From: Alphaproteobacteria bacterium
GTDB taxonomy: Bacteria; Pseudomonadota; Alphaproteobacteria; JAOXRX01
Reading direction: 5' to 3'
Assembly: GCA_025800285.1 (NCBI GenBank)
Contig: JAOXRX010000037.1
Span: 1 to 52,650, forward strand
DNA length: 52,650 nucleotides
Shown here: positions 1 through 52,650 of the stretch, in pieces
Position numbering within the stretch: the first letter of the stretch is position 1
Layout of the letters: every line of letters starts with the position of its first letter
The notes under the pieces: model-generated
What the model was told of the DNA's origin: nothing
Seen by the model: only the letters and a program-made list of their open reading frames with translations
Databases searched by the model: none
Translations under genes and position numbers: made by a program

Positions 1-518
1 TCAATTGTATCAATAGACTTTGCTAATGGGCAATTACCCGCTGTAAATACACTTACATCTACACTCTTACTAGTACTGCCTGAGGTTGCTGTTATAGTTA
101 TAGTAGCTCTTCCTAAAACTCCACCACTTGCTTTACTTACACTTATCTCTCTATCTGAACCATCATTATCACTCACAGAAACTGCACTTATTATCGAGGA
201 TATGTCCTCTTTCTTAACTACACTTAAAGTTACTCCGCTGATATCTCCGTCACTTATTGATAAACTAACAGGCAGAGCTTTAGAACTACTGTCTTTTTCT
301 AACATTAACTCACTTGATACTGATATGCTAAGTTTTGATAAATCTACTTCTTCTCCAGGAGTTTCTCCACCAGATTCTCCTCCAGAGCATGTAAATGGAC
401 TACCATCACAAGATGCTTTAATTAAATTTGGCAATTTATTAAAATAATAATACTGTTTAGCAGCATTAGCATTTGTTGTTAATAGTAATAATGTTATGAA
501 CATTAATTTTTTAAACAT
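1..518 (-). CDS. Secreted surface protein, N-terminal part only (paralogue of the GLUG-repeat protein at 29781-33533)
   Basis: The gene runs off the left edge, leaving the first 172 codons. An ATG at 518 follows a GGGAG ribosome site 6 bases upstream. Residues 1-19 form a signal peptide ending in ANA. The mature start has a YYYF stretch, then a PFTCSGGESGGE segment, a roughly 110-residue Ser/Val-rich beta-type domain, and an AGNCP motif near the end of the visible part. The same elements in the same order (YYFH, PFCEGSSGESG, beta-rich domain, AGNC) open the large protein at 29781-33533, so I infer paralogy and expect GLUG-type repeats beyond the edge. Function is not shown; this kind of architecture is usual for surface or secreted adhesin-like proteins. 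Upstream there is a TTGACA (minus strand, near 577) without a convincing -10. Confidence 0.8.
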   Translation of the reverse strand, partial: MFKKLMFITLLLLTTNANAAKQYYYFNKLPNLIKASCDGSPFTCSGGESGGETPGEEVDLSKLSISVSSELMLEKDSSSKALPVSLSISDGDISGVTLSVVKKEDISSIISAVSVSDNDGSDREISVSKASGGVLGRATITITATSGSTSKSVDVSVFTAGNCPLAKSIDTI

Positions 519-693
519 AGGTATCTCCCAAATATAAAGTTAACTTTGATTACCTATGTTTTTGCATGAAATCCGCATATTTGTCAAGAGGTTTTAATAA
601 TGCATATATCAGGAGAATTCTCCTAACTGCATTCTGATTCTTTAATACCCTATATCTTTATTGAAAATAATAAAAGTATAAACTAAAAACATA

Positions 694-1419
694 TTATATA
701 TATTGATGCAGTTTTTCTTTTATAACCCCATATGACACTTCTTGTATTTGACCTTTTTTAAGTTCTCCTAAGTGGAATGGGCCATATGATAATCTTATAA
801 GTCTATTAACAGATAAACCTATAGATTCCATAACTTTACGAATCTCTCTATTCTTACCTTCTGATAGTTCAACATTAAGCCAAGCATTAGCTCCTTCTTG
901 TTTTTCTAAAGTTGCAATTATAGAGCCATATCTAACTCCATTTACTACTTTACCATTTTTAAGACCATCTAAAACTTTTTCATTTACTTTGCCAAAAACT
1001 CTAACTTTATAAGTTCTTTTAAGTCCATTTGCTGGAAGTTCTAACTCTCTAGAGAGTTTCCCATCATTTGTTAGCAACAACAATCCCTCTGAGTTTAAAT
1101 CTAATCTACCTACAGACATAACTCTTGGCATGTATTTGGGGAAAGTAGAGAATATATTTTTCCTACCTTTTTCATCACTATTTGAGCAGATAAGACCTGC
1201 AGGTTTATAATACACCCACAATCTAGTCTTTTCAGCCTTACGGATTCTTTCCCCATCAAATCTTATATCATCTGTATCTGTTACGAATGTAGCTGGAGTT
1301 TTTACTCCTTTACCATTAATTGATATTCTTCCTTGCTCAATGAGTTTTTCTGCTTCTCGACGAGAACAAACTCCTGCTCTTGCGATAACTTTCGCTATTC
1401 TTTCACCTTTATTTTCCAT
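694..1419 (-). CDS. rluB: 23S rRNA pseudouridine synthase, RsuA/RluB family
   Basis: 241 residues. An S4 RNA-binding domain (about residues 7-55, IAKVIARAGVCSRREAEKLI) precedes a pseudouridine synthase catalytic domain. The family catalytic aspartate lies in GRLDLNSEGLLLLTNDG (about residue 106), and the later GKNREIRKVMESIG motif is also typical. The family converts one uridine in 23S (RluB) or 16S (RsuA) rRNA to pseudouridine. The full S4 domain and alphaproteobacterial context favour RluB, but the target cannot be read from sequence. The start is the first ATG in frame and has no clear Shine-Dalgarno sequence. A TTGACA/TATAAA pair with 18-base spacing lies so close upstream (1422-1451) that the message may be almost leaderless. 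The gene stands alone between two secreted or accessory loci. Confidence 0.9.
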   Translation of the reverse strand: MENKGERIAKVIARAGVCSRREAEKLIEQGRISINGKGVKTPATFVTDTDDIRFDGERIRKAEKTRLWVYYKPAGLICSNSDEKGRKNIFSTFPKYMPRVMSVGRLDLNSEGLLLLTNDGKLSRELELPANGLKRTYKVRVFGKVNEKVLDGLKNGKVVNGVRYGSIIATLEKQEGANAWLNVELSEGKNREIRKVMESIGLSVNRLIRLSYGPFHLGELKKGQIQEVSYGVIKEKLHQYI

Positions 1420-1492
1420 TCTTTATATTTTTTCCCTTTTATTTTTGTCAAAATCTCGACTCGAGGAGGTCGCATACACTGCACACTCTATT

Positions 1493-1522
1493 TTGACAAT
1501 CTAAAAGAAAAAATCTTATAAA
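1493..1522 (+). promoter_or_regulatory. Sigma70-type promoter
   Basis: TTGACA (1493-1498), 18-base spacer, TATAAA (1517-1522). Its -35 forms one arm of the inverted repeat GTCAAAAT/ATTTTGAC (1447-1454 and 1490-1497); the other arm is the -35 of a minus-strand pair pointing at rluB. The repeat is therefore best explained as back-to-back promoters. The plus-strand transcript would start near 1529 and lead towards 1696, or end near 1625 as a small RNA. Confidence 0.5.
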
Positions 1523-1642
1523 AAGTCAATTTGTTCGAATTTAATTATTAAAGAAGAACATACTACATAACATAAAAAAAGGCAAGTCAATAAAAGTACG
1601 GTGTCAAAAACATACCGCTTTTATAAAATATTAAAAAAGAAT

Positions 1643-1670
1643 TTGTTTTAATATTTTTTTATGATATAAT
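1643..1670 (+). promoter_or_regulatory. Promoter of the 1696 zinc-ribbon-like gene
   Basis: TTGTTT (1643-1648), 16-base spacer, perfect TATAAT (1665-1670), with the AAGGAGG ribosome site and ATG of the next gene 13-26 bases further on. Confidence 0.6.
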
Positions 1671-1695
1671 ATGCATATAAAAAAGGAGGCTTATT

Positions 1696-3057
1696 ATGAA
1701 AAACTATACTTTAAAGCCTGAAATGTGTTCTCATCCTTTTTCCAGATATGATGAGTGGATTGAAAAGAATGTTATTAATAAAGAAAACTTCATAGAAATA
1801 CATTATGCTTGTCCTAAATGCGACCATATAGAAATAAAAAGATTTCAAAAGAAGAAACAACAATCTTCTTTTGATGACAATCCTAATAACTTTACAAAAA
1901 ATGAAGAAGTTCAAAAAAATTATACAGAAGAACAAAACATTAAACCAGCAGAAAAAGAAAAGACGGTCAAAGAGCAAATTAGCATATCAAGCTCTGAAGC
2001 TCAAAAGTTAACAACTATTGCAATAGAGAAATCAAGCATTGATAAAACAAATGCAAATGCTATCAAAATAGCTGAGAAAGAAATATATAATAGAATAATA
2101 CACTCAAAAGAAACTTCCGAAAACATTAAAGAGAAAATTTTAGAAAACCCTAAAGTTATCATAGAAACAACTGTTCAAAAAGCTAACTTTGTCGCAGAAA
2201 AAATCGATAAACAAGAACAAAATCCAAAAGAAATCAAGGAAAAGGTTGCTGAATCAAATTATGAAGATAAAAACTTAACAATTATTGCAGAGAAGGAAAC
2301 AAGCAATTATAAATCTAATGCAACTTCTATAAAAAACCCTGAAAACACTATATATAATAATATAAAGCCCCTTAAAGAAGCATTAGAAGAGCCTAAAACT
2401 GAAACAAAAGAGATTATTAAAGATAATATAGAAAAAAATATTAATAGCAATACTATTAAAAATAAAGAAAATGCGAAAACAGAGGCAAAAACTGAAATAG
2501 AAGAAAAAAAATTAGAGAAACCAGAAATAAAGACAAGCAGACCTCAATTAAAGCATCAAGAAGTTAAAGACTCTGCAAACAATGAGAATATGTTAACAAG
2601 AGCAGGTGCCTTATTAATAAAAATGGAAGAAAAAGATACCCCTGAAGAAACGGTTAATAAAGAGATATTAAAAGAACCTCAACTTGCATCAGATGAGCAA
2701 CTTATAGCTGCTGCTGAAAAAATTGCAAATTCGACAGAGATTAAAAACATGACTGAAGCATCTTCAAATGTTATGAAGAACTCTTGGGACAATAACTCAA
2801 CTCAAAACATCACTATAAGCAATGCTGAAATCATTAATACTAATGCACTAGGGGAAACAAGTTCAAGTCCTAACATTACTACTTCTTCAATAGAAGTTAG
2901 TGGAAACTCTGTTGCAATAACCTCAGCAAAAACATCATTAACAAATATGAGTAACTCTAATAAAACTACACCTAACACACCTGTTTTAACTCCAACACCA
3001 AGTTTTGCAGGAAGCGGTTCAAGTAATAGTGGCTCTTCCTCTGGTGGAAATAGTTAA
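1696..3057 (+). CDS. Cys-cluster (zinc-ribbon-like) protein with long disordered Lys/Glu/Asn tail
   Basis: I do not recognise the family. The 453-residue protein starts after a strong AAGGAGG site. Its N-terminus (about 1-55) carries CSHPFSRYDEWIEK and, about 25 residues later, CPKCDHIEIKRF: one C-x-H plus one C-x2-C, which could bind zinc. The two small downstream proteins (3350, 3689) have the same layout. From about residue 55 to 340 the chain is low-complexity, rich in Lys, Glu, Asn and Ile, and likely disordered or coiled. Residues 340-453 are Ser/Thr/Asn-rich and end in a Gly/Ser tail. No signal peptide or membrane span is visible. The stop lies directly against a decayed piece of queA (3059-3230), so the gene probably arose or moved with a duplication of the queA end. 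An effector or nucleic-acid role is possible but unsupported. Confidence 0.8.
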   Translation: MKNYTLKPEMCSHPFSRYDEWIEKNVINKENFIEIHYACPKCDHIEIKRFQKKKQQSSFDDNPNNFTKNEEVQKNYTEEQNIKPAEKEKTVKEQISISSSEAQKLTTIAIEKSSIDKTNANAIKIAEKEIYNRIIHSKETSENIKEKILENPKVIIETTVQKANFVAEKIDKQEQNPKEIKEKVAESNYEDKNLTIIAEKETSNYKSNATSIKNPENTIYNNIKPLKEALEEPKTETKEIIKDNIEKNINSNTIKNKENAKTEAKTEIEEKKLEKPEIKTSRPQLKHQEVKDSANNENMLTRAGALLIKMEEKDTPEETVNKEILKEPQLASDEQLIAAAEKIANSTEIKNMTEASSNVMKNSWDNNSTQNITISNAEIINTNALGETSSSPNITTSSIEVSGNSVAITSAKTSLTNMSNSNKTTPNTPVLTPTPSFAGSGSSNSGSSSGGNS

Positions 3058-3058
3058 A

Positions 3059-3230
3059 CCTTCTCTAGCAAGCACAGACATAAGAGTAGAGATTATAGCT
3101 CTGTCACATAGCATAATTATATGCTTTTTTCATGTTATCAGCCCCTGCAAAAGTACAAATCAACATAAACAATGTAAACTTAGATAAGTGAAAGCTTGCT
3201 ATTAACTTATCTACAGCTTTAACCTTATAA
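3059..3230 (-). pseudogene. Decayed copy of the queA 3' end
   Basis: Read on the minus strand this stretch encodes a degraded version of the QueA C-terminus. It keeps AVDKLI, FHLSKFTLFMLI and FAGADNMKKAY, which match AVDKLI, FHLPKSTLFMLI and FAGTDNMRKAY of the intact queA at 3867-4898. In-frame stops follow at YAM-stop and again near the end. At DNA level it aligns almost without gaps to about 3867-4040, by eye around 80% identical. The duplicated piece continues 5' (plus strand) into the end of the preceding small-protein gene at both places, so the copied unit was probably a zinc-ribbon-like gene end together with the queA end. Confidence 0.85.
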
Positions 3231-3349
3231 TATACTTAATTATTTTTTGCAAGATTTGTATAAAGTATAAAAATTATATATTTCTTATTTACATGGTTTA
3301 AAAAATATGTTATCAAACTCGTTCTAAAAAAGTATAGATAAGGATGAAA

Positions 3350-3625
3350 ATGAAAGAAGATTATAAAAGCTATTATATGAATTACTGCCCACATTCATGG
3401 GAAGAAAAAATATTAAGAGTTAAAAATGACTATAAAGCAACTTTATATTGCTGTTATATGTGTGGAGCAAAAAGATTTAAAACAGAAGTTGCAACTCATC
3501 AAGATTTTAAGAAAAAAAATGAATTAGAATTATATCATAAAATTTTTGGTTCTGCGATGAAGAAGCACAGTCCTAAAAAACTTAAATCTAGAAAAAAAGA
3601 AACTAGCTTGAATATGAATATATAA
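3350..3625 (+). CDS. Small Cys-cluster (zinc-ribbon-like) protein
   Basis: 91 residues from the second ATG (3350), which sits 6 bases after AAGG; the ATG at 3344 touches that site and is less likely. The protein has CPHSWEEKILRVKNDYK and then CCYMCGAKRFKTE, giving a C-x-H/C-x2-C arrangement like the N-terminus of the 1696 protein and the middle of the 3689 protein. The rest is strongly basic (Lys-rich) with no signal peptide or membrane span. It is the middle member of a three-gene paralogous cluster. Function unknown; nucleic-acid binding would fit the charge but is only a guess. The 120 bases upstream are AT-rich with no clear promoter. Confidence 0.7.
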   Translation: MKEDYKSYYMNYCPHSWEEKILRVKNDYKATLYCCYMCGAKRFKTEVATHQDFKKKNELELYHKIFGSAMKKHSPKKLKSRKKETSLNMNI

Positions 3626-3630
3626 AAAGT

Positions 3631-3659
3631 TTGACATTATGAGAAACTACCTTTAATAT
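3631..3659 (+). promoter_or_regulatory. Promoter of the 3689 gene
   Basis: TTGACA (3631-3636), 17-base spacer, TAATAT (3654-3659), followed by an AGGAG site and ATG at 3689. It is one of the best promoter matches in the window, so this small gene is independently transcribed. Confidence 0.7.
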
Positions 3660-3688
3660 ATGAAATATATTCTTATAGGAGACTTATT

Positions 3689-3928
3689 ATGAAATCTAAA
3701 AAAGAACTACATATATGTTATTGGTTAGAAATAATGTCTAAAACAGAAGGCAACACTAAATACACTCTACATAAGTGTCAAATATGTGGAGATACAAAAA
3801 TCACCTCTGAAAAAATAAAAGTCCAAAAAGCTGATCCTAATGAAGAAAAAGCAAAAAAAGAGGAAGTTATGCCTTCTCTAAGAAGCAAGCATCACCATAA
3901 GAATAGAACTTATAATCCTGCTGCATAG
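3689..3928 (+). CDS. Small Cys-cluster (zinc-ribbon-like) protein overlapping queA
   Basis: 79 residues after an AGGAG site. CYWLEIMSK is followed by HKCQICGDTKITSEKIKV. The C-x2-C-G knuckle is kept, but the first cluster has lost the histidine that follows the cysteine in its two relatives, so metal binding may differ. The last 20 residues (SKHHHKNRTYNPAA) are read from the opposite strand of the queA 3' end, a 62-base tail-to-tail overlap. A counterpart of this tail can be recognised beside the queA remnant near 3060, showing the overlap existed before the duplication. Unknown function. Confidence 0.7.
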   Translation: MKSKKELHICYWLEIMSKTEGNTKYTLHKCQICGDTKITSEKIKVQKADPNEEKAKKEEVMPSLRSKHHHKNRTYNPAA

Positions 3929-4898
3929 CATGGCTATATGCTTTTCTCATGTTATCAGTCCCTGCAAAAGCACAAATCAACATAAATAGAGTAGATTTAG
4001 GTAAGTGAAAGTTTGTTATTAACTTATCTACAGCCCTAAACTTATAACCAGGAGTAATAAATATATCTGTCTCTTGAGCAAAAGCTTTAATGATTCCCTT
4101 TTCATCAACAGCACTTTCTAATAATCTCATAGAAGTTGTCCCAACCGCAATTATTTTGCCTCCATTTTTATGAACATCATTTAGCTTATCCGCTTTTTCT
4201 TGAGTTATAACACCATATTCAGAATGCATAATATGATCTTCTGTATTTTCTACTTTAACTGGCATAAATGTTCCTGCTCCAACATGAAGAGTTACATAAA
4301 CTATCTCGATTCCTTTATTCTTGATTTCTTCTAGTAAATTCTCTGTAAAATGCAGACCAGCCGTCGGAGCAGCCACAGCCCCTTCATTTGAAGCATATAC
4401 AGTTTGATAATCTGAAGCATCTTGCTTATCGCTTCCATTTAATCTCTCAATATATGGAGGAAGAGGCATCACACCATTATTCTCTAAAGCATTAAATAGC
4501 TCTTGCCCTGATTTATTAAATTCAAACAATACCCCATTATGATCATCTTTACGAATTACTTTAGCTGTAAACCCTTCTCCAAAAACAACTGTATTATCAA
4601 TTTTTAGTCTTTTGCCAGGTTTTGCAAAAGCCCACCAACTCTTTTCATCATACATTTTATGCAAAGTAGCTTCAATTTTAACAGCATCTCTTTTTCCCTT
4701 AATTCTAACTGGTATTACTTTTGTATCATTTAAAACTAAACAATCTCCTGCATTTAATTCATCAATTATTTCATAGAATATTTTATCTTCTATCTTATTT
4801 CCTTTAACACAAAGCATTTTAGCAGAGTCTCTAGGCTCTGCAGGTCTAACCGCTATCTTTTCTTTAGGTAGTTCGAAATCAAAATCTGATACTTTCAT
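3867..4898 (-). CDS. queA: S-adenosylmethionine:tRNA ribosyltransferase-isomerase
   Basis: 343 residues, the usual full length. QueA moves the ribose of S-adenosylmethionine onto preQ1 in tRNA to make epoxyqueuosine, the penultimate queuosine step. The start MKVSDFDFELPKEKIAVRPAEPRD is typical. Further family blocks are LVLNDTKVIPVRIKG (about residue 54), AAPTAGLHFTENLLEEI (about 177), VTLHVGAGTFMPVK and NFHLPKSTLFMLICAFAG near the C-terminus. A second queuosine gene, tgt, lies at 12549 on the same strand but separated by other operons. The 3' end overlaps a plus-strand gene and is duplicated as a remnant at 3059-3230. An AAGGA site precedes the ATG. Confidence 0.96.
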   Translation of the reverse strand: MKVSDFDFELPKEKIAVRPAEPRDSAKMLCVKGNKIEDKIFYEIIDELNAGDCLVLNDTKVIPVRIKGKRDAVKIEATLHKMYDEKSWWAFAKPGKRLKIDNTVVFGEGFTAKVIRKDDHNGVLFEFNKSGQELFNALENNGVMPLPPYIERLNGSDKQDASDYQTVYASNEGAVAAPTAGLHFTENLLEEIKNKGIEIVYVTLHVGAGTFMPVKVENTEDHIMHSEYGVITQEKADKLNDVHKNGGKIIAVGTTSMRLLESAVDEKGIIKAFAQETDIFITPGYKFRAVDKLITNFHLPKSTLFMLICAFAGTDNMRKAYSHAMQQDYKFYSYGDACFLEKA

Positions 4899-4920
4899 TT
4901 ATTTTTCCTTAATCATTAAA

Positions 4921-4956
4921 AAAACTCTCTGCAATATAACAGAGAGTTTTATTTTT
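4921..4956 (-). terminator. Intrinsic terminator between rpmB and queA
   Basis: 11-bp stem AAAACTCTCTG / CAGAGAGTTTT with an 8-base loop. On the minus strand it runs into a T tract, so it ends rpmB transcription just before queA; A/T runs on both sides would let it work in both directions. Confidence 0.8.
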
Positions 4957-4975
4957 TTCAAGTTTATTAAAAAAA

Positions 4976-5281
4976 CTAAGCTGATTTACGAGCAATCGCT
5001 TTTTCAACATTCTTTTTAATTTTTTTCAAAGAAGAATCTAGTTTGTTATTATCCATACCTAATAGATATGCATCGATTCCACCTTTTTTCTCAACAGTTC
5101 TGATACCAGCAGCTGTTACTCTTAATTTAATCATTTTGTCCATAGCTTCACTATAGAATGATGTTTTTTGTAAATTTACATTGAATTTTCTTTTTGTTCT
5201 TCCAGAAATTTGACTTCTTGTAATAGAGATAGTTCTACCTGAAATTACTTTTTTCCCTGTAATTGGACATACTTTAGCCAT
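4976..5281 (-). CDS. rpmB: 50S ribosomal protein L28
   Basis: 101 residues, the longer form usual in alphaproteobacteria. The N-terminus MAKVCPITGKKVISGRTIS and the block RTKRKFNVNLQ are diagnostic of L28; the C-terminal 40 residues are Lys-rich and helical. L28 is a late-assembling large-subunit protein near the E site. Single-gene unit: its own terminator follows (4921-4956), and AT-rich sequence with TTGACT and TATATT (minus strand, 5346-5371, a somewhat short 15-base spacer) lies upstream. Confidence 0.95.
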   Translation of the reverse strand: MAKVCPITGKKVISGRTISITRSQISGRTKRKFNVNLQKTSFYSEAMDKMIKLRVTAAGIRTVEKKGGIDAYLLGMDNNKLDSSLKKIKKNVEKAIARKSA

Positions 5282-5381
5282 TATTTTTATCCTCTTTATG
5301 CGATTTTTTCAAAATATTCTTAATTCGTGGAAATGTCACAATATATCATATATATAAAAAAGTCAAGATTTTTCTAATTTC

Positions 5382-5411
5382 TTGACAAAATGCACATATA
5401 TATAGTATAAA
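5382..5411 (+). promoter_or_regulatory. aspS promoter
   Basis: Perfect TTGACA (5382-5387), 18-base spacer, TATAAA (5406-5411). Start expected near 5418, which gives a 5' leader of about 190 bases before the aspS ATG and places the whole T-box-like structure inside the transcript. Confidence 0.75.
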
Positions 5412-5417
5412 TAACTT

Positions 5418-5600
5418 CATCTGCTACGATCTGCAAACAACAGGGAGCTGAGGAAAGAAAGGTAAAACCAAGTAGAATCCTCCGGGTAAGCCCGTTACAG
5501 CTTTTTAAGGAAAGAGTTTTTAAAAATATTAAAAGCTTTTTTAAAGTAAGGTGGCACCGCGGTTGAACTATCGCCCTTACATTAACTTAAAAAAGAAAGA
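5418..5600 (+). promoter_or_regulatory. T-box-like tRNA-sensing leader of aspS
   Basis: The 3' part matches the T-box consensus: AAGGTGGCACCGCGG (5548-5562). It folds as an antiterminator: lower stem GTAAGG (5546-5551) with CCTTAC (5575-5580), 7-base bulge TGGCACC (5552-5558), upper stem GCG (5559-5561) with CGC (5572-5574). The TGGC of the bulge would pair with a GCCA tRNA end, i.e. discriminator G73, as in tRNA-Asp. Upstream, CCCGTTACAG (5491-5500) and AAGAGT also resemble conserved T-box blocks. A junction can be drawn with AGCTG (5446-5450)/CAGCT (5498-5502), AGGA/TCCT and CGGG/CCCG. I could not fix the specifier codon; a GAT at 5428-5430 is a candidate. No T-rich terminator follows, so control may be translational: the stem can extend with CTTTTTTAA/TTAAAAAAG almost to the start region. 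Confidence 0.85.
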
Positions 5601-5607
5601 AAATAAT

Positions 5608-7428
5608 ATGCATACATATAGAACACACAAATGCAACGAGCTTAGAAAAGCTAATGTTGGGGAAGAAGTGAAGCTATCTGGTTGGATTCACAGAAAAAGA
5701 GACCATGGGGGTCTTTTATTCATAGACCTTAGAGATACTTATGGAGTTACTCAATGTGTTGTAAATATAGAAGAAAATAAAGATATACTAGAAAAAGCTG
5801 AGCACACTAGAAATGAATCTGTAATAACAATCACAGGTAAAGTTGTGGATAGGCTTGAAGGAACTGTAAATCCAAAGATGGAAACAGGAGATATTGAAGT
5901 TACTGTAGATAAATTTGAAATTCTTTCAGAATCTGCAGTTTTACCACTACAAGTTAATAGCGAAGAGGATTCTGGAGAAGAAACAAGATTAAAATATCGT
6001 TTCTTAGATTTAAGAAGACCTAAAATGCAAAGAAAGATTCGTTTAAGATCTGCAATGAATGCTTTCATTAGAGAACAAATGGTTGGACAAGGATTCACAG
6101 AGTTTAACACTCCAATCCTTACTGCATCATCTCCTGAAGGAGCAAGAGATTATCTAGTTCCATCAAGAGTTCATCCAGGACAATTTTATGCATTGCCTCA
6201 AGCACCACAACAATTCAAGCAATTACTTATGGTTGCAGGCTTTGATAGATACTTCCAAATAGCTCCATGTTTCCGTGATGAAGATGGTAGAGCGGACAGA
6301 ACTCCTGGTGAGTTTTATCAATTAGACTTTGAAATGTCTTTCGTTACTCAAGATGATATATTCGAAGCTATTGAGCCAGTTACATATAACATCTTTGAAA
6401 AATTCTCTGATTTTACAGGAGAAAAGAAAGAGGTTTCTACAGCTCCATTTAGAAGAATTAAATATAAAGAATCTATGGAAAAATATGGTAGTGATAAGCC
6501 AGATTTAAGAAACCCTCTAATAATTGATAATGTTACAGAAGTATTTAAAACTGATATCACAGAGTTTAAAGCTTTTAAAGGAATCGCTCAATCAGGCGGT
6601 GTTGTTAGAGCAATTAAAGTAGCAAATGTTGCTGACAAACCAAGAAGCTTCTTTGATAAACTTAATGCTTGGGCTCAAGGAGAAGGACAACCAGGTCTAG
6701 GATATTTAATATTTGATGAAAATAACGAATCGAAAGGTGCTTTGTCTAAGTTCTTAGATTCAGCAAAAACTGAGCTTCAAGAAATAACTGGAGCAGGAGC
6801 AAATGATGCTTTATTCTTCATAGCTAATAAAAAAGCTGCTGAGGCAAATAAGTTTGCTGGACTTGCTAGAACAAAAATAGCGGAAGAATTGGATTTAATT
6901 GATACAAGTAAAATTGAAATTTGCTGGATTGTTGACTTCCCAATGTATGAGTTTGATGAAGAACATCAAAAAATTGATTTCTCTCATAACCCGTTCTCAA
7001 CACCTCAAGGTGGCATGGATGATCTAATGAATAAAGATCCTCTTGATATTGTTGCATACCAATATGACTTAGTTATAAACGGTTATGAAGTTGCATCTGG
7101 AGGAATAAGAAATAGTAAAGCAGATGTTATGGAAAAAGCTTTCGCTATTGCTGGTTATGATAGATCGGTTCTTGAAGAGAAATTCTCTGGAATGCTAAAT
7201 GCTTTCCAATATGGTGCTCCTCCTCATGGTGGTGCTGCTTTAGGTATTGACAGAATGATTATGATTCTAACAGAAGACACTAACATAAGAGAAGTTATTG
7301 CATTCCCAATGAATCAAAAAGCTCAAGATTTATTAATGCAAGCTCCAAATAATGTTAATGAAGAGCAGTTAAAAGAGCTACATTTAAAACTTGATTTACC
7401 TTTAGAGTTAAGTGAAGAAGAGGAATAA
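5608..7428 (+). CDS. aspS: Aspartyl-tRNA synthetase
   Basis: 606 residues from ATG 5608 (MHTYRTHKC). An in-frame GTG at 5551 is rejected because it lies inside the T-box bulge. Domains in order: OB-fold anticodon-binding domain (about 1-110), class II catalytic core with motif 2 in FRDEDGRADRTPGEFYQLD (about 215-235), the bacterial GAD insertion (about 290-410), and motif 3 in GGAALGIDRMIMIL near the C-terminus. The enzyme charges tRNA-Asp; whether it also charges tRNA-Asn, as in many alphaproteobacteria that use GatCAB, cannot be told. Single-gene unit with its own promoter, the T-box-like leader and a terminator. Confidence 0.97.
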   Translation: MHTYRTHKCNELRKANVGEEVKLSGWIHRKRDHGGLLFIDLRDTYGVTQCVVNIEENKDILEKAEHTRNESVITITGKVVDRLEGTVNPKMETGDIEVTVDKFEILSESAVLPLQVNSEEDSGEETRLKYRFLDLRRPKMQRKIRLRSAMNAFIREQMVGQGFTEFNTPILTASSPEGARDYLVPSRVHPGQFYALPQAPQQFKQLLMVAGFDRYFQIAPCFRDEDGRADRTPGEFYQLDFEMSFVTQDDIFEAIEPVTYNIFEKFSDFTGEKKEVSTAPFRRIKYKESMEKYGSDKPDLRNPLIIDNVTEVFKTDITEFKAFKGIAQSGGVVRAIKVANVADKPRSFFDKLNAWAQGEGQPGLGYLIFDENNESKGALSKFLDSAKTELQEITGAGANDALFFIANKKAAEANKFAGLARTKIAEELDLIDTSKIEICWIVDFPMYEFDEEHQKIDFSHNPFSTPQGGMDDLMNKDPLDIVAYQYDLVINGYEVASGGIRNSKADVMEKAFAIAGYDRSVLEEKFSGMLNAFQYGAPPHGGAALGIDRMIMILTEDTNIREVIAFPMNQKAQDLLMQAPNNVNEEQLKELHLKLDLPLELSEEEE

Positions 7429-7451
7429 AAATTCCTTTTATTAAAAAAATT

Positions 7452-7482
7452 AAAGCCGTCATAAAAAATGACGGCTTTTTTT
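7452..7482 (+). terminator. aspS terminator, probably shared with the convergent capsid module
   Basis: 11-bp stem AAAGCCGTCAT / ATGACGGCTTT (7452-7462 and 7468-7478) with a 5-base A loop and a T run. On the minus strand it is likewise followed by T-rich sequence, so it can end both aspS and the 84-residue gene at 7488. Confidence 0.85.
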
Positions 7483-7487
7483 ATAAA

Positions 7488-7742
7488 CTATGCAAATGTT
7501 ACAAGAGCTTTTGTTTCTACAACTCCAGAACTATTAGCTGTAACCACAACTAATCCATTCTTAGGAGTTCCATCAATATCAGCATTCACTAATATCATAT
7601 CTCCAACTCTTAACATATCTGCAGACTCATCAAAATATGAGTTCGCAACAATAGCTGTGTTTAAGTCTTCAGACTTATAATGCCATAAGGTAAAGCTGTT
7701 TGAATATGCTAATACACTTAAATTTTCATTTGAATATGCCAT
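7488..7742 (-). CDS. Small phage-structural-type protein next to capsid gene
   Basis: 84 residues. FTLWHYKSEDLN, ANSYFDESADMLRVGDMILVNAD and a closing VVVTANSSGVVETKALV give an all-beta profile. I recognise this pattern from small proteins of unknown or accessory head function encoded beside capsid genes in proteobacterial phages; that is recall, not a search. It follows the capsid-like gene by 17 bases in one transcription unit, and an AAGGAG site is present. A role as decoration or accessory head protein is inference. It could equally be a domesticated remnant, but the frame is intact. Confidence 0.7.
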   Translation of the reverse strand: MAYSNENLSVLAYSNSFTLWHYKSEDLNTAIVANSYFDESADMLRVGDMILVNADIDGTPKNGLVVVTANSSGVVETKALVTFA

Positions 7743-7759
7743 AATCTAATCTCCTTTCC

Positions 7760-8578
7760 TTATGATTCTAAACATCTCATTACAACAACACCTGCTGTAT
7801 CAACGATTTTTGCACCTTGACTCATCATATTGTTAACAAAATGAGAAGCTCTATCTCCATGCCATGAAATATCTGTTTTGATATCTGCTCCACTTGCATG
7901 TCCTATTGCATTTTTATGATAGAAGAAACATTTTCTAACATTTGATGACTTAGGCAATCCAGAGTGAGCAATAAATGTAGCTCCAAGCCATTTTTTAGCT
8001 TGAGCATTTTTAAATGGAAGCTCATCAGAACCAACATACTCAGCACTTGCAAACTCAGGTATTGAAAGAAGCTCTGTAAATTGCTTGTGTCCTAGAACAA
8101 CAAAACGATTACCATCATCAGGCACATCTGCTGCACCTAGTATTTCAAAAGCTTCTAAAATTTTAGCTTTTGTCATACCGTCAGAGTTTGATCCAGCATA
8201 GTTTGTTGATTTAGAAAGTTCTGCAATGATAAGGTCATCCGCTTTTCTACCAAGAGCATAAGCTCCTGCATTTGCAATTACACCTCTCTCATCAATGTTT
8301 GTTTTTACTTCATCAAGTCTATCCACCCAATCACCTGCATAGTAATCAGACAGAGCACACTCAACAGTAGAATGAGCCAGATTCATAACAGGAACTGTTC
8401 CGTTTCTAGCTTTTGTTGAAGCTACACCTTTTCCAATTTTTTGGAATGTTGTGCTAGAACCTAAAACATTGTTTTTGCTTCTAACTGTGTTTACAAGTTT
8501 AGAGCCCATTCTTTGGAATGACTCATGAACTTCTCTTTCGAATTGTTTTACGAAAGCTTGGTCAATTGAAGTTGACAT
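7760..8578 (-). CDS. Phage major capsid-like protein
   Basis: 272 residues, intact. The N-terminus (IDQAFVKQFEREVHESFQRMGSKL), the early mention of variable loops, DYYAGDWVDRLDEVKTNIDERG (about residue 90), the KADDLIIAEL helix and the VLGHKQFTELLSIPEFASA segment fit capsid proteins of the Phage_capsid_2 type, for which this length is usual. The end (ISWHGDRASHFVNNMMSQGAKIVDTAGVVVMRC) has the expected final strand. Such proteins self-assemble into icosahedral heads. No portal, terminase, protease or tail gene lies nearby; only the 84-residue partner is co-transcribed. It stands between aspS and def, so it is a remnant, a domesticated shell, or one locus of a dispersed particle. An encapsulin-like use is possible but unproven. 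Confidence 0.75.
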   Translation of the reverse strand: MSTSIDQAFVKQFEREVHESFQRMGSKLVNTVRSKNNVLGSSTTFQKIGKGVASTKARNGTVPVMNLAHSTVECALSDYYAGDWVDRLDEVKTNIDERGVIANAGAYALGRKADDLIIAELSKSTNYAGSNSDGMTKAKILEAFEILGAADVPDDGNRFVVLGHKQFTELLSIPEFASAEYVGSDELPFKNAQAKKWLGATFIAHSGLPKSSNVRKCFFYHKNAIGHASGADIKTDISWHGDRASHFVNNMMSQGAKIVDTAGVVVMRCLES

Positions 8579-8721
8579 ATTTTTTCCTTTCTAACCAAAA
8601 TAAACTCTCACTTCTTTTAAACAAAGAGTGTTCTTAAAGTCCGAGAATTTAAATGATTAATATTAGTTGTTAAATTGTTTTGTTACTACTAATAAGGTAT
8701 CCTTTACTTTTATGATAAGTT

Positions 8722-8827
8722 TAAAAAAACTCTGCAAATAGCAGAGTCATATAAATTACAATCTTAATTTTAAGGGCTTAATAAACAGGGGATTATCAAA
8801 TTTTTGATATACTTGTCCTATTTCTGA
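8722..8827 (-). ncRNA. Candidate small RNA or attenuated leader upstream of the capsid-like gene
   Basis: The 326-base gap between the capsid gene and def is not empty. A strong minus-strand promoter (8834-8862) would start a transcript near 8827. After about 105 bases it meets an intrinsic terminator, ACTCTGC/GCAGAGT with a 5-base loop followed by a T run (8722-8747). A second hairpin, TATCAAA/TTTGATA, lies inside. No convincing ORF is present. It could be a free-standing small RNA, or a leader whose read-through drives the capsid module 145 bases further on. The same terminator might instead serve def, which ends at 8905. Confidence 0.45.
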
Positions 8828-8833
8828 ATAAAA

Positions 8834-8862
8834 CTTATATAGGAATATTTTCTTAATGTCAA
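8834..8862 (-). promoter_or_regulatory. Sigma70-type promoter between def and the capsid-like gene
   Basis: Minus strand TTGACA (8862-8857), 17-base spacer, TATAAG (8839-8834). It lies just after the end of def and points to the capsid module. Confidence 0.65.
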
Positions 8863-8904
8863 GTATTTTTTTGAAAAAAATATCAGTAAATGAAAAATAC
8901 TAAA

Positions 8905-9405
8905 TTATTTTTTTAGCTTTTTAAGCTTTCTAAGTATAATGTTTTTTCTTAAAGATGAGACATGATCGTAGAAAAGAACACCATTTAAATGATCTATTTC
9001 ATGTTGCAAACAAATTGTCAACAAGTCATCTGAGGCTTTAACTATTTGCTTCTCTCCATTGTAGTCTAAGTATTCAACTTCAACTTCTCTAGCCCTCTCA
9101 ACATCAGAGTATTGTTCTGGAATAGACAAGCAACCCTCTTCTTCAATAGCGGTTTCTTTTGACTTATATTTTATAACAGGATTAACTAGAAACATTGGAG
9201 AGTTCTTTTCTGAAGAAACATCTATAACAACCACTCTTTTAGACACTCCTATTTGAGGAGCAGCTAAACCAACACCATTCGAAGCATACATAGTTTCAAG
9301 CATATCATCCATTAGATTACGAATATCGTCATTAACTTCTGATACATTGCTTGCTACTTGTTTTAGAACTGGAGCAGGAGCTATTACTATATCTAATTTA
9401 GACAT
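8905..9405 (-). CDS. def: Peptide deformylase
   Basis: 166 residues, normal length. All three signature motifs are present: GVGLAAPQIG (about residue 45), EEGCLSIPE (about 91; the Cys is a metal ligand) and QHEIDHLNGVLF (about 134; HExxH supplies the other ligands and the catalytic Glu). The enzyme removes the N-terminal formyl group from new proteins. It starts 2 bases after the rbfA stop, so the two are co-transcribed. No methionyl-tRNA formyltransferase gene (fmt), its common partner, is in the window. Confidence 0.97.
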   Translation of the reverse strand: MSKLDIVIAPAPVLKQVASNVSEVNDDIRNLMDDMLETMYASNGVGLAAPQIGVSKRVVVIDVSSEKNSPMFLVNPVIKYKSKETAIEEEGCLSIPEQYSDVERAREVEVEYLDYNGEKQIVKASDDLLTICLQHEIDHLNGVLFYDHVSSLRKNIILRKLKKLKK

Positions 9406-9407
9406 CT

Positions 9408-9785
9408 CTAGTCCTCCTTAACATGAATACCTGATAATAGGTTTTCAATTTTTTCTGCATAATCCATCACATCATCTGCTCTGAAATTAATCTTTGGTGT
9501 GTATTTAAGATTAAGCTTTCTAGACATTTCTTTTTTGAAATAAGCATCCGCTTTATTAAGAGCTTTAATAGCCTTATGAGGATATTTCTCTCCAATAATA
9601 GAAACATATGCTGTAGCATTTTTTAGATCTGGAGAAATCTTAACTTCATTAATTGAGACAATAGCTTTCTTAAGGTCTCTATCATTAAAAGACCCTTGTA
9701 TAAAAATTTCGTTCAGAACTTGTTTAACTTGTTCTGATACTCTTAGTTGTCTTGTGCTTGGCATTTTACCTAACTGTTGTCCCAT
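9408..9785 (-). CDS. rbfA: 30S ribosome-binding factor A
   Basis: 125 residues. A KH-type fold is indicated by RQLRVSEQVKQVLNEIF near the N-terminus, VSINEVKISPDLKNATAYVSI in the middle and LKYTPKINFRADDVMDYAEKIENLL at the end, all typical of RbfA. It assists late 30S maturation and cold-adapted growth. The chosen start follows AAAGG by 8 bases; a second methionine at residue 8 (MPSTRQLRV) is the common start in relatives and remains possible. First gene of an rbfA-def unit; the usual neighbours truB and infB are absent. Confidence 0.94.
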   Translation of the reverse strand: MGQQLGKMPSTRQLRVSEQVKQVLNEIFIQGSFNDRDLKKAIVSINEVKISPDLKNATAYVSIIGEKYPHKAIKALNKADAYFKKEMSRKLNLKYTPKINFRADDVMDYAEKIENLLSGIHVKED

Positions 9786-9811
9786 TTATATACCTTTCTG
9801 TTAACACCAAT

Positions 9812-9840
9812 TGTATAGCATAAGTATTATTTTTTTTCAA
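9812..9840 (-). promoter_or_regulatory. rbfA-def promoter
   Basis: Minus strand TTGAAA (9840-9835), 17-base spacer, TATACA (9817-9812), 27 bases before the rbfA start. It lies right at the end of the preceding deacylase gene. Confidence 0.6.
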
Positions 9841-9842
9841 GT

Positions 9843-10691
9843 TTATCTTTTTTTAGCTATGTAGAACCACTCATGTCCGATTTTAGCATCTACATTAGGC
9901 AATACCATGACAGAGTCTTCCTCTGCATATATTTTTTCACCATTTTCATATGTAGCTATTAAATCGCCTTTCGAAAGTAAATCAAAATTTTGAAACTCTT
10001 TTGCTAAAGTACCGTTTTCTCTTTTTAAAACCATTTCTTCTATATGTATTTGCTCAACCTCTACAGATGAATTAAACTTACCATCAATCATTCCAAGAGA
10101 CTTTAATAAATTAATTATAGTATTAAAAGCAAACTCTTCACTTTCCCTAGCATAATGATTTCCACACTCTAAAGTTATACAGTTAGTATTTCCTTTTAAG
10201 TTTGCAAAAGTCTCTGTTGACATTTCACAAATATCACTATCTTTATAAACCTCTGGGAAACCAGATACAAAATACTTAGCACAACTTGCTTCCACCAGCT
10301 TACGATTTTCACTAGTATCATAATCAAGAAAAGAAAAAGGAGCATCATCTGTATAAGAAGAGTGCAAATCTATCATATAATCAGCTTTTAATATTTCATC
10401 AGCCACTTGACTAGCAATTATCTCTTCATAAGAGTTTGGATTTTCATAAATGTCTATTACTCTATTTAAGTTAGTTCCAACATCACGAGTATTTTCTTCA
10501 TAAGCTCTAGGATTGCATATCGGCATAAAAGTAACAGATCCTTTTTCCAAGAAAATCTCATTGCTTTCAAACATATCAATAACTCTATTAATTGCTTTTG
10601 TCCCACACTGTTCATTACCATGTACAGCTCCAGTGAATAGAACTTTAATACTATTGTCTTTTTCTATTTTTTTAACTAATAACTGACTCAT
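9843..10691 (-). CDS. Succinylglutamate desuccinylase/aspartoacylase-family zinc deacylase
   Basis: 282 residues. Zinc-carboxypeptidase-like fold of the AstE/AspA family: HGNEQ (His24, Glu27 as first two zinc ligands), NPRAYEENTRDVGTNLNR (Asp/Asn/Arg substrate motif, about 60-75), DLHSS (about 108, third zinc ligand) and TLECGNHY (about 172, catalytic Glu). Members cleave N-acyl groups from amino acids such as N-succinylglutamate or N-acetylaspartate. The C-terminal 80 residues form the beta-rich lid seen in the family. It overlaps the preceding acyltransferase gene by 20 bases and is the last gene of a three-gene operon. This puts N-acyl transfer and N-acyl removal under one promoter. The substrate is unknown, and the full arginine-succinyl pathway genes (astB, astC, astD) are not here. 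Confidence 0.85.
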   Translation of the reverse strand: MSQLLVKKIEKDNSIKVLFTGAVHGNEQCGTKAINRVIDMFESNEIFLEKGSVTFMPICNPRAYEENTRDVGTNLNRVIDIYENPNSYEEIIASQVADEILKADYMIDLHSSYTDDAPFSFLDYDTSENRKLVEASCAKYFVSGFPEVYKDSDICEMSTETFANLKGNTNCITLECGNHYARESEEFAFNTIINLLKSLGMIDGKFNSSVEVEQIHIEEMVLKRENGTLAKEFQNFDLLSKGDLIATYENGEKIYAEEDSVMVLPNVDAKIGHEWFYIAKKR

Positions 10692-11496
10692 GTCCTAATC
10701 CTTTATTTTTGTTAGCACTAAATGATAAAGATGGCTTTTTATTACCCAGTTTTTCAATCAATTCTGGAGATTTAGAGAACCACATTGTCTTTGTTTTTTT
10801 ATCAAAAATACTTCCTATAATTTCTTCATCTTTCTTAATCTTAGCAATCTTTTCACAATAAAGGCTTTCATCAACCTTTACAGGAATCATGTTCTTTTTA
10901 TTAATAGAAAAATTAAATCGTTCTTCTTTATCTTTAACTAAATAGAATATATTAGCATTATCAAAAGGATCAACTGTTGTTTGAGTTAATAAAAATCCAG
11001 CATCTAAAAAATGCCCAAAACTTTTGTAGTTAGTAATTTCGACAGTAGCTACAGAATATCTTCTTTTAGAACCCTCTTCTAAAAAAGAGTCCATATCTTT
11101 GAACAAGCCCATACCTCTAAATTCTGGATGAACACAAACACTACCTATATAATCCAACTCTGAATTACTTATAGCATCAGCATTAAAATTAGGCAAAAAG
11201 TCTCCACTTTCATCCCTAACAGAATCCTCTGGAACTCCAAAATATCCCATTTCAGCTACTAGCTGTTTTTCTTTTCGTTTTTCATCTAATAAAAATATAC
11301 CAACCATTTTATTGTTATCATCATCAATAATAGCCGCAATTTTATCTTTAGACTTTGAAATAATATACTCTTCTTTACCTTTACCCTTCATTTCCTCAGC
11401 AACTAAATTTAAAAGATTATGTGATTTTTCTACATCTCTTAATGTAAGTTCTCTCATTAAAAATAATTTACCTTTTTTTAAAAAAATCTTACGCAT
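10672..11496 (-). CDS. GNAT-family acyltransferase (second of tandem pair)
   Basis: About 274 residues. Acyl-CoA-binding motif A is visible as IGSVCVHPEFRGMGLFKDMDSFL (about 145-168); the AEMGYFGVP strand and NYKSFGHFLDAGFLL follow the GNAT plan. It aligns along its whole length with the next gene upstream (11489-12316), so the two arose by tandem duplication. The start is ATG 11496, whose ATGCGTAA overlaps the upstream stop and which follows a GAAAGAGAG site. An internal ATG at 11457 (MRELTLRD) corresponds to the conserved start of the domain and is an alternative. The C-terminal 80 residues are a family-specific extension of unknown role. Substrate unknown; operon partner is a deacylase. 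Confidence 0.8.
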   Translation of the reverse strand: MRKIFLKKGKLFLMRELTLRDVEKSHNLLNLVAEEMKGKGKEEYIISKSKDKIAAIIDDDNNKMVGIFLLDEKRKEKQLVAEMGYFGVPEDSVRDESGDFLPNFNADAISNSELDYIGSVCVHPEFRGMGLFKDMDSFLEEGSKRRYSVATVEITNYKSFGHFLDAGFLLTQTTVDPFDNANIFYLVKDKEERFNFSINKKNMIPVKVDESLYCEKIAKIKKDEEIIGSIFDKKTKTMWFSKSPELIEKLGNKKPSLSFSANKNKGLGHESVIS

Positions 11497-12316
11497 AAAC
11501 AAACTCTCTTTCCATATTAGTTTCTTTTCTTATTAAAGATGGCCTATTAGTTTTGTTATTACAACCAAAGTGATTTAGAACTTCATCTGCTCTTATAAAA
11601 TCTATTCTTTTTTGTTCTTTATTAAATTTAGCACCTACTAAACCATCTCTTAAAGATGAGTTTAAGAATTGATCATAAAAACTAGACTCTACAGGAATAC
11701 TTGCAGAAGTATTAATTAATAACTCTCTTCTAAAATCATTTCTTTTTAAATCTTTTATAAAATAGAAGATATTTCCTCCATCATCAGGATCGACTGTTTT
11801 CTGAGTAAGAAAGAAACCTGCATCTAAGAAATGACCGAAACTTCTATAATTTTTAGTATCAACCATACAAACAGAGAATCCTCTTTCTGATCTTTCTTCT
11901 AAGAATTTATCTAAATCTTTTAAAAGACCTAAGCCTCTAAACTCTTTTTTAGTACAAACAGACCCTATAAAGTTTATATCGTTATTAGCAACATTATCTG
12001 CTTTAAAATTAGGCAAAACTGCATCAGTATTGTCTCTAGGAGAATTAGCATCAACTCCAAAATATCCTATTTCTGCCACCAAGGTATCTTCTTGACCATT
12101 ATCACCAAGGGAGAATACTCCTGCCATTTTATGTGAATCATTCAACAACATATTTCTAACTTCTGAAAGAGTCTTTTTATGAAGATATTTTTTATCTTGA
12201 TTTGCCATTTCTTGAGCAACCTCATTTAATAAAGCATGAGATTTAGCTAGATCTCTTACATCTAACATTCTAATTACAAATTCCTGATCCAATCTTCTAA
12301 TATGTGTACAATCCAT
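11489..12316 (-). CDS. GNAT-family acyltransferase (first of tandem pair)
   Basis: 275 residues, starting after an AAGG site 20 bases beyond a leader terminator. IRMLDVRDLAKSHALLNEVAQEM begins the domain; VAEIGYFGVDANSPRD, the acyl-CoA loop IGSVCTKKEFRGLGLLKDLDKFL (about 137-160) and NYRSFGHFLDAGFFLTQKTVDP are shared with the second copy. Size and partner gene recall arginine N-succinyltransferase (AstA), but I do not see AstA-specific blocks, so I leave it as GNAT. Two related acyltransferases in a row may form a heterodimer or act on different amines. Regulation is likely through the leader ORF and terminator at 12336-12460. Confidence 0.82.
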   Translation of the reverse strand: MDCTHIRRLDQEFVIRMLDVRDLAKSHALLNEVAQEMANQDKKYLHKKTLSEVRNMLLNDSHKMAGVFSLGDNGQEDTLVAEIGYFGVDANSPRDNTDAVLPNFKADNVANNDINFIGSVCTKKEFRGLGLLKDLDKFLEERSERGFSVCMVDTKNYRSFGHFLDAGFFLTQKTVDPDDGGNIFYFIKDLKRNDFRRELLINTSASIPVESSFYDQFLNSSLRDGLVGAKFNKEQKRIDFIRADEVLNHFGCNNKTNRPSLIRKETNMEREFVYA

Positions 12317-12335
12317 CTTTTTTCCTTACTTAATT

Positions 12336-12369
12336 AATAAAAAAAGCTCTCATAATTAATGAGAGCTTT
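12336..12369 (-). terminator. Leader terminator (attenuator) of the acyltransferase operon
   Basis: Stem AAAGCTCTCAT / ATGAGAGCTTT (12343-12353 and 12359-12369), 5-base loop, then a run of seven Ts on the minus strand. It ends only about 20 bases before the start codon at 12316, leaving almost no room for another promoter, so the operon should be expressed by read-through. Confidence 0.8.
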
Positions 12370-12403
12370 ATTTCGATTTTAGATAAAAACTAAACTTCTA
12401 CTT

Positions 12404-12460
12404 TTAACTCTCTGTTAAAATAGTTCTTCTTATTTTTAGTTTTCTACCCTTTAAAAACAT
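12404..12460 (-). CDS. 18-residue leader peptide, Lys/Arg-rich
   Basis: Too short for usual gene calling. On the minus strand an AAGGAAG site is followed by ATG at 12460 and an ORF reading MFLKGRKLKIRRTILTES, then TAA. Six of its first twelve residues are Lys or Arg (codons AAG, AGA, AAA, AAA, AGA, AGA). It lies between a strong promoter and the terminator before the acyltransferase operon, the classical position of an attenuator leader peptide. The coding segment GAAAACTAAA can pair with TTTAGTTTTT between the ORF and the terminator. A complete four-segment attenuator with a clear antiterminator was not resolved by eye. Confidence 0.55.
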   Translation of the reverse strand: MFLKGRKLKIRRTILTES

Positions 12461-12490
12461 CGTTTCTTCCTTTTGTTGTTTTGTAGAAAT

Positions 12491-12519
12491 AATATATCAC
12501 AAAAATGCAATAAAATCAA
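12491..12519 (-). promoter_or_regulatory. Promoter of the acyltransferase-deacylase operon
   Basis: Minus strand TTGATT (12519-12514), 17-base spacer, TATATT (12496-12491). Transcription would start near 12484 and pass through the leader ORF and terminator before the first acyltransferase gene. Confidence 0.75.
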
Positions 12520-12548
12520 GAGTTTTTTACAACAAAACCGTTAAAAGT

Positions 12549-13710
<1,162 letters not shown>

Positions 13711-13853
13711 AACAAATCATAAAACTCAATCTCTATATTATCGCCTTACCCCACCACTATCCTTTTATTTTTATCACGATACTCTGTCATTCCCTACCCC
13801 CTCTCTGTCATTATCTCGAAAGCGGGAACCCCTCCCTATGCATATCTTAATCC

Positions 13854-13963
13854 GTCATTCTGAATGGACACACTTGTGTGGTAGTGAAGAATCTCTCTGT
13901 GTTACTGGATATAAATCAACATTACACAGGCTCGAAAGGATTCTTCACTTTGTTCAGAATGAC
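13854..13963 (+). repeat. REP-like palindromic repeat, copy 1
   Basis: The gene-free stretch 13656-14050 holds the tgt promoter, this repeat and the pilin-gene terminator. The element is a 110-base imperfect inverted repeat: ends GTCATTCTGAA and TTCAGAATGAC, inner arms GAAGAATC and GATTCTTC, and centre arms TGTGTTA and TTACACA. A second copy is at 33676-33786. Fragments with GTCATT just upstream (about 13787-13830, including TCTCGAAAGCGGGAACC) look like remains of other copies. The whole could fold into one long hairpin. Confidence 0.85.
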
Positions 13964-13997
13964 TGAGAAAAATTGAGACTGGCGAAAAAAAGCATAA

Positions 13998-14028
13998 AAA
14001 AAAGAGGTTGTTGACCAACCTCTTTTTT
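13998..14028 (-). terminator. Terminator of the pilin-like gene
   Basis: 13-bp stem AAAAAAGAGGTTG / CAACCTCTTTTTT with a TTGAC loop, 23 bases beyond the pilin-like stop codon. Confidence 0.85.
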
Positions 14029-14050
14029 CTAACTGTAATACAATTCTATA

Positions 14051-14428
14051 TTAGAATGTATATGTAACTGTTGTTTCGTCAGCACCACAAGAGAATTGTG
14101 TTTCTGCTGCAATAAGAGCGCAAGCTTCTTTTTTAGCTGTTTTAGTCATACTAGCAGCATCAGCAGCTACAGTCCAACCTGAAAGAGCAGATGTGATATA
14201 GTTGTTAGACACAAGGTCAGCAATTGAGTTACCATTGTCAAATGTATCATCTTCCATAGCATTGTACATTACGATAGCAGCTGAAACTTGAGCAGCTTCG
14301 TTCATTAATGTAGATCTTTCAGCTTGTTCTTGACCTTGGTTAAATGCTGTACCACCATAGTAAGCACCCATAAGAGCAGCAACAGCTACTAATGCGATAG
14401 CGATAATTGTAATAATTAAGTTTGCCAT
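14051..14428 (-). CDS. Type IV pilin-like protein (possibly PilS-type)
   Basis: 125 residues. The first 24 residues are one hydrophobic helix (IITIIAIALVAVAALMGAYYGG) with almost no leader before it, followed by an amphipathic helix rich in Gln/Glu/Ala (FNQGQEQAERSTLMNEAAQVSAA) and a small C-terminal domain. Two cysteines near the end (EACALI, FSCGAD) could form the disulfide usual in type IVb pilins. A canonical G-FxxxE cleavage site is not seen, so processing is uncertain. A strong AAGGAAA site and its own terminator suggest high expression. It follows a single-span membrane protein gene by 33 bases in the same unit. No pilus ATPase or platform gene is in the window. Confidence 0.6.
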   Translation of the reverse strand: MANLIITIIAIALVAVAALMGAYYGGTAFNQGQEQAERSTLMNEAAQVSAAIVMYNAMEDDTFDNGNSIADLVSNNYITSALSGWTVAADAASMTKTAKKEACALIAAETQFSCGADETTVTYTF

Positions 14429-14461
14429 TTTTTATTTTCCTTTTTTTAAGTTTAAAAATTT

Positions 14462-14875
14462 TTAGTCTATCACTTGAAGTTCAAATAATAAACCTTCTCC
14501 GTTTTCACAACTCTCCCCCATACAAAAGCTTGAAAGCTCCCATCCAGGACAAACTAAGCTAGCGGCCGAAGCCTCACCTAATTTAAGAGCTGCATTTTCT
14601 AAACCTTCAGCTGATAAAATAATTTTCTTACCACCATCTGGTCTAGTATTTAATCCTCTGATTCCTCTTAGAGAAGATAAACATACATCTTGCGATACAT
14701 ATTCTTTCTTTTCTCCTCCATCAGTAGAGGCAACAGATTTCAAGGTATTAGATATAAAGACTATTGATATAACAAAAAAAACCAATCCAACTACTAAAGA
14801 CAAAGCTCCTATAGAGAAAAGTTGTTTTCTGCTTAAGAACTCATCCATAATATCGAAATTAATCTTTTTCACCAC
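14462..14875 (-). CDS. Single-span membrane protein co-transcribed with the pilin-like gene
   Basis: 137 residues; family not recognised. A short basic/acidic cytoplasmic start (about 1-18), one transmembrane helix (about 19-43, FSIGALSLVVGLVFFVISIVF) and an outer domain of about 95 residues with four cysteines (VCLSS, LVCPGW, SFCMGESC). It heads the unit that ends with the pilin-like gene, so it may be a minor pilin or assembly component. That is inferred from context and the shared single-helix plus Cys-containing domain plan only. Confidence 0.65.
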   Translation of the reverse strand: MVKKINFDIMDEFLSRKQLFSIGALSLVVGLVFFVISIVFISNTLKSVASTDGGEKKEYVSQDVCLSSLRGIRGLNTRPDGGKKIILSAEGLENAALKLGEASAASLVCPGWELSSFCMGESCENGEGLLFELQVID

Positions 14876-14911
14876 ATAAGTCCTTATACATTAAAACCTA
14901 ACCTATTTTTA

Positions 14912-14941
14912 GTTATAGACTAAAATATTTAATAGTGTCAA
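14912..14941 (-). promoter_or_regulatory. Promoter of the pilin-like unit
   Basis: Minus strand TTGACA (14941-14936), 18-base spacer, TATAAC (14917-14912), 37 bases before the first gene of the pair. Confidence 0.65.
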
Positions 14942-14976
14942 CAAGTTTTTTTAATTTTTTTTACATTTTCTTTCTT

Positions 14977-16506
14977 CTAGCAAGACTCTAATAGTTTTTT
15001 TGTATATTTTTCAATAGGTTGAAAAAACAACTTTTTTGCTATATTTTGCTCAATAACAGCTCCATCTTTTAAAACGATTGCATAATCTGCTATATTTTTA
15101 ATCAATTTAAGGTCATGAGAAACAAATATATAAGAAAGCCCTCTATCTTTTTGAATATCATTAAGTAAATTAATAATATCTTCTTGCACACAAACATCTA
15201 AAGCTGAGGTAGGTTCATCTAATATTAACAATTCAGGATTTAATATTAAAGCTCTAGCTATTGCTATTCTTTGCCTTTGCCCTCCAGAGAACTCATGCGG
15301 ATATTTATCCTTCATGGACAGAGGTAATTTCACTTCTCTTAAAACTTTATCTACCTTTTTCTTTCTAGTAGCTTTATTTCCTATTTTATGCACTTTTAAG
15401 GGCTCTTCTATTATTTGAGAGATACTCATCCTGGGAGAAAGAGATGAAAAAGGATCTTGAAAAACAACCTGCATTTTTTTTCTTATTTCTCTAAGTCTCT
15501 TAGATTTAAGAGAGAAAACATTTTCATTATTAAAATAAGCTTCACCATTAGCAATGGGAACAAGTCTCATAATAGCATTTAATATACTAGTTTTACCAGA
15601 CCCAGACTCTCCTATAATAGCAAGAGTAGCCCCTTTTGTTAAATTGAAAGAAACACCTTTTACAGCTTTTACTCCATTTTTATACTCTACTGAAAGATTT
15701 TTCACTCTTAAAACGGTATCTAAAGACAACTCTTCTTTATTTAAACAGGTTCCTTTACTAGCTTTTATCAACTTCTTTGTATAATCATGTTTTGACTTAT
15801 TAAATATCTGTTTAGGACTCCCAAATTCGATTAATCTGCCATTATTCATTACAAATATATCATTAGCAAATTTTTCAACCAAATTTAAGTCATGAGTTAC
15901 TATCAAAATTGATAACCCTGTTCTTTTTTGCAAATCTGATAGCAAGCCTATTATCTCTTTTTGAATTGAAACATCCAAAGCAGTAGTGGGCTCATCCGCT
16001 ATCAACAAATCTGGAGAACAAGCTATAGCCATAGCAATCATAACTCTTTGCCTTTGCCCTCCTGAAAGCTCATGAGGATAGCTATTATACCTACCTTTAT
16101 CAATATTAACTAAATCTAAAAGCCTTTCAGTCTCTGTTAAAGCATCTTTCTTATTTTGCACTATATTATGTAAAATTAAAACTTCAGATATTTGCTTACC
16201 TATTTTATGCAAAGGATTCAAAGATGTCATTGGCTCCTGAAAAATAAATGATATCTTTTTACCCCTAACATCTTCTAAATCCTCTTCGCTTAAATTTAGG
16301 ATATCTACCCCATCATAAATAGCTTGCCCTTTTACATTAGCTCCATGCAATAAGTTTAACAAAGAGAGACAAGACACTGATTTACCAGACCCAGACTCTC
16401 CCACAAGAGCTGAAACCTTGCCTTTCCTAACATAAAAACTTAAATTTTTTACGGCTTTAAATTCTCCGAAACTAACTTTTAAATTATTTACATCTAGTAT
16501 TTTCAT
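14977..16506 (-). CDS. yejF: Double ATP-binding ABC transporter subunit, YejF type
   Basis: 509 residues with two complete nucleotide-binding domains. First domain: Walker A GESGSGKS (about 36), signature LSGGQRQR (about 147), Walker B LLIADEP. Second domain: Walker A GESGSGKT (about 294), signature FSGGQRQR (about 410), Walker B LLILDEP. Such fused ATPases energise peptide importers (Yej/Opp/Dpp class), with each half resembling OppD and OppF. No permease or binding-protein gene adjoins it, so it is an orphan here and its partners must lie elsewhere. The start has no clear ribosome site; upstream lies the divergent promoter of the SleB module. Confidence 0.88.
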   Translation of the reverse strand: MKILDVNNLKVSFGEFKAVKNLSFYVRKGKVSALVGESGSGKSVSCLSLLNLLHGANVKGQAIYDGVDILNLSEEDLEDVRGKKISFIFQEPMTSLNPLHKIGKQISEVLILHNIVQNKKDALTETERLLDLVNIDKGRYNSYPHELSGGQRQRVMIAMAIACSPDLLIADEPTTALDVSIQKEIIGLLSDLQKRTGLSILIVTHDLNLVEKFANDIFVMNNGRLIEFGSPKQIFNKSKHDYTKKLIKASKGTCLNKEELSLDTVLRVKNLSVEYKNGVKAVKGVSFNLTKGATLAIIGESGSGKTSILNAIMRLVPIANGEAYFNNENVFSLKSKRLREIRKKMQVVFQDPFSSLSPRMSISQIIEEPLKVHKIGNKATRKKKVDKVLREVKLPLSMKDKYPHEFSGGQRQRIAIARALILNPELLILDEPTSALDVCVQEDIINLLNDIQKDRGLSYIFVSHDLKLIKNIADYAIVLKDGAVIEQNIAKKLFFQPIEKYTKKLLESC

Positions 16507-16549
16507 ATTCTTATTTATAAAGCATAGAAATTAAAATTCAAGAAAAAGC

Positions 16550-16578
16550 TTGACATTAACAATAAATAGGAATATAGT
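16550..16578 (+). promoter_or_regulatory. Promoter of the SleB phage-like module
   Basis: TTGACA (16550-16555), 17-base spacer, TATAGT (16573-16578); start expected near 16585. Confidence 0.75.
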
Positions 16579-16597
16579 CCTTTACAGAATTAGCAAT

Positions 16598-16626
16598 AAG
16601 TGCACCCTTTGTGGTGCATTTTTTTT
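16598..16626 (+). terminator. Terminator between promoter and first gene of the SleB module
   Basis: Stem AAGTGCACC / GGTGCATTT (six G-C-rich pairs TGCACC/GGTGCA extended by A-T and G-T pairs), 6-base loop, then eight Ts (16619-16626). It lies about 15 bases after the predicted start and 26 bases before the ATG at 16652. Expression of the module therefore needs read-through, a layout like a phage late leader under antitermination. Confidence 0.75.
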
Positions 16627-16651
16627 ATTTAAACAACAGAAAGGAAATAAA

Positions 16652-16990
16652 ATGCCTACAATTTTACCAAAAGATGATGATAACAACCCTATTCCAGCTT
16701 TAAGACTAAAAGACGGTAAAGCTCACAAGATAATAGCCTCAAGCACCGCGAACAGAAATAGTGTTCCATTTAGCTTTGGAACAAAAGTTATAAGCTTATT
16801 CACAACCGAAGACATATATATTGAATTTGGAGATGAAAACATAGTTAGTGACACTAACTCTCATTTTTTCCCAGCAGGAGTATATTATGATTTTGCTATT
16901 AACAATTGCAAACAAGCAAAAGACACTCATATATCTGTTTTAAAAGCAGGCACTAATAATGCTAATGTTTATATTTCAGAGAAGGAGTAA
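16652..16990 (+). CDS. Small phage-structural-type protein
   Basis: 112 residues from ATG 16652, 8 bases after AAAGGA. The start MPTILPKDDDNNPIPALR, then HKIIASSTANRNSVPF, DIYIEFGDEN, SHFFPAGVYYDFAINN and a closing NVYISEKE describe a compact beta protein. I recall this pattern in phage virion proteins that sit near head genes or lysis hydrolases; no search was possible. It is followed 4 bases later by the SleB-type hydrolase in the same unit. Together with the capsid module at 7488-8578 it suggests a phage- or transfer-particle origin. Confidence 0.65.
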   Translation: MPTILPKDDDNNPIPALRLKDGKAHKIIASSTANRNSVPFSFGTKVISLFTTEDIYIEFGDENIVSDTNSHFFPAGVYYDFAINNCKQAKDTHISVLKAGTNNANVYISEKE

Positions 16991-16994
16991 TAAC

Positions 16995-17411
16995 ATGAGC
17001 AAATCAAAAGAGGTTGAAATACTAGCAAGAACTCTTTTCGGAGAGGCTCGCGGAGAGGGGTTAAAAGGTTTAGAAGCTGTTGCAAATGTAATCATAAACA
17101 GATGCAAAATTTCTAAAGATAAAGAAAAGTTTTGGTGGGGAAATGATTTAATATCAATATGCCAAAAACCTTATCAATTTAGTTGCTGGAACAATGATGA
17201 TCCTAACAAAGAAAAAATTGAGAAAATTACTCATGAGGACAAAATGTTTTCCACTTGCTTAAGAATTGCAAGGAAAGCTATAGCGGGAGCTATAAAGGAT
17301 AAAACTCTAGGTTCCACTCACTATCATCATAAAGACATAGAGCCATATTGGGCAAAAGATTTAATACCCGAAACAGAAATAGGCAATCACTTGTTTTATA
17401 AACTAGTTTAA
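16995..17411 (+). CDS. Cell wall hydrolase, SleB (Hydrolase_2) family
   Basis: 138 residues from ATG 16995, which follows AAGGAG by 7 bases; an upstream in-frame ATG at 16959 lacks a site and lies within the preceding gene. The SleB fold is shown by LARTLFGEARGEGLKGLEAVANVIINR (catalytic Glu of GEARGE, about residue 16), CQKPYQFSCWN (about 52) and the end GSTHYHH...PYWA. The family cleaves peptidoglycan glycan strands (lytic transglycosylase-like). There is no signal peptide, so it would need a holin or particle delivery, as for phage endolysins. The gene ends convergently with bamB, overlapping it by 9 bases. Confidence 0.85.
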   Translation: MSKSKEVEILARTLFGEARGEGLKGLEAVANVIINRCKISKDKEKFWWGNDLISICQKPYQFSCWNNDDPNKEKIEKITHEDKMFSTCLRIARKAIAGAIKDKTLGSTHYHHKDIEPYWAKDLIPETEIGNHLFYKLV

Positions 17412-18644
17412 AGAGTATTTATACAATTTACCATTGCTACCAATTATGTACATATAATTATTCTCAAAAATTGGAGCTAGTTTTGAAGAGCTTGCGATAT
17501 TTTTTGAAAAAATAACTTCTCCGTTTAAGGCAGATAAAAACAATACTTTATCATTTAAAGAAGTTAAAACTATATTGTTTTTATAAATAGAGATGCTACT
17601 CCAGTCATATTCTATATCAGAGGATAAATCATTTAGATTTACACTCCAGAATAAGCCTCCAGTTTCTGAGGACATAGCCATAAGCTCATTATTAGAGTTT
17701 ATTAAGAATATATATTTTCCTTTAAAGACTGGAGTACTCTCCGCCTTAATTCTATTACTCCATATTCTACGACCATTAGTTAAATCAATACCTACAGTTT
17801 GATTTCCTAAACCAGAAGCAATAAGTTTATCGCTAACCACAACATTTGACGAAGTTATATTACTAATACTATTTATAAAGTTTGTTTTAGAAATAGAGTT
17901 TAACTCATCACTAACCTTTTCAATACCATTTTCAGAAGAAAGCACAAAAATCTCTCCTGATGTATATGTAGGAACTATATTATTTTTATAGCTTGTAATT
18001 TTAAGCTCTGATATAAAAGATGCATCTTCTGGAGCACCTTTATGTTTCCAAGCTATTACACCATCTTTTTCATTAAGAGCTATAGTTTCATTCTCTCTAT
18101 TAACAACAAAAACTTTATTATCTTTAACAAATGGAGCACTATTAAAAGGAGCTATTGACTTATATCTCCAAATCATACCACCATTTAACTTAGACAAAGC
18201 TAGTAAATCGCCAAAACCTGTAGAGACATAAATTGCATTACCATTTACAAACAAACCACCGCCAGTTATACCTGAAGTATCCTCTCTTTTTCTTGACACT
18301 AACACTTCCCAAACTCTCTTGCCACTAACTTTGTTTATACAAGAAACTTTGCCAAAGTCATTTAAGACATAAACATTTTCAGAATCAATAACTGGAGAAT
18401 AAACTACTTTACTATTTCTAGTGCCTAAATCAACTTTCCACTCTTTTGCCAAATCAGAAAAACTCTTCGGAACTTCTAAATCTATAGAATCTTCTTCAAA
18501 ATTTGAGTTAACATTATAGCCAGATAAAAGATCTATTCTATTCCCTGTAAGCTTAATTTCATTTTCTGCCTCTCCAAGCCAGACATCTGAACAGGCTTGT
18601 AAAAACATTACAAAAAATAAGCTTATTAATAGTTTCAAGTTCAT
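17403..18644 (-). CDS. bamB: Outer-membrane assembly lipoprotein BamB-like (PQQ beta-propeller)
   Basis: 413 residues. The signal peptide ends in a lipobox, FLQACSD (Cys at about residue 18), so it is a lipoprotein. The rest is a series of PQQ-type repeats: INKVSGKRVWEVL, LSKLNGGMIWRYKS, LNEKDGVIAWKHKG, DLTNGRRIWSNRI, SSETGGLFWSVNL and LSALNGEVIFSKN, enough for the usual eight-bladed propeller. BamB scaffolds the BamA complex that inserts outer-membrane beta-barrels. It lies 12 bases after a YfgM-like gene, a pairing well known in proteobacteria, but the usual next gene der is missing because the phage-like SleB module abuts its end. Confidence 0.88.
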   Translation of the reverse strand: MNLKLLISLFFVMFLQACSDVWLGEAENEIKLTGNRIDLLSGYNVNSNFEEDSIDLEVPKSFSDLAKEWKVDLGTRNSKVVYSPVIDSENVYVLNDFGKVSCINKVSGKRVWEVLVSRKREDTSGITGGGLFVNGNAIYVSTGFGDLLALSKLNGGMIWRYKSIAPFNSAPFVKDNKVFVVNRENETIALNEKDGVIAWKHKGAPEDASFISELKITSYKNNIVPTYTSGEIFVLSSENGIEKVSDELNSISKTNFINSISNITSSNVVVSDKLIASGLGNQTVGIDLTNGRRIWSNRIKAESTPVFKGKYIFLINSNNELMAMSSETGGLFWSVNLNDLSSDIEYDWSSISIYKNNIVLTSLNDKVLFLSALNGEVIFSKNIASSSKLAPIFENNYMYIIGSNGKLYKYSLN

Positions 18645-18656
18645 TTATATTTTTCC

Positions 18657-19265
18657 TTAGTATAAAGTTCTAATTTTTTCAGCTCTACTTCTTATTTCTT
18701 CTGGAGCATCATAGTCATTTGATAAAGTAGTAAAAATAGCTTTAGCAATTTCTACATTATCATTTTTAAGCTCTATTAAAGCATTAAGTTCTGATGCCAC
18801 ATAAAAATAAACACTTTCTTTATTTAAAAATCCCTTTATTACTTCATGAGCCTCTTTTAAGTCTGCTCCATCTTGATTAAGAGTATTTTGCACAAAATAA
18901 ATAGATGCTAAATCTGTATATTCTTTATCAATATCTTTATCATTCATAATATCTTTATATATAGAGTTAGCTTCTTCACTCTTCCCCTCATCAACTAAAT
19001 CTCCTGCTTTTGCAAAATTAGCAAGCAATTTATGACTTCCCTCTAAGCTCATAAGCTCTGAAGAATTATTATTAACAACTTCTGAAAGAATTTCTGTTTG
19101 CTCTTCATTGTGAGATATTTCATAATTACTATATATAACTCTACCTGCTGTAAATAAAACAACAATAATAGCCAAAGCTATAACTTTAGGTGCAAATTTC
19201 TTCAACCATTTATTCATCTCTTCATTTTTTAATTCATCATCTACTTCTGTAAATACATCAACCAT
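18657..19265 (-). CDS. YfgM-like tetratricopeptide membrane protein
   Basis: 202 residues. A short cytoplasmic segment ends in KKFAPK; one membrane helix follows (about 31-50, VIALAIIVVLFTAGRVIY) and then a periplasmic region of TPR-like helices (ADLVDEGKSEEANSIYKDIM, LASIYFVQNTLN, IAKAIFTTLSNDYDAPEEI). It fits the TPR_21/YfgM family linked to the SecYEG translocon and periplasmic chaperones. It is the immediate partner of bamB and is preceded by the RHH gene with a 68-base gap. AAGGAGAG precedes the ATG. Confidence 0.8.
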   Translation of the reverse strand: MVDVFTEVDDELKNEEMNKWLKKFAPKVIALAIIVVLFTAGRVIYSNYEISHNEEQTEILSEVVNNNSSELMSLEGSHKLLANFAKAGDLVDEGKSEEANSIYKDIMNDKDIDKEYTDLASIYFVQNTLNQDGADLKEAHEVIKGFLNKESVYFYVASELNALIELKNDNVEIAKAIFTTLSNDYDAPEEIRSRAEKIRTLY

Positions 19266-19333
19266 TATTACTCTCCTTAATTATTTTTATATTTCTTATG
19301 CCTAACATTTTATTAATACAAAATCAAGATTTA

Positions 19334-19531
19334 TTATACATGATTCTTTAAAATAAAAACTCTTATAGCACTAGATAAATTTCCACTTTCTTTTAACTCA
19401 TCGATCTCTGACACCAGTGATTTTATAGATTGAGATCTTGTTTCTGATATTTTCTTAAACTCAGCCCAAAACTCTTCTTCTATAGTAAAACTTGTATTAT
19501 GACCATTTATATTTATAGATACCTTCTTCAT
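19334..19531 (-). CDS. Ribbon-helix-helix domain protein (RHH_4 type)
   Basis: 65 residues. The pattern KVSININGHNTSFTIEEEFWAEFKKIS followed by the helix SIKSLVSEIDE and the end NLSSAIRVFILKNH matches the RHH_4 family common in alphaproteobacteria, probably a small DNA-binding dimer. No antitoxin-style partner is evident. It begins 2 bases after the DUF465-like gene and belongs to the hfq-led unit. Its target is unknown; control of neighbouring genes is a possibility. Confidence 0.75.
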   Translation of the reverse strand: MKKVSININGHNTSFTIEEEFWAEFKKISETRSQSIKSLVSEIDELKESGNLSSAIRVFILKNHV

Positions 19532-19533
19532 AG

Positions 19534-19731
19534 CTAAGCAATTATATCTGGAATTGTTTTTGCTTTTAACTTTTTAACCTCTGCTTTAACAATCTTTTTC
19601 TGTAATTTTAATTTATGATATGTAATAAAGCAAACATGCTTACAGCTTTTAGTCTCAACAATTTGTTTTTCGACTTCTGAAAGTTTCTCTTCTAATTTCT
19701 TAATTTTATCTTCAAGTTTATCATTAGGCAT
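19534..19731 (-). CDS. Small coiled-coil protein, DUF465/YdcH-like
   Basis: 65 residues, almost all helical. An N-terminal heptad-rich helix (KLEDKIKKLEEKLSEVEKQI) and a second one (ITYHKLKLQKKIVKAEVKKL) form the helical hairpin of DUF465 proteins, which are frequent in alphaproteobacteria and of unknown role. Two cysteines (CKHVC) in the turn are unusual. It sits 16 bases after hfq and 2 before the RHH gene, with an AGGAGG-type ribosome site (complement of gcctcct). Confidence 0.6.
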   Translation of the reverse strand: MPNDKLEDKIKKLEEKLSEVEKQIVETKSCKHVCFITYHKLKLQKKIVKAEVKKLKAKTIPDIIA

Positions 19732-19747
19732 AACTCGCCTCCTATGT

Positions 19748-19948
19748 TTAATTAGCCTTAGCTGGCATAACTGTAGATATAGCTTGTTTATAAACTAACT
19801 GAGTATTATTATCTTTTTGCAAAACGATAGTAGAGTTATCAAATGAAATGATTGTACCATTCAATTTAACTCCATTAACCAAAAAAATAGTTACTGCTTG
19901 CTCTTCTTTTTTTATCTTATTTAAAAAGTTAGTTTGAATATCTGCCAT
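19748..19948 (-). CDS. hfq: RNA chaperone Hfq
   Basis: 66 residues. Sm1 motif in VTIFLVNGVKLNGTIISFDN and Sm2 motif in QLVYKQAISTVMPA. YKQAIS stands where most proteobacteria have YKHAIS, so the rim/proximal-face histidine of the KH pair is replaced by Gln. The N-terminal QTNFLNKI is typical. Hfq hexamers pair small RNAs with messages. It heads a unit with DUF465-like and RHH genes instead of the usual hflX partner. AATGGAGG precedes the start. Confidence 0.94.
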   Translation of the reverse strand: MADIQTNFLNKIKKEEQAVTIFLVNGVKLNGTIISFDNSTIVLQKDNNTQLVYKQAISTVMPAKAN

Positions 19949-20092
19949 ATTCTTGCCTCCATTTTTTATTAGTCTATCTATTTTTATAAAACATTTTAAA
20001 CATTTAGTAAAGATTATTTTCTTGAATTTATTAAATAATTAATTTAGTATTTACAGAAAATGAAATATTAATAAATAAAGGGAGTAAAAAAG

Positions 20093-20767
20093 ATGCCAAT
20101 ATTTGATGTTTTAACAAGGCTAATTGTTGCGACAATATGCGGATTTGCAATTGGTAGTGAAAGACAGATTCATCACAGGACAGCAGGATTAAAAACAAAC
20201 TCTTTAGTTGCATTAGGAGCATGTGCATTTACATTATTCGACTTCCAAAACTATGCTAAATACGGAACAGATTTAAGAGTATCTGCACAAATAGTATCAG
20301 GTATTGGCTTTATTGGTGGAGGAGTTATTTTAAAAGATGGCTTCAACATTAAAGGCTTAACAACAGCAGCCACTCTTTGGTGCTCTGCGGCAGCGGGTAT
20401 GCTTGTTGGCATGCACTACTTCCTAGAAGCTGGAATAGTATCAATATTTGTTATGACAATTAATACATTATTAAGACCGATTGCTCTTGTTATGGATGGA
20501 GTTAATTCTGAAGAATCTGAGTATGTTTTAAGAATGTCATTCGCACCATCATCAGAGAATAAAATTAAAAAGATTTTACTTGCACAAATAGAAAAGCATA
20601 AACTAACTGCTAAAGATATAAAAATTGAATGTGAAGGTTCAAGTAAAAAAGAATGTGTTTTAGATGCTGTTATATTATCTAAACAGAGTAAAAAAATTGA
20701 AAAAATAACTCACTCTTTAGCTATCGATTCAGATATAAATAGAATTTCTTGGGATGAAATAAAATAA
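20093..20767 (+). CDS. MgtC/SapB-family membrane protein
   Basis: 224 residues after a GGGAG site. The first 140 residues contain four hydrophobic helices with the family blocks CGFAIGSERQIHHRTAGLKTN (about 16-36), LVALGACAFTLF, GIGFIGGGVILKDG (about 80) and GLTTAATLWCSAAAGMLVG (about 97). The C-terminal 80 residues form a soluble ACT-like domain. MgtC proteins affect growth at low magnesium, F1Fo-ATPase activity and survival in host cells in some pathogens; in others they are unstudied. Single gene between two minus-strand genes, with the stop 3 bases from the convergent 20771 gene. Confidence 0.9.
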   Translation: MPIFDVLTRLIVATICGFAIGSERQIHHRTAGLKTNSLVALGACAFTLFDFQNYAKYGTDLRVSAQIVSGIGFIGGGVILKDGFNIKGLTTAATLWCSAAAGMLVGMHYFLEAGIVSIFVMTINTLLRPIALVMDGVNSEESEYVLRMSFAPSSENKIKKILLAQIEKHKLTAKDIKIECEGSSKKECVLDAVILSKQSKKIEKITHSLAIDSDINRISWDEIK

Positions 20768-20770
20768 GAC

Positions 20771-21868
20771 TTAAAGCCCTTTATCAACACTTACCGCTAA
20801 ATCTGTTGCAGATGTAGCCAATATCTTTTTAAGCATTTGAGATGTCTCCCAATTCAAAATATTTAACATTGCATACATTTGTATTTTTTGAGTCTCTAGC
20901 TCTTTTTTAGGCATAGAGCTTAAAGAAAAATGCCAAGAAGGATTTAACATAACTTTAGAAAAAAGAAAATCCATAAATTCGTATTTAGAAACATCATCAG
21001 GCATTTCTTTTGTATATTCAGTAAAATCATCTCTTCCTGTTTTTTCATTAAGATCTGCAACAAAGTTTTTAATATAAAGACCTAATCCGCCTCCTTTTAC
21101 ATTTGTTCTTAATGCTATTTGTTTGTTCAAACCTGAAAAAGCTAAAGATTTTCTCGCCAACATAGCCAAAGAATCAAATTTATCTACACTAGATTTTGGA
21201 TTAGCTAGAACAGCATCACTGGAAACATTTTTAGTGTCTTGAGGCCCTACAACCATATTTGCGGTGTTTCTTGCATCTACTAGTTGACTTTCTATTCCAC
21301 TTTCTTTTGGTTTAGTTACTTGAGATTCATAGCCCTCTTTTTTCTTCTCTATATTCTTATATGTTTTAGGGTAGAATATTGTAGCAGCATTTATAAGCTT
21401 ATTTTTTATAGGGTCATCCTCATTTTCTTCTAATAAGCTATCTATATTATCTGATAGCATTCTATCTGAAGCTTGAATATTATTCTTCTTATCAGTCATT
21501 GTAGAAACAGAACTCTGATTCATTAGACCTGAAAGATATTTTTCTTGTGAATTAGCTTTCTTCCATTTTGAGCTCTCAGCTGTTTTTCTGGTTAAGTTAC
21601 CATTTAGGTCTGGATTAGGGTTTTCAATTGTATTTTGCTTAGATATTTCTTCTTGTTTAACTTGAATATCAGATATAGCTTTAATACTCTCTAACATTTG
21701 AGCATCTGAATCTATTCTTTTATCAAAAGAATCTTGCCACATTTGTTGTTTATCAAATACAGCAGGAATTAAAGATGAAAGTATTTTAGAAGCAACCGTT
21801 GTCCCAGCAAAAGACTGAGAGCTAAACATTAGCGCACAACAAAATATAAAAATAAATTTCTTTTTCAT
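20771..21868 (-). CDS. Exported protein of unknown function
   Basis: 365 residues from ATG 21868, which is 9 bases after AGGG; the ATG at 21877 is too close to that site. A signal peptide (about 1-21, ending SSQSFAG) is followed by a helical, Gln/Lys/Ser-rich region with likely coiled coil (about 35-110), then a linker with DDNxxx-type charged stretches and a helical C-terminal half (LAMLARKSLAFSGLNKQ, FMDFLFSKVMLNPSW, YAMLNILNWETSQML). I do not recognise it. The architecture is like periplasmic helical components of type IV secretion (VirB5/TrbJ class), but I see no diagnostic motif and no secretion genes nearby. Located downstream of lolA with a 67-base gap, so possibly in that unit. Confidence 0.75.
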   Translation of the reverse strand: MKKKFIFIFCCALMFSSQSFAGTTVASKILSSLIPAVFDKQQMWQDSFDKRIDSDAQMLESIKAISDIQVKQEEISKQNTIENPNPDLNGNLTRKTAESSKWKKANSQEKYLSGLMNQSSVSTMTDKKNNIQASDRMLSDNIDSLLEENEDDPIKNKLINAATIFYPKTYKNIEKKKEGYESQVTKPKESGIESQLVDARNTANMVVGPQDTKNVSSDAVLANPKSSVDKFDSLAMLARKSLAFSGLNKQIALRTNVKGGGLGLYIKNFVADLNEKTGRDDFTEYTKEMPDDVSKYEFMDFLFSKVMLNPSWHFSLSSMPKKELETQKIQMYAMLNILNWETSQMLKKILATSATDLAVSVDKGL

Positions 21869-21935
21869 AAATAGCATCCCTATAACTTATGGATTATAAT
21901 TTTATATAATTTTTCTCTTTAAGTAAAGTAAAAAA

Positions 21936-22541
21936 TTAATTTAGTTTAAAAGGATTCTTTGTAGGGTCTTTAAATCTAAATTTTTTCTTGTCTATATTTA
22001 CATCAAAAGAAACATCTTCTAAAACCATTATAGTTTCCCCTCCATTTAAGTCCACAACTTTCCATTTAAATAATTTATTGTCTTTCTCAGAAAAAGACAA
22101 TGTAACAACTCCTATATCTTTATTTTCTTTTGACCTTAGAGAAACCTCATAAGATTCTTTATATTCTTTAAAATTACTCACCTCTATATCAGAATCATCT
22201 AACAGATTAATTTTATCATTTAAAATAATTCCAGCAGGAGTATAAGACAACGGAGCATTTGTTTGTTGTTTCAAGCTATCATCCCAAAAGAAAATAAAAG
22301 AGCCATTAGAAACTATGAAGTTTTGGTTAGGATAAGAGTATTCAAATCTAATTTTACCAGGTTTTTGGATCCAAAACTCTCCTGTAAATATAGAGCCATC
22401 TGCATTATATTGCTTAAACATGCCATGTGCTGTTTTCAAAGCATTTAAAGAGTTCTCTGCTTTTTTCACTATTGACAACTCATCTGCTTTTGCCACAGAT
22501 GAAATCAATAAAAATAATAGTGCTAAAAATGTTTTTTTCAT
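21936..22541 (-). CDS. lolA: Outer-membrane lipoprotein carrier LolA
   Basis: 201 residues with a signal peptide (about 1-19, ending VAKA). LolA blocks: AHGMFKQYNADGSIFTGEFWIQKPG...RFEY, then FIVSNGSFIFFWDDSLKQ and a closing LEDVSFDVNIDKKKFRFKDP. It ferries lipoproteins across the periplasm from LolCDE to the outer membrane. In many alphaproteobacteria lolA follows ftsK; here ftsK is far away (48871) and lolA ends a radA-cvpA unit instead. Confidence 0.92.
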   Translation of the reverse strand: MKKTFLALLFLLISSVAKADELSIVKKAENSLNALKTAHGMFKQYNADGSIFTGEFWIQKPGKIRFEYSYPNQNFIVSNGSFIFFWDDSLKQQTNAPLSYTPAGIILNDKINLLDDSDIEVSNFKEYKESYEVSLRSKENKDIGVVTLSFSEKDNKLFKWKVVDLNGGETIMVLEDVSFDVNIDKKKFRFKDPTKNPFKLN

Positions 22542-22586
22542 AATATATTATATAGAACACATAAAGTTAATAGTCAACAATTTGTT

Positions 22587-23297
22587 TTACGGATAATTAC
22601 AATTATACTCTAATATATTAACAAAGCCTTTGGACTTTGAAGTTTCTATTTCAAAAAAATATTCTTTATTATCTAAAACAATTGACTTTTTAATAGGCAA
22701 ATGTTCTTTAATAACTTCAGTTCCATTTTTTGCATTAAAACTAACAACCAAAGGCTTTTTAACATCAAACCATGATTCTGGTTTTTTATTTTCATTTATA
22801 AAACTATATCCATCTGCGGTTATATCAAAAACACCTTTCTCAAAAGAAACATTGGTATTTTTAACATCCCCTTTATACAAAGGAGTCTTTACAATAAATC
22901 TTTTATTTATTGCTTTAGAGCATTTCCTATCTGATTTAAGATCGCTAACAACTCTATCTATTCTACTAAGTTCGACTCCTGCTGTCATTTTATTTTTTAC
23001 ACTTTTGAAAAACTCTAGAAGCTCATCATTTTCTACTAATCTGTTATATTTATCTTGTATAATATTTTTTTCTATATGTAATTTTTCTATATCCTTTTGA
23101 AACTGAATTCTTTTCTTTTCCATATTAGAAACAGACTTTACAGCTTCTTGAAGTTCATAATTGCAATAATTTAAATTTCCCTGACTCTTAGCTCTTCCTA
23201 AATTAAAAGAGAAGTATAGCATCATCCCTATTATAAAAAGAGTCAAAACTCTTCTATTATTTCTTTTTCTTCTATTTCGTTTGCTGTAATATACCAT
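22587..23297 (-). CDS. Single-span protein with coiled coil, unknown function
   Basis: 236 residues. A very basic start (KRNRRKRNNRR) precedes one membrane helix (about 17-33, VLTLFIIGMMLYFSFNL), which predicts the rest lies in the periplasm. A coiled coil spans about 45-100 (LQEAVKSVSNMEKKRIQFQKD...), and the C-terminal 110 residues look like a small beta domain (FDITADGYSFI, PLVVSFNAKNG). I do not recognise the family. It overlaps cvpA by 26 bases and precedes lolA by 45, so it belongs to the radA-cvpA-lolA unit; an envelope role is a reasonable guess from that company. Confidence 0.75.
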   Translation of the reverse strand: MVYYSKRNRRKRNNRRVLTLFIIGMMLYFSFNLGRAKSQGNLNYCNYELQEAVKSVSNMEKKRIQFQKDIEKLHIEKNIIQDKYNRLVENDELLEFFKSVKNKMTAGVELSRIDRVVSDLKSDRKCSKAINKRFIVKTPLYKGDVKNTNVSFEKGVFDITADGYSFINENKKPESWFDVKKPLVVSFNAKNGTEVIKEHLPIKKSIVLDNKEYFFEIETSKSKGFVNILEYNCNYP

Positions 23298-23886
23298 TTT
23301 TTATTAAATCTTCCACTTGTTTTCTTGTTCTATCAGAGTAACCTTCTTGTTTTTCTTCTTTATTTTCTTTTCCAACATTTTTAACCTTAGAAAAAACATT
23401 ATCAAAATCTATATTCATATTCTTAGGATTCAACTTAACTAAATTTTTTGCTCCTATTTCAACTAACTTAACACTTTTTCCTCTAACCCATTCTGGTCTA
23501 TACTCATAAACAAAACCAACAACAAATATATAAGACAAGCAAATTAATAAAGATCCTCTCACAATCCCAAACAAAGTCCCTAAAGATCTATCTAGAAACA
23601 ACCCGTCATTCTTTTTTAAGTGATGAATAATTCTACCAAATATAAAAGATAGAATCACCATAGCCAAAGAAAAAATAGCTAGTATAACCAGAGCATCATA
23701 GAAAGCCTTCTTACCTTCAGAAACCTTTATCATATTTTGAATAACTGGAGATAAATAAACTGTTAACACTGTAGCAATTAACCATGAAAGTATAGTAAAC
23801 AACTCTTTCACAAATCCTCTAAAGAAAGCCATTACAACAGATACTGTCATAATCACACCCACCACTACATCAAAAATCTCTATCAC
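23272..23886 (-). CDS. cvpA: CvpA-family membrane protein
   Basis: 204 residues. Four hydrophobic helices fill the first 125 residues: FDVVVGVIMTVSVVMAFFRGFVKELFTILSWLIA, then ALVILAIFSLAMVILSFIFG and LFGIVRGSLLICLSYIFVVG. The FRGFVKELF and DRSLGTLFGIVRG motifs are characteristic of CvpA. The C-terminal 60 residues are charged and soluble. The family is needed for colicin V export and bile/envelope stress tolerance in enterobacteria; the mechanism is open. It lies 9 bases after radA, an arrangement conserved in many alphaproteobacteria. Confidence 0.9.
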   Translation of the reverse strand: MIEIFDVVVGVIMTVSVVMAFFRGFVKELFTILSWLIATVLTVYLSPVIQNMIKVSEGKKAFYDALVILAIFSLAMVILSFIFGRIIHHLKKNDGLFLDRSLGTLFGIVRGSLLICLSYIFVVGFVYEYRPEWVRGKSVKLVEIGAKNLVKLNPKNMNIDFDNVFSKVKNVGKENKEEKQEGYSDRTRKQVEDLIKNGILQQTK

Positions 23887-23895
23887 TAAAATCTC

Positions 23896-25254
23896 CTAAC
23901 TATTCTTAAATAAAGGTATTAAGTCTCTAATATGACTAATTTCTACAATTTTTATATTTTTGTCAACTATTTTAACACTTTTAGAAGGAATAATTGCATT
24001 TTTAAATCCTAACTTTGAAGCCTCTTTTAATCTAGAGTTTAAATTAGATACAGGTCTAACTTCTCCTGTTAGCCCTACTTCCCCTAAAATAATTGTATCT
24101 TTATCTATAGGTTTACTAAATGCAGAACTTATAATCGCCGCTGCAATAGATAAATCTGCTCCAGGTTCTGATATTTTCAAACCACCCGCAACATTTAAAT
24201 AAACATCATTTGCACCAACAACAATTCCAGCTCTTGATTCTAAAACAGCCAAAATTAAACTTAGCCTATTTTTATCCCAACCAACGACTGCTCTAACAGG
24301 ATTACCATACACAGACTTAGACAACAAAGCTTGAACTTCAACCAACATTGGTCTAGTGCCCTCTACTCCAGCAAAAACCACAGTACCCGGCACATTAAAA
24401 TCCCTATCAGATAGAAATAGTTTTGATGGGTTAGTTACTTCTAACAATCCTTTATCTGCCATTTCAAAAACTCCGATTTCATCGGATGCTCCAAATCTAT
24501 TTTTAACAGCTCTTAATATTCTAAATTGATGACCTCTATCTCCTTCAAAATATAAAACAGTGTCCACCATATGCTCTAAAACTCTAGGACCAGCAATCTG
24601 ACCATCTTTAGTTACATGCCCAACAATTAATAATACTATATTTCTTTTTTTAGCAACTTTAATCAGCTCCGATGCTGATGCTCTAACTTGAGAGACCGTC
24701 CCAGGAGCAGAATCTATATTATCAACAAACATAGTTTGTATAGAATCTATTATAGCAACATCTGGACAATCATTTCTATCTAGAGTTTTTATAATATCCC
24801 TAACACTATTGGCAGAGCATAGTTCTGCTTTATCTGAAGGGACTCCAACACGAGAAGCTCTCATACGAATTTGATTAACAGATTCCTCTCCAGATATATA
24901 AAAACAACTATAACTCTCAGATAGAGTCCCAACTGCCTGTAATAACAATGTTGATTTACCGATTCCCGGATCTCCACCTATCAATATAGCAGAGCCCTCT
25001 ACAAGACCTCCACCAAGAGCCCTATCCAATTCTGCAATACCAGTTTTCTTTCTAGGAGCTATTTCATTAGCTCCTGAAAAAGAAACTAAATCTAACTCTC
25101 TACCTTTTCCTTTTGCTGTCAACCCCTTTGGAGTCTCCGCAATAACTTCTTCTACAATAGTATTCCATTCTCCACAAGCATCACATTTACCACTCCATTT
25201 TGCATAAACGGAGCCACATGATTGACAGACAAATTGCACTTTATTCTTAGCCAT
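23896..25254 (-). CDS. radA: DNA repair protein RadA
   Basis: 452 residues. Zinc finger CQSCGSVYAKWSGKCDACGEWN (residues 9-31), RecA-like ATPase with Walker A GGDPGIGKSTLLLQ (about 92) and RadA-specific KNRFG (about 250), then a Lon-protease-like C-terminal domain (GGLKISEPGADLSIAAAIISS, LGEVGLTGEVRPV). RadA drives branch migration during recombination and repair. First gene of the radA-cvpA-236-lolA unit. Confidence 0.97.
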   Translation of the reverse strand: MAKNKVQFVCQSCGSVYAKWSGKCDACGEWNTIVEEVIAETPKGLTAKGKGRELDLVSFSGANEIAPRKKTGIAELDRALGGGLVEGSAILIGGDPGIGKSTLLLQAVGTLSESYSCFYISGEESVNQIRMRASRVGVPSDKAELCSANSVRDIIKTLDRNDCPDVAIIDSIQTMFVDNIDSAPGTVSQVRASASELIKVAKKRNIVLLIVGHVTKDGQIAGPRVLEHMVDTVLYFEGDRGHQFRILRAVKNRFGASDEIGVFEMADKGLLEVTNPSKLFLSDRDFNVPGTVVFAGVEGTRPMLVEVQALLSKSVYGNPVRAVVGWDKNRLSLILAVLESRAGIVVGANDVYLNVAGGLKISEPGADLSIAAAIISSAFSKPIDKDTIILGEVGLTGEVRPVSNLNSRLKEASKLGFKNAIIPSKSVKIVDKNIKIVEISHIRDLIPLFKNS

Positions 25255-25341
25255 GATTTAGTTATATATTATTTTATAAAATTTTGAAAGTTAAAATTTA
25301 AAATAGATTGTAAATTAATTTTATGTCCATTGTCTTTAAGC

Positions 25342-25370
25342 AAAAACCCCAGCCTAAAGCTAGGGTTTTT
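25342..25370 (-). terminator. kdsB terminator
   Basis: On the minus strand AAAAACCCTAGC pairs with GCTGGGGTTTTT (one G-U pair) around a 5-base loop, with the Ts at the 3' end. It lies 24 bases beyond the kdsB stop. Confidence 0.8.
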
Positions 25371-25394
25371 ACAATCATATAAAGTTACTTTAAT

Positions 25395-26141
25395 TTATTT
25401 TAACTCTTGACGAGCTCTTTCTAAATCTTCTAGAGTATCAACACCAAGAGGTCTTTCATCTACAATCCCTATTTGCATAGACATACCCATACCTAAAGCT
25501 CTTAATTGCTCTAACTTTTCTCTTTTTTCCAACTCACCCTGTGGAGATGCAACAAAACTTGCTAAAGCTTCTCTTGTATAAGCATAAAGCCCAATATGAT
25601 GGATATACTTACCTTCAAAACCTGTATTTGATGGAGCAACATTTCTAGAAAAATATAGAGCTCTACCAGTATCTTCTCCCTCTTTTATTTCAGCAATTGC
25701 TTTTACATTTCCAGGATTTTCAATATCCTCTTGACTCACAAAGTAAGAACCTAGAGTTGTCATATCACAACCAGAGTTTTGTAATAAATCAAAAGCTTTT
25801 TTTACATTTTCTGGATTTACTGTTGGTTCATCCCCTTGTAAATTGATAATAGAATCATACTTACCTTCTGGATCAAATTTTTGTAATGCCGCAAAAATTC
25901 TATCTGAACCTGATGGCAATTCAGGATCTGTTAAAACAGCTTTACCACCTGCAGCTTCTATAACATCTACTATTCTTTGATCATCACAGGCAACGAGAAC
26001 TTCTGCAAAATCTGCCTCCATAGCTCTATCATATACATGCTCCACCAAAGTTTTACCATTTATATCAGCCAAAGGTTTATTTGGTAACCTAGTTGAAGGC
26101 ATTCTTGATGGAATTATTATTATTGGATTATTTACTGTCAT
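25395..26141 (-). CDS. kdsB: CMP-KDO synthetase (3-deoxy-manno-octulosonate cytidylyltransferase)
   Basis: 248 residues. Nucleotidyl-transferase start PIIIIPSRMPSTRLPNKPLADINGK, then GGKAVLTDPELPSGSDRI, NLQGDEPTVNPENV (metal-binding Asp), and the C-terminal HHIGLYAYTREALASF and LEQLRALGMGM blocks that mark KdsB. It activates KDO with CTP for lipid A inner-core synthesis, so the cell makes KDO-type LPS. Single gene with its own terminator; the AAGGAAA site precedes ATG. Confidence 0.96.
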   Translation of the reverse strand: MTVNNPIIIIPSRMPSTRLPNKPLADINGKTLVEHVYDRAMEADFAEVLVACDDQRIVDVIEAAGGKAVLTDPELPSGSDRIFAALQKFDPEGKYDSIINLQGDEPTVNPENVKKAFDLLQNSGCDMTTLGSYFVSQEDIENPGNVKAIAEIKEGEDTGRALYFSRNVAPSNTGFEGKYIHHIGLYAYTREALASFVASPQGELEKREKLEQLRALGMGMSMQIGIVDERPLGVDTLEDLERARQELK

Positions 26142-26277
26142 TTTTATTTCCTTATATTAGTTAAGTATTATATAAAAGTATTTATACAAAAAAAGATTAA
26201 AAATTTCAAGATAATTATTTATATAAAAATTTATACTTAAGTAGAGTTTCAACTAATTTTAGTTAAATATTTTATAA

Positions 26278-26326
26278 ATTAATTTTGAGTGTATAGTACA
26301 AAGTAGTATTTGAACGATAAATTAAT
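26278..26326. repeat. 49-base dispersed repeat with inverted ends, copy 1
   Basis: Starts ATTAATTTTGAGTG, ends with AAATTAAT, and contains TAGTA and AACGA blocks in between. A close copy occurs at 46285-46332 between rpsK and rpsM. Copies share the order TTTTGAGTGT, TA-TAC, TAGTA, AACGA, AAATTAATC. The ends are an 8-base inverted repeat. The remainder of the 212-base gap 26142-26353 is AT-rich with nothing else recognised. Confidence 0.7.
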
Positions 26327-26353
26327 CATATATTTCCCATATAAACAACTAAT

Positions 26354-27925
26354 TTAGAGTTTTTCAAACATCCAATTTATTACACTCTCGCCTCTAGACA
26401 ACTTATACTTTATTACAATCTGTTTTGTTTGTTGAGGAGATTTATCTTTTCCAAAATATATACTATTTTCTATTGAAATATTCTCTTCTGATGTTTTAAA
26501 CAACCAGCCAGAACTTTTACCAACTTTTAGCATTAGATGTCTTTTATTATTGGTATGAGAAATGGATACACTTGGGTGCAAATGAAATCGAATCACAACA
26601 GCATTTTTAACATTATTATTTATTACATCTCTTCCCATTATTGTTTTACCATCATTAGACAATAATATCTTTCTTGACAGTTTAGCTTTACAATTTTTTT
26701 CATAACCATTGTTTTTAATAGTTATAGACTTACTATTTTTATTAACTCTTCTTGTAACAATTGAGCTTGATGATTTATTATCTTTTTTCCCTATACAAAC
26801 AACACTATGAGCATCTGTTTCTTGAAGAGCTCTTTTCCAATTTTCTTTGTAAATACAAGCTCCACAATTCACAACTATTCTTTTTTTATCATATTGCATT
26901 TCAAAAGAGCCTACACCAAAATGTCTACTATCTTTTTCTTCTGTAGAAGTTGAAATCAATATATTAGTTTTATCTCCTTGCAATTTTTCATATCCTGAAA
27001 TCGGGAAAGAATCCAAAGTTTTAACTCTGAAATTCAACTTAGAGAACACATCGCTTATTTTATCTAACTCATATTCAAAGCTATCATTGAAAACAGGAAG
27101 CTCTCCATCTTTATAAATAACAGATTTTAGGAATTTAGTTATTGCTCTAATATATAAATCCAAAAACTTAGGAGATCCATACTTCGAGCTTTTTAATACA
27201 TAATCAATCTCAACCAAAGACCTAAGAGTCTTAAATGTTAAAAATATATTTCTCGATTTATGACAACCTTCTTCTAAAATTTGTTTATGCAAACTTTTTT
27301 CTAAAAGAGGTAAAATCTCTTTAACTCTTTCTTTTTGCTTAGGTATATATATATAAGAAAAAAGCAAGCCTTTCAAACCTTGCAAAAAATTATAACCATC
27401 GATTTCTTTGCAGTTTTTAATTTGCTTTCTTAAAAATTCTTGTTGTTTATGCATAGAATTAAAAAGCATATGCTTAAACTCGCGGCTGGCACTTCGCCCA
27501 TAAAAATTATAGTTACTTATTAAGAAAAATAATCTTTTCCCTATAAGTTGGCTTTGCCAATTCATTTCATTGCAAGTTGAGTTTTCTTTTATCCAATCAT
27601 TTATCAGTTTTCTAGCACACAACCTAGCATCATTAGAGCCTACTTCTTGCAAATCTCTTAACCATGCAAAAGAATTTATTTGCATATCCCAAAGATTGTT
27701 GTTTTCTTTTGAAGCCTTGAACATTTTCTTAAAACTATTAACTGTAATATTTTGCCCACCATAATCAAACTGTTTAGTTAATATTATCTTTAAGCCTTTT
27801 TCAATAGTTCCTTTTCTCTTATAACAAATAATATTGTTAAGCCTATCAAAATTAGGCTTACCTAAAAGAAAATAATACAAACGAGATTTAAGAAACCAAG
27901 CTGATTTTTTTTTACATTCCGTCAT
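26354..27925 (-). CDS. Heparinase II/III-like protein
   Basis: 523 residues. An N-terminal alpha-helical toroid (about 20-250, with WLRDLQEVGSNDARLCARKLI and NWQSQLIGKRLFFLISN), then the heparinase II/III-type beta domain (FGVGSFEMQYDKKRIVVNCG, LQETDAHSVVCIGKKDN, RDVINNNVKNAVVIRFHLHPSV). The family includes polysaccharide lyases, but this alphaproteobacterial subgroup lies next to rpe in many genomes and has no proven substrate. No signal peptide is visible, which is odd for a secreted lyase. It starts 1 base after the rpe stop, so translation is coupled. Confidence 0.82.
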   Translation of the reverse strand: MTECKKKSAWFLKSRLYYFLLGKPNFDRLNNIICYKRKGTIEKGLKIILTKQFDYGGQNITVNSFKKMFKASKENNNLWDMQINSFAWLRDLQEVGSNDARLCARKLINDWIKENSTCNEMNWQSQLIGKRLFFLISNYNFYGRSASREFKHMLFNSMHKQQEFLRKQIKNCKEIDGYNFLQGLKGLLFSYIYIPKQKERVKEILPLLEKSLHKQILEEGCHKSRNIFLTFKTLRSLVEIDYVLKSSKYGSPKFLDLYIRAITKFLKSVIYKDGELPVFNDSFEYELDKISDVFSKLNFRVKTLDSFPISGYEKLQGDKTNILISTSTEEKDSRHFGVGSFEMQYDKKRIVVNCGACIYKENWKRALQETDAHSVVCIGKKDNKSSSSIVTRRVNKNSKSITIKNNGYEKNCKAKLSRKILLSNDGKTIMGRDVINNNVKNAVVIRFHLHPSVSISHTNNKRHLMLKVGKSSGWLFKTSEENISIENSIYFGKDKSPQQTKQIVIKYKLSRGESVINWMFEKL

Positions 27926-27926
27926 C

Positions 27927-28562
27927 TTATCCTCTTAGAACCTTGATAGCTTTTTTATAACTTTTAGATTTAAAAACAAAACTTCCAGCAACGAGAATAT
28001 CTACACCAGCTTTTTTTGCTTTTACAGCTGTTTTATCATTTATTCCTCCATCAATAGATATCTCTAAATCCATACCCTTTGATAGTTTTTTTAGCTCTTT
28101 TATTTTTTTATCTTGAGGAATATACTTTTGCCCTCCGAACCCAGGTTCAACAGACATAACTAAAACTAAATCAATATCTTTTAAATATCTCTTTATTTTA
28201 GATACTGGAGTATCAGGCTTTAATGCAATACCAACCTTTACACCTTCTGACTTAATAGCTTTAATAAGCTTAGCTGGAGATTTTGTATTTTCAATATGAA
28301 AAGTAATTATATCTACTCCTGCATTAACAAATGACTGATAATATTTATCAACATTTTCTATCATTAAATGCACATCAAAAACTTTATTTGTATAAGATCT
28401 AACAGCCGAGATAATTGGAGCTCCGAAAGATATATTTGGTACAAAATTTCCATCCATAACATCTAAGTGAATATAATCTGCTCCAGCTTTATCAATTGCT
28501 TTTATTTCTTTTTTTAGATTTGCAAAATCAGCTGATAATATTGACGGTGATATTTTTGTCAT
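27927..28562 (-). CDS. rpe: Ribulose-phosphate 3-epimerase
   Basis: 211 residues, TIM barrel. ISPSILSADFANLKKE, HLDVMDGNFVPNISFG (metal His and Asp), VHLMIENVDKY, MSVEPGFGGQKYI and ISIDGGIN (second catalytic Asp) are all present. It interconverts ribulose-5-P and xylulose-5-P in the pentose phosphate pathway. First gene of an rpe-heparinase-like pair; other pathway genes are not in the window. Confidence 0.96.
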   Translation of the reverse strand: MTKISPSILSADFANLKKEIKAIDKAGADYIHLDVMDGNFVPNISFGAPIISAVRSYTNKVFDVHLMIENVDKYYQSFVNAGVDIITFHIENTKSPAKLIKAIKSEGVKVGIALKPDTPVSKIKRYLKDIDLVLVMSVEPGFGGQKYIPQDKKIKELKKLSKGMDLEISIDGGINDKTAVKAKKAGVDILVAGSFVFKSKSYKKAIKVLRG

Positions 28563-28643
28563 AACTAATTACTTTCTTATTTTTTATACACTTAACTCGT
28601 TGAAGATTATAAAACTATATTAATATTGATGGTTTCCATAATT

Positions 28644-29681
28644 CTATTCCTCTTCAATCATATCGAATTGAGCAGATACATTAACTTTTGGTTTTAGACC
28701 TAAATATTTATATCCCTTTTCAGAAATAACTCTTCCCCTTGGAGTTCTTTGAATAAGACCTTGTTGCATTAAGTAAGGCTCTATTACATCCTCAACCATA
28801 TCTCTTTGCTCTGCTAGAACAGCAGATATTGTTTCAACACCAACAGGACCTCCTCCATAGTTTTCAACAATACAAGTTAAATACCTTCTATCCATACTAT
28901 CAAGCCCCATACTATCAACATCTAATCTTGATAAAGACTCATCTGCTATTTTTGCATCTATAATATGATGATTTTTTACTGTAGCAAAATCTCTAACTCT
29001 TCTTAAAAGCCTATTTGCAACTCTAGGAGTTCCTCTTGATCTTTTAGCAACTTCCAAAGCACCTTCTTCATTTATATTAGCTCCCATAATCTTAGCGGCT
29101 CTCATAATAATTTTAGTCAGCTCTTTAGGAGTATAAAAATTCATTCTCAAAGGAATACCAAATCTATCTCTCAAAGGAGTAGTTAATAATCCCAATCTAG
29201 TAGTCGCTCCAACTAAAGTAAATTTAGGCAAATCAATTTTCACAGACCTTGCTGAAGGACCTTCTCCAATTATTAAATCCAGTTGAAAATCCTCCATAGC
29301 TGGATATAATATTTCTTCCACAGCTGGATTTAGCCTGTGTATTTCATCAATAAATAAAACATCATTAGGCTCTAAATTTGTCAAGATTGCAGCTAAATCT
29401 CCAGACTTTGCTATTACTGGACCTGATGTAGAACGAAAACCTACACCTAATTCATGAGACACAATTTGAGATAAAGTCGTTTTCCCTAACCCTGGAGGTC
29501 CATATAAAAGAACATGGTCAAGAGCTTCACCTCTATCTAAAGCAGATTTTATAAAAATATCTAAATTTGCTTTAGTTTGTTCTTGTCCTGTAAAATCTTT
29601 TAATTTAGACGGTCTTATATGACTTTCTATATAATCTTCTGACTTTTTATCAGCATCAGTTATTTTGTATTCTTGTTCCAT
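28644..29681 (-). CDS. ruvB: Holliday junction helicase motor RuvB
   Basis: 345 residues. [21 protein letters not shown], Walker [14 protein letters not shown] (about 60), Walker [12 protein letters not shown] (about 110), sensor [18 protein letters not shown] and the C-terminal winged-helix block LGLKP after [15 protein letters not shown]. RuvB hexamers drive branch migration with RuvA. ruvA and ruvC, usually adjacent, are absent from the window. Confidence 0.97.
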
Positions 29682-29741
29682 AGCTATATTATTAAATGGA
29701 AAGCTTCAGAAAATCAAGTAATATTATATAATAGCTTAATA

Positions 29742-29776
29742 AAAAATGAGCTTCTTTATTTTAGAAGCTCATTTTT
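29742..29776 (-). terminator. Terminator of the large GLUG-repeat gene
   Basis: 14-bp stem AAAAATGAGCTTCT / AGAAGCTCATTTTT with a 7-base loop, 5 bases beyond the stop codon. Confidence 0.85.
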
Positions 29777-29780
29777 AAAA

Positions 29781-32700
29781 TTAAGGCATATTTTTTAGTG
29801 TTGGACTTGAACCTGTCAAATTCCAAATTGAGCTATCCCAAGCTCCATAATTAGCTCCACCTTGAATAGAAGATATATTAGATGAAGAGCATGAAGTTGG
29901 TGTAGATTCATTGATATATTCACAATATCCGCTCTCATTATCCATATTAATACCACTACTACTTATTCTTCCAATTAGCCCCCCAATATATGAAGGCCCT
30001 GAAGGAGCAACAGACCAATTTGCATAACTATTTGTTATATCAGAATCTGAAGAAGCATAACCAACTAAACCTCCAATTCTTGAATCTGAGCCTTTAACTT
30101 CTCCTGTAGCATAACAATTAGTTATAGTTGCATTTGAATAGCCAATCAAACCCCCAACATATTTAGCACCACTTTTAACATTTCCAGTTGCATAGCAGTT
30201 TTTAATTATTGCACTATCCTTAGCATAACCAATTAAACCTCCATTACCTTCATCATTAGAAGAATCTACATTACCTGTTGCATAACTTTTTTCTACAGTT
30301 GTATTACCACCATCTCCATCACTTATGTAACCAATCAAGCCTCCAACATAATCATTTGAAGATTCCACATTACCTGTTGCATAACATCTTTTAACATGAA
30401 CAGTTATATCTGGGCTAGAGGATTGTCTACCAACAAGACCTCCTGTATATTTATATCCATCTACAGATCCAGTTGCATAACTATCCTCAACTTTACCTTT
30501 TAAATAACCAACAAGTCCTCCAGCGGTATAATGATCACTCTCTATATCTGAACTAGAGCTTGAGTTTTGTATTAAAGATCTGAAAAGACTTCCTGCTATA
30601 CCACCAACATAATTATTTTCTGCATAGATATCCCCAGAGTTAACTGTTGCAAAAAGTATTTCTGTCTGGTACTCACCTTCTTTAACTGCTTTACCGACCA
30701 AGCCTCCTACATAATTATAACCTTTTATACTATTAACATTTATTGTAATATCTTGGAATATAACATCTTCTGCATAACCAGCTAGAGCTCCTATGTATTC
30801 TCCAGAAACATTTCCTGATTGTTGAGCATCAATAATAACATTATTAAGAGTTAACTCTTCAACAAAAACTCCACTAGTATAACCAATTAGCCCTTGATAT
30901 GGAGCTTTTCTATTTATGTATAAATTAGAAATTGTTTTATTATTTCCTTCTATATCACTCCTAAATGGATTACTTTCTGTTCCCATAGGTATCCAACCAT
31001 TTGCATCTCCTGCATCTCCAATTACTCCAGAGCTATCCCAATCAACAGAATCAGGCGATCCAAAATCAACATTAGCTGTAAGCTTATAAGTCTCACCATT
31101 ACCTAATGATATAGGATCATTTGAAAATTTAGATAAACATAAAAGTTGTTTTTTAGCCAAATCTGCATTACCTGCTAAACCACCAATTAAGTATACATCA
31201 TATGCAAAAGGTCCAGAACCCTCTGTAATTTTATCTAAATTATTTAAAAATGTATTTACATCACAAGCAAATGGAACTTCTGGCAAATTACTTGACACAT
31301 TTCCTGAATTTTCCCATTCTAGTTTTGGTGAAATATCTTCAAGCCTTTCCCAAATACTATCATTCCAAGAAGTTTTTATAATTTTAGCATCATCAACACT
31401 ACAAGAAACGGGTGATGGTGATGCGATACCTGAGCATTTATTTTGAATATTACTTATAACTGTTGTTCCATTAGTTCCTGCTTCTTTAGCTCCAATTAAA
31501 CCACCAACATAAGATGTTGATGACGAACTAACAGAAGGAGATGAAGACCAAGCCGCATAACTATTTTTTATCTGAACATTACTTGAGGCATATCCTTTAA
31601 ATTGTGTAGCCCCTATCAACCCACCTGCATAAGCAGCACCACTTGACTTACCAATTGATGACACTGAACCCTTCGCATAACTAGATTCCACTATCGCTCC
31701 ACTTAAAACTCTAGCAACTAATCCGCCAGCATAAGAATCAACTAAAGAGCTTTCAGCCTTAACATTACCTGTTGCATAAGAATCTAATATTTTTGTACTA
31801 CCATTAAGCAATCCAACAAGACCACCCGCTAATGGGTTAACATTATCAGAACTTTGGAAAGCTCCTTCAAATTTTGATGTAACTGCTCCTGTAGCATAAC
31901 TTGATGAAATTGTTTTGTTTGATGAGTCTAAACGACCAACTAATCCACCAGCCGTAGTAACAAAGAAAACATCTGTCCCAGGATCATCATATGTTTGTTT
32001 ATTATCAGACAAAACACTACCTGTAGCATAAGAATTTGATATATTTGAACCAGATGTTCCCACTAAACCACCTACATCATTAGTTCCGATTACATCTCCA
32101 GTTGCATAGCAATTATTAATATCCCCAGATGAAGAGCCAACAAGACCACCAGCTTGATGTTCACTTTCCACATTTCCTGTAGCATAACTTGATGAAATAG
32201 TAGTATTAATTTCCACATATCCTATCAAACCGCCTGCATAAACCTCTGCTTTAACAGAACCTTTTGCATAGCAACCATTAACATCTGAAGAGAAAGCTCT
32301 TCCTATTAAACCACCCGCATCATGAGAGGCTCTTTTATCATTTTCATCATAAGGGTTAACATACTCTACTAAATTTGCTGTAGAAAAACTATTCAATATA
32401 TTTGAATTATTTATTTCTCCTAAAAGCCCTCCAGATCTAGAATTACCTGCCTTAATTTGCCCAGACGATGAACAAGTTTCAATACTTGTATTATTTGCAT
32501 ATCCAACCAAAGCACCGACCATTCTATACCCTGAAATATTTGCATTAGAAATTTCTAAGTTCCTTACAAGTGCTCCATCAGTCTTACCAAAGAAACCTTG
32601 GCTTTCAGATGATCTATTTATATAAAGATTCTTTATAGAATACTCTTTACCATAAAATTCTCCAGAGAAAGCAGAAGAGCCTCCTCCTGGAGCCATCCCA

Positions 32701-33533
32701 AGAGCATAACTATTAGCTATAGAGAAGAAATCTTTTATCTTTTTTGCTGTTATTTTTAAAGAGTTATTAGTTTTTGAAGAGATTGCTACTTCATCAGAAC
32801 CTATAGGCATCCAGCCATTTTCATCTCCATCATCTCCAATCACTCCAGAGCCATTCCAATCAACATTTGAGAAATTTGAATCGAAAGTAATATCATTTGT
32901 TAGTTCAAAAGCACCACTTAATATGAAAGAGCCCAATGCAGAATCTTTTTGATTTTTAGATATATGTAATAAATCATCTACACTAGATAAAAGATAAACA
33001 TTTCCAGTTGCATTACAGTAAATAGTATGACCATCTTTATCAATAGGATTGTTACAATTTCCAGCCAACTGAACATTTATTGATGCTGTATCTTTTTGCT
33101 CTCCTCCTAAAGAAGCTTGAATTTCAAAAACATCTTTTGACAAAGGAGCACTTACTTTAGTAATAACCATATTTCTGTTCGCACCAGAACCTGTAAATTC
33201 AACTTTACTTATAAAACTACTTGGATTAATTGTTGAAGACATAACAACATCATCAACATTAGCATTACCTGTTAGATTAATAGTGAAAGGAACTGTTATT
33301 TCCCCCTCCCAAGATACACTATTAAATTTAGCCACATCATTGATAGCTAAATCAATTTTTACTTCTTCATTTCCACTTTCTCCTGAAGAACCTTCACAAA
33401 ATGGAGCATTTACACAAGGAGCATTAAGCAACCCTGTTAATGTATGAAAATAGTAAAACTCCTTAGCTTTTGCATCTTTTATAAATGAAAAGAAAGTTAG
33501 TGTTAAACAAAAAAATGATATTATTTTTTTCAT
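29781..33533 (-). CDS. Large secreted GLUG-repeat surface protein
   Basis: 1,250 residues from ATG 33533, which follows AAGGAG; upstream in-frame codons have no site. Signal peptide about 1-23 (ending KDAKA). Then YYFHTLTG, a PFCEGSSGESG segment, an Ig-like domain to AGNC (about 165), and two large repeat blocks. Each block opens with a VDW-SGVIGD-GD-NGW(M/I)P(I/M)G module and a NLYINR...GLIG/GFFG strand. About twenty GLUG-type units follow in total, of the form GGL(V/I)G...NSYATG. Such repeats build a right-handed beta-helix, as in filamentous adhesins and IgA1-protease N-termini. No sorting signal, beta-barrel or second transporter domain is seen at the C-terminus, so the export route is unknown. 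The start is paralogous to the gene at 1-518. Internal repeats make it prone to length change. Confidence 0.88.
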   Translation of the reverse strand: MKKIISFFCLTLTFFSFIKDAKAKEFYYFHTLTGLLNAPCVNAPFCEGSSGESGNEEVKIDLAINDVAKFNSVSWEGEITVPFTINLTGNANVDDVVMSSTINPSSFISKVEFTGSGANRNMVITKVSAPLSKDVFEIQASLGGEQKDTASINVQLAGNCNNPIDKDGHTIYCNATGNVYLLSSVDDLLHISKNQKDSALGSFILSGAFELTNDITFDSNFSNVDWNGSGVIGDDGDENGWMPIGSDEVAISSKTNNSLKITAKKIKDFFSIANSYALGMAPGGGSSAFSGEFYGKEYSIKNLYINRSSESQGFFGKTDGALVRNLEISNANISGYRMVGALVGYANNTSIETCSSSGQIKAGNSRSGGLLGEINNSNILNSFSTANLVEYVNPYDENDKRASHDAGGLIGRAFSSDVNGCYAKGSVKAEVYAGGLIGYVEINTTISSSYATGNVESEHQAGGLVGSSSGDINNCYATGDVIGTNDVGGLVGTSGSNISNSYATGSVLSDNKQTYDDPGTDVFFVTTAGGLVGRLDSSNKTISSSYATGAVTSKFEGAFQSSDNVNPLAGGLVGLLNGSTKILDSYATGNVKAESSLVDSYAGGLVARVLSGAIVESSYAKGSVSSIGKSSGAAYAGGLIGATQFKGYASSNVQIKNSYAAWSSSPSVSSSSTSYVGGLIGAKEAGTNGTTVISNIQNKCSGIASPSPVSCSVDDAKIIKTSWNDSIWERLEDISPKLEWENSGNVSSNLPEVPFACDVNTFLNNLDKITEGSGPFAYDVYLIGGLAGNADLAKKQLLCLSKFSNDPISLGNGETYKLTANVDFGSPDSVDWDSSGVIGDAGDANGWIPMGTESNPFRSDIEGNNKTISNLYINRKAPYQGLIGYTSGVFVEELTLNNVIIDAQQSGNVSGEYIGALAGYAEDVIFQDITINVNSIKGYNYVGGLVGKAVKEGEYQTEILFATVNSGDIYAENNYVGGIAGSLFRSLIQNSSSSSDIESDHYTAGGLVGYLKGKVEDSYATGSVDGYKYTGGLVGRQSSSPDITVHVKRCYATGNVESSNDYVGGLIGYISDGDGGNTTVEKSYATGNVDSSNDEGNGGLIGYAKDSAIIKNCYATGNVKSGAKYVGGLIGYSNATITNCYATGEVKGSDSRIGGLVGYASSDSDITNSYANWSVAPSGPSYIGGLIGRISSSGINMDNESGYCEYINESTPTSCSSSNISSIQGGANYGAWDSSIWNLTGSSPTLKNMP

Positions 33534-33675
33534 ATTATAGCTCCTTATTATGATAGAATATAGCCACAATTTAGAAATAAATTTACTTTTTGTCAAGCTT
33601 AATTCATTATTTTTTTATAATCATGCCATAAGCCCTGTCGCCAATTTCATTCACAATTCTCACCTATACCTCTTC

Positions 33676-33838
33676 GGCATTCTGAGCGAACACACTTGTG
33701 TGGAAGTTGAAGAATCTCACTGTGTTACTGGATGTAAATTAATATTACACAAGCATGAAAAGATTCTTCGTTACACTCAGAATGACGATATAATAAAATA
33801 GCATGGTGAAAAGATTCTTCACTTTGTTCAAAATGATA
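33676..33838 (+). repeat. REP-like palindromic repeat, copy 2, plus half copy
   Basis: The gene-free stretch 33534-34021 contains this repeat and the fabZ terminator. Copy 2 (33676-33786) reads GGCATTCTGAGCGAACACAC at the left and CTCAGAATGAC at the right, with GAAGAATC/GATTCTTC inside and TGTGTTACTGGAT in the centre. It matches 13854-13963 closely by eye. A degenerate right half (GATTCTTCACTTTGTTCA, within 33800-33838) follows directly. Confidence 0.85.
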
Positions 33839-33949
33839 TAGAAAAGAAAAATAGATTTTAAGAAATTTTAGATTATGAAAAAGCCCCCGTGTAGTACATA
33901 TAAAAACTAAAAAAGGAAAGAATAGATTTTAAATTAATTTAGATGAAAG

Positions 33950-33995
33950 TTAAACCCCCTTGCTATACATTTAAGTATTGCAATGGGGGTTTAAT
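33950..33995 (-). terminator. fabZ-operon terminator
   Basis: On the minus strand TTAAACCCCC(A)TTGC pairs with GCAAGGGGGTTTAA (one bulge) around a 16-base loop, then a T-containing tail. It lies 27 bases beyond the fabZ stop and would end the long rseP-to-fabZ unit. Confidence 0.65.
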
Positions 33996-34021
33996 CTTTT
34001 AAAATAAATTAAGATTAAAAT

Positions 34022-34480
34022 CTATTTTTCTCTTGGAGTAATCATTGCTTTGAATTCAGCCTGAGAAGCAACTTTACCATCAACTTTAGCTACACCAGCA
34101 AAGCTCCATACAGGACCTTTTTGAGCTACTTTCTCAATATGGAACTCAACAGTATCACCTGGAGTAATAGGTTTTCTAAATTTAACTTTATCAATTGACA
34201 TAAAGTAAACAAGGTTATCTTGCTCACCCTCATCTTCTAGAAGAGTCATAACATAAACAGCAGCTGTTTGAGCCATTGCTTCAACTGTTAAAACACCTGG
34301 AAAAATTGGAGCTCCAGGGAAATGCCCTTGGAAAATTCCTTCATTCATTGTTACATTTTTTCTACCAATGCAACCATTCTCATTAATTTCAGTTATTCTA
34401 TCAACAAGTAACATAGGATATCTATGTGGTATCTTTTTCATAATTTCTACAATATCAATTTGTCTATTTTCTAATGTCAT
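34022..34480 (-). CDS. fabZ: 3-hydroxyacyl-ACP dehydratase
   Basis: 152 residues, hot-dog fold. PHRYPMLLVDRI near residue 16, GHFPGAPIFPGVLTVEAMAQTAAVY (catalytic His about 54, Glu about 68) and the end ASQAEFKAMI are typical. It dehydrates 3-hydroxyacyl-ACP in fatty acid synthesis and competes with LpxD for the same 3-hydroxyacyl-ACP pool. Last gene of the rseP-bamA-skp-lpxD-fabZ unit, 1 base after lpxD; the usual followers lpxA, lpxI and lpxB are missing here. Confidence 0.96.
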   Translation of the reverse strand: MTLENRQIDIVEIMKKIPHRYPMLLVDRITEINENGCIGRKNVTMNEGIFQGHFPGAPIFPGVLTVEAMAQTAAVYVMTLLEDEGEQDNLVYFMSIDKVKFRKPITPGDTVEFHIEKVAQKGPVWSFAGVAKVDGKVASQAEFKAMITPREK

Positions 34481-34481
34481 T

Positions 34482-35504
34482 TTACTTTGCCTTTCTTTTT
34501 TTGATAATTCTTTTTAAATAAGCAGCTTGCTTAAAAAATTGTTTTATTGGGATTGCTGGACATCCCATAACTTCTTCTCCAGCAGATATATTACTAATAA
34601 CTCCAGATTGAGCTGCAATTTTTGCACCATCTTCTATTTTAAGGTGCCCTGCTATTCCAGCTTGACCAGCTAGAACACAGAACTTACCTATTTTAGTTGA
34701 GCCAGAAACTCCAACCTGAGAAACAATAACACTGTTCTCTCCTACTTCAACATTATGACCTAGTTGAACAAGGTTATCTATCATAGCTCCACTTTTAATA
34801 AGTGTATCTGGTCCGGCACCTCTATCGATTGTAGTATTCGCACCGATTTCCACTCTGTCTTCAATTATTACTCTCCCCATTTGAGGAATTCTTTTATGTC
34901 CTTTAGCACTCATAGCAAACCCAAAACCGTCTTGCCCAATTCTTGCTCCAGTATATATATAGCAATCATTACCTATAATTGCATGAGTTACACTTGCATT
35001 TGCACCAATTGTAGTATTATTACCTATTACAACTCCATCAGCGATTGTAGCATTTGCTTCAATCTCACAATCATCCCCTATTTGCACATTCTTACCAATA
35101 ACAGCACCTGCTCCAACAAAACAATTTTTACCTAGTTTTGCAGATTTATCTATAAATGCTTTCTTGTGAACACCTTTTCTACTCTCAGGAGCATAAAAAG
35201 CGGTAGCTATATTAGCATAAGCCATATAAGGATTGCTATTTAAAAGTAAAATCATTCCTTCTGGAGCAAAATCTTTCATTGCAGGGTGAGCGATACATAC
35301 TCCAGCTTTTGATTTTTTAAAATCTTCAATATATTTCTTATTATCAATGAAACTTATATCATTAACATCTGCGATATTAATTGGAGCAACATCTTGCACC
35401 TCTTTAAGCTCACTTCCTTTTGGAAATACTTCACTATCTGAAAGTTTTGCTAACTCTTCAACAGAGAAAGGTCCTCTATTATTAAAAAATCTTTTATCCG
35501 GCAT
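34482..35504 (-). CDS. lpxD: UDP-3-O-acylglucosamine N-acyltransferase
   Basis: 340 residues. An N-terminal uridine-binding domain (about 1-100) is followed by a left-handed beta-helix of hexapeptide repeats (IGKNCFVGAGAVIGKNVQIGDDCEI...), with VQLGHNVEVGENSVIVSQVGVSGS containing the catalytic His (about 240), and a C-terminal helical tail. It adds the N-linked 3-hydroxyacyl chain in lipid A synthesis. It starts 2 bases after skp, so it is tightly coupled. Confidence 0.95.
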   Translation of the reverse strand: MPDKRFFNNRGPFSVEELAKLSDSEVFPKGSELKEVQDVAPINIADVNDISFIDNKKYIEDFKKSKAGVCIAHPAMKDFAPEGMILLLNSNPYMAYANIATAFYAPESRKGVHKKAFIDKSAKLGKNCFVGAGAVIGKNVQIGDDCEIEANATIADGVVIGNNTTIGANASVTHAIIGNDCYIYTGARIGQDGFGFAMSAKGHKRIPQMGRVIIEDRVEIGANTTIDRGAGPDTLIKSGAMIDNLVQLGHNVEVGENSVIVSQVGVSGSTKIGKFCVLAGQAGIAGHLKIEDGAKIAAQSGVISNISAGEEVMGCPAIPIKQFFKQAAYLKRIIKKRKAK

Positions 35505-35506
35505 CT

Positions 35507-36052
35507 TTATTTTTCCTTACTATCTGCAAAATTTATTTTTACTTCTTTTAAATCTTTATTAACTAAATCTAAGACTTCTTTTGTTATAGAAAGATTTTTT
35601 GATGAAATCACAACTTGTTCTTTTGGTAAAACTAAATCTATATTTTTATCTTTAGCTATTTTTGCTATATACTTTCTTATAGCTCCATCAAGAAACACTC
35701 TTGATTTTTTTATTCCATTATTTAATATCTCTCTATTTTCTTTTGATTTTTCCTGAGCAAATTTTATTTCTTTTTCCAATGCTTCTCTTTCAGATTCAAA
35801 CACCTCTTTAGGAAGAATTGCTTTTTTCTCAACCAAGGATTGTTGTTTTTTAACAATAATTTTTTGAGCCTCTTTATCTTTTGTCAGAAACTCATTTTTC
35901 TTAGCATCTATTTGAGCATTTATTGCTTTAGTAACATTTGCAGAATTCATAATAAGACCAAAATCTACAACTCCGATTTTAGTATTTTCAGCTTTAGCAT
36001 TAGTTGATAATATGAAAGCCAATATCAGTAATATGAATTTAAAATTTCTCAT
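35507..36052 (-). CDS. skp: Periplasmic chaperone Skp/OmpH family
   Basis: 181 residues from ATG 36052, which follows AAGGAGACTTG. Signal peptide about 1-20 (ending NAKA). KIGVVDFGLIMNSANVTKAI forms the core beta strand and start of the tentacle helix; the long Lys/Glu-rich coiled coil spans about 40-125; NIDLVLPKEQVVISSKNLSITKEVLDLVN closes the body domain. Skp trimers carry unfolded outer-membrane proteins to BamA, its neighbour. Confidence 0.88.
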   Translation of the reverse strand: MRNFKFILLILAFILSTNAKAENTKIGVVDFGLIMNSANVTKAINAQIDAKKNEFLTKDKEAQKIIVKKQQSLVEKKAILPKEVFESEREALEKEIKFAQEKSKENREILNNGIKKSRVFLDGAIRKYIAKIAKDKNIDLVLPKEQVVISSKNLSITKEVLDLVNKDLKEVKINFADSKEK

Positions 36053-36116
36053 CAAGTCTCCTTCTTATATAAAGATTAGTTATATAGCATGTTAGCCATA
36101 AAGTCAATTGATATAA

Positions 36117-38369
36117 TTAAAACCTTGTTCCGAATGTAAAGGAGAACACTTCATCTTTATCATAGTCTTCTTTTAAGAAAGGAAATGCCAGATTTATTCT
36201 CAAAGGACCCATAGGAGATTTCCATGCAAGACCAACACCAAATGAAGCTCTCACAGAAGAATCATCATGTATATTTGAAGAACTGCTTGTTGCTCCCCAA
36301 AGAGTTCCTGCATCTAAGAATGAATAACCTTTTAAACCTAAATCTTGAGATACACCTAATGGGAAAGATAGCTCCATAGAGTTCTTAATATAATTCTCTC
36401 CACCCAAAGCATCATCAGTTTTCTTATCTCTTGGACCTATACCACTTCTCTCGAAACCTCTTAAAGTCTTACCACCTATGAAAAATCTATCTGATATATT
36501 AATATCATCTCCTCCATATGCAAAAACATTACCTGCCTCTGTATAGTTACTGAATATCCACTGATCTGATAGAGGATAATAGAATCCTCCTCCCACAGTA
36601 TTCTTTATAAATTTAAGCCCACCTAAACCTGCAAGTTCATTAGACATTTTCAACAAAGCACCTTCTGTTGGATCAAAAGCAGAATCTCTTGTATCATATG
36701 TTAACACACTTGAAATAGATGATTTAGTAGAGTTACCAGCTTGCTCTTTTATATATGTAGAAGCATCTTTTCCGACATTATATATATTGCTTTTCTCAAA
36801 ATTATAAGCAATATTTTGCCTTAAATCTTCCTTCAGAGGATACCCCAGTCTTAAAGCAAAACCTGTCATTTTTTTATCGTAAGAGCTCTCATCTTGATAA
36901 TCTTTTTCAACATTAAATATATCAAACCCAGCTGATAAATCTCTGTTTAAGAAATATGGTTCAGTGAAACCGAAATCTATTTGTTGAGATTTTCCAGACA
37001 ATACAGTACCCAGCTTAACTTTTTGCCCTTTACCTAAGAAGTTGTCCTCTGAAATTGAGAAGTCAGCTAATGCACCATCCTCTGTAGAGAAGCCAGCCCC
37101 CATAGAGAACTCACCTGTAGATTTCTCTGAAACATTAACATTTATATCTGTTAAACCTTTATCAACCTCTTTAACCTTAACATTAACTTTATCAAAGAAA
37201 TCTAGATTTCTTAAGTCTCTTTCTGTTTTTATTAACTTATCTCTATTGAAAGCATCTCCTTCGATAAGTTTAAACTCTCTTCTTATAACTTCATCTCTTG
37301 TTCTTTCGTTACCAGAAACATTAATATTATTAACAAAAACTTTTTGCCCTTCTCCAATATTATAAACTATTGAAATCTCTTTATTATCATCATTTTTACT
37401 AACATCTGGAGAAACCTTAACAAATGCATATTGCTGATTTTCTAAACTTTTAGTAAGAGCTAGAACAGCTTTTTCAATCTTATTAGAGCTATACCAATCA
37501 CCAGTTTTGGTTAGTTCATTCACAATACTATTTATTTCTTCTTGATTAACATCTTTCAAAAGAGCTTTTGTTTCAACTTTAGAGAATCTATATCTTTCAC
37601 CTTCTTCGACTTTAACTGTTATATAAAAACTCTTCTTGTCTTTTGTAAGCTTAGATGTTATTGATTGAACTTGGAAATCAGCATAACCTCTAGAAAGATA
37701 AAATCTTCTGAGAAGCTCTTTATCATAATCAATCCTATCTGCATCATATGATGTATTACCACTTAAGAACTTATACCACCTTGATTCTTTAGTTGATATT
37801 TTATCTTTTAGCAAGTCATCTGAGTAATTCTCATTACCAATAATATTTATTTTTCTGATTTTAGCTCTTGTTCCCTCCTTTATCTCAAAAACTACATTAA
37901 CTCTATTGTCATCTAAAACTATAATTTTAGGATTTATTGTAGCTCCAAAGTATCCTGATTTTTCATATATTTGCTTTAGTCTCTCTAAATTATTTTGCAC
38001 TTTAGATTTAGTATAAACAGATCTTGTGTACAAACTTAATTCTCTTTGTAGAAAATCATTTTTTATTCTCACATTTCCTTCAAATGCTATTTCATTTACT
38101 ATAGGGTTTTCTAGAACTCTAACATATATAGTTCCTTTTTCTTCCGATATAGATATGTCTGCAAATAAGTTTGTTGCATATAAGTTTTTTAAAGATTTTG
38201 ACAGTTCTTTATTTGAAATCTCATCTCCGATGTTAAGAGCCAAATAAGATATAACAGTTTCTGTTTCAATTCTCTTATTCCCGCTTACATTTATATTGTC
38301 AATAGTCTTTGCATTTGCAAGGCCACAATTGATAAGTAATATTATAATTATTAATTTAAATCTTTTCAT
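36117..38369 (-). CDS. bamA: Outer-membrane protein assembly factor BamA
   Basis: 750 residues. Signal peptide about 1-20 (ANA), five POTRA domains (about 21-400; for example IDNINVSGNKRIETETVISY, VNEIAFEGNVRIKNDFLQ, VNNINVSGNERTRDEVIRREF) and a 16-strand barrel with the substrate loop GGKTLRGFERSGIGPRD (VRGF-type motif as LRGF) and final GPLRINLAFPF...FSFTFGTRF. It is the essential insertase for outer-membrane beta-barrels. The terminal Phe signal is present. It lies 5 bases after rseP. Confidence 0.97.
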   Translation of the reverse strand: MKRFKLIIIILLINCGLANAKTIDNINVSGNKRIETETVISYLALNIGDEISNKELSKSLKNLYATNLFADISISEEKGTIYVRVLENPIVNEIAFEGNVRIKNDFLQRELSLYTRSVYTKSKVQNNLERLKQIYEKSGYFGATINPKIIVLDDNRVNVVFEIKEGTRAKIRKINIIGNENYSDDLLKDKISTKESRWYKFLSGNTSYDADRIDYDKELLRRFYLSRGYADFQVQSITSKLTKDKKSFYITVKVEEGERYRFSKVETKALLKDVNQEEINSIVNELTKTGDWYSSNKIEKAVLALTKSLENQQYAFVKVSPDVSKNDDNKEISIVYNIGEGQKVFVNNINVSGNERTRDEVIRREFKLIEGDAFNRDKLIKTERDLRNLDFFDKVNVKVKEVDKGLTDINVNVSEKSTGEFSMGAGFSTEDGALADFSISEDNFLGKGQKVKLGTVLSGKSQQIDFGFTEPYFLNRDLSAGFDIFNVEKDYQDESSYDKKMTGFALRLGYPLKEDLRQNIAYNFEKSNIYNVGKDASTYIKEQAGNSTKSSISSVLTYDTRDSAFDPTEGALLKMSNELAGLGGLKFIKNTVGGGFYYPLSDQWIFSNYTEAGNVFAYGGDDINISDRFFIGGKTLRGFERSGIGPRDKKTDDALGGENYIKNSMELSFPLGVSQDLGLKGYSFLDAGTLWGATSSSSNIHDDSSVRASFGVGLAWKSPMGPLRINLAFPFLKEDYDKDEVFSFTFGTRF

Positions 38370-38374
38370 AATTA

Positions 38375-39517
38375 TTACTTATAAAACAAATTTTTTATAA
38401 AATCAATTATTGAAAGAGATTTTAAGTCATTAAAAGTTATAAATATCGCTAAAATTAATATTAATCCCATACCAATTTTAAACAAAACATCTTGAATTTT
38501 TGCATTTACAGGTTTTCTAATCAATGCTTCAATTCCAAAGAACAATAGATGCCCCCCATCAAGAACAGGCACAGGAAATAGATTAATCAATCCTAAATTT
38601 AAAGATAATACTGAAATAAAGTAAATTAAAGAAGCCACTCCTCTAGAAGCGAAATCTTTTGAAAGCTTAGCAATCTTTAAAGGACCTCCTAATTCTGCAG
38701 AAGACCTTTGACCTGTTATCATCTGCCCTACAGCTTCTAAAGTCCCTAACATTATTTTATTTGCATTTTTAAATGATCTACTAATCGCAATAAAAATATT
38801 AGAATGCCTTATAAAAGAAACATCATAAGATGTGATACCAATAAAGCCTCTTTTTTCCTCAGTACCAAATATATTTTTTCTAGTTTCTGATTTTGGAGTT
38901 ATATATAAGTTTATAAGCTCACCATCTCTTTTTACAGATATAGGCATTTCTTTCTCAAAATTAAGAGATGCTATAGCTTGCACATCCTCAAATTTTTCAA
39001 TTTCATCTCCATTAAACTCTACTATTTCATCATTTATTTGCAACCCAGATATACTTGCTGCAGAATCTGCTTTTATCTCTGAAACAATTGGTTTTGTAAA
39101 CTGCTCTCCATAAGTCATAAATAGAAATAGAAAGCACATAATCGCAAATATATAATTAAAAAAAGGACCTGCGAAAACAATTGCTGATTTTTGATATAGT
39201 TTTTTATATGGGAAAGAGACTTCTTTTTCCTCTTCTGTCATGTTCTTTATTTTTTCTTCATCTGGCTTTGAGGAGCCATCAGAATCTCCAAACATTTTAA
39301 CATAACCACCAAATGGTACCACACATATTTTCCACTCTGTTCCCGATTTATCAAATCTAGATATAAGCTTTTTACCAAACCCTAATGAAAACTCTTCTAT
39401 TTTAACCCCACACCATTTAGCAACAATGTAATGCCCAAATTCATGAACAAATATTAAAACAGATAATACTAAAATAAATGGTATAATATACTCTAAAGAA
39501 GATAATAAGAATTGCAT
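38375..39517 (-). CDS. rseP: Site-2 intramembrane metalloprotease RseP
   Basis: 380 residues from ATG 39517, six bases after GAGGG; the longer reading from 39559 lacks a site. The zinc motif HEFGHYIVAKWCG lies in the first membrane helix (about residue 22) and the LDG motif in NLFPVPVLDGGHLLFF near the C-terminus. One PDZ domain (about 115-200, FTKPIVSEIKADSAASISGLQ) is present rather than the two of E. coli; a single PDZ is common in alphaproteobacteria. It cleaves membrane-bound anti-sigma factors and signal-peptide remnants. First gene of the envelope unit; the usual dxr upstream is absent. Confidence 0.95.
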   Translation of the reverse strand: MQFLLSSLEYIIPFILVLSVLIFVHEFGHYIVAKWCGVKIEEFSLGFGKKLISRFDKSGTEWKICVVPFGGYVKMFGDSDGSSKPDEEKIKNMTEEEKEVSFPYKKLYQKSAIVFAGPFFNYIFAIMCFLFLFMTYGEQFTKPIVSEIKADSAASISGLQINDEIVEFNGDEIEKFEDVQAIASLNFEKEMPISVKRDGELINLYITPKSETRKNIFGTEEKRGFIGITSYDVSFIRHSNIFIAISRSFKNANKIMLGTLEAVGQMITGQRSSAELGGPLKIAKLSKDFASRGVASLIYFISVLSLNLGLINLFPVPVLDGGHLLFFGIEALIRKPVNAKIQDVLFKIGMGLILILAIFITFNDLKSLSIIDFIKNLFYK

Positions 39518-39698
39518 TTTTCCCTCACATTCAATTTTTAATAAAATTATATATAGCATGATTTTAAAAACAATGTAAAGCTTTTTAAACTAATTTCACA
39601 ATATACCTTAAAACAAAAAAATATAAATATTATCTTGAAAATCATCCATAAGTATTATATCTTATTTACGAATCATCTAACACGGGGAGAAAAATAAG

Positions 39699-40307
39699 AT
39701 GAAAAACTTTATAAAAGAATACGGTTTAATATTAAATAAACAAAGCCAACAATACGAAAAGTCTGTAAAATTACCTAACGGCAACATAGACGAAAAAATA
39801 TTAAGAAAGTCAAAAGACAAAAAAGCTATGATTTTTGAGCATAACATTTTAATGTTAAGCGGAGAGAAACTATATTCTTATAAGTTAGAGGAAAGCAATC
39901 TTGATAAGAAGGAGACTACCTGCAATTTTGAATACGATTATAACAATCTTATGACAAAATCTGATATTGAAATAAAATTAAACGGAGAAGTTATCAGTCA
40001 TAAAGTTCAAAAATGGGATCACCATTCTGACTTAACAATGAAAAAACACCACTATTCTTCAGAAAAAGATATTGATTCAAATAAATCTGCACCAAAACAA
40101 GGTTCTCTAGAATATTATCAAGACGGATCTTTAAAAGCCGCTACAGAAAGAGCCTCTTTTAAAGAAATAAATGATTTATGCCAAAACATAACAATAGAAA
40201 GAAGACTTCATTTAAGTAAAAAAGAAGCTACCGAGGACAGACCTGATTTACAAATAAGTAAAAACAATACCGACTTTATTTCAGGAATATCTTTTACTTC
40301 TGATTAG
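39699..40307 (+). CDS. Hypothetical soluble protein
   Basis: 202 residues after a CGGGGAG site. No signal peptide, membrane span or family motif is recognised. The sequence is polar and Lys/Asp/Ser-rich, with alternating hydrophobic strands near the middle (MIFEHNILMLSGEKLYSYKL, CNFEYDYNNLMTKSDIEIKLNG) that suggest a small beta domain. The C-terminal 70 residues look flexible. It is a single plus-strand gene among minus-strand operons and overlaps the ASCH gene tail-to-tail by 14 bases. Function unknown. Confidence 0.7.
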   Translation: MKNFIKEYGLILNKQSQQYEKSVKLPNGNIDEKILRKSKDKKAMIFEHNILMLSGEKLYSYKLEESNLDKKETTCNFEYDYNNLMTKSDIEIKLNGEVISHKVQKWDHHSDLTMKKHHYSSEKDIDSNKSAPKQGSLEYYQDGSLKAATERASFKEINDLCQNITIERRLHLSKKEATEDRPDLQISKNNTDFISGISFTSD

Positions 40308-40650
40308 ACTCAGATATTTCTATAGCTAATACATTATACTTTTCTTGTTTTCTTTGAGTAAAAACTTTATTTAAAACTTCTAAAACTTCTTTAGAAGTTT
40401 TGAATCCAGTTTTCTTTACATCTATTTTTGTCAAAAGATCTTTAAAAGATTTATCTATTTTTATATCTATTACTTTTTTATTAATTTTTCTTTTTTTAGT
40501 ATCAATAAAAATTATATCATCACCAATTTTTATTTGTTTTCTTTTTCTATTTCCCAAAAGAAGAATCATTTTCTTTTTTCCTGACTTTACTAAGTCATAA
40601 TATTTTGGAGCAACTTTTATTTTATGTTTTTTGCAAGCAATAAAGATCAT
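40294..40650 (-). CDS. ASCH-domain protein
   Basis: 118 residues. KYYDLVKSGKKKMILLLGNRKRKQIKIGDDIIFI is the ASCH pattern (a Gly-Lys turn, then a strand and the IKxGDxIxF block), and the end KYNVLAIEISE matches the closing strand. ASCH domains resemble PUA and bind RNA or modified nucleosides; some hydrolyse N4-acetylcytidine. The Lys-rich surface fits RNA binding. It overlaps the BPL_N-like gene by 29 bases and lies in the metG unit, which hints at a translation-related job. Function not established. Confidence 0.75.
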   Translation of the reverse strand: MIFIACKKHKIKVAPKYYDLVKSGKKKMILLLGNRKRKQIKIGDDIIFIDTKKRKINKKVIDIKIDKSFKDLLTKIDVKKTGFKTSKEVLEVLNKVFTQRKQEKYNVLAIEISESNQK

Positions 40651-41398
40651 AATCTTTCCCTCCTTTTTTGCAATTTAATCCTATTGTAGAACAATTAATT
40701 TTATCTATCAAGGGCTTCATAATTATTTTAGCTAAGCTATCTTGATTAATATTTTTATAACTCCAAGATAAAGTTTTTAAAACTTCATCAGGGTATTCAA
40801 AATGAATAGATGACAGAACAATATTTTTATTTTCTCCACATTTTATAACTGCAGGCTTTTTTACATCTGAAAAAGTAGCAATCACTTTATCACTATCTGC
40901 CAAGTTATCAAAATCAGGACCCATGAAATAAAATGTATTAAATACTCCGTCATCCGATTGTATTTTTTTAATAGAAACAATATCTTTATTTTCTGAAAAC
41001 CTGCCTTTAGACATTCCTGTAAAGAGAGCTAACTGCCCCCTCTTTTTACCAAGCATTATTCTTTCATTATATCTTTTTTTATTATTTTTAAAATCTGTAA
41101 AAGAAGATGCATAATAAGCTCCAGCACATATAAAAAAAGATAAAGAATCTTTTTTATTAGAATAATCTATAATCTCTTTTCTTCCTTCTTTACCCAGCCT
41201 ATTTATATACCATCTTGCTTGACCACCACCTATAAAAAAAGCAGAAGGAGGATTCTTCTTCAAGATTCCTCCTTTTATTTCTTCTGCATTTACTTTAACT
41301 ATCTTGCAGTTAGGGATATTTCTTTTTATACATGACTCTAGTTCGTAAACACCTTTACAACCCGCATCATCATATATATAAACCAGTCCCTGTTGCAT
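40622..41398 (-). CDS. BPL_N-like protein (class I glutamine-amidotransferase fold)
   Basis: 258 residues. The start LVYIYDDAGCKGVYELESCI, the turn AFFIGGGQARWYINRLGKEGRKEIIDY and the nucleophile elbow FFICAGAYYAS (Cys at about 92) match the BPL_N family, a GATase-like domain named from the N-terminus of eukaryotic biotin-protein ligase. Free-standing bacterial versions are of unknown function. A possible catalytic partner is the His in SSIHFEYPDEV (about residue 209). It begins 6 bases after the metG stop and overlaps the ASCH gene. Confidence 0.75.
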   Translation of the reverse strand: MQQGLVYIYDDAGCKGVYELESCIKRNIPNCKIVKVNAEEIKGGILKKNPPSAFFIGGGQARWYINRLGKEGRKEIIDYSNKKDSLSFFICAGAYYASSFTDFKNNKKRYNERIMLGKKRGQLALFTGMSKGRFSENKDIVSIKKIQSDDGVFNTFYFMGPDFDNLADSDKVIATFSDVKKPAVIKCGENKNIVLSSIHFEYPDEVLKTLSWSYKNINQDSLAKIIMKPLIDKINCSTIGLNCKKGGKDYDLYCLQKT

Positions 41399-41404
41399 AA
41401 CAAT

Positions 41405-43084
41405 CTAAGCAGAGTATTTTTCTTTCAACTCTTCAACTCTTTCATCTGTTATTTTTTCAAACAGGGAATCAGGAACTCTAATTTCATCACCTGATTTAAG
41501 AGTAGATAAGTATTCAGAAACACTATCATCACACCATACATTGTTCTCTTCTGTAGAAACAAATGATAAGATTTGTTTAGATATTATTGGCATAATTGGA
41601 GCTGCTAAATTAGCAAATAATCTAATCAAGTTTAAAGATGTTTTAATTATTTCTCCAGCTCTTTCTGGATTTGTTTTAAACTCTGTCCAAGGAGCAGCAG
41701 AAGCTATATATTCATTTCCTTCTGACCAAATTTCTCTTAAAGATGACATAGCTTTTCTAAATTCAACATTTTCTAAATGCTCATTATATTCTTTAACTTT
41801 TGTTTCTAATGTTGCGAATAATTTTTCTTCAACTTCTGTAGCACCATTACCTTCAGGAACAACTTCACCAAACTTTGAGCGACAGAACTTCATAACTCTA
41901 AGAACAAAATTTCCTAAAACATCATTTAAATCTTTATTGATTTGTTCAGCAAACTTATCAAATGAGAACTCTGAATCATCATTTTCTGGATAATTTGCAA
42001 TAGTCCAATATCTCCAATAATCTGCAGGATATTCCTCCACAGCATCTAATGCTGAGAATCCATTACCATAAGACTTTGAGAATTTACCTCCTGCAAAGTT
42101 TAAGAAATTTGATCCCTTTAATATATCAACAGTTTTCCAATTATCTTTAGCTGCTAGTTCTTCAGCTGGGAAGAAAACAGAGTGGAATGGCACATTATCT
42201 TTACCCATAAATTGAACATATTTAGTATCATCTTCTAACCAGAATTTTTCCCAGCTTCCTCCTGTTTTTTCAGCCCATTCTTGAGATATAGACACATACC
42301 CCCATGGAGCATCAAACCAAACATAGAAAACCTTACCTTCATAACCATCTAGAGGAATTGGAACCCCCCATTTTAAATCACGAGTAATACATCTATCATG
42401 CAAACCTTCTTTAAGCCATTTATTAGCAATTCCTAAAGCTGTCTTATGCCAACCAGTTCTAGTTCCTATCCATTTATCAACGAAATGTTGCATATCCTCT
42501 AATGCTAAGAAAATATGTTTTGTTTTTCTAACTTCAATATTAGTTGATCCTGATATTGTAGAATAAGGGTTAATTAATTCAGCGGCATTCATTAATTCAC
42601 AACATCCATCACACTGATCACCACGAGCTTTTTCATAACCACATTTTGGACAAGTTCCCTCAACATATCTATCTGCTAAAAATCTTTTATCATCAATTGA
42701 GTAAACTTGCTCAATTTCTTTCTCTTTCATAAACCCTGCCTCATGCAGTTCTTTAAAGATCTTTTGCACTAGTTCTGTATGCTTTTCTGTAGCAGTTCTT
42801 CCATAATGATCTAACGATAGATTAAAAGCTTCTACAAATTTAGTTTGTAAGGCATAGTACTTATCACAATAATCTTTGATTTCCATACCTTCTTTTTCAG
42901 CACCTACTTCAGTTGGAGTTCCATATTCATCTGCTCCACAAACATAAAGAACTTCATTTCCTTGAGCTCTTTTAAATCTTGCATATATATCAGATGGTAA
43001 CCAACAGCCAACCAAGTGACCTAAGTGTTGAGATCCATTAACATATGGCAATGCTGATGTTACTAAAATTTTTTCTTTTTTCAT
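41405..43084 (-). CDS. metG: Methionyl-tRNA synthetase
   Basis: 559 residues. HIGH signature as HLGH in SALPYVNGSQHLGHLVG, KMSKS as KFSKS in NFAGGKFSKSYGNG (about 325). The inserted knuckle domain has two CPKC/CDGC-type clusters (GTCPKCGYEKARGDQCDGCC), as in the longer MetG1-type enzymes. The helical anticodon domain follows; the C-terminal tRNA-binding (EMAP-like) domain is absent, normal for many bacteria. It heads a unit with BPL_N-like and ASCH genes. Confidence 0.96.
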   Translation of the reverse strand: MKKEKILVTSALPYVNGSQHLGHLVGCWLPSDIYARFKRAQGNEVLYVCGADEYGTPTEVGAEKEGMEIKDYCDKYYALQTKFVEAFNLSLDHYGRTATEKHTELVQKIFKELHEAGFMKEKEIEQVYSIDDKRFLADRYVEGTCPKCGYEKARGDQCDGCCELMNAAELINPYSTISGSTNIEVRKTKHIFLALEDMQHFVDKWIGTRTGWHKTALGIANKWLKEGLHDRCITRDLKWGVPIPLDGYEGKVFYVWFDAPWGYVSISQEWAEKTGGSWEKFWLEDDTKYVQFMGKDNVPFHSVFFPAEELAAKDNWKTVDILKGSNFLNFAGGKFSKSYGNGFSALDAVEEYPADYWRYWTIANYPENDDSEFSFDKFAEQINKDLNDVLGNFVLRVMKFCRSKFGEVVPEGNGATEVEEKLFATLETKVKEYNEHLENVEFRKAMSSLREIWSEGNEYIASAAPWTEFKTNPERAGEIIKTSLNLIRLFANLAAPIMPIISKQILSFVSTEENNVWCDDSVSEYLSTLKSGDEIRVPDSLFEKITDERVEELKEKYSA

Positions 43085-43264
43085 TTTTATTTTTCCTTGA
43101 GATTTTATTTATTCGAATTGACTAATTTTTACTAATTTGAGCATTAGTATTAAACATATTATACAGCCCTAAGGCATTCGTTTTAGTAATTCTTTTTTCA
43201 TAATGGAAAGAAGTTATCACACATATGAAAAAATTTCAAGTTTTTAGTGTAAACATACTGTTTA

Positions 43265-43906
43265 TTATGGGGTATAAATCCAACCTTTATCCTCACATAA
43301 ACCTCTTGATACTCTCAAATGTTTAATTGCACTATTTGCAGGAGTTTGTTCAAAATCTTCAACTTTTGCATTTAATAAGTAATGAGAAATAGCTCTTATA
43401 GATGTCGCATGAGCAACAATTATAATAGATGTATCATCTGCATTTAATATACTCTCTTCAATGAAAGGCTTAACTCTATCAATTACACACCCCGGAGATT
43501 CTCCTCTCGAGGTTTTTGCGAAAAAATACCCATCTTTTTCTATAGAATTATAATACTCTTCTTTTAACTTATGTAAACCATTCTCTGTATTTACAGAATC
43601 AAAACCAAACTGTTGTTCAACTATTTCTTCAACAAGCTGCGATTCTGATAACTTTATACCTTCCAACTCTTGCATTATCAAATCATGAGATTGAGTTGCT
43701 CTTTTATAAGGAGAGTAATAACTTAAAAAATTGTTCTCTATCAGATTATTTGCTAATAAATACTCTTTTAAAAAAGCTCCTGCTTCTGTGCACTGCATCA
43801 TACCTCTAAAAGTAAGATTAACACTTTCATCTCTCTTTCTTAAAAGAACTTTTATATCTTTATTAGATTCTGATTCTCCATGACGAATCAAAAAAATGTC
43901 TTTCAT
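43265..43906 (-). CDS. Histidine phosphatase family protein
   Basis: 213 residues. The RHG motif (IFLIRHGESESN, phospho-His about residue 8), the second Arg in SPYKRATQSHDLI (about 68) and the second His in IIIVAHATSIRAISHYLL (about 165) form the active site of the phosphoglycerate-mutase-like superfamily. The substrate is unknown; SixA, CobC and PhoE relatives share these motifs. Strong GGAGGAGGGG ribosome site. Probably a single gene, preceded by the rplQ terminator. Confidence 0.88.
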   Translation of the reverse strand: MKDIFLIRHGESESNKDIKVLLRKRDESVNLTFRGMMQCTEAGAFLKEYLLANNLIENNFLSYYSPYKRATQSHDLIMQELEGIKLSESQLVEEIVEQQFGFDSVNTENGLHKLKEEYYNSIEKDGYFFAKTSRGESPGCVIDRVKPFIEESILNADDTSIIIVAHATSIRAISHYLLNAKVEDFEQTPANSAIKHLRVSRGLCEDKGWIYTP

Positions 43907-43976
43907 CCCCTCCTCCTTTCAAGTTGTAAAACTCTCAGTTGTAAAAGGAGTATAGCATAATTTATTCAAAAAAACA

Positions 43977-44010
43977 AACAAGCCACAAAATATACATTTT
44001 GTGGCTTGTT
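43977..44010 (-). terminator. Terminator of the alpha ribosomal operon (after rplQ)
   Basis: 15-bp stem AACAAGCCACAAAAT / ATTTTGTGGCTTGTT with a 4-base loop; on the minus strand it runs into TTTGTTTTTTT. Confidence 0.9.
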
Positions 44011-44031
44011 TTTATACAAAACTTTAAAGAA

Positions 44032-44589
44032 TTATTTTTCTTCTTTTTTTGTTGCTTTCTTAGCTGGAGATTTTTTTGCTGTTGCTTTTTTAGCAGGAGC
44101 TTTTTTCTCAGCTGTTTTTTTAGCTGGAGCCTTTTTAGCTGCAGGCTTTTTAGCTTCTTCTTTTTTAGGAGCTTCTTTTACTTCTTCAGCAACTTCAACA
44201 ACTTGACCAGAGTCTTTACCTTTTGCAGTTACATCTCTGTCAACAAGCTCAATGATAGCCATTGGAGCCATATCACCATATCTGAAACCAGCTTTTAGAA
44301 CTCTAGTGTATCCACCGTTTCTATCTTTATATCTTGGACCCAAAACAGTGAAAAGTTTTGCAACCATTTCTTTGTCTTGAAGTTTAGACATAGCTCTTCT
44401 TCTATTAGCAACAGTATCATTTTTTGATAAAGTGATAATTTTTTCAACAACAGATCTTAGATCTTTTGCTTTTGGAAGAGTTGTTTTAATTTGTTCGTGC
44501 TTTAATAAAGCATTTGATAGATTTTTGAATAGAGCTTTTCTATGAGAAGAAGTTCTGTTTAATTTTCTACCTTTCATTCCATGTCGCAT
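44032..44589 (-). CDS. rplQ: 50S ribosomal protein L17 with Lys/Ala-rich C-terminal extension
   Basis: 185 residues, about 50-60 longer than usual. Residues 1-120 are normal L17: [65 protein letters not shown]. From about residue 130 there is a tail of Glu/Lys followed by repeated PAKK, APAKK and ATAKK units, like histone-H1 or HU tails. Tails of this kind occur on L17 in some alphaproteobacteria; the role is probably nonspecific rRNA contact. Last gene of the alpha operon, with two hairpins between it and rpoA. Confidence 0.95.
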
Positions 44590-44614
44590 ATTTTTTCTCC
44601 TTTATGCTTTGTGC

Positions 44615-44641
44615 CCTTATATTAGGTTTTCCTATATAAGG
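44615..44641 (-). promoter_or_regulatory. Hairpin just upstream of rplQ
   Basis: Imperfect inverted repeat CCTTATATTAGG / CCTATATAAGG with a TTTT loop, 26 bases before the rplQ start. It could be a ribosomal-protein binding or message-processing site. No known regulator motif is recognised. Confidence 0.4.
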
Positions 44642-44688
44642 ATTAAATTAGTTTCTCTGCCCGAATTAACGGATTTTTCAGAAAAACA

Positions 44689-44709
44689 CGAAGGGCAGTA
44701 TGCCCTTCG
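44689..44709 (-). terminator. Hairpin between rpoA and rplQ, possible partial terminator
   Basis: Perfect 9-bp stem CGAAGGGCA / TGCCCTTCG with a 3-base loop, followed on the minus strand by TGTTTTTC. Placed 21 bases after the rpoA stop, it could lower rplQ expression relative to rpoA or stabilise the rpoA end. Confidence 0.55.
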
Positions 44710-44729
44710 ATTTGTTTCTTAAAATAAAC

Positions 44730-45746
44730 TTAATCGTTTAAATCAAGTTTACTGATTAATTCATCAATATTTTCTGGTGGCCAAGATTCAACATCCATAC
44801 CTAGATGTAATCCCATTTCACCAAGAACTTCTTTGATCTCGTTTAGAGATTTTCTACCAAAGTTTGGAGTTCTTAACATATCACCTTCTGTTTTCATTAC
44901 TAAATCACCAATATAAATGATGTTATCATTTTGTAGACAATTTACTGATCTAACTGAAAGTTCTAGTTCAGAAACTCTTCTTAATAAATGTTTGCTAAAT
45001 GGTAGAGATTCTTCAACAGCTTCAACTGTTTCTTCTTCAGGATCTTCAAAATTAACAAGAACAGCTAACTGATCTTGTAAAATTCTAGCAGCTAATGCGA
45101 TAGCATCAGGAGCTTCTAAAGAACCATCTGTCTCAACATCCATAACAAGTTTATCATAGTCTGTAATTTGACCAACCCTAGCATTTTCAACTTTATAAGA
45201 CACTTTTTTAATTGGTGAATATAAAGCATCAATTGGTAGAACACCTAAAGGAAGATCATCTTTGCTTTGAGCTGAAGCAGGAACATATCCTTTTCCAGTA
45301 TTTACAAAGAATTCCATGTTTAATTCAGAACCTTTATCCAAGTGACAAATCACATGGTTAGGGTTTAAGATTTCAACATCTCCATTTGCGCTAATCATTC
45401 CAGCAGTAACTTCACAAGGACCTTGAGCATTTAAAGTCATAGTTTTTTGACCTAAGCTTTCAACTTTTACATTGATACCTTTGATGTTCAAAACCATATC
45501 CGTAACATCTTCTCTAACTCCAGCTGCAGTTGAGAATTCGTGAACTATACCGTCAATTTTGATTGCAGTGATAGCAGCACCTTGTAAAGAAGATAAAAGA
45601 ACTCTTCTTAAAGCATTACCCAAAGTTAAACCGTAACCTCTTTCCAAAGGCTCGATTTCAACAACATTTTTTGTTCTGCTTTCGTTTCTTTCAATAACTT
45701 TAACTTTTTCAGGTTTGATTAACTCTTTCCAGTTTTTTTGTATCAT
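44730..45746 (-). CDS. rpoA: RNA polymerase alpha subunit
   Basis: 338 residues. Alpha-NTD with [20 protein letters not shown]-type block ([19 protein letters not shown], about 30-48) and [17 protein letters not shown]; alpha-CTD (about 255-330) with [21 protein letters not shown] and [21 protein letters not shown], which bind UP elements and activators. Assembles the core polymerase. It follows rpsK by 39 bases; rpsD, its neighbour in gamma- but not most alphaproteobacteria, is absent. Confidence 0.98.
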
Positions 45747-45785
45747 TTAAAATACCCCTTTCAAATGGATTTTTATCTTAATAAA

Positions 45786-46178
45786 TTACACTCTTCTTCT
45801 TTTTGGAGGTCTACAACCATTATGAGGAATTGGTGTAACATCTTCAATTGAAGTAATAACAAGACCTAAACCTTGTAGAGCTCTTACAGCAGCTTCTCTT
45901 CCTGAACCTGGACCTTTAAGCTTAACAGCTAAAGTTTTTAAACCATGTTCCATAGCTTTCTTACCAGCATCTTCTGCTGTTAACTGAGAAGCATAAGGAG
46001 TTGCTTTTTTAGAGCCTTTAAATCCTTGAGCACCAGATGAAGCCCAAGATATTGCATTACCTTGTTCATCCGTAATTGTAACCATTGTGTTATTAAAAGT
46101 AGAGTTTATGTGTACAATTCCAGAGGTAATATTCTTTTTCTCTCTTCGACGTACACGACCTGTTGATTTACCAGCCAT
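45786..46178 (-). CDS. rpsK: 30S ribosomal protein S11
   Basis: 130 residues. [41 protein letters not shown] and the end [22 protein letters not shown] are diagnostic. S11 forms part of the platform near the mRNA exit. Separated from rpsM by an unusually long 181 bases that hold a dispersed repeat. Confidence 0.98.
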
Positions 46179-46284
46179 ATCTACCGTCCCTTTCTTTTTT
46201 ATTTTGTTTAGAATTTAAAATTAAATTCTGTTATTAATATTTTATATTTAATCTTATTCTTTTTCTAGTGAGGAAATCGTAGTT

Positions 46285-46332
46285 TTAATTTTGAGTGTGT
46301 AATACGAATTAGTACTTTAACGAAAAATTAAT
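46285..46332. repeat. 49-base dispersed repeat, copy 2, inside the ribosomal operon
   Basis: TTAATTTTGAGTGTGTAATA at the left and ACGAAAAATTAATCC at the right, matching 26278-26326 in order and spacing. It fills the middle of the rpsM-rpsK gap, where only a few tens of bases are usual, so it probably inserted there. Orientation is the same as copy 1. Confidence 0.7.
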
Positions 46333-46359
46333 CCAACATGCCCCAACAAAAAAGAATAA

Positions 46360-46731
46360 TTATTTTTTCTTACCAGCGATAGCGATTGCTTTACCTTTAC
46401 GAGTTCTAGCATTTGTGCTAGTTCTTTGACCTCTAACTGGTAATCTTTTTCTGTGTCTCATCCCACGATAAGATTTCATGTCTTGAAGTCTTTTAATGTT
46501 TGTTGCAACTTCTCTTCTAAGATCACCTTCGATTAAGATTTCTTGCGAATCGATTTCTTTTCTGATTTTGTTTAGTTCATCTTCCGTCAAATCTTTAACT
46601 CTTGTAGAAAGATTAATTTTTACTTTCTCTAAGATTTTTTGTGCAGTTGTTCTACCAATACCGTGAAGGTATGTCAAAGATATAACTGCTCTTTTGTTGT
46701 CCGGAATATTAACCCCAAATATACGAGCCAT
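46360..46731 (-). CDS. rpsM: 30S ribosomal protein S13
   Basis: 123 residues. [26 protein letters not shown], the helix-hairpin-helix that follows, and the basic tail [23 protein letters not shown] are typical. S13 sits in the 30S head and contacts the large subunit. First gene of the operon here; adk and secY, the usual upstream genes, are replaced by an unrelated divergent gene, and rpsM has its own promoter and a leader of about 85 bases with hairpins. Confidence 0.98.
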
Positions 46732-46826
46732 ATTTTTTCCTTGTTTTTAATAATTTAACACTAAAAAAAGCTCTTAAAAAAGTAGCTTTTTTCACTCTAC
46801 TCATAAAAAAAATTTATGAACTCCTA

Positions 46827-46855
46827 CTTATACAATAAAAGCTATTTAAAGTCAA
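46827..46855 (-). promoter_or_regulatory. Promoter of the rpsM-rpsK-rpoA-rplQ operon
   Basis: Minus strand TTGACT (46855-46850), 17-base spacer, TATAAG (46832-46827). The leader then contains hairpins CATAAA/TTTATG (about 46803-46820) and AAAAAGCT/AGCTTTTT followed by Ts (about 46765-46792), the second resembling a terminator. Confidence 0.7.
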
Positions 46856-46933
46856 GATTATTTTCAGGCGGGCTCAAATTTGCATTTTTTAAAAAAAGTT
46901 GTTAACATTAACATCATCTAAAAGGAGGCTGTT

Positions 46934-47278
46934 ATGTTTAGAACAGATTTAAATTTAAAAAAAATAAAGTTCGTTTCTGATAAAATGAGACGATTATTTA
47001 AAAACACCTATAAGAATGCATCTAAAGAAGATAAAAAAGCAATGAAACATTTTTTAGATGATACAAGAATTATAATTCAAAGAAAAGAAGATAAGGCTGA
47101 AATCTTTCCGGGAAAGATAGACCGAGAACTAACTAGAGAGTACAAGCAAGTAATTAGAGATTGGCACAACAAAGTAAAAAGTGGAATCTATGTAGCTAGA
47201 GCCGTTAACTATGCACCTCAAAAAATCTCTAGAGTAAATAATTCAAAAGTCAGGGCTCCTAGACCAACACACAATTAA
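46934..47278 (+). CDS. Small basic hypothetical protein
   Basis: 114 residues after a perfect AAGGAGG site. Rich in Lys and Arg throughout, with likely helices (SDKMRRLFKNTYKNASKEDKKAMKHFLDD and ELTREYKQVIRDWHNKVKSG) and a basic tail ending RAPRPTHN. No family recognised; nucleic-acid or ribosome binding fits the charge but is speculation. It overlaps the end of comM by 4 bases. Upstream, GTTAACATTAAC (about 46902-46913) is a near-palindrome similar to the TTAAC sites before comM. Confidence 0.65.
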   Translation: MFRTDLNLKKIKFVSDKMRRLFKNTYKNASKEDKKAMKHFLDDTRIIIQRKEDKAEIFPGKIDRELTREYKQVIRDWHNKVKSGIYVARAVNYAPQKISRVNNSKVRAPRPTHN

Positions 47279-48792
47279 TGAACAATCTTTTTTCTTCTAT
47301 AACTAAGAGCTTCAGCTATATGAAGTTTAGATATCACTTCTTTTGCCTCCATATCTGCAATAGTTCTAGCAACTTTTAAAATTCTATAATAAGCTCTAGC
47401 GGACAAGCCCATTTTCTCTGCTGTATGATTTAATAACTCAGTTGCATCAGAATCTGCATTACAAACCTCTTCAAGAGCCTTACCTGATAATAAACTATTA
47501 GTTCTAATTTCAAGCCCCATAGCCTTATATCTTTCTTCTTGGATTTTTCTAGCTCTTAGAACTCTTTTTCTTATAGTCGCAGAATCCTCTCCAGACTCCA
47601 TTTTAGCTAATTCAAATATTTTAACAGCAGAAACCTCAACATGAACATCTATTCTATCGTACAAAGGTCCAGATATTCTATTTTGATATTCAATTGCACA
47701 CTTAGGAGCTCTTGAGCACTCATGCTCTTTATCTCCAAAATAACCACACTTACAAGGATTCATAGCACAAATCAATTGGAAATCTGCTGGATAAGTGATG
47801 TGAGAGTTTGCTCTTGATATAACAGCTTTTTTTGTTTCTAATGGTTGTCTTAAAGTTTCTAAAGACTGCCTAGAGAACTCTGGTAATTCATCTAAAAACA
47901 GAACTCCATTATGAGCAATTGACACCTCTCCTGGTTTTGCTTTTGCCCCGCCTCCTATTAGAGATGGCAAAGATGCTGAATGATGAGGATCTCTATAAGG
48001 TCTTGTTCTTAATATTTTACCACCTTCAAGCATCCCAGCAATTGAGTGTATCATTGATGTTTCTAATGACTCTCTTGCTGTTAATGGAGGCAATATACTT
48101 GGCAACCTTGAAGCAAGCATTGATTTACCCGAACCGGGAGGGCCAACCATAAGCATATTATGCCCACCTGCAGCAACTATTTCTAAAGCTCTTTTAGCTA
48201 TTTCTTGTCCTTTTACATCTGACATATCAAAAGCAAAAGCTTCCTCCACCTCTTCAATCTTATCTGGAGTTTCTAAACTCTGAGTTCCTTTAAAATGATT
48301 TATTAACTCTAACAAATTAGCTGGAGCTAAAACATCTATACTATCTCCCGCCCACATCGCTTCACTTCCACAATTCTTAGGACAAATTATCCCTTTATCT
48401 TTACTCATAGCATGTATAGCTGATGGCAGAACACCATTAACTGAAGACACTCCAGCATCTAATGCCAGCTCTCCAACAACCACATATTCATCTAAAGCAT
48501 CATTAGGAATAACTCCTAAAACAGAAAGCAATCCCAATGCTATTGGCAAGTCAAAATGAGAACCTTCTTTTACAACATTTGCAGGAGCCAAATTAATAAT
48601 AATTCTATTTGCAGGCAATGATATACCTAAAGAATGAAGAGCTGACCTAACCCTTTCTCTACTTTCTGCAACAGCCTTATCTGGCAAACCTACAATTGAA
48701 AAAGCAGGTAAACCAGATGTTATTTGCACCTGCACATCTATATCTTTTATTTCTATTCCATGAAAAGCTACTGTCTGAACTCTTGCTACCAT
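47275..48792 (-). CDS. comM: ComM/YifB-family Mg-chelatase-like AAA+ ATPase
   Basis: 505 residues. A Lon-protease-like N-terminal domain (about 1-170, GLPAFSIVGLPDKAVAESRERV) is followed by an AAA+ core with Walker A VGPPGSGKSMLAS (about 218) and the family block HNGVLFLDELPEFSRQSLE, then CAMNPCKCGYFGD...C zinc knuckle (about 335). ComM is a branch-migration helicase needed for integrating taken-up DNA during natural transformation. Single gene; a CtrA-type site lies 22 bases upstream of its start. The common neighbour dprA is not here. Confidence 0.95.
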   Translation of the reverse strand: MVARVQTVAFHGIEIKDIDVQVQITSGLPAFSIVGLPDKAVAESRERVRSALHSLGISLPANRIIINLAPANVVKEGSHFDLPIALGLLSVLGVIPNDALDEYVVVGELALDAGVSSVNGVLPSAIHAMSKDKGIICPKNCGSEAMWAGDSIDVLAPANLLELINHFKGTQSLETPDKIEEVEEAFAFDMSDVKGQEIAKRALEIVAAGGHNMLMVGPPGSGKSMLASRLPSILPPLTARESLETSMIHSIAGMLEGGKILRTRPYRDPHHSASLPSLIGGGAKAKPGEVSIAHNGVLFLDELPEFSRQSLETLRQPLETKKAVISRANSHITYPADFQLICAMNPCKCGYFGDKEHECSRAPKCAIEYQNRISGPLYDRIDVHVEVSAVKIFELAKMESGEDSATIRKRVLRARKIQEERYKAMGLEIRTNSLLSGKALEEVCNADSDATELLNHTAEKMGLSARAYYRILKVARTIADMEAKEVISKLHIAEALSYRRKKIVH

Positions 48793-48813
48793 ATTTACCT
48801 CAAAGGACTTTAA

Positions 48814-48838
48814 TTAACAATGTGTTAACAATTAACAC
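48814..48838 (-). promoter_or_regulatory. CtrA-type site(s) upstream of comM
   Basis: TTAA-CAATGTG-TTAAC (48814-48829) is an exact TTAA-N7-TTAAC, the consensus of the alphaproteobacterial cell-cycle regulator CtrA. It overlaps the palindrome GTGTTAACAATTAACAC (48822-48838), giving three TTAAC half-sites in 25 bases within the 78-base comM-ftsK gap. Confidence 0.5.
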
Positions 48839-48870
48839 AGAGCCAAATACTTTGCAAGGCTTTTATAAAA

Positions 48871-51132
48871 TTACTTAGCTAAAACTTCTCTTCTTCCAGT
48901 TCTGTTAGCTGGGGATATAACTCCTTGAGCTTCCATCTCTTCAACAATTTTAGCAGCTCTATTATAACCAATACTTAGTTTTCTTTGAACATAACTAATT
49001 GAAGCCTTTTGATCTTCTATAACTATTTGCACAGCTCTATCATAAAGAGCATCAACCGCAGAAGTATTACCACCTATTGCTCCAGCACCAAAATAGCTAA
49101 TATCTTCGTTCTCATCATCTTTTGTAACAGAGTCAATATAATTAGGATCACTTTTATCTTTTAGAAATTTAACAACTCTTTCTACTTCTTTATCTCCAAC
49201 AAAAGGGCCATGGACTCTTTTTGCTTTTCGTCCAGATTCCATATATAGCATATCACCCATACCTAACAATTGCTCTGCACCACCTTCTCCTAGAATTGTT
49301 CTACTATCAATTTTAGAAGACACCGCAAAAGATATTCTTGATGGGAAGTTTGCTTTAATTGTTCCTGTTACAACATCAACAGAAGGTCTTTGAGTAGCCA
49401 TAATCATATGAATTCCAGCAGCCCTTGCCATTTGTGCCAATCTTTGGATACAAGCATCTATCTCTTTACCTGCAACCATCATTAAGTCCGCAAATTCATC
49501 AACTATAATTACTATATAAGGCAACTCTTTAAGCTCAATTGGCTGTCTTTCAAATACAGGCTTACCTGTTTCACTATCAAATCCTGTCTGAATTTCATTT
49601 GTGATAACCTCACCTCTATCTATGGCCTCTTTTATTCTCTTATTATAGCCCTCTAGATTTCTTACTCCAAGTTTAGACATAGCTCTATATCTATCTTCCA
49701 TTTCATGAACGGCCCATTTCAAAGCAACCACCGCTTTTTTAGAATCCGTAACAACAGGAGTTAACAAATGAGGAATATCATCATAAACAGATAATTCTAA
49801 CATTTTTGGATCAACCATTATTAAACGGCATTTTTCAGGAGGCATTTTATATATCAAAGATAATATCATTGTATTTACAGCCACTGATTTACCAGAACCA
49901 GTTGTACCCGCAACAAGCAAGTGAGGCATTTTTGCCAAATCCCCTAGAATTAAAGAACCACTAATGTCTTTACCCAAGATTAAAGGTAGTTTCATTTTTG
50001 CAGTTTCATATTTATGAGAAGAAACCAGCTCTTTTAAGTAAACGGTTTCTCTATTGTCATTTGGTATTTCAATACCTATAACATTTCTACCAGGTATTAA
50101 TGCAACTCTCACAGATATTGCACTCATTTTTAGAGCGACATCATCTGCCAAAGCAATAACTCTCGATGCTTTTATTCCCGCCGCTGGTTCCAATTCATAA
50201 AGAGTAACAACAGGACCAGGCTTAATATCAACTATTTCACCTTTAACACCATAGTCATTTAATATTTGCATAAGAACAGAAGCATTATTTTGCAATGACT
50301 CCACAGGAACATCTAGATGTTTATTTGCATTCTTAGGCATATCCAACAAAGATATAGGAGGAATAATATCCATATCTTTTAAAGACATTTCAAAGTTAAG
50401 AGATGGCTTTTTCTCAGCATCTTCTTTTTTACCCTTTTTAACTTTTGGAGCAGCTTTAGCAACTCTAGGTTTTGATTTCTTCTTAGTTGGAGCAACTGGC
50501 TTCTTCTTTTTAAAAATAACTTTTGCCATAGCTAGCAAAAAAGGTTTAAGCATAGCAAGGATTGCATCCCCCAGTAAGATAATATGCTTATAAACCATTT
50601 TAAAGAAAGCATAGTATTCTGATGGAGTGAAGCCGACAGCTACTAATACAAAAATGAATGATAGAACTCCTGCAATATAAGATATTATCATTTGAGGGAA
50701 TCCATTCATTGCATCAGATATTTCACTTAAAGCACTAGCACCTAAAAAACCTCCCACTAAATCATAGTTATAAAAAGCAGGTATTTTAGCGATTGATACT
50801 GATAAGAAAATAGCAGATAGCATAAAACAAATAAATTTTGTTTTTAGAAATGATACTCTTTTATGTTTATAAAACTTATAAGCAAGAGCAGATAAAAACA
50901 CTGGAATTAAGAATGCTGAAAGGCCTATAGATACTATAAAAAAATCTGAGATATAAGAGCCAAACACTCCTAAAAGATTATTTACCTTATCAGCTCCTAC
51001 AGAGTTTATTGATGGATCTTTTGCACTATATGTTAAAAACGATACTATCAAGCAAAGAGAAAACAACCACCCCACATAAGCAGTTATTTTTGTTAATAAA
51101 TTATATAAATTTTCTTTATTTTTCTTTTTCAT
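48871..51132 (-). CDS. ftsK: DNA translocase FtsK
   Basis: 753 residues. Four to five membrane helices (about 10-200), a Lys/Ala/Pro-rich linker (about 205-240), alpha/beta motor with Walker A VAGTTGSGKSVAVNTM (about 415) and Walker B IVIIVDEFADLMMVAG (about 540), the QRPSVDVVTG motif, and the winged-helix gamma domain (last 65 residues, ISYVQRKLSIGYNRAAKIVEEME) that reads KOPS-like sites. It couples chromosome dimer resolution to division. AT-rich single-gene unit; the linker is short compared with E. coli. Confidence 0.97.
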   Translation of the reverse strand: MKKKNKENLYNLLTKITAYVGWLFSLCLIVSFLTYSAKDPSINSVGADKVNNLLGVFGSYISDFFIVSIGLSAFLIPVFLSALAYKFYKHKRVSFLKTKFICFMLSAIFLSVSIAKIPAFYNYDLVGGFLGASALSEISDAMNGFPQMIISYIAGVLSFIFVLVAVGFTPSEYYAFFKMVYKHIILLGDAILAMLKPFLLAMAKVIFKKKKPVAPTKKKSKPRVAKAAPKVKKGKKEDAEKKPSLNFEMSLKDMDIIPPISLLDMPKNANKHLDVPVESLQNNASVLMQILNDYGVKGEIVDIKPGPVVTLYELEPAAGIKASRVIALADDVALKMSAISVRVALIPGRNVIGIEIPNDNRETVYLKELVSSHKYETAKMKLPLILGKDISGSLILGDLAKMPHLLVAGTTGSGKSVAVNTMILSLIYKMPPEKCRLIMVDPKMLELSVYDDIPHLLTPVVTDSKKAVVALKWAVHEMEDRYRAMSKLGVRNLEGYNKRIKEAIDRGEVITNEIQTGFDSETGKPVFERQPIELKELPYIVIIVDEFADLMMVAGKEIDACIQRLAQMARAAGIHMIMATQRPSVDVVTGTIKANFPSRISFAVSSKIDSRTILGEGGAEQLLGMGDMLYMESGRKAKRVHGPFVGDKEVERVVKFLKDKSDPNYIDSVTKDDENEDISYFGAGAIGGNTSAVDALYDRAVQIVIEDQKASISYVQRKLSIGYNRAAKIVEEMEAQGVISPANRTGRREVLAK

Positions 51133-51219
51133 GCTTATGTATTATAAACAAAGAAAAAAAAATAGCAATATTTTTATTTTTGTGTTAGCCTTTGAAAAAA
51201 TATTTAAAGGAGAGGTATT

Positions 51220-52443
51220 ATGCATATATTTTTATCAATAATATTAGGGGCTATTTTAGGAGCTTTTATAATATATGTAACAAAACAATCACAACTATCT
51301 AAGCTAAAAGAAAATAATATAAAGCTAAAACTGGAGAAAAAACAAGCAGAAGAAAACCTAAAGTCTTTAAAAGAGAATAAAGAGGAAATGTCCAACTCTT
51401 TTAAGGCAATGAGTCAAGATGTTTTGCACTCTAACAACAAAGCCTTTTTAGACCTAGCTAAAGAAACTCTTTCTAGCTTTAATAAAGATGCCTCTGTTGA
51501 TTTAGAAAAAAGACAAAAAAGCATAGAAAATTTATTAAACCCTGTTCATGAATCTCTAGTAAAGTTTGATAAACAAATTAGAGATATTGAAAAAGAAAGA
51601 CACGGAGCATATGAAGCATTATCTCAAAATATAAAACACTTACATCAAGAAACAAACTTTCTATTAAATGCTCTAAAAGCACCTAAAGCAAAAGGGCAAT
51701 GGGGAGAGATGCAATTAAAAAGAGTTGTAGAACTAGCTGGCATGGTTGACTATGTTGACTTCAAAGAGCAAACTTTTATAAATTCTGAAGAAGGTCGTCA
51801 ATTCCCTGATGTAATAGTAAATTTACCAGGAGATAAAGTTATTGTTATTGATGCAAAAACTCCTCTTGAGTCTTATATGGATGCGATGAATTGCGATGAA
51901 GAAAACAAAAAAGAAGCTCTTCTTCATAATCATGCTAAAGTTGTTAGAGAGCACATGAAAGATTTGGGTAAAAAATCTTACTGGTCAAAACTAGATAACA
52001 CTCCAGAGTTTGTAGTGATGTTCTTACCAGATGAAAACTTTTTCTCTATGGCTCTACAACAAGATCCTAGTCTTATCGAAACAGGCACTTCAATGAATGT
52101 TGTTCTTGCAACTCCTACCACACTAATTGCTCTTTTAAAAGCTGTGGCTTATGGCTGGAGACAAGAAGCTCTAGCTAATAATGCTAGAGAGATATCTAAA
52201 CTAGGTGAGGATTTATTTGAAAGACTCTCTGTGTATTCAAACCACATGACAAAAATAGGGAAAGGCCTAAACTCTGCCGTAGATAATTACAATAAAGCTG
52301 TTGGCTCTTTAGAAAGAAAAGTGTTTCCAGCAGCAAGAAGATTTAAAGGTCTAGGAATAGGAAACATCGATAAAAACATCAATATTATAGAAAGCATTGA
52401 TACTCAAGCAAAATCATTAACAATAAACGAAGGGAAAGAATAA
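51220..52443 (+). CDS. rmuC: DNA recombination protein RmuC
   Basis: 407 residues after an AAAGGAGAGG site. One N-terminal membrane helix (about 1-20, IFLSIILGAILGAFIIYV), a coiled coil (about 25-130), then the RmuC domain with LKAPKAKGQWGEMQLKRVVELAGM (about 148-172), FPDVIVNLPGDKVIVIDAKTPLESY (restriction-endonuclease-like Asp/Lys, about 205) and ATPTTLIALLKAVAYGWRQE. It limits inversions at short repeats and may be a nuclease. Its ATG-stop spacing (3 bases) couples it to the next membrane protein gene. Confidence 0.94.
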   Translation: MHIFLSIILGAILGAFIIYVTKQSQLSKLKENNIKLKLEKKQAEENLKSLKENKEEMSNSFKAMSQDVLHSNNKAFLDLAKETLSSFNKDASVDLEKRQKSIENLLNPVHESLVKFDKQIRDIEKERHGAYEALSQNIKHLHQETNFLLNALKAPKAKGQWGEMQLKRVVELAGMVDYVDFKEQTFINSEEGRQFPDVIVNLPGDKVIVIDAKTPLESYMDAMNCDEENKKEALLHNHAKVVREHMKDLGKKSYWSKLDNTPEFVVMFLPDENFFSMALQQDPSLIETGTSMNVVLATPTTLIALLKAVAYGWRQEALANNAREISKLGEDLFERLSVYSNHMTKIGKGLNSAVDNYNKAVGSLERKVFPAARRFKGLGIGNIDKNINIIESIDTQAKSLTINEGKE

Positions 52444-52446
52444 AAA

Positions 52447-52650
52447 ATGTTAGGAATATTCTTATCAATTTTATTATCATTTGTTCAAACAGTAAGTGCA
52501 ATGCTGACTCAGCAATTCAAAGCAGGTCCAGATGTTCTCGCAATTTATAGGGGGCTAGGGCTAGCTATTATAATCATGCCTTTTTTAATATTCATACCTC
52601 ATCCAACATCTTTAATGTTTTATGCATTAGCTCTTTGCAACGGAATAATT
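52447..52650 (+). CDS. Multi-span membrane protein, partial (possibly DMT/EamA-type transporter)
   Basis: 68 codons before the window edge. ATG 52447 follows rmuC by 3 bases, with GAAGGGAAAG as ribosome site. Two hydrophobic helices and the start of a third are visible (LGIFLSILLSFVQTVSAML, LGLAIIIMPFLIFI, FYALALCNGII), linked by a short loop with Y-R-G-L. The size and spacing of helices resemble drug/metabolite transporters, but no diagnostic motif is seen in this part. Confidence 0.6.
   Translation, partial: MLGIFLSILLSFVQTVSAMLTQQFKAGPDVLAIYRGLGLAIIIMPFLIFIPHPTSLMFYALALCNGII

What the first reader, a model, noticed from the sequence alone, without database searches (positions are those of the whole stretch)
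12316..12519. Lys/Arg-rich leader peptide and attenuator before an acyltransferase-deacylase operon
A good promoter (TTGATT-17-TATATT), a ribosome site, an 18-codon ORF with six Lys/Arg codons among the first twelve, and an intrinsic terminator lie in order, with the first structural gene only 20 bases beyond the terminator. That geometry nearly forces control by read-through. The leader codons suggest sensing of charged tRNA-Lys or tRNA-Arg, which would tie the operon to basic amino acid metabolism.
Basis: partly seen in the sequence, partly recalled or inferred. Interest (0 to 1): 0.7.

Follow-up and report, generated by a model that had tools for sequence, protein, structure and literature searches.

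The report
Arginine/lysine leader-peptide attenuator before acyltransferase-deacylase operon
Just before an operon for two acetyltransferase-like enzymes and a deacylase lies a tiny basic-amino-acid-rich gene followed by a transcription stop signal. The same arrangement is kept in dozens of related uncultured bacteria, so the cell very probably switches the operon on when ribosomes run short of arginine (or lysine).

Summary
A promoter (12519-12491), a ribosome site, an 18-codon ORF (12460-12404, MFLKGRKLKIRRTILTES, six Lys/Arg in the first twelve codons) and an intrinsic terminator (12369-12343) precede a GNAT gene that starts at 12316. In 248 kb of the same contig no other gene has this layout with such a leader.

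Relatives of the GNAT lie next to relatives of the AstE/AspA-like deacylase in at least 16 alphaproteobacterial loci. In one order the GNAT is found in 53 of 153 genomes. Sixty-two GNAT genes have a Lys/Arg leader plus terminator; a blind rule finds this in 48/77 GNATs, 0/103 other genes of the window's contig and 3/171 of relatives. Leader classes follow the GNAT tree, leader codons vary synonymously, TTGACA sits about 58 nt upstream in 65/79, and the antiterminator helices covary. Ribosome-position folding gives a trp-type switch that turns as the ribosome passes the basic pair, in the window too.

Every leader has an adjacent basic pair; one large class is nearly pure Arg. argB and argH are absent, so this is not biosynthetic feedback. 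Operon function and exact signal are unproven; drug-induced or arrest-peptide stalling remain rivals.

The parts
12491..12519 (-). promoter: -35 TTGATT (12519-12514), 17-nt spacer, TG-extended -10 TATATT (12496-12491)
   Evidence: The same distance to the leader ATG (59 nt) is the modal one in relatives, where 65 of 79 have exact TTGACA.
12466..12470 (-). ribosome-binding site GGAAG of the leader ORF
   Evidence: Sequence; such sites also precede the leader ORFs of relatives.
12404..12460 (-). leader ORF, 18 codons plus stop: MFLKGRKLKIRRTILTES; control codons K4 R6 K7 K9 R11 R12
   Evidence: Resembles class B leaders of relatives (MFLTVAKQLKSKKRQEDNIPS, MLLTALKQLKSKRQESSFPS).
12381..12449 (-). 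predicted pause/protector stem-loop: outer stem pairs leader codons 4-9 (12449-12435) with 12394-12381; inner hairpin 12423-12414 with 12408-12398
   Evidence: RNA folding.
12406..12412 (-). antiterminator 5' strand GAGAGUU, at the leader's last codons and stop
   Evidence: Pairs with 12367-12361 when the ribosome is stalled on R11/R12. The same position is used in class A and class B relatives.
12361..12367 (-). antiterminator 3' strand AGCUCUC, which is inside the terminator's 5' arm
12343..12369 (-). intrinsic terminator stem-loop AAAGCTCTCAT-TAATT-ATGAGAGCTTT, followed by a T tract (12342-12339)
11489..12316 (-). GNAT-fold acyltransferase 1
   Evidence: AlphaFold model pLDDT 79; 522 PDB matches with E<=0.001, the top ones GNATs; Pfam GNAT domains in family members.
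10672..11457 (-). GNAT-fold acyltransferase 2, tandem paralogue (44% identical)
   Evidence: start set at ATG 11457.
9843..10691 (-). AstE/AspA-family metal-dependent deacylase; overlaps the end of GNAT2 by 20 nt
   Evidence: PF24827 3.5e-16; model pLDDT 93, best matches AstE/AspA/DoeB structures, CphZ and human aspartoacylase also match; Zn-site H24/E27/H110, NLNR motif and E175 conserved.
12549..13655 (-). upstream gene tgt (not part of the unit; read-through from it cannot be excluded)

Best explanation
A ribosome-mediated transcription attenuator of trp type. Transcription starts about 25 nt before a translated 18-codon leader. If charged tRNA for the basic codons is scarce (arginine most likely, lysine possibly), the ribosome slows at K9/R11/R12. 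It then covers the protector segment, GAGAGUU pairs with the 5' arm of the terminator, and RNA polymerase reads on into the GNAT-GNAT-deacylase operon. If the ribosome runs on to the stop codon it covers GAGAGUU, the terminator forms and transcription ends. Without translation the protector stem also favours the terminator. Shown by sequence and comparison: the anatomy, its conservation, translation of the leader in relatives (synonymous codon variation), covariation of antiterminator helices in relatives, and the ribosome-position switch in folding calculations. Inferred: that the signal is tRNA charging, that it is arginine, and that the operon answers arginine shortage in an arginine auxotroph.
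For: Anatomy. Conservation before the same gene family: 62 GNAT genes with leader plus terminator; blind rule 48/77 GNATs against 0/103 and 3/171 other genes. Leader classes track the GNAT tree. Class B motif KQ[LM]KxKR varies synonymously: AAA/AAG, CAA/CAG, CTC/CTT, CGT/CGC. TTGACA at a fixed distance, 65/79 against 2.0 expected. Antiterminator helix covaries: class A exceeds all 500 shuffles, class B is reached by 9/500. Folding with a ribosome mask: class B and window switch where the ribosome passes the KR/RR pair; window 0.28 without ribosome, 0.63/0.61 stalled at R11/R12, 0.24 at stop, and 0.5% of 400 shuffles reach this contrast. An adjacent basic pair is in all 62 leaders. Covariance models find the leader once per genome: strong class B hits at the GNAT operons, and weak class B hits that I inspected were ordinary terminators or unrelated sequence.
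Against: No transcript or expression data. The window's antiterminator is only 7 bp with one G-U pair, and the shuffle test uses a single sequence. The class B model does not match the window, so its RNA is not recognisably the same sequence; the resemblance is of peptide and layout. In class A the antiterminator overlaps only the base of the terminator, and folding gives no clear switch there. About six class A relatives and the class C leaders lack an intrinsic terminator. No biosynthetic gene is controlled.
Confidence: 0.7

Rival explanations
1. The leader is a drug-sensing or arrest-peptide uORF: macrolide-type drugs or another small molecule stall the ribosome at a basic-x-basic motif (K/R-x-K/R), and the same RNA switch turns the operon on. 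The GNAT would then be a stress or resistance enzyme.
For: Arg-Leu-Arg motifs occur in antibiotic resistance leader peptides (PMC8632094). The class A core is SLRLRR in many leaders. All class B leaders have +x+, with conserved Q and L/M positions as in an arrest peptide. The toiL uORF senses several ribosome-targeting antibiotics (PMC12121999).
Against: +x+ is not universal in class A and is no more frequent than in shuffled peptides, whereas ++ is universal. The GNATs match no specific resistance family.
Confidence: 0.15
2. The leader senses free arginine, ornithine or a polyamine through a nascent-chain arrest, as SpeFL/Orf34 and TnaC sense metabolites, with the opposite or more complex logic.
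For: Orf34 before speF senses arginine through two consecutive Arg codons (PMC6386406). The window's IRRT resembles the IRRT of the Orf34 core. Class B peptides are conserved beyond mere basic content.
Against: speF control uses Rho, RBS masking and RNase G, not an intrinsic terminator. IRRT is not shared by the relatives. Leader sequences differ strongly between classes, which a specific arrest peptide would not tolerate well.
Confidence: 0.08
3. Plain rival: the hairpin is the terminator of tgt, the short ORF is a by-product of an A-rich leader, and the operon has constitutive partial read-through.
For: tgt ends 180 nt upstream in the same direction with no other terminator-like site between. 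Lys codons are common at 31% G+C.
Against: Relatives with quite different upstream genes keep the leader, the terminator and the promoter. Background ORFs in this contig are not like this one.
Confidence: 0.07

Closest known systems
trp/his-type leader-peptide attenuators of Proteobacteria
   Same: Promoter, short translated ORF with tandem control codons, mutually exclusive antiterminator and intrinsic terminator, structural gene directly after.
   Different: Basic (Arg/Lys) control codons; the operon is not biosynthetic; the organism appears unable to make arginine (argB and argH absent).
speF leader, Orf34/SpeFL (gammaproteobacteria)
   Same: Short ORF with consecutive Arg codons that report arginine supply (PMC6386406); IRRT in both peptides.
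   Different: Rho-dependent termination, RBS masking and RNase G decay, ornithine decarboxylase downstream; here an intrinsic terminator and GNAT/deacylase genes.
uORF upstream of cysS in Rhodobacterales (uORFC-8-2, PMC8632094)
   Same: Alphaproteobacterial ribosome-mediated attenuation candidate with tandem codons of one amino acid.
   Different: Cys codons and a tRNA synthetase gene.
AST pathway enzymes AstA/AstE
   Same: A GNAT-type acyltransferase paired with an AstE/AspA-fold deacylase.
   Different: The GNATs do not hit AstA models, and the deacylase scores far below the AstE equivalog cut-off (26.7 against 305.65 bits).

Membership tests
ribosome-mediated (trp-type) transcription attenuator | promoter upstream of the leader ORF | tested here: met
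   TTGACA in place in 65/79 relatives. Start site not mapped.
ribosome-mediated (trp-type) transcription attenuator | translated short ORF with clustered codons of one amino acid or group | tested here: met
   Six K/R of the first 12 codons; synonymous variation of the motif in relatives.
ribosome-mediated (trp-type) transcription attenuator | intrinsic terminator between leader and first gene | tested here: met
   62 leaders with a terminator, window included. Some relatives lack it.
ribosome-mediated (trp-type) transcription attenuator | antiterminator excluding the terminator | tested here: met
   GAGAGUU:AGCUCUC in the window; covarying 2:3 helix in classes A and B.
ribosome-mediated (trp-type) transcription attenuator | switch depends on ribosome position at the control codons | tested here: met
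   Folding only: class B and window; unclear for class A.
ribosome-mediated (trp-type) transcription attenuator | response to starvation for the coded amino acid | not testable with these tools
   Needs expression data.
ribosome-mediated (trp-type) transcription attenuator | operon acts in metabolism of that amino acid | tested here: inconclusive
   Enzyme substrates unknown; argB and argH absent.
speF/Orf34 arginine leader | followed by ornithine decarboxylase, no intrinsic terminator | tested here: not met
   GNAT/AspA genes and an intrinsic terminator follow.
macrolide arrest leader (+x+) | conserved basic-x-basic motif as the stall site | tested here: inconclusive
   All class B, 64% of class A (83% if x may be basic); not above shuffles in class A.
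known Rfam cis-regulatory RNA | match above gathering score | tested here: not met
   None in the window; only tRNAs in 18 relative loci.
AstE/AspA deacylase family (gene 3) | fold and zinc/catalytic residues | tested here: met
AstA arginine succinyltransferase (GNAT genes) | AstA sequence family | tested here: not met
   No Pfam or NCBIfam AstA hit; only generic GNAT.

The most novel reading that the evidence does not exclude
An undescribed, anciently conserved arginine-starvation switch in arginine-auxotrophic alphaproteobacteria, mostly from animal guts. Shortage of charged tRNA-Arg releases attenuation of a GNAT acyltransferase and AstE/AspA-type deacylase pair that forms a new scavenging or starvation-response pathway, present at two separately attenuated loci in many genomes.
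Probability: 0.35. Interest if true: 0.8.

Novelty: new member of a known kind. Interest (0 to 1): 0.62.

Why it matters
Classical attenuators watch over amino acid biosynthesis. Here the same device, with arginine/lysine codons, guards an uncharacterised acylation/deacylation pair in bacteria that lack argB and argH. If right, it names the signal (arginine supply) for enzymes of unknown function and so points to their substrates. It also gives arginine a trp-type intrinsic-terminator attenuator, which I did not find described in the papers searched. Leader class changes with the gene clade while the adjacent basic pair stays, which makes it a good case for studying how attenuators evolve.

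Tried and rejected
1. Arginine biosynthesis by a non-orthologous ArgA (GNAT) plus ArgE (AspA-like) pair would explain an Arg attenuator neatly. Rejected: argB and argH are absent in this genome and in the tested genomes of the order. 2. Lookup of the window GNAT by close peptides in genome and viral contigs found nothing; the way in was through the deacylase. 3. Genus, family and order of the window's own genome hold no other genome, so the exact window leader could not be aligned with close kin. 4. Rfam: nothing. 5. A class B covariance model searched over the window: no match. 6. Weak model hits that I inspected were ordinary terminators or unrelated sequence. 7. GNAT fold search: generic GNATs only, no substrate hint. 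8. Covariation of the class B 1:2 protector helix: none beyond shuffles, so that helix is not supported by covariation.

Full report
What is there. The finding lies on the minus strand between tgt (12549-13655) and two tandem GNAT genes followed by an AstE/AspA-type deacylase. Reading 5' to 3': TTGATT-17-TATATT with a TG-extended -10 (12519-12491), GGAAG (12470-12466), ATG at 12460, codons MFLKGRKLKIRRTILTES, stop ending at 12404, an 11-bp stem with a T tract (12369-12343), then AAGGAAAAAAG and the GNAT start at 12316. The promoter match alone is not better than chance in this A+T-rich DNA, but the terminator and the combination are.

Proteins. The GNATs have no specific family assignment, but they fold as GNATs (pLDDT 79, hundreds of matches) and family members match Pfam GNAT domains. 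The third gene is a well-modelled AstE/AspA/DoeB-fold deacylase (pLDDT 93) with the zinc site and catalytic Glu conserved. GNAT2 and the deacylase overlap by 20 nt. The GNAT lies next to a deacylase relative in at least 16 alphaproteobacterial loci, as a tandem operon or as a convergent pair, and some genomes hold two such loci.

Conservation of the leader. In the order that holds most of these relatives, 53 of 153 genomes carry the GNAT family. Upstream of the GNATs I found leader ORFs of three main kinds. Class A ends in LRR* or similar, as in MTNFNLTSLRLRRLTLRR. Class B has KQ[LM]KxKR, as in MLLTALKQLKSKRQESSFPS. Class C has KRKxTAGI or RKKPARG. Sixty-two (window included) have both a leader and a terminator. 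A blind rule applied to all genes found the arrangement in 48 of 77 GNATs, in 0 of 103 other genes of the window's contig and in 3 of 171 other genes of the relatives' loci. The classes follow the GNAT tree. Exact TTGACA stands 45-65 nt before the leader ATG in nearly all of the 65 of 79 that have it, expected 2.0. The window's peptide (MFL..RKLKIRR) is closest in look to class B, but the class B covariance model does not match the window, so I claim resemblance of peptide and layout, not of RNA sequence.

Translation of the leader. Within the class B motif the codons vary almost only synonymously (AAA/AAG, CAA/CAG, CTC/CTT or ATG, CGT/CGC), while the x position varies freely. In class A the last codons CGACGATGA are nearly fixed at nucleotide level, which fits their role in the antiterminator helix, whereas the inner Arg codons use CGC, AGA, CGT and CGA.

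The switch. In class B the leader's end (UCCCGY) pairs with the 5' arm of the terminator (RCGGGA): 95% of cells are paired, and the covariation score is reached by 9 of 500 shuffles. In class A the end CCUGCGAC or UUGCGAC pairs with GUCGCAGG or GUCGCAA(G), with compensatory changes; no shuffle in 500 reaches its covariation score. The upstream protector helix of class B shows no covariation. Folding of transcripts cut just after the terminator's 5' arm, with a ribosome mask placed at each codon, gives high antiterminator probability up to the KR pair and a drop directly after it in class B (for example L192, L198 and L204, from about 0.97 to 0.02-0.06). The window behaves the same way: 0.28 without a ribosome, about 0.62 at R11/R12, 0.24 at stop. 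Shuffling the segment after codon 12 reproduces the stall-minus-stop contrast in 2.25% and the contrast against both off states in 0.5% of 400 trials. Class A shows no clear switch in this measure, because its antiterminator overlaps only the base of the terminator stem.

Which signal. The only constant of all 62 leaders is an adjacent pair of basic residues; the basic-x-basic motif of drug-sensing leaders is not universal in class A and not above shuffles there. Class A is nearly Lys-free in its core, so arginine is the better guess. The window genome (97% complete) and the tested genomes of that order lack argB and argH, while 14 control genomes have them. These bacteria are therefore probably arginine auxotrophs, and the attenuator is not a biosynthetic feedback. 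A plausible role is a response to, or scavenging during, arginine shortage; this is inference. Covariance models find one class A leader (39 genomes) and one class B leader (20 strong hits) per genome; the strong class B hits and nearly all class A hits lie at GNAT genes by coordinates, and two class A hits had no listed GNAT beside them. The weak class B hits I inspected were ordinary terminators or unrelated sequence.

What is known. Arg-codon sensing by a leader ORF is known for speF/Orf34, but with Rho, RBS masking and RNase G (PMC6386406). An alphaproteobacterial attenuator candidate with tandem Cys codons before cysS is known (PMC8632094). Arg-Leu-Arg occurs in drug-sensing leaders (same paper), and toiL senses several ribosome drugs (PMC12121999). 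I found no report of this arginine/lysine attenuator. In kind it is a trp-type attenuator; what is new is the amino acid, the target and the auxotrophic setting.

Limits. No expression data; no close relatives of the window are held; the class C leaders and some class A leaders have no intrinsic terminator, so their output may be translational; shuffles ignore relatedness; the enzymes' substrates are unknown.

Noticed in passing
7760-8578 and 7488-7742 (minus strand): A phage major head protein gene (PHROG 3437, E 5.6e-70) and a small phage-type gene (PHROG 18004) sit beside def/rbfA in this bacterial contig: a prophage remnant or a domesticated capsid island.
   Followed up: partly
16959-17411 (plus strand): An endolysin-like cell wall hydrolase (PHROG 938, E 1.2e-22) stands alone between an ABC transporter gene and a beta-propeller-like gene.
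   Followed up: partly
13939-13962 and 33813-33836: A 24-nt dispersed repeat (GATTCTTCACTTTGTTCAGAATGA) occurs twice in the window; chance expectation is 0 in 100 shuffles. The first copy overlaps an inverted repeat (13844-13864 / 13953-13973).
   Followed up: partly
9408-9785 and 8905-9405: rbfA and def follow the deacylase in the same direction, with the next terminator-like site only at 8748-8728, so read-through of the attenuator might also reach these translation genes in this genome.
   Followed up: no
own contig C37 (G000) about 128994, plus strand, outside the window: A second terminator 48 nt before a gene has a short ORF MKKAPELKAQNKPAAKKLAYTA upstream with a ribosome site; it may be another leader or chance.
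   Followed up: no
L184, L187, L188, L190, L195, L196 (relatives): Class A leaders kept (...LRR*) but with no intrinsic terminator detected before the GNAT, suggesting that the output moved to translation or Rho.
   Followed up: partly
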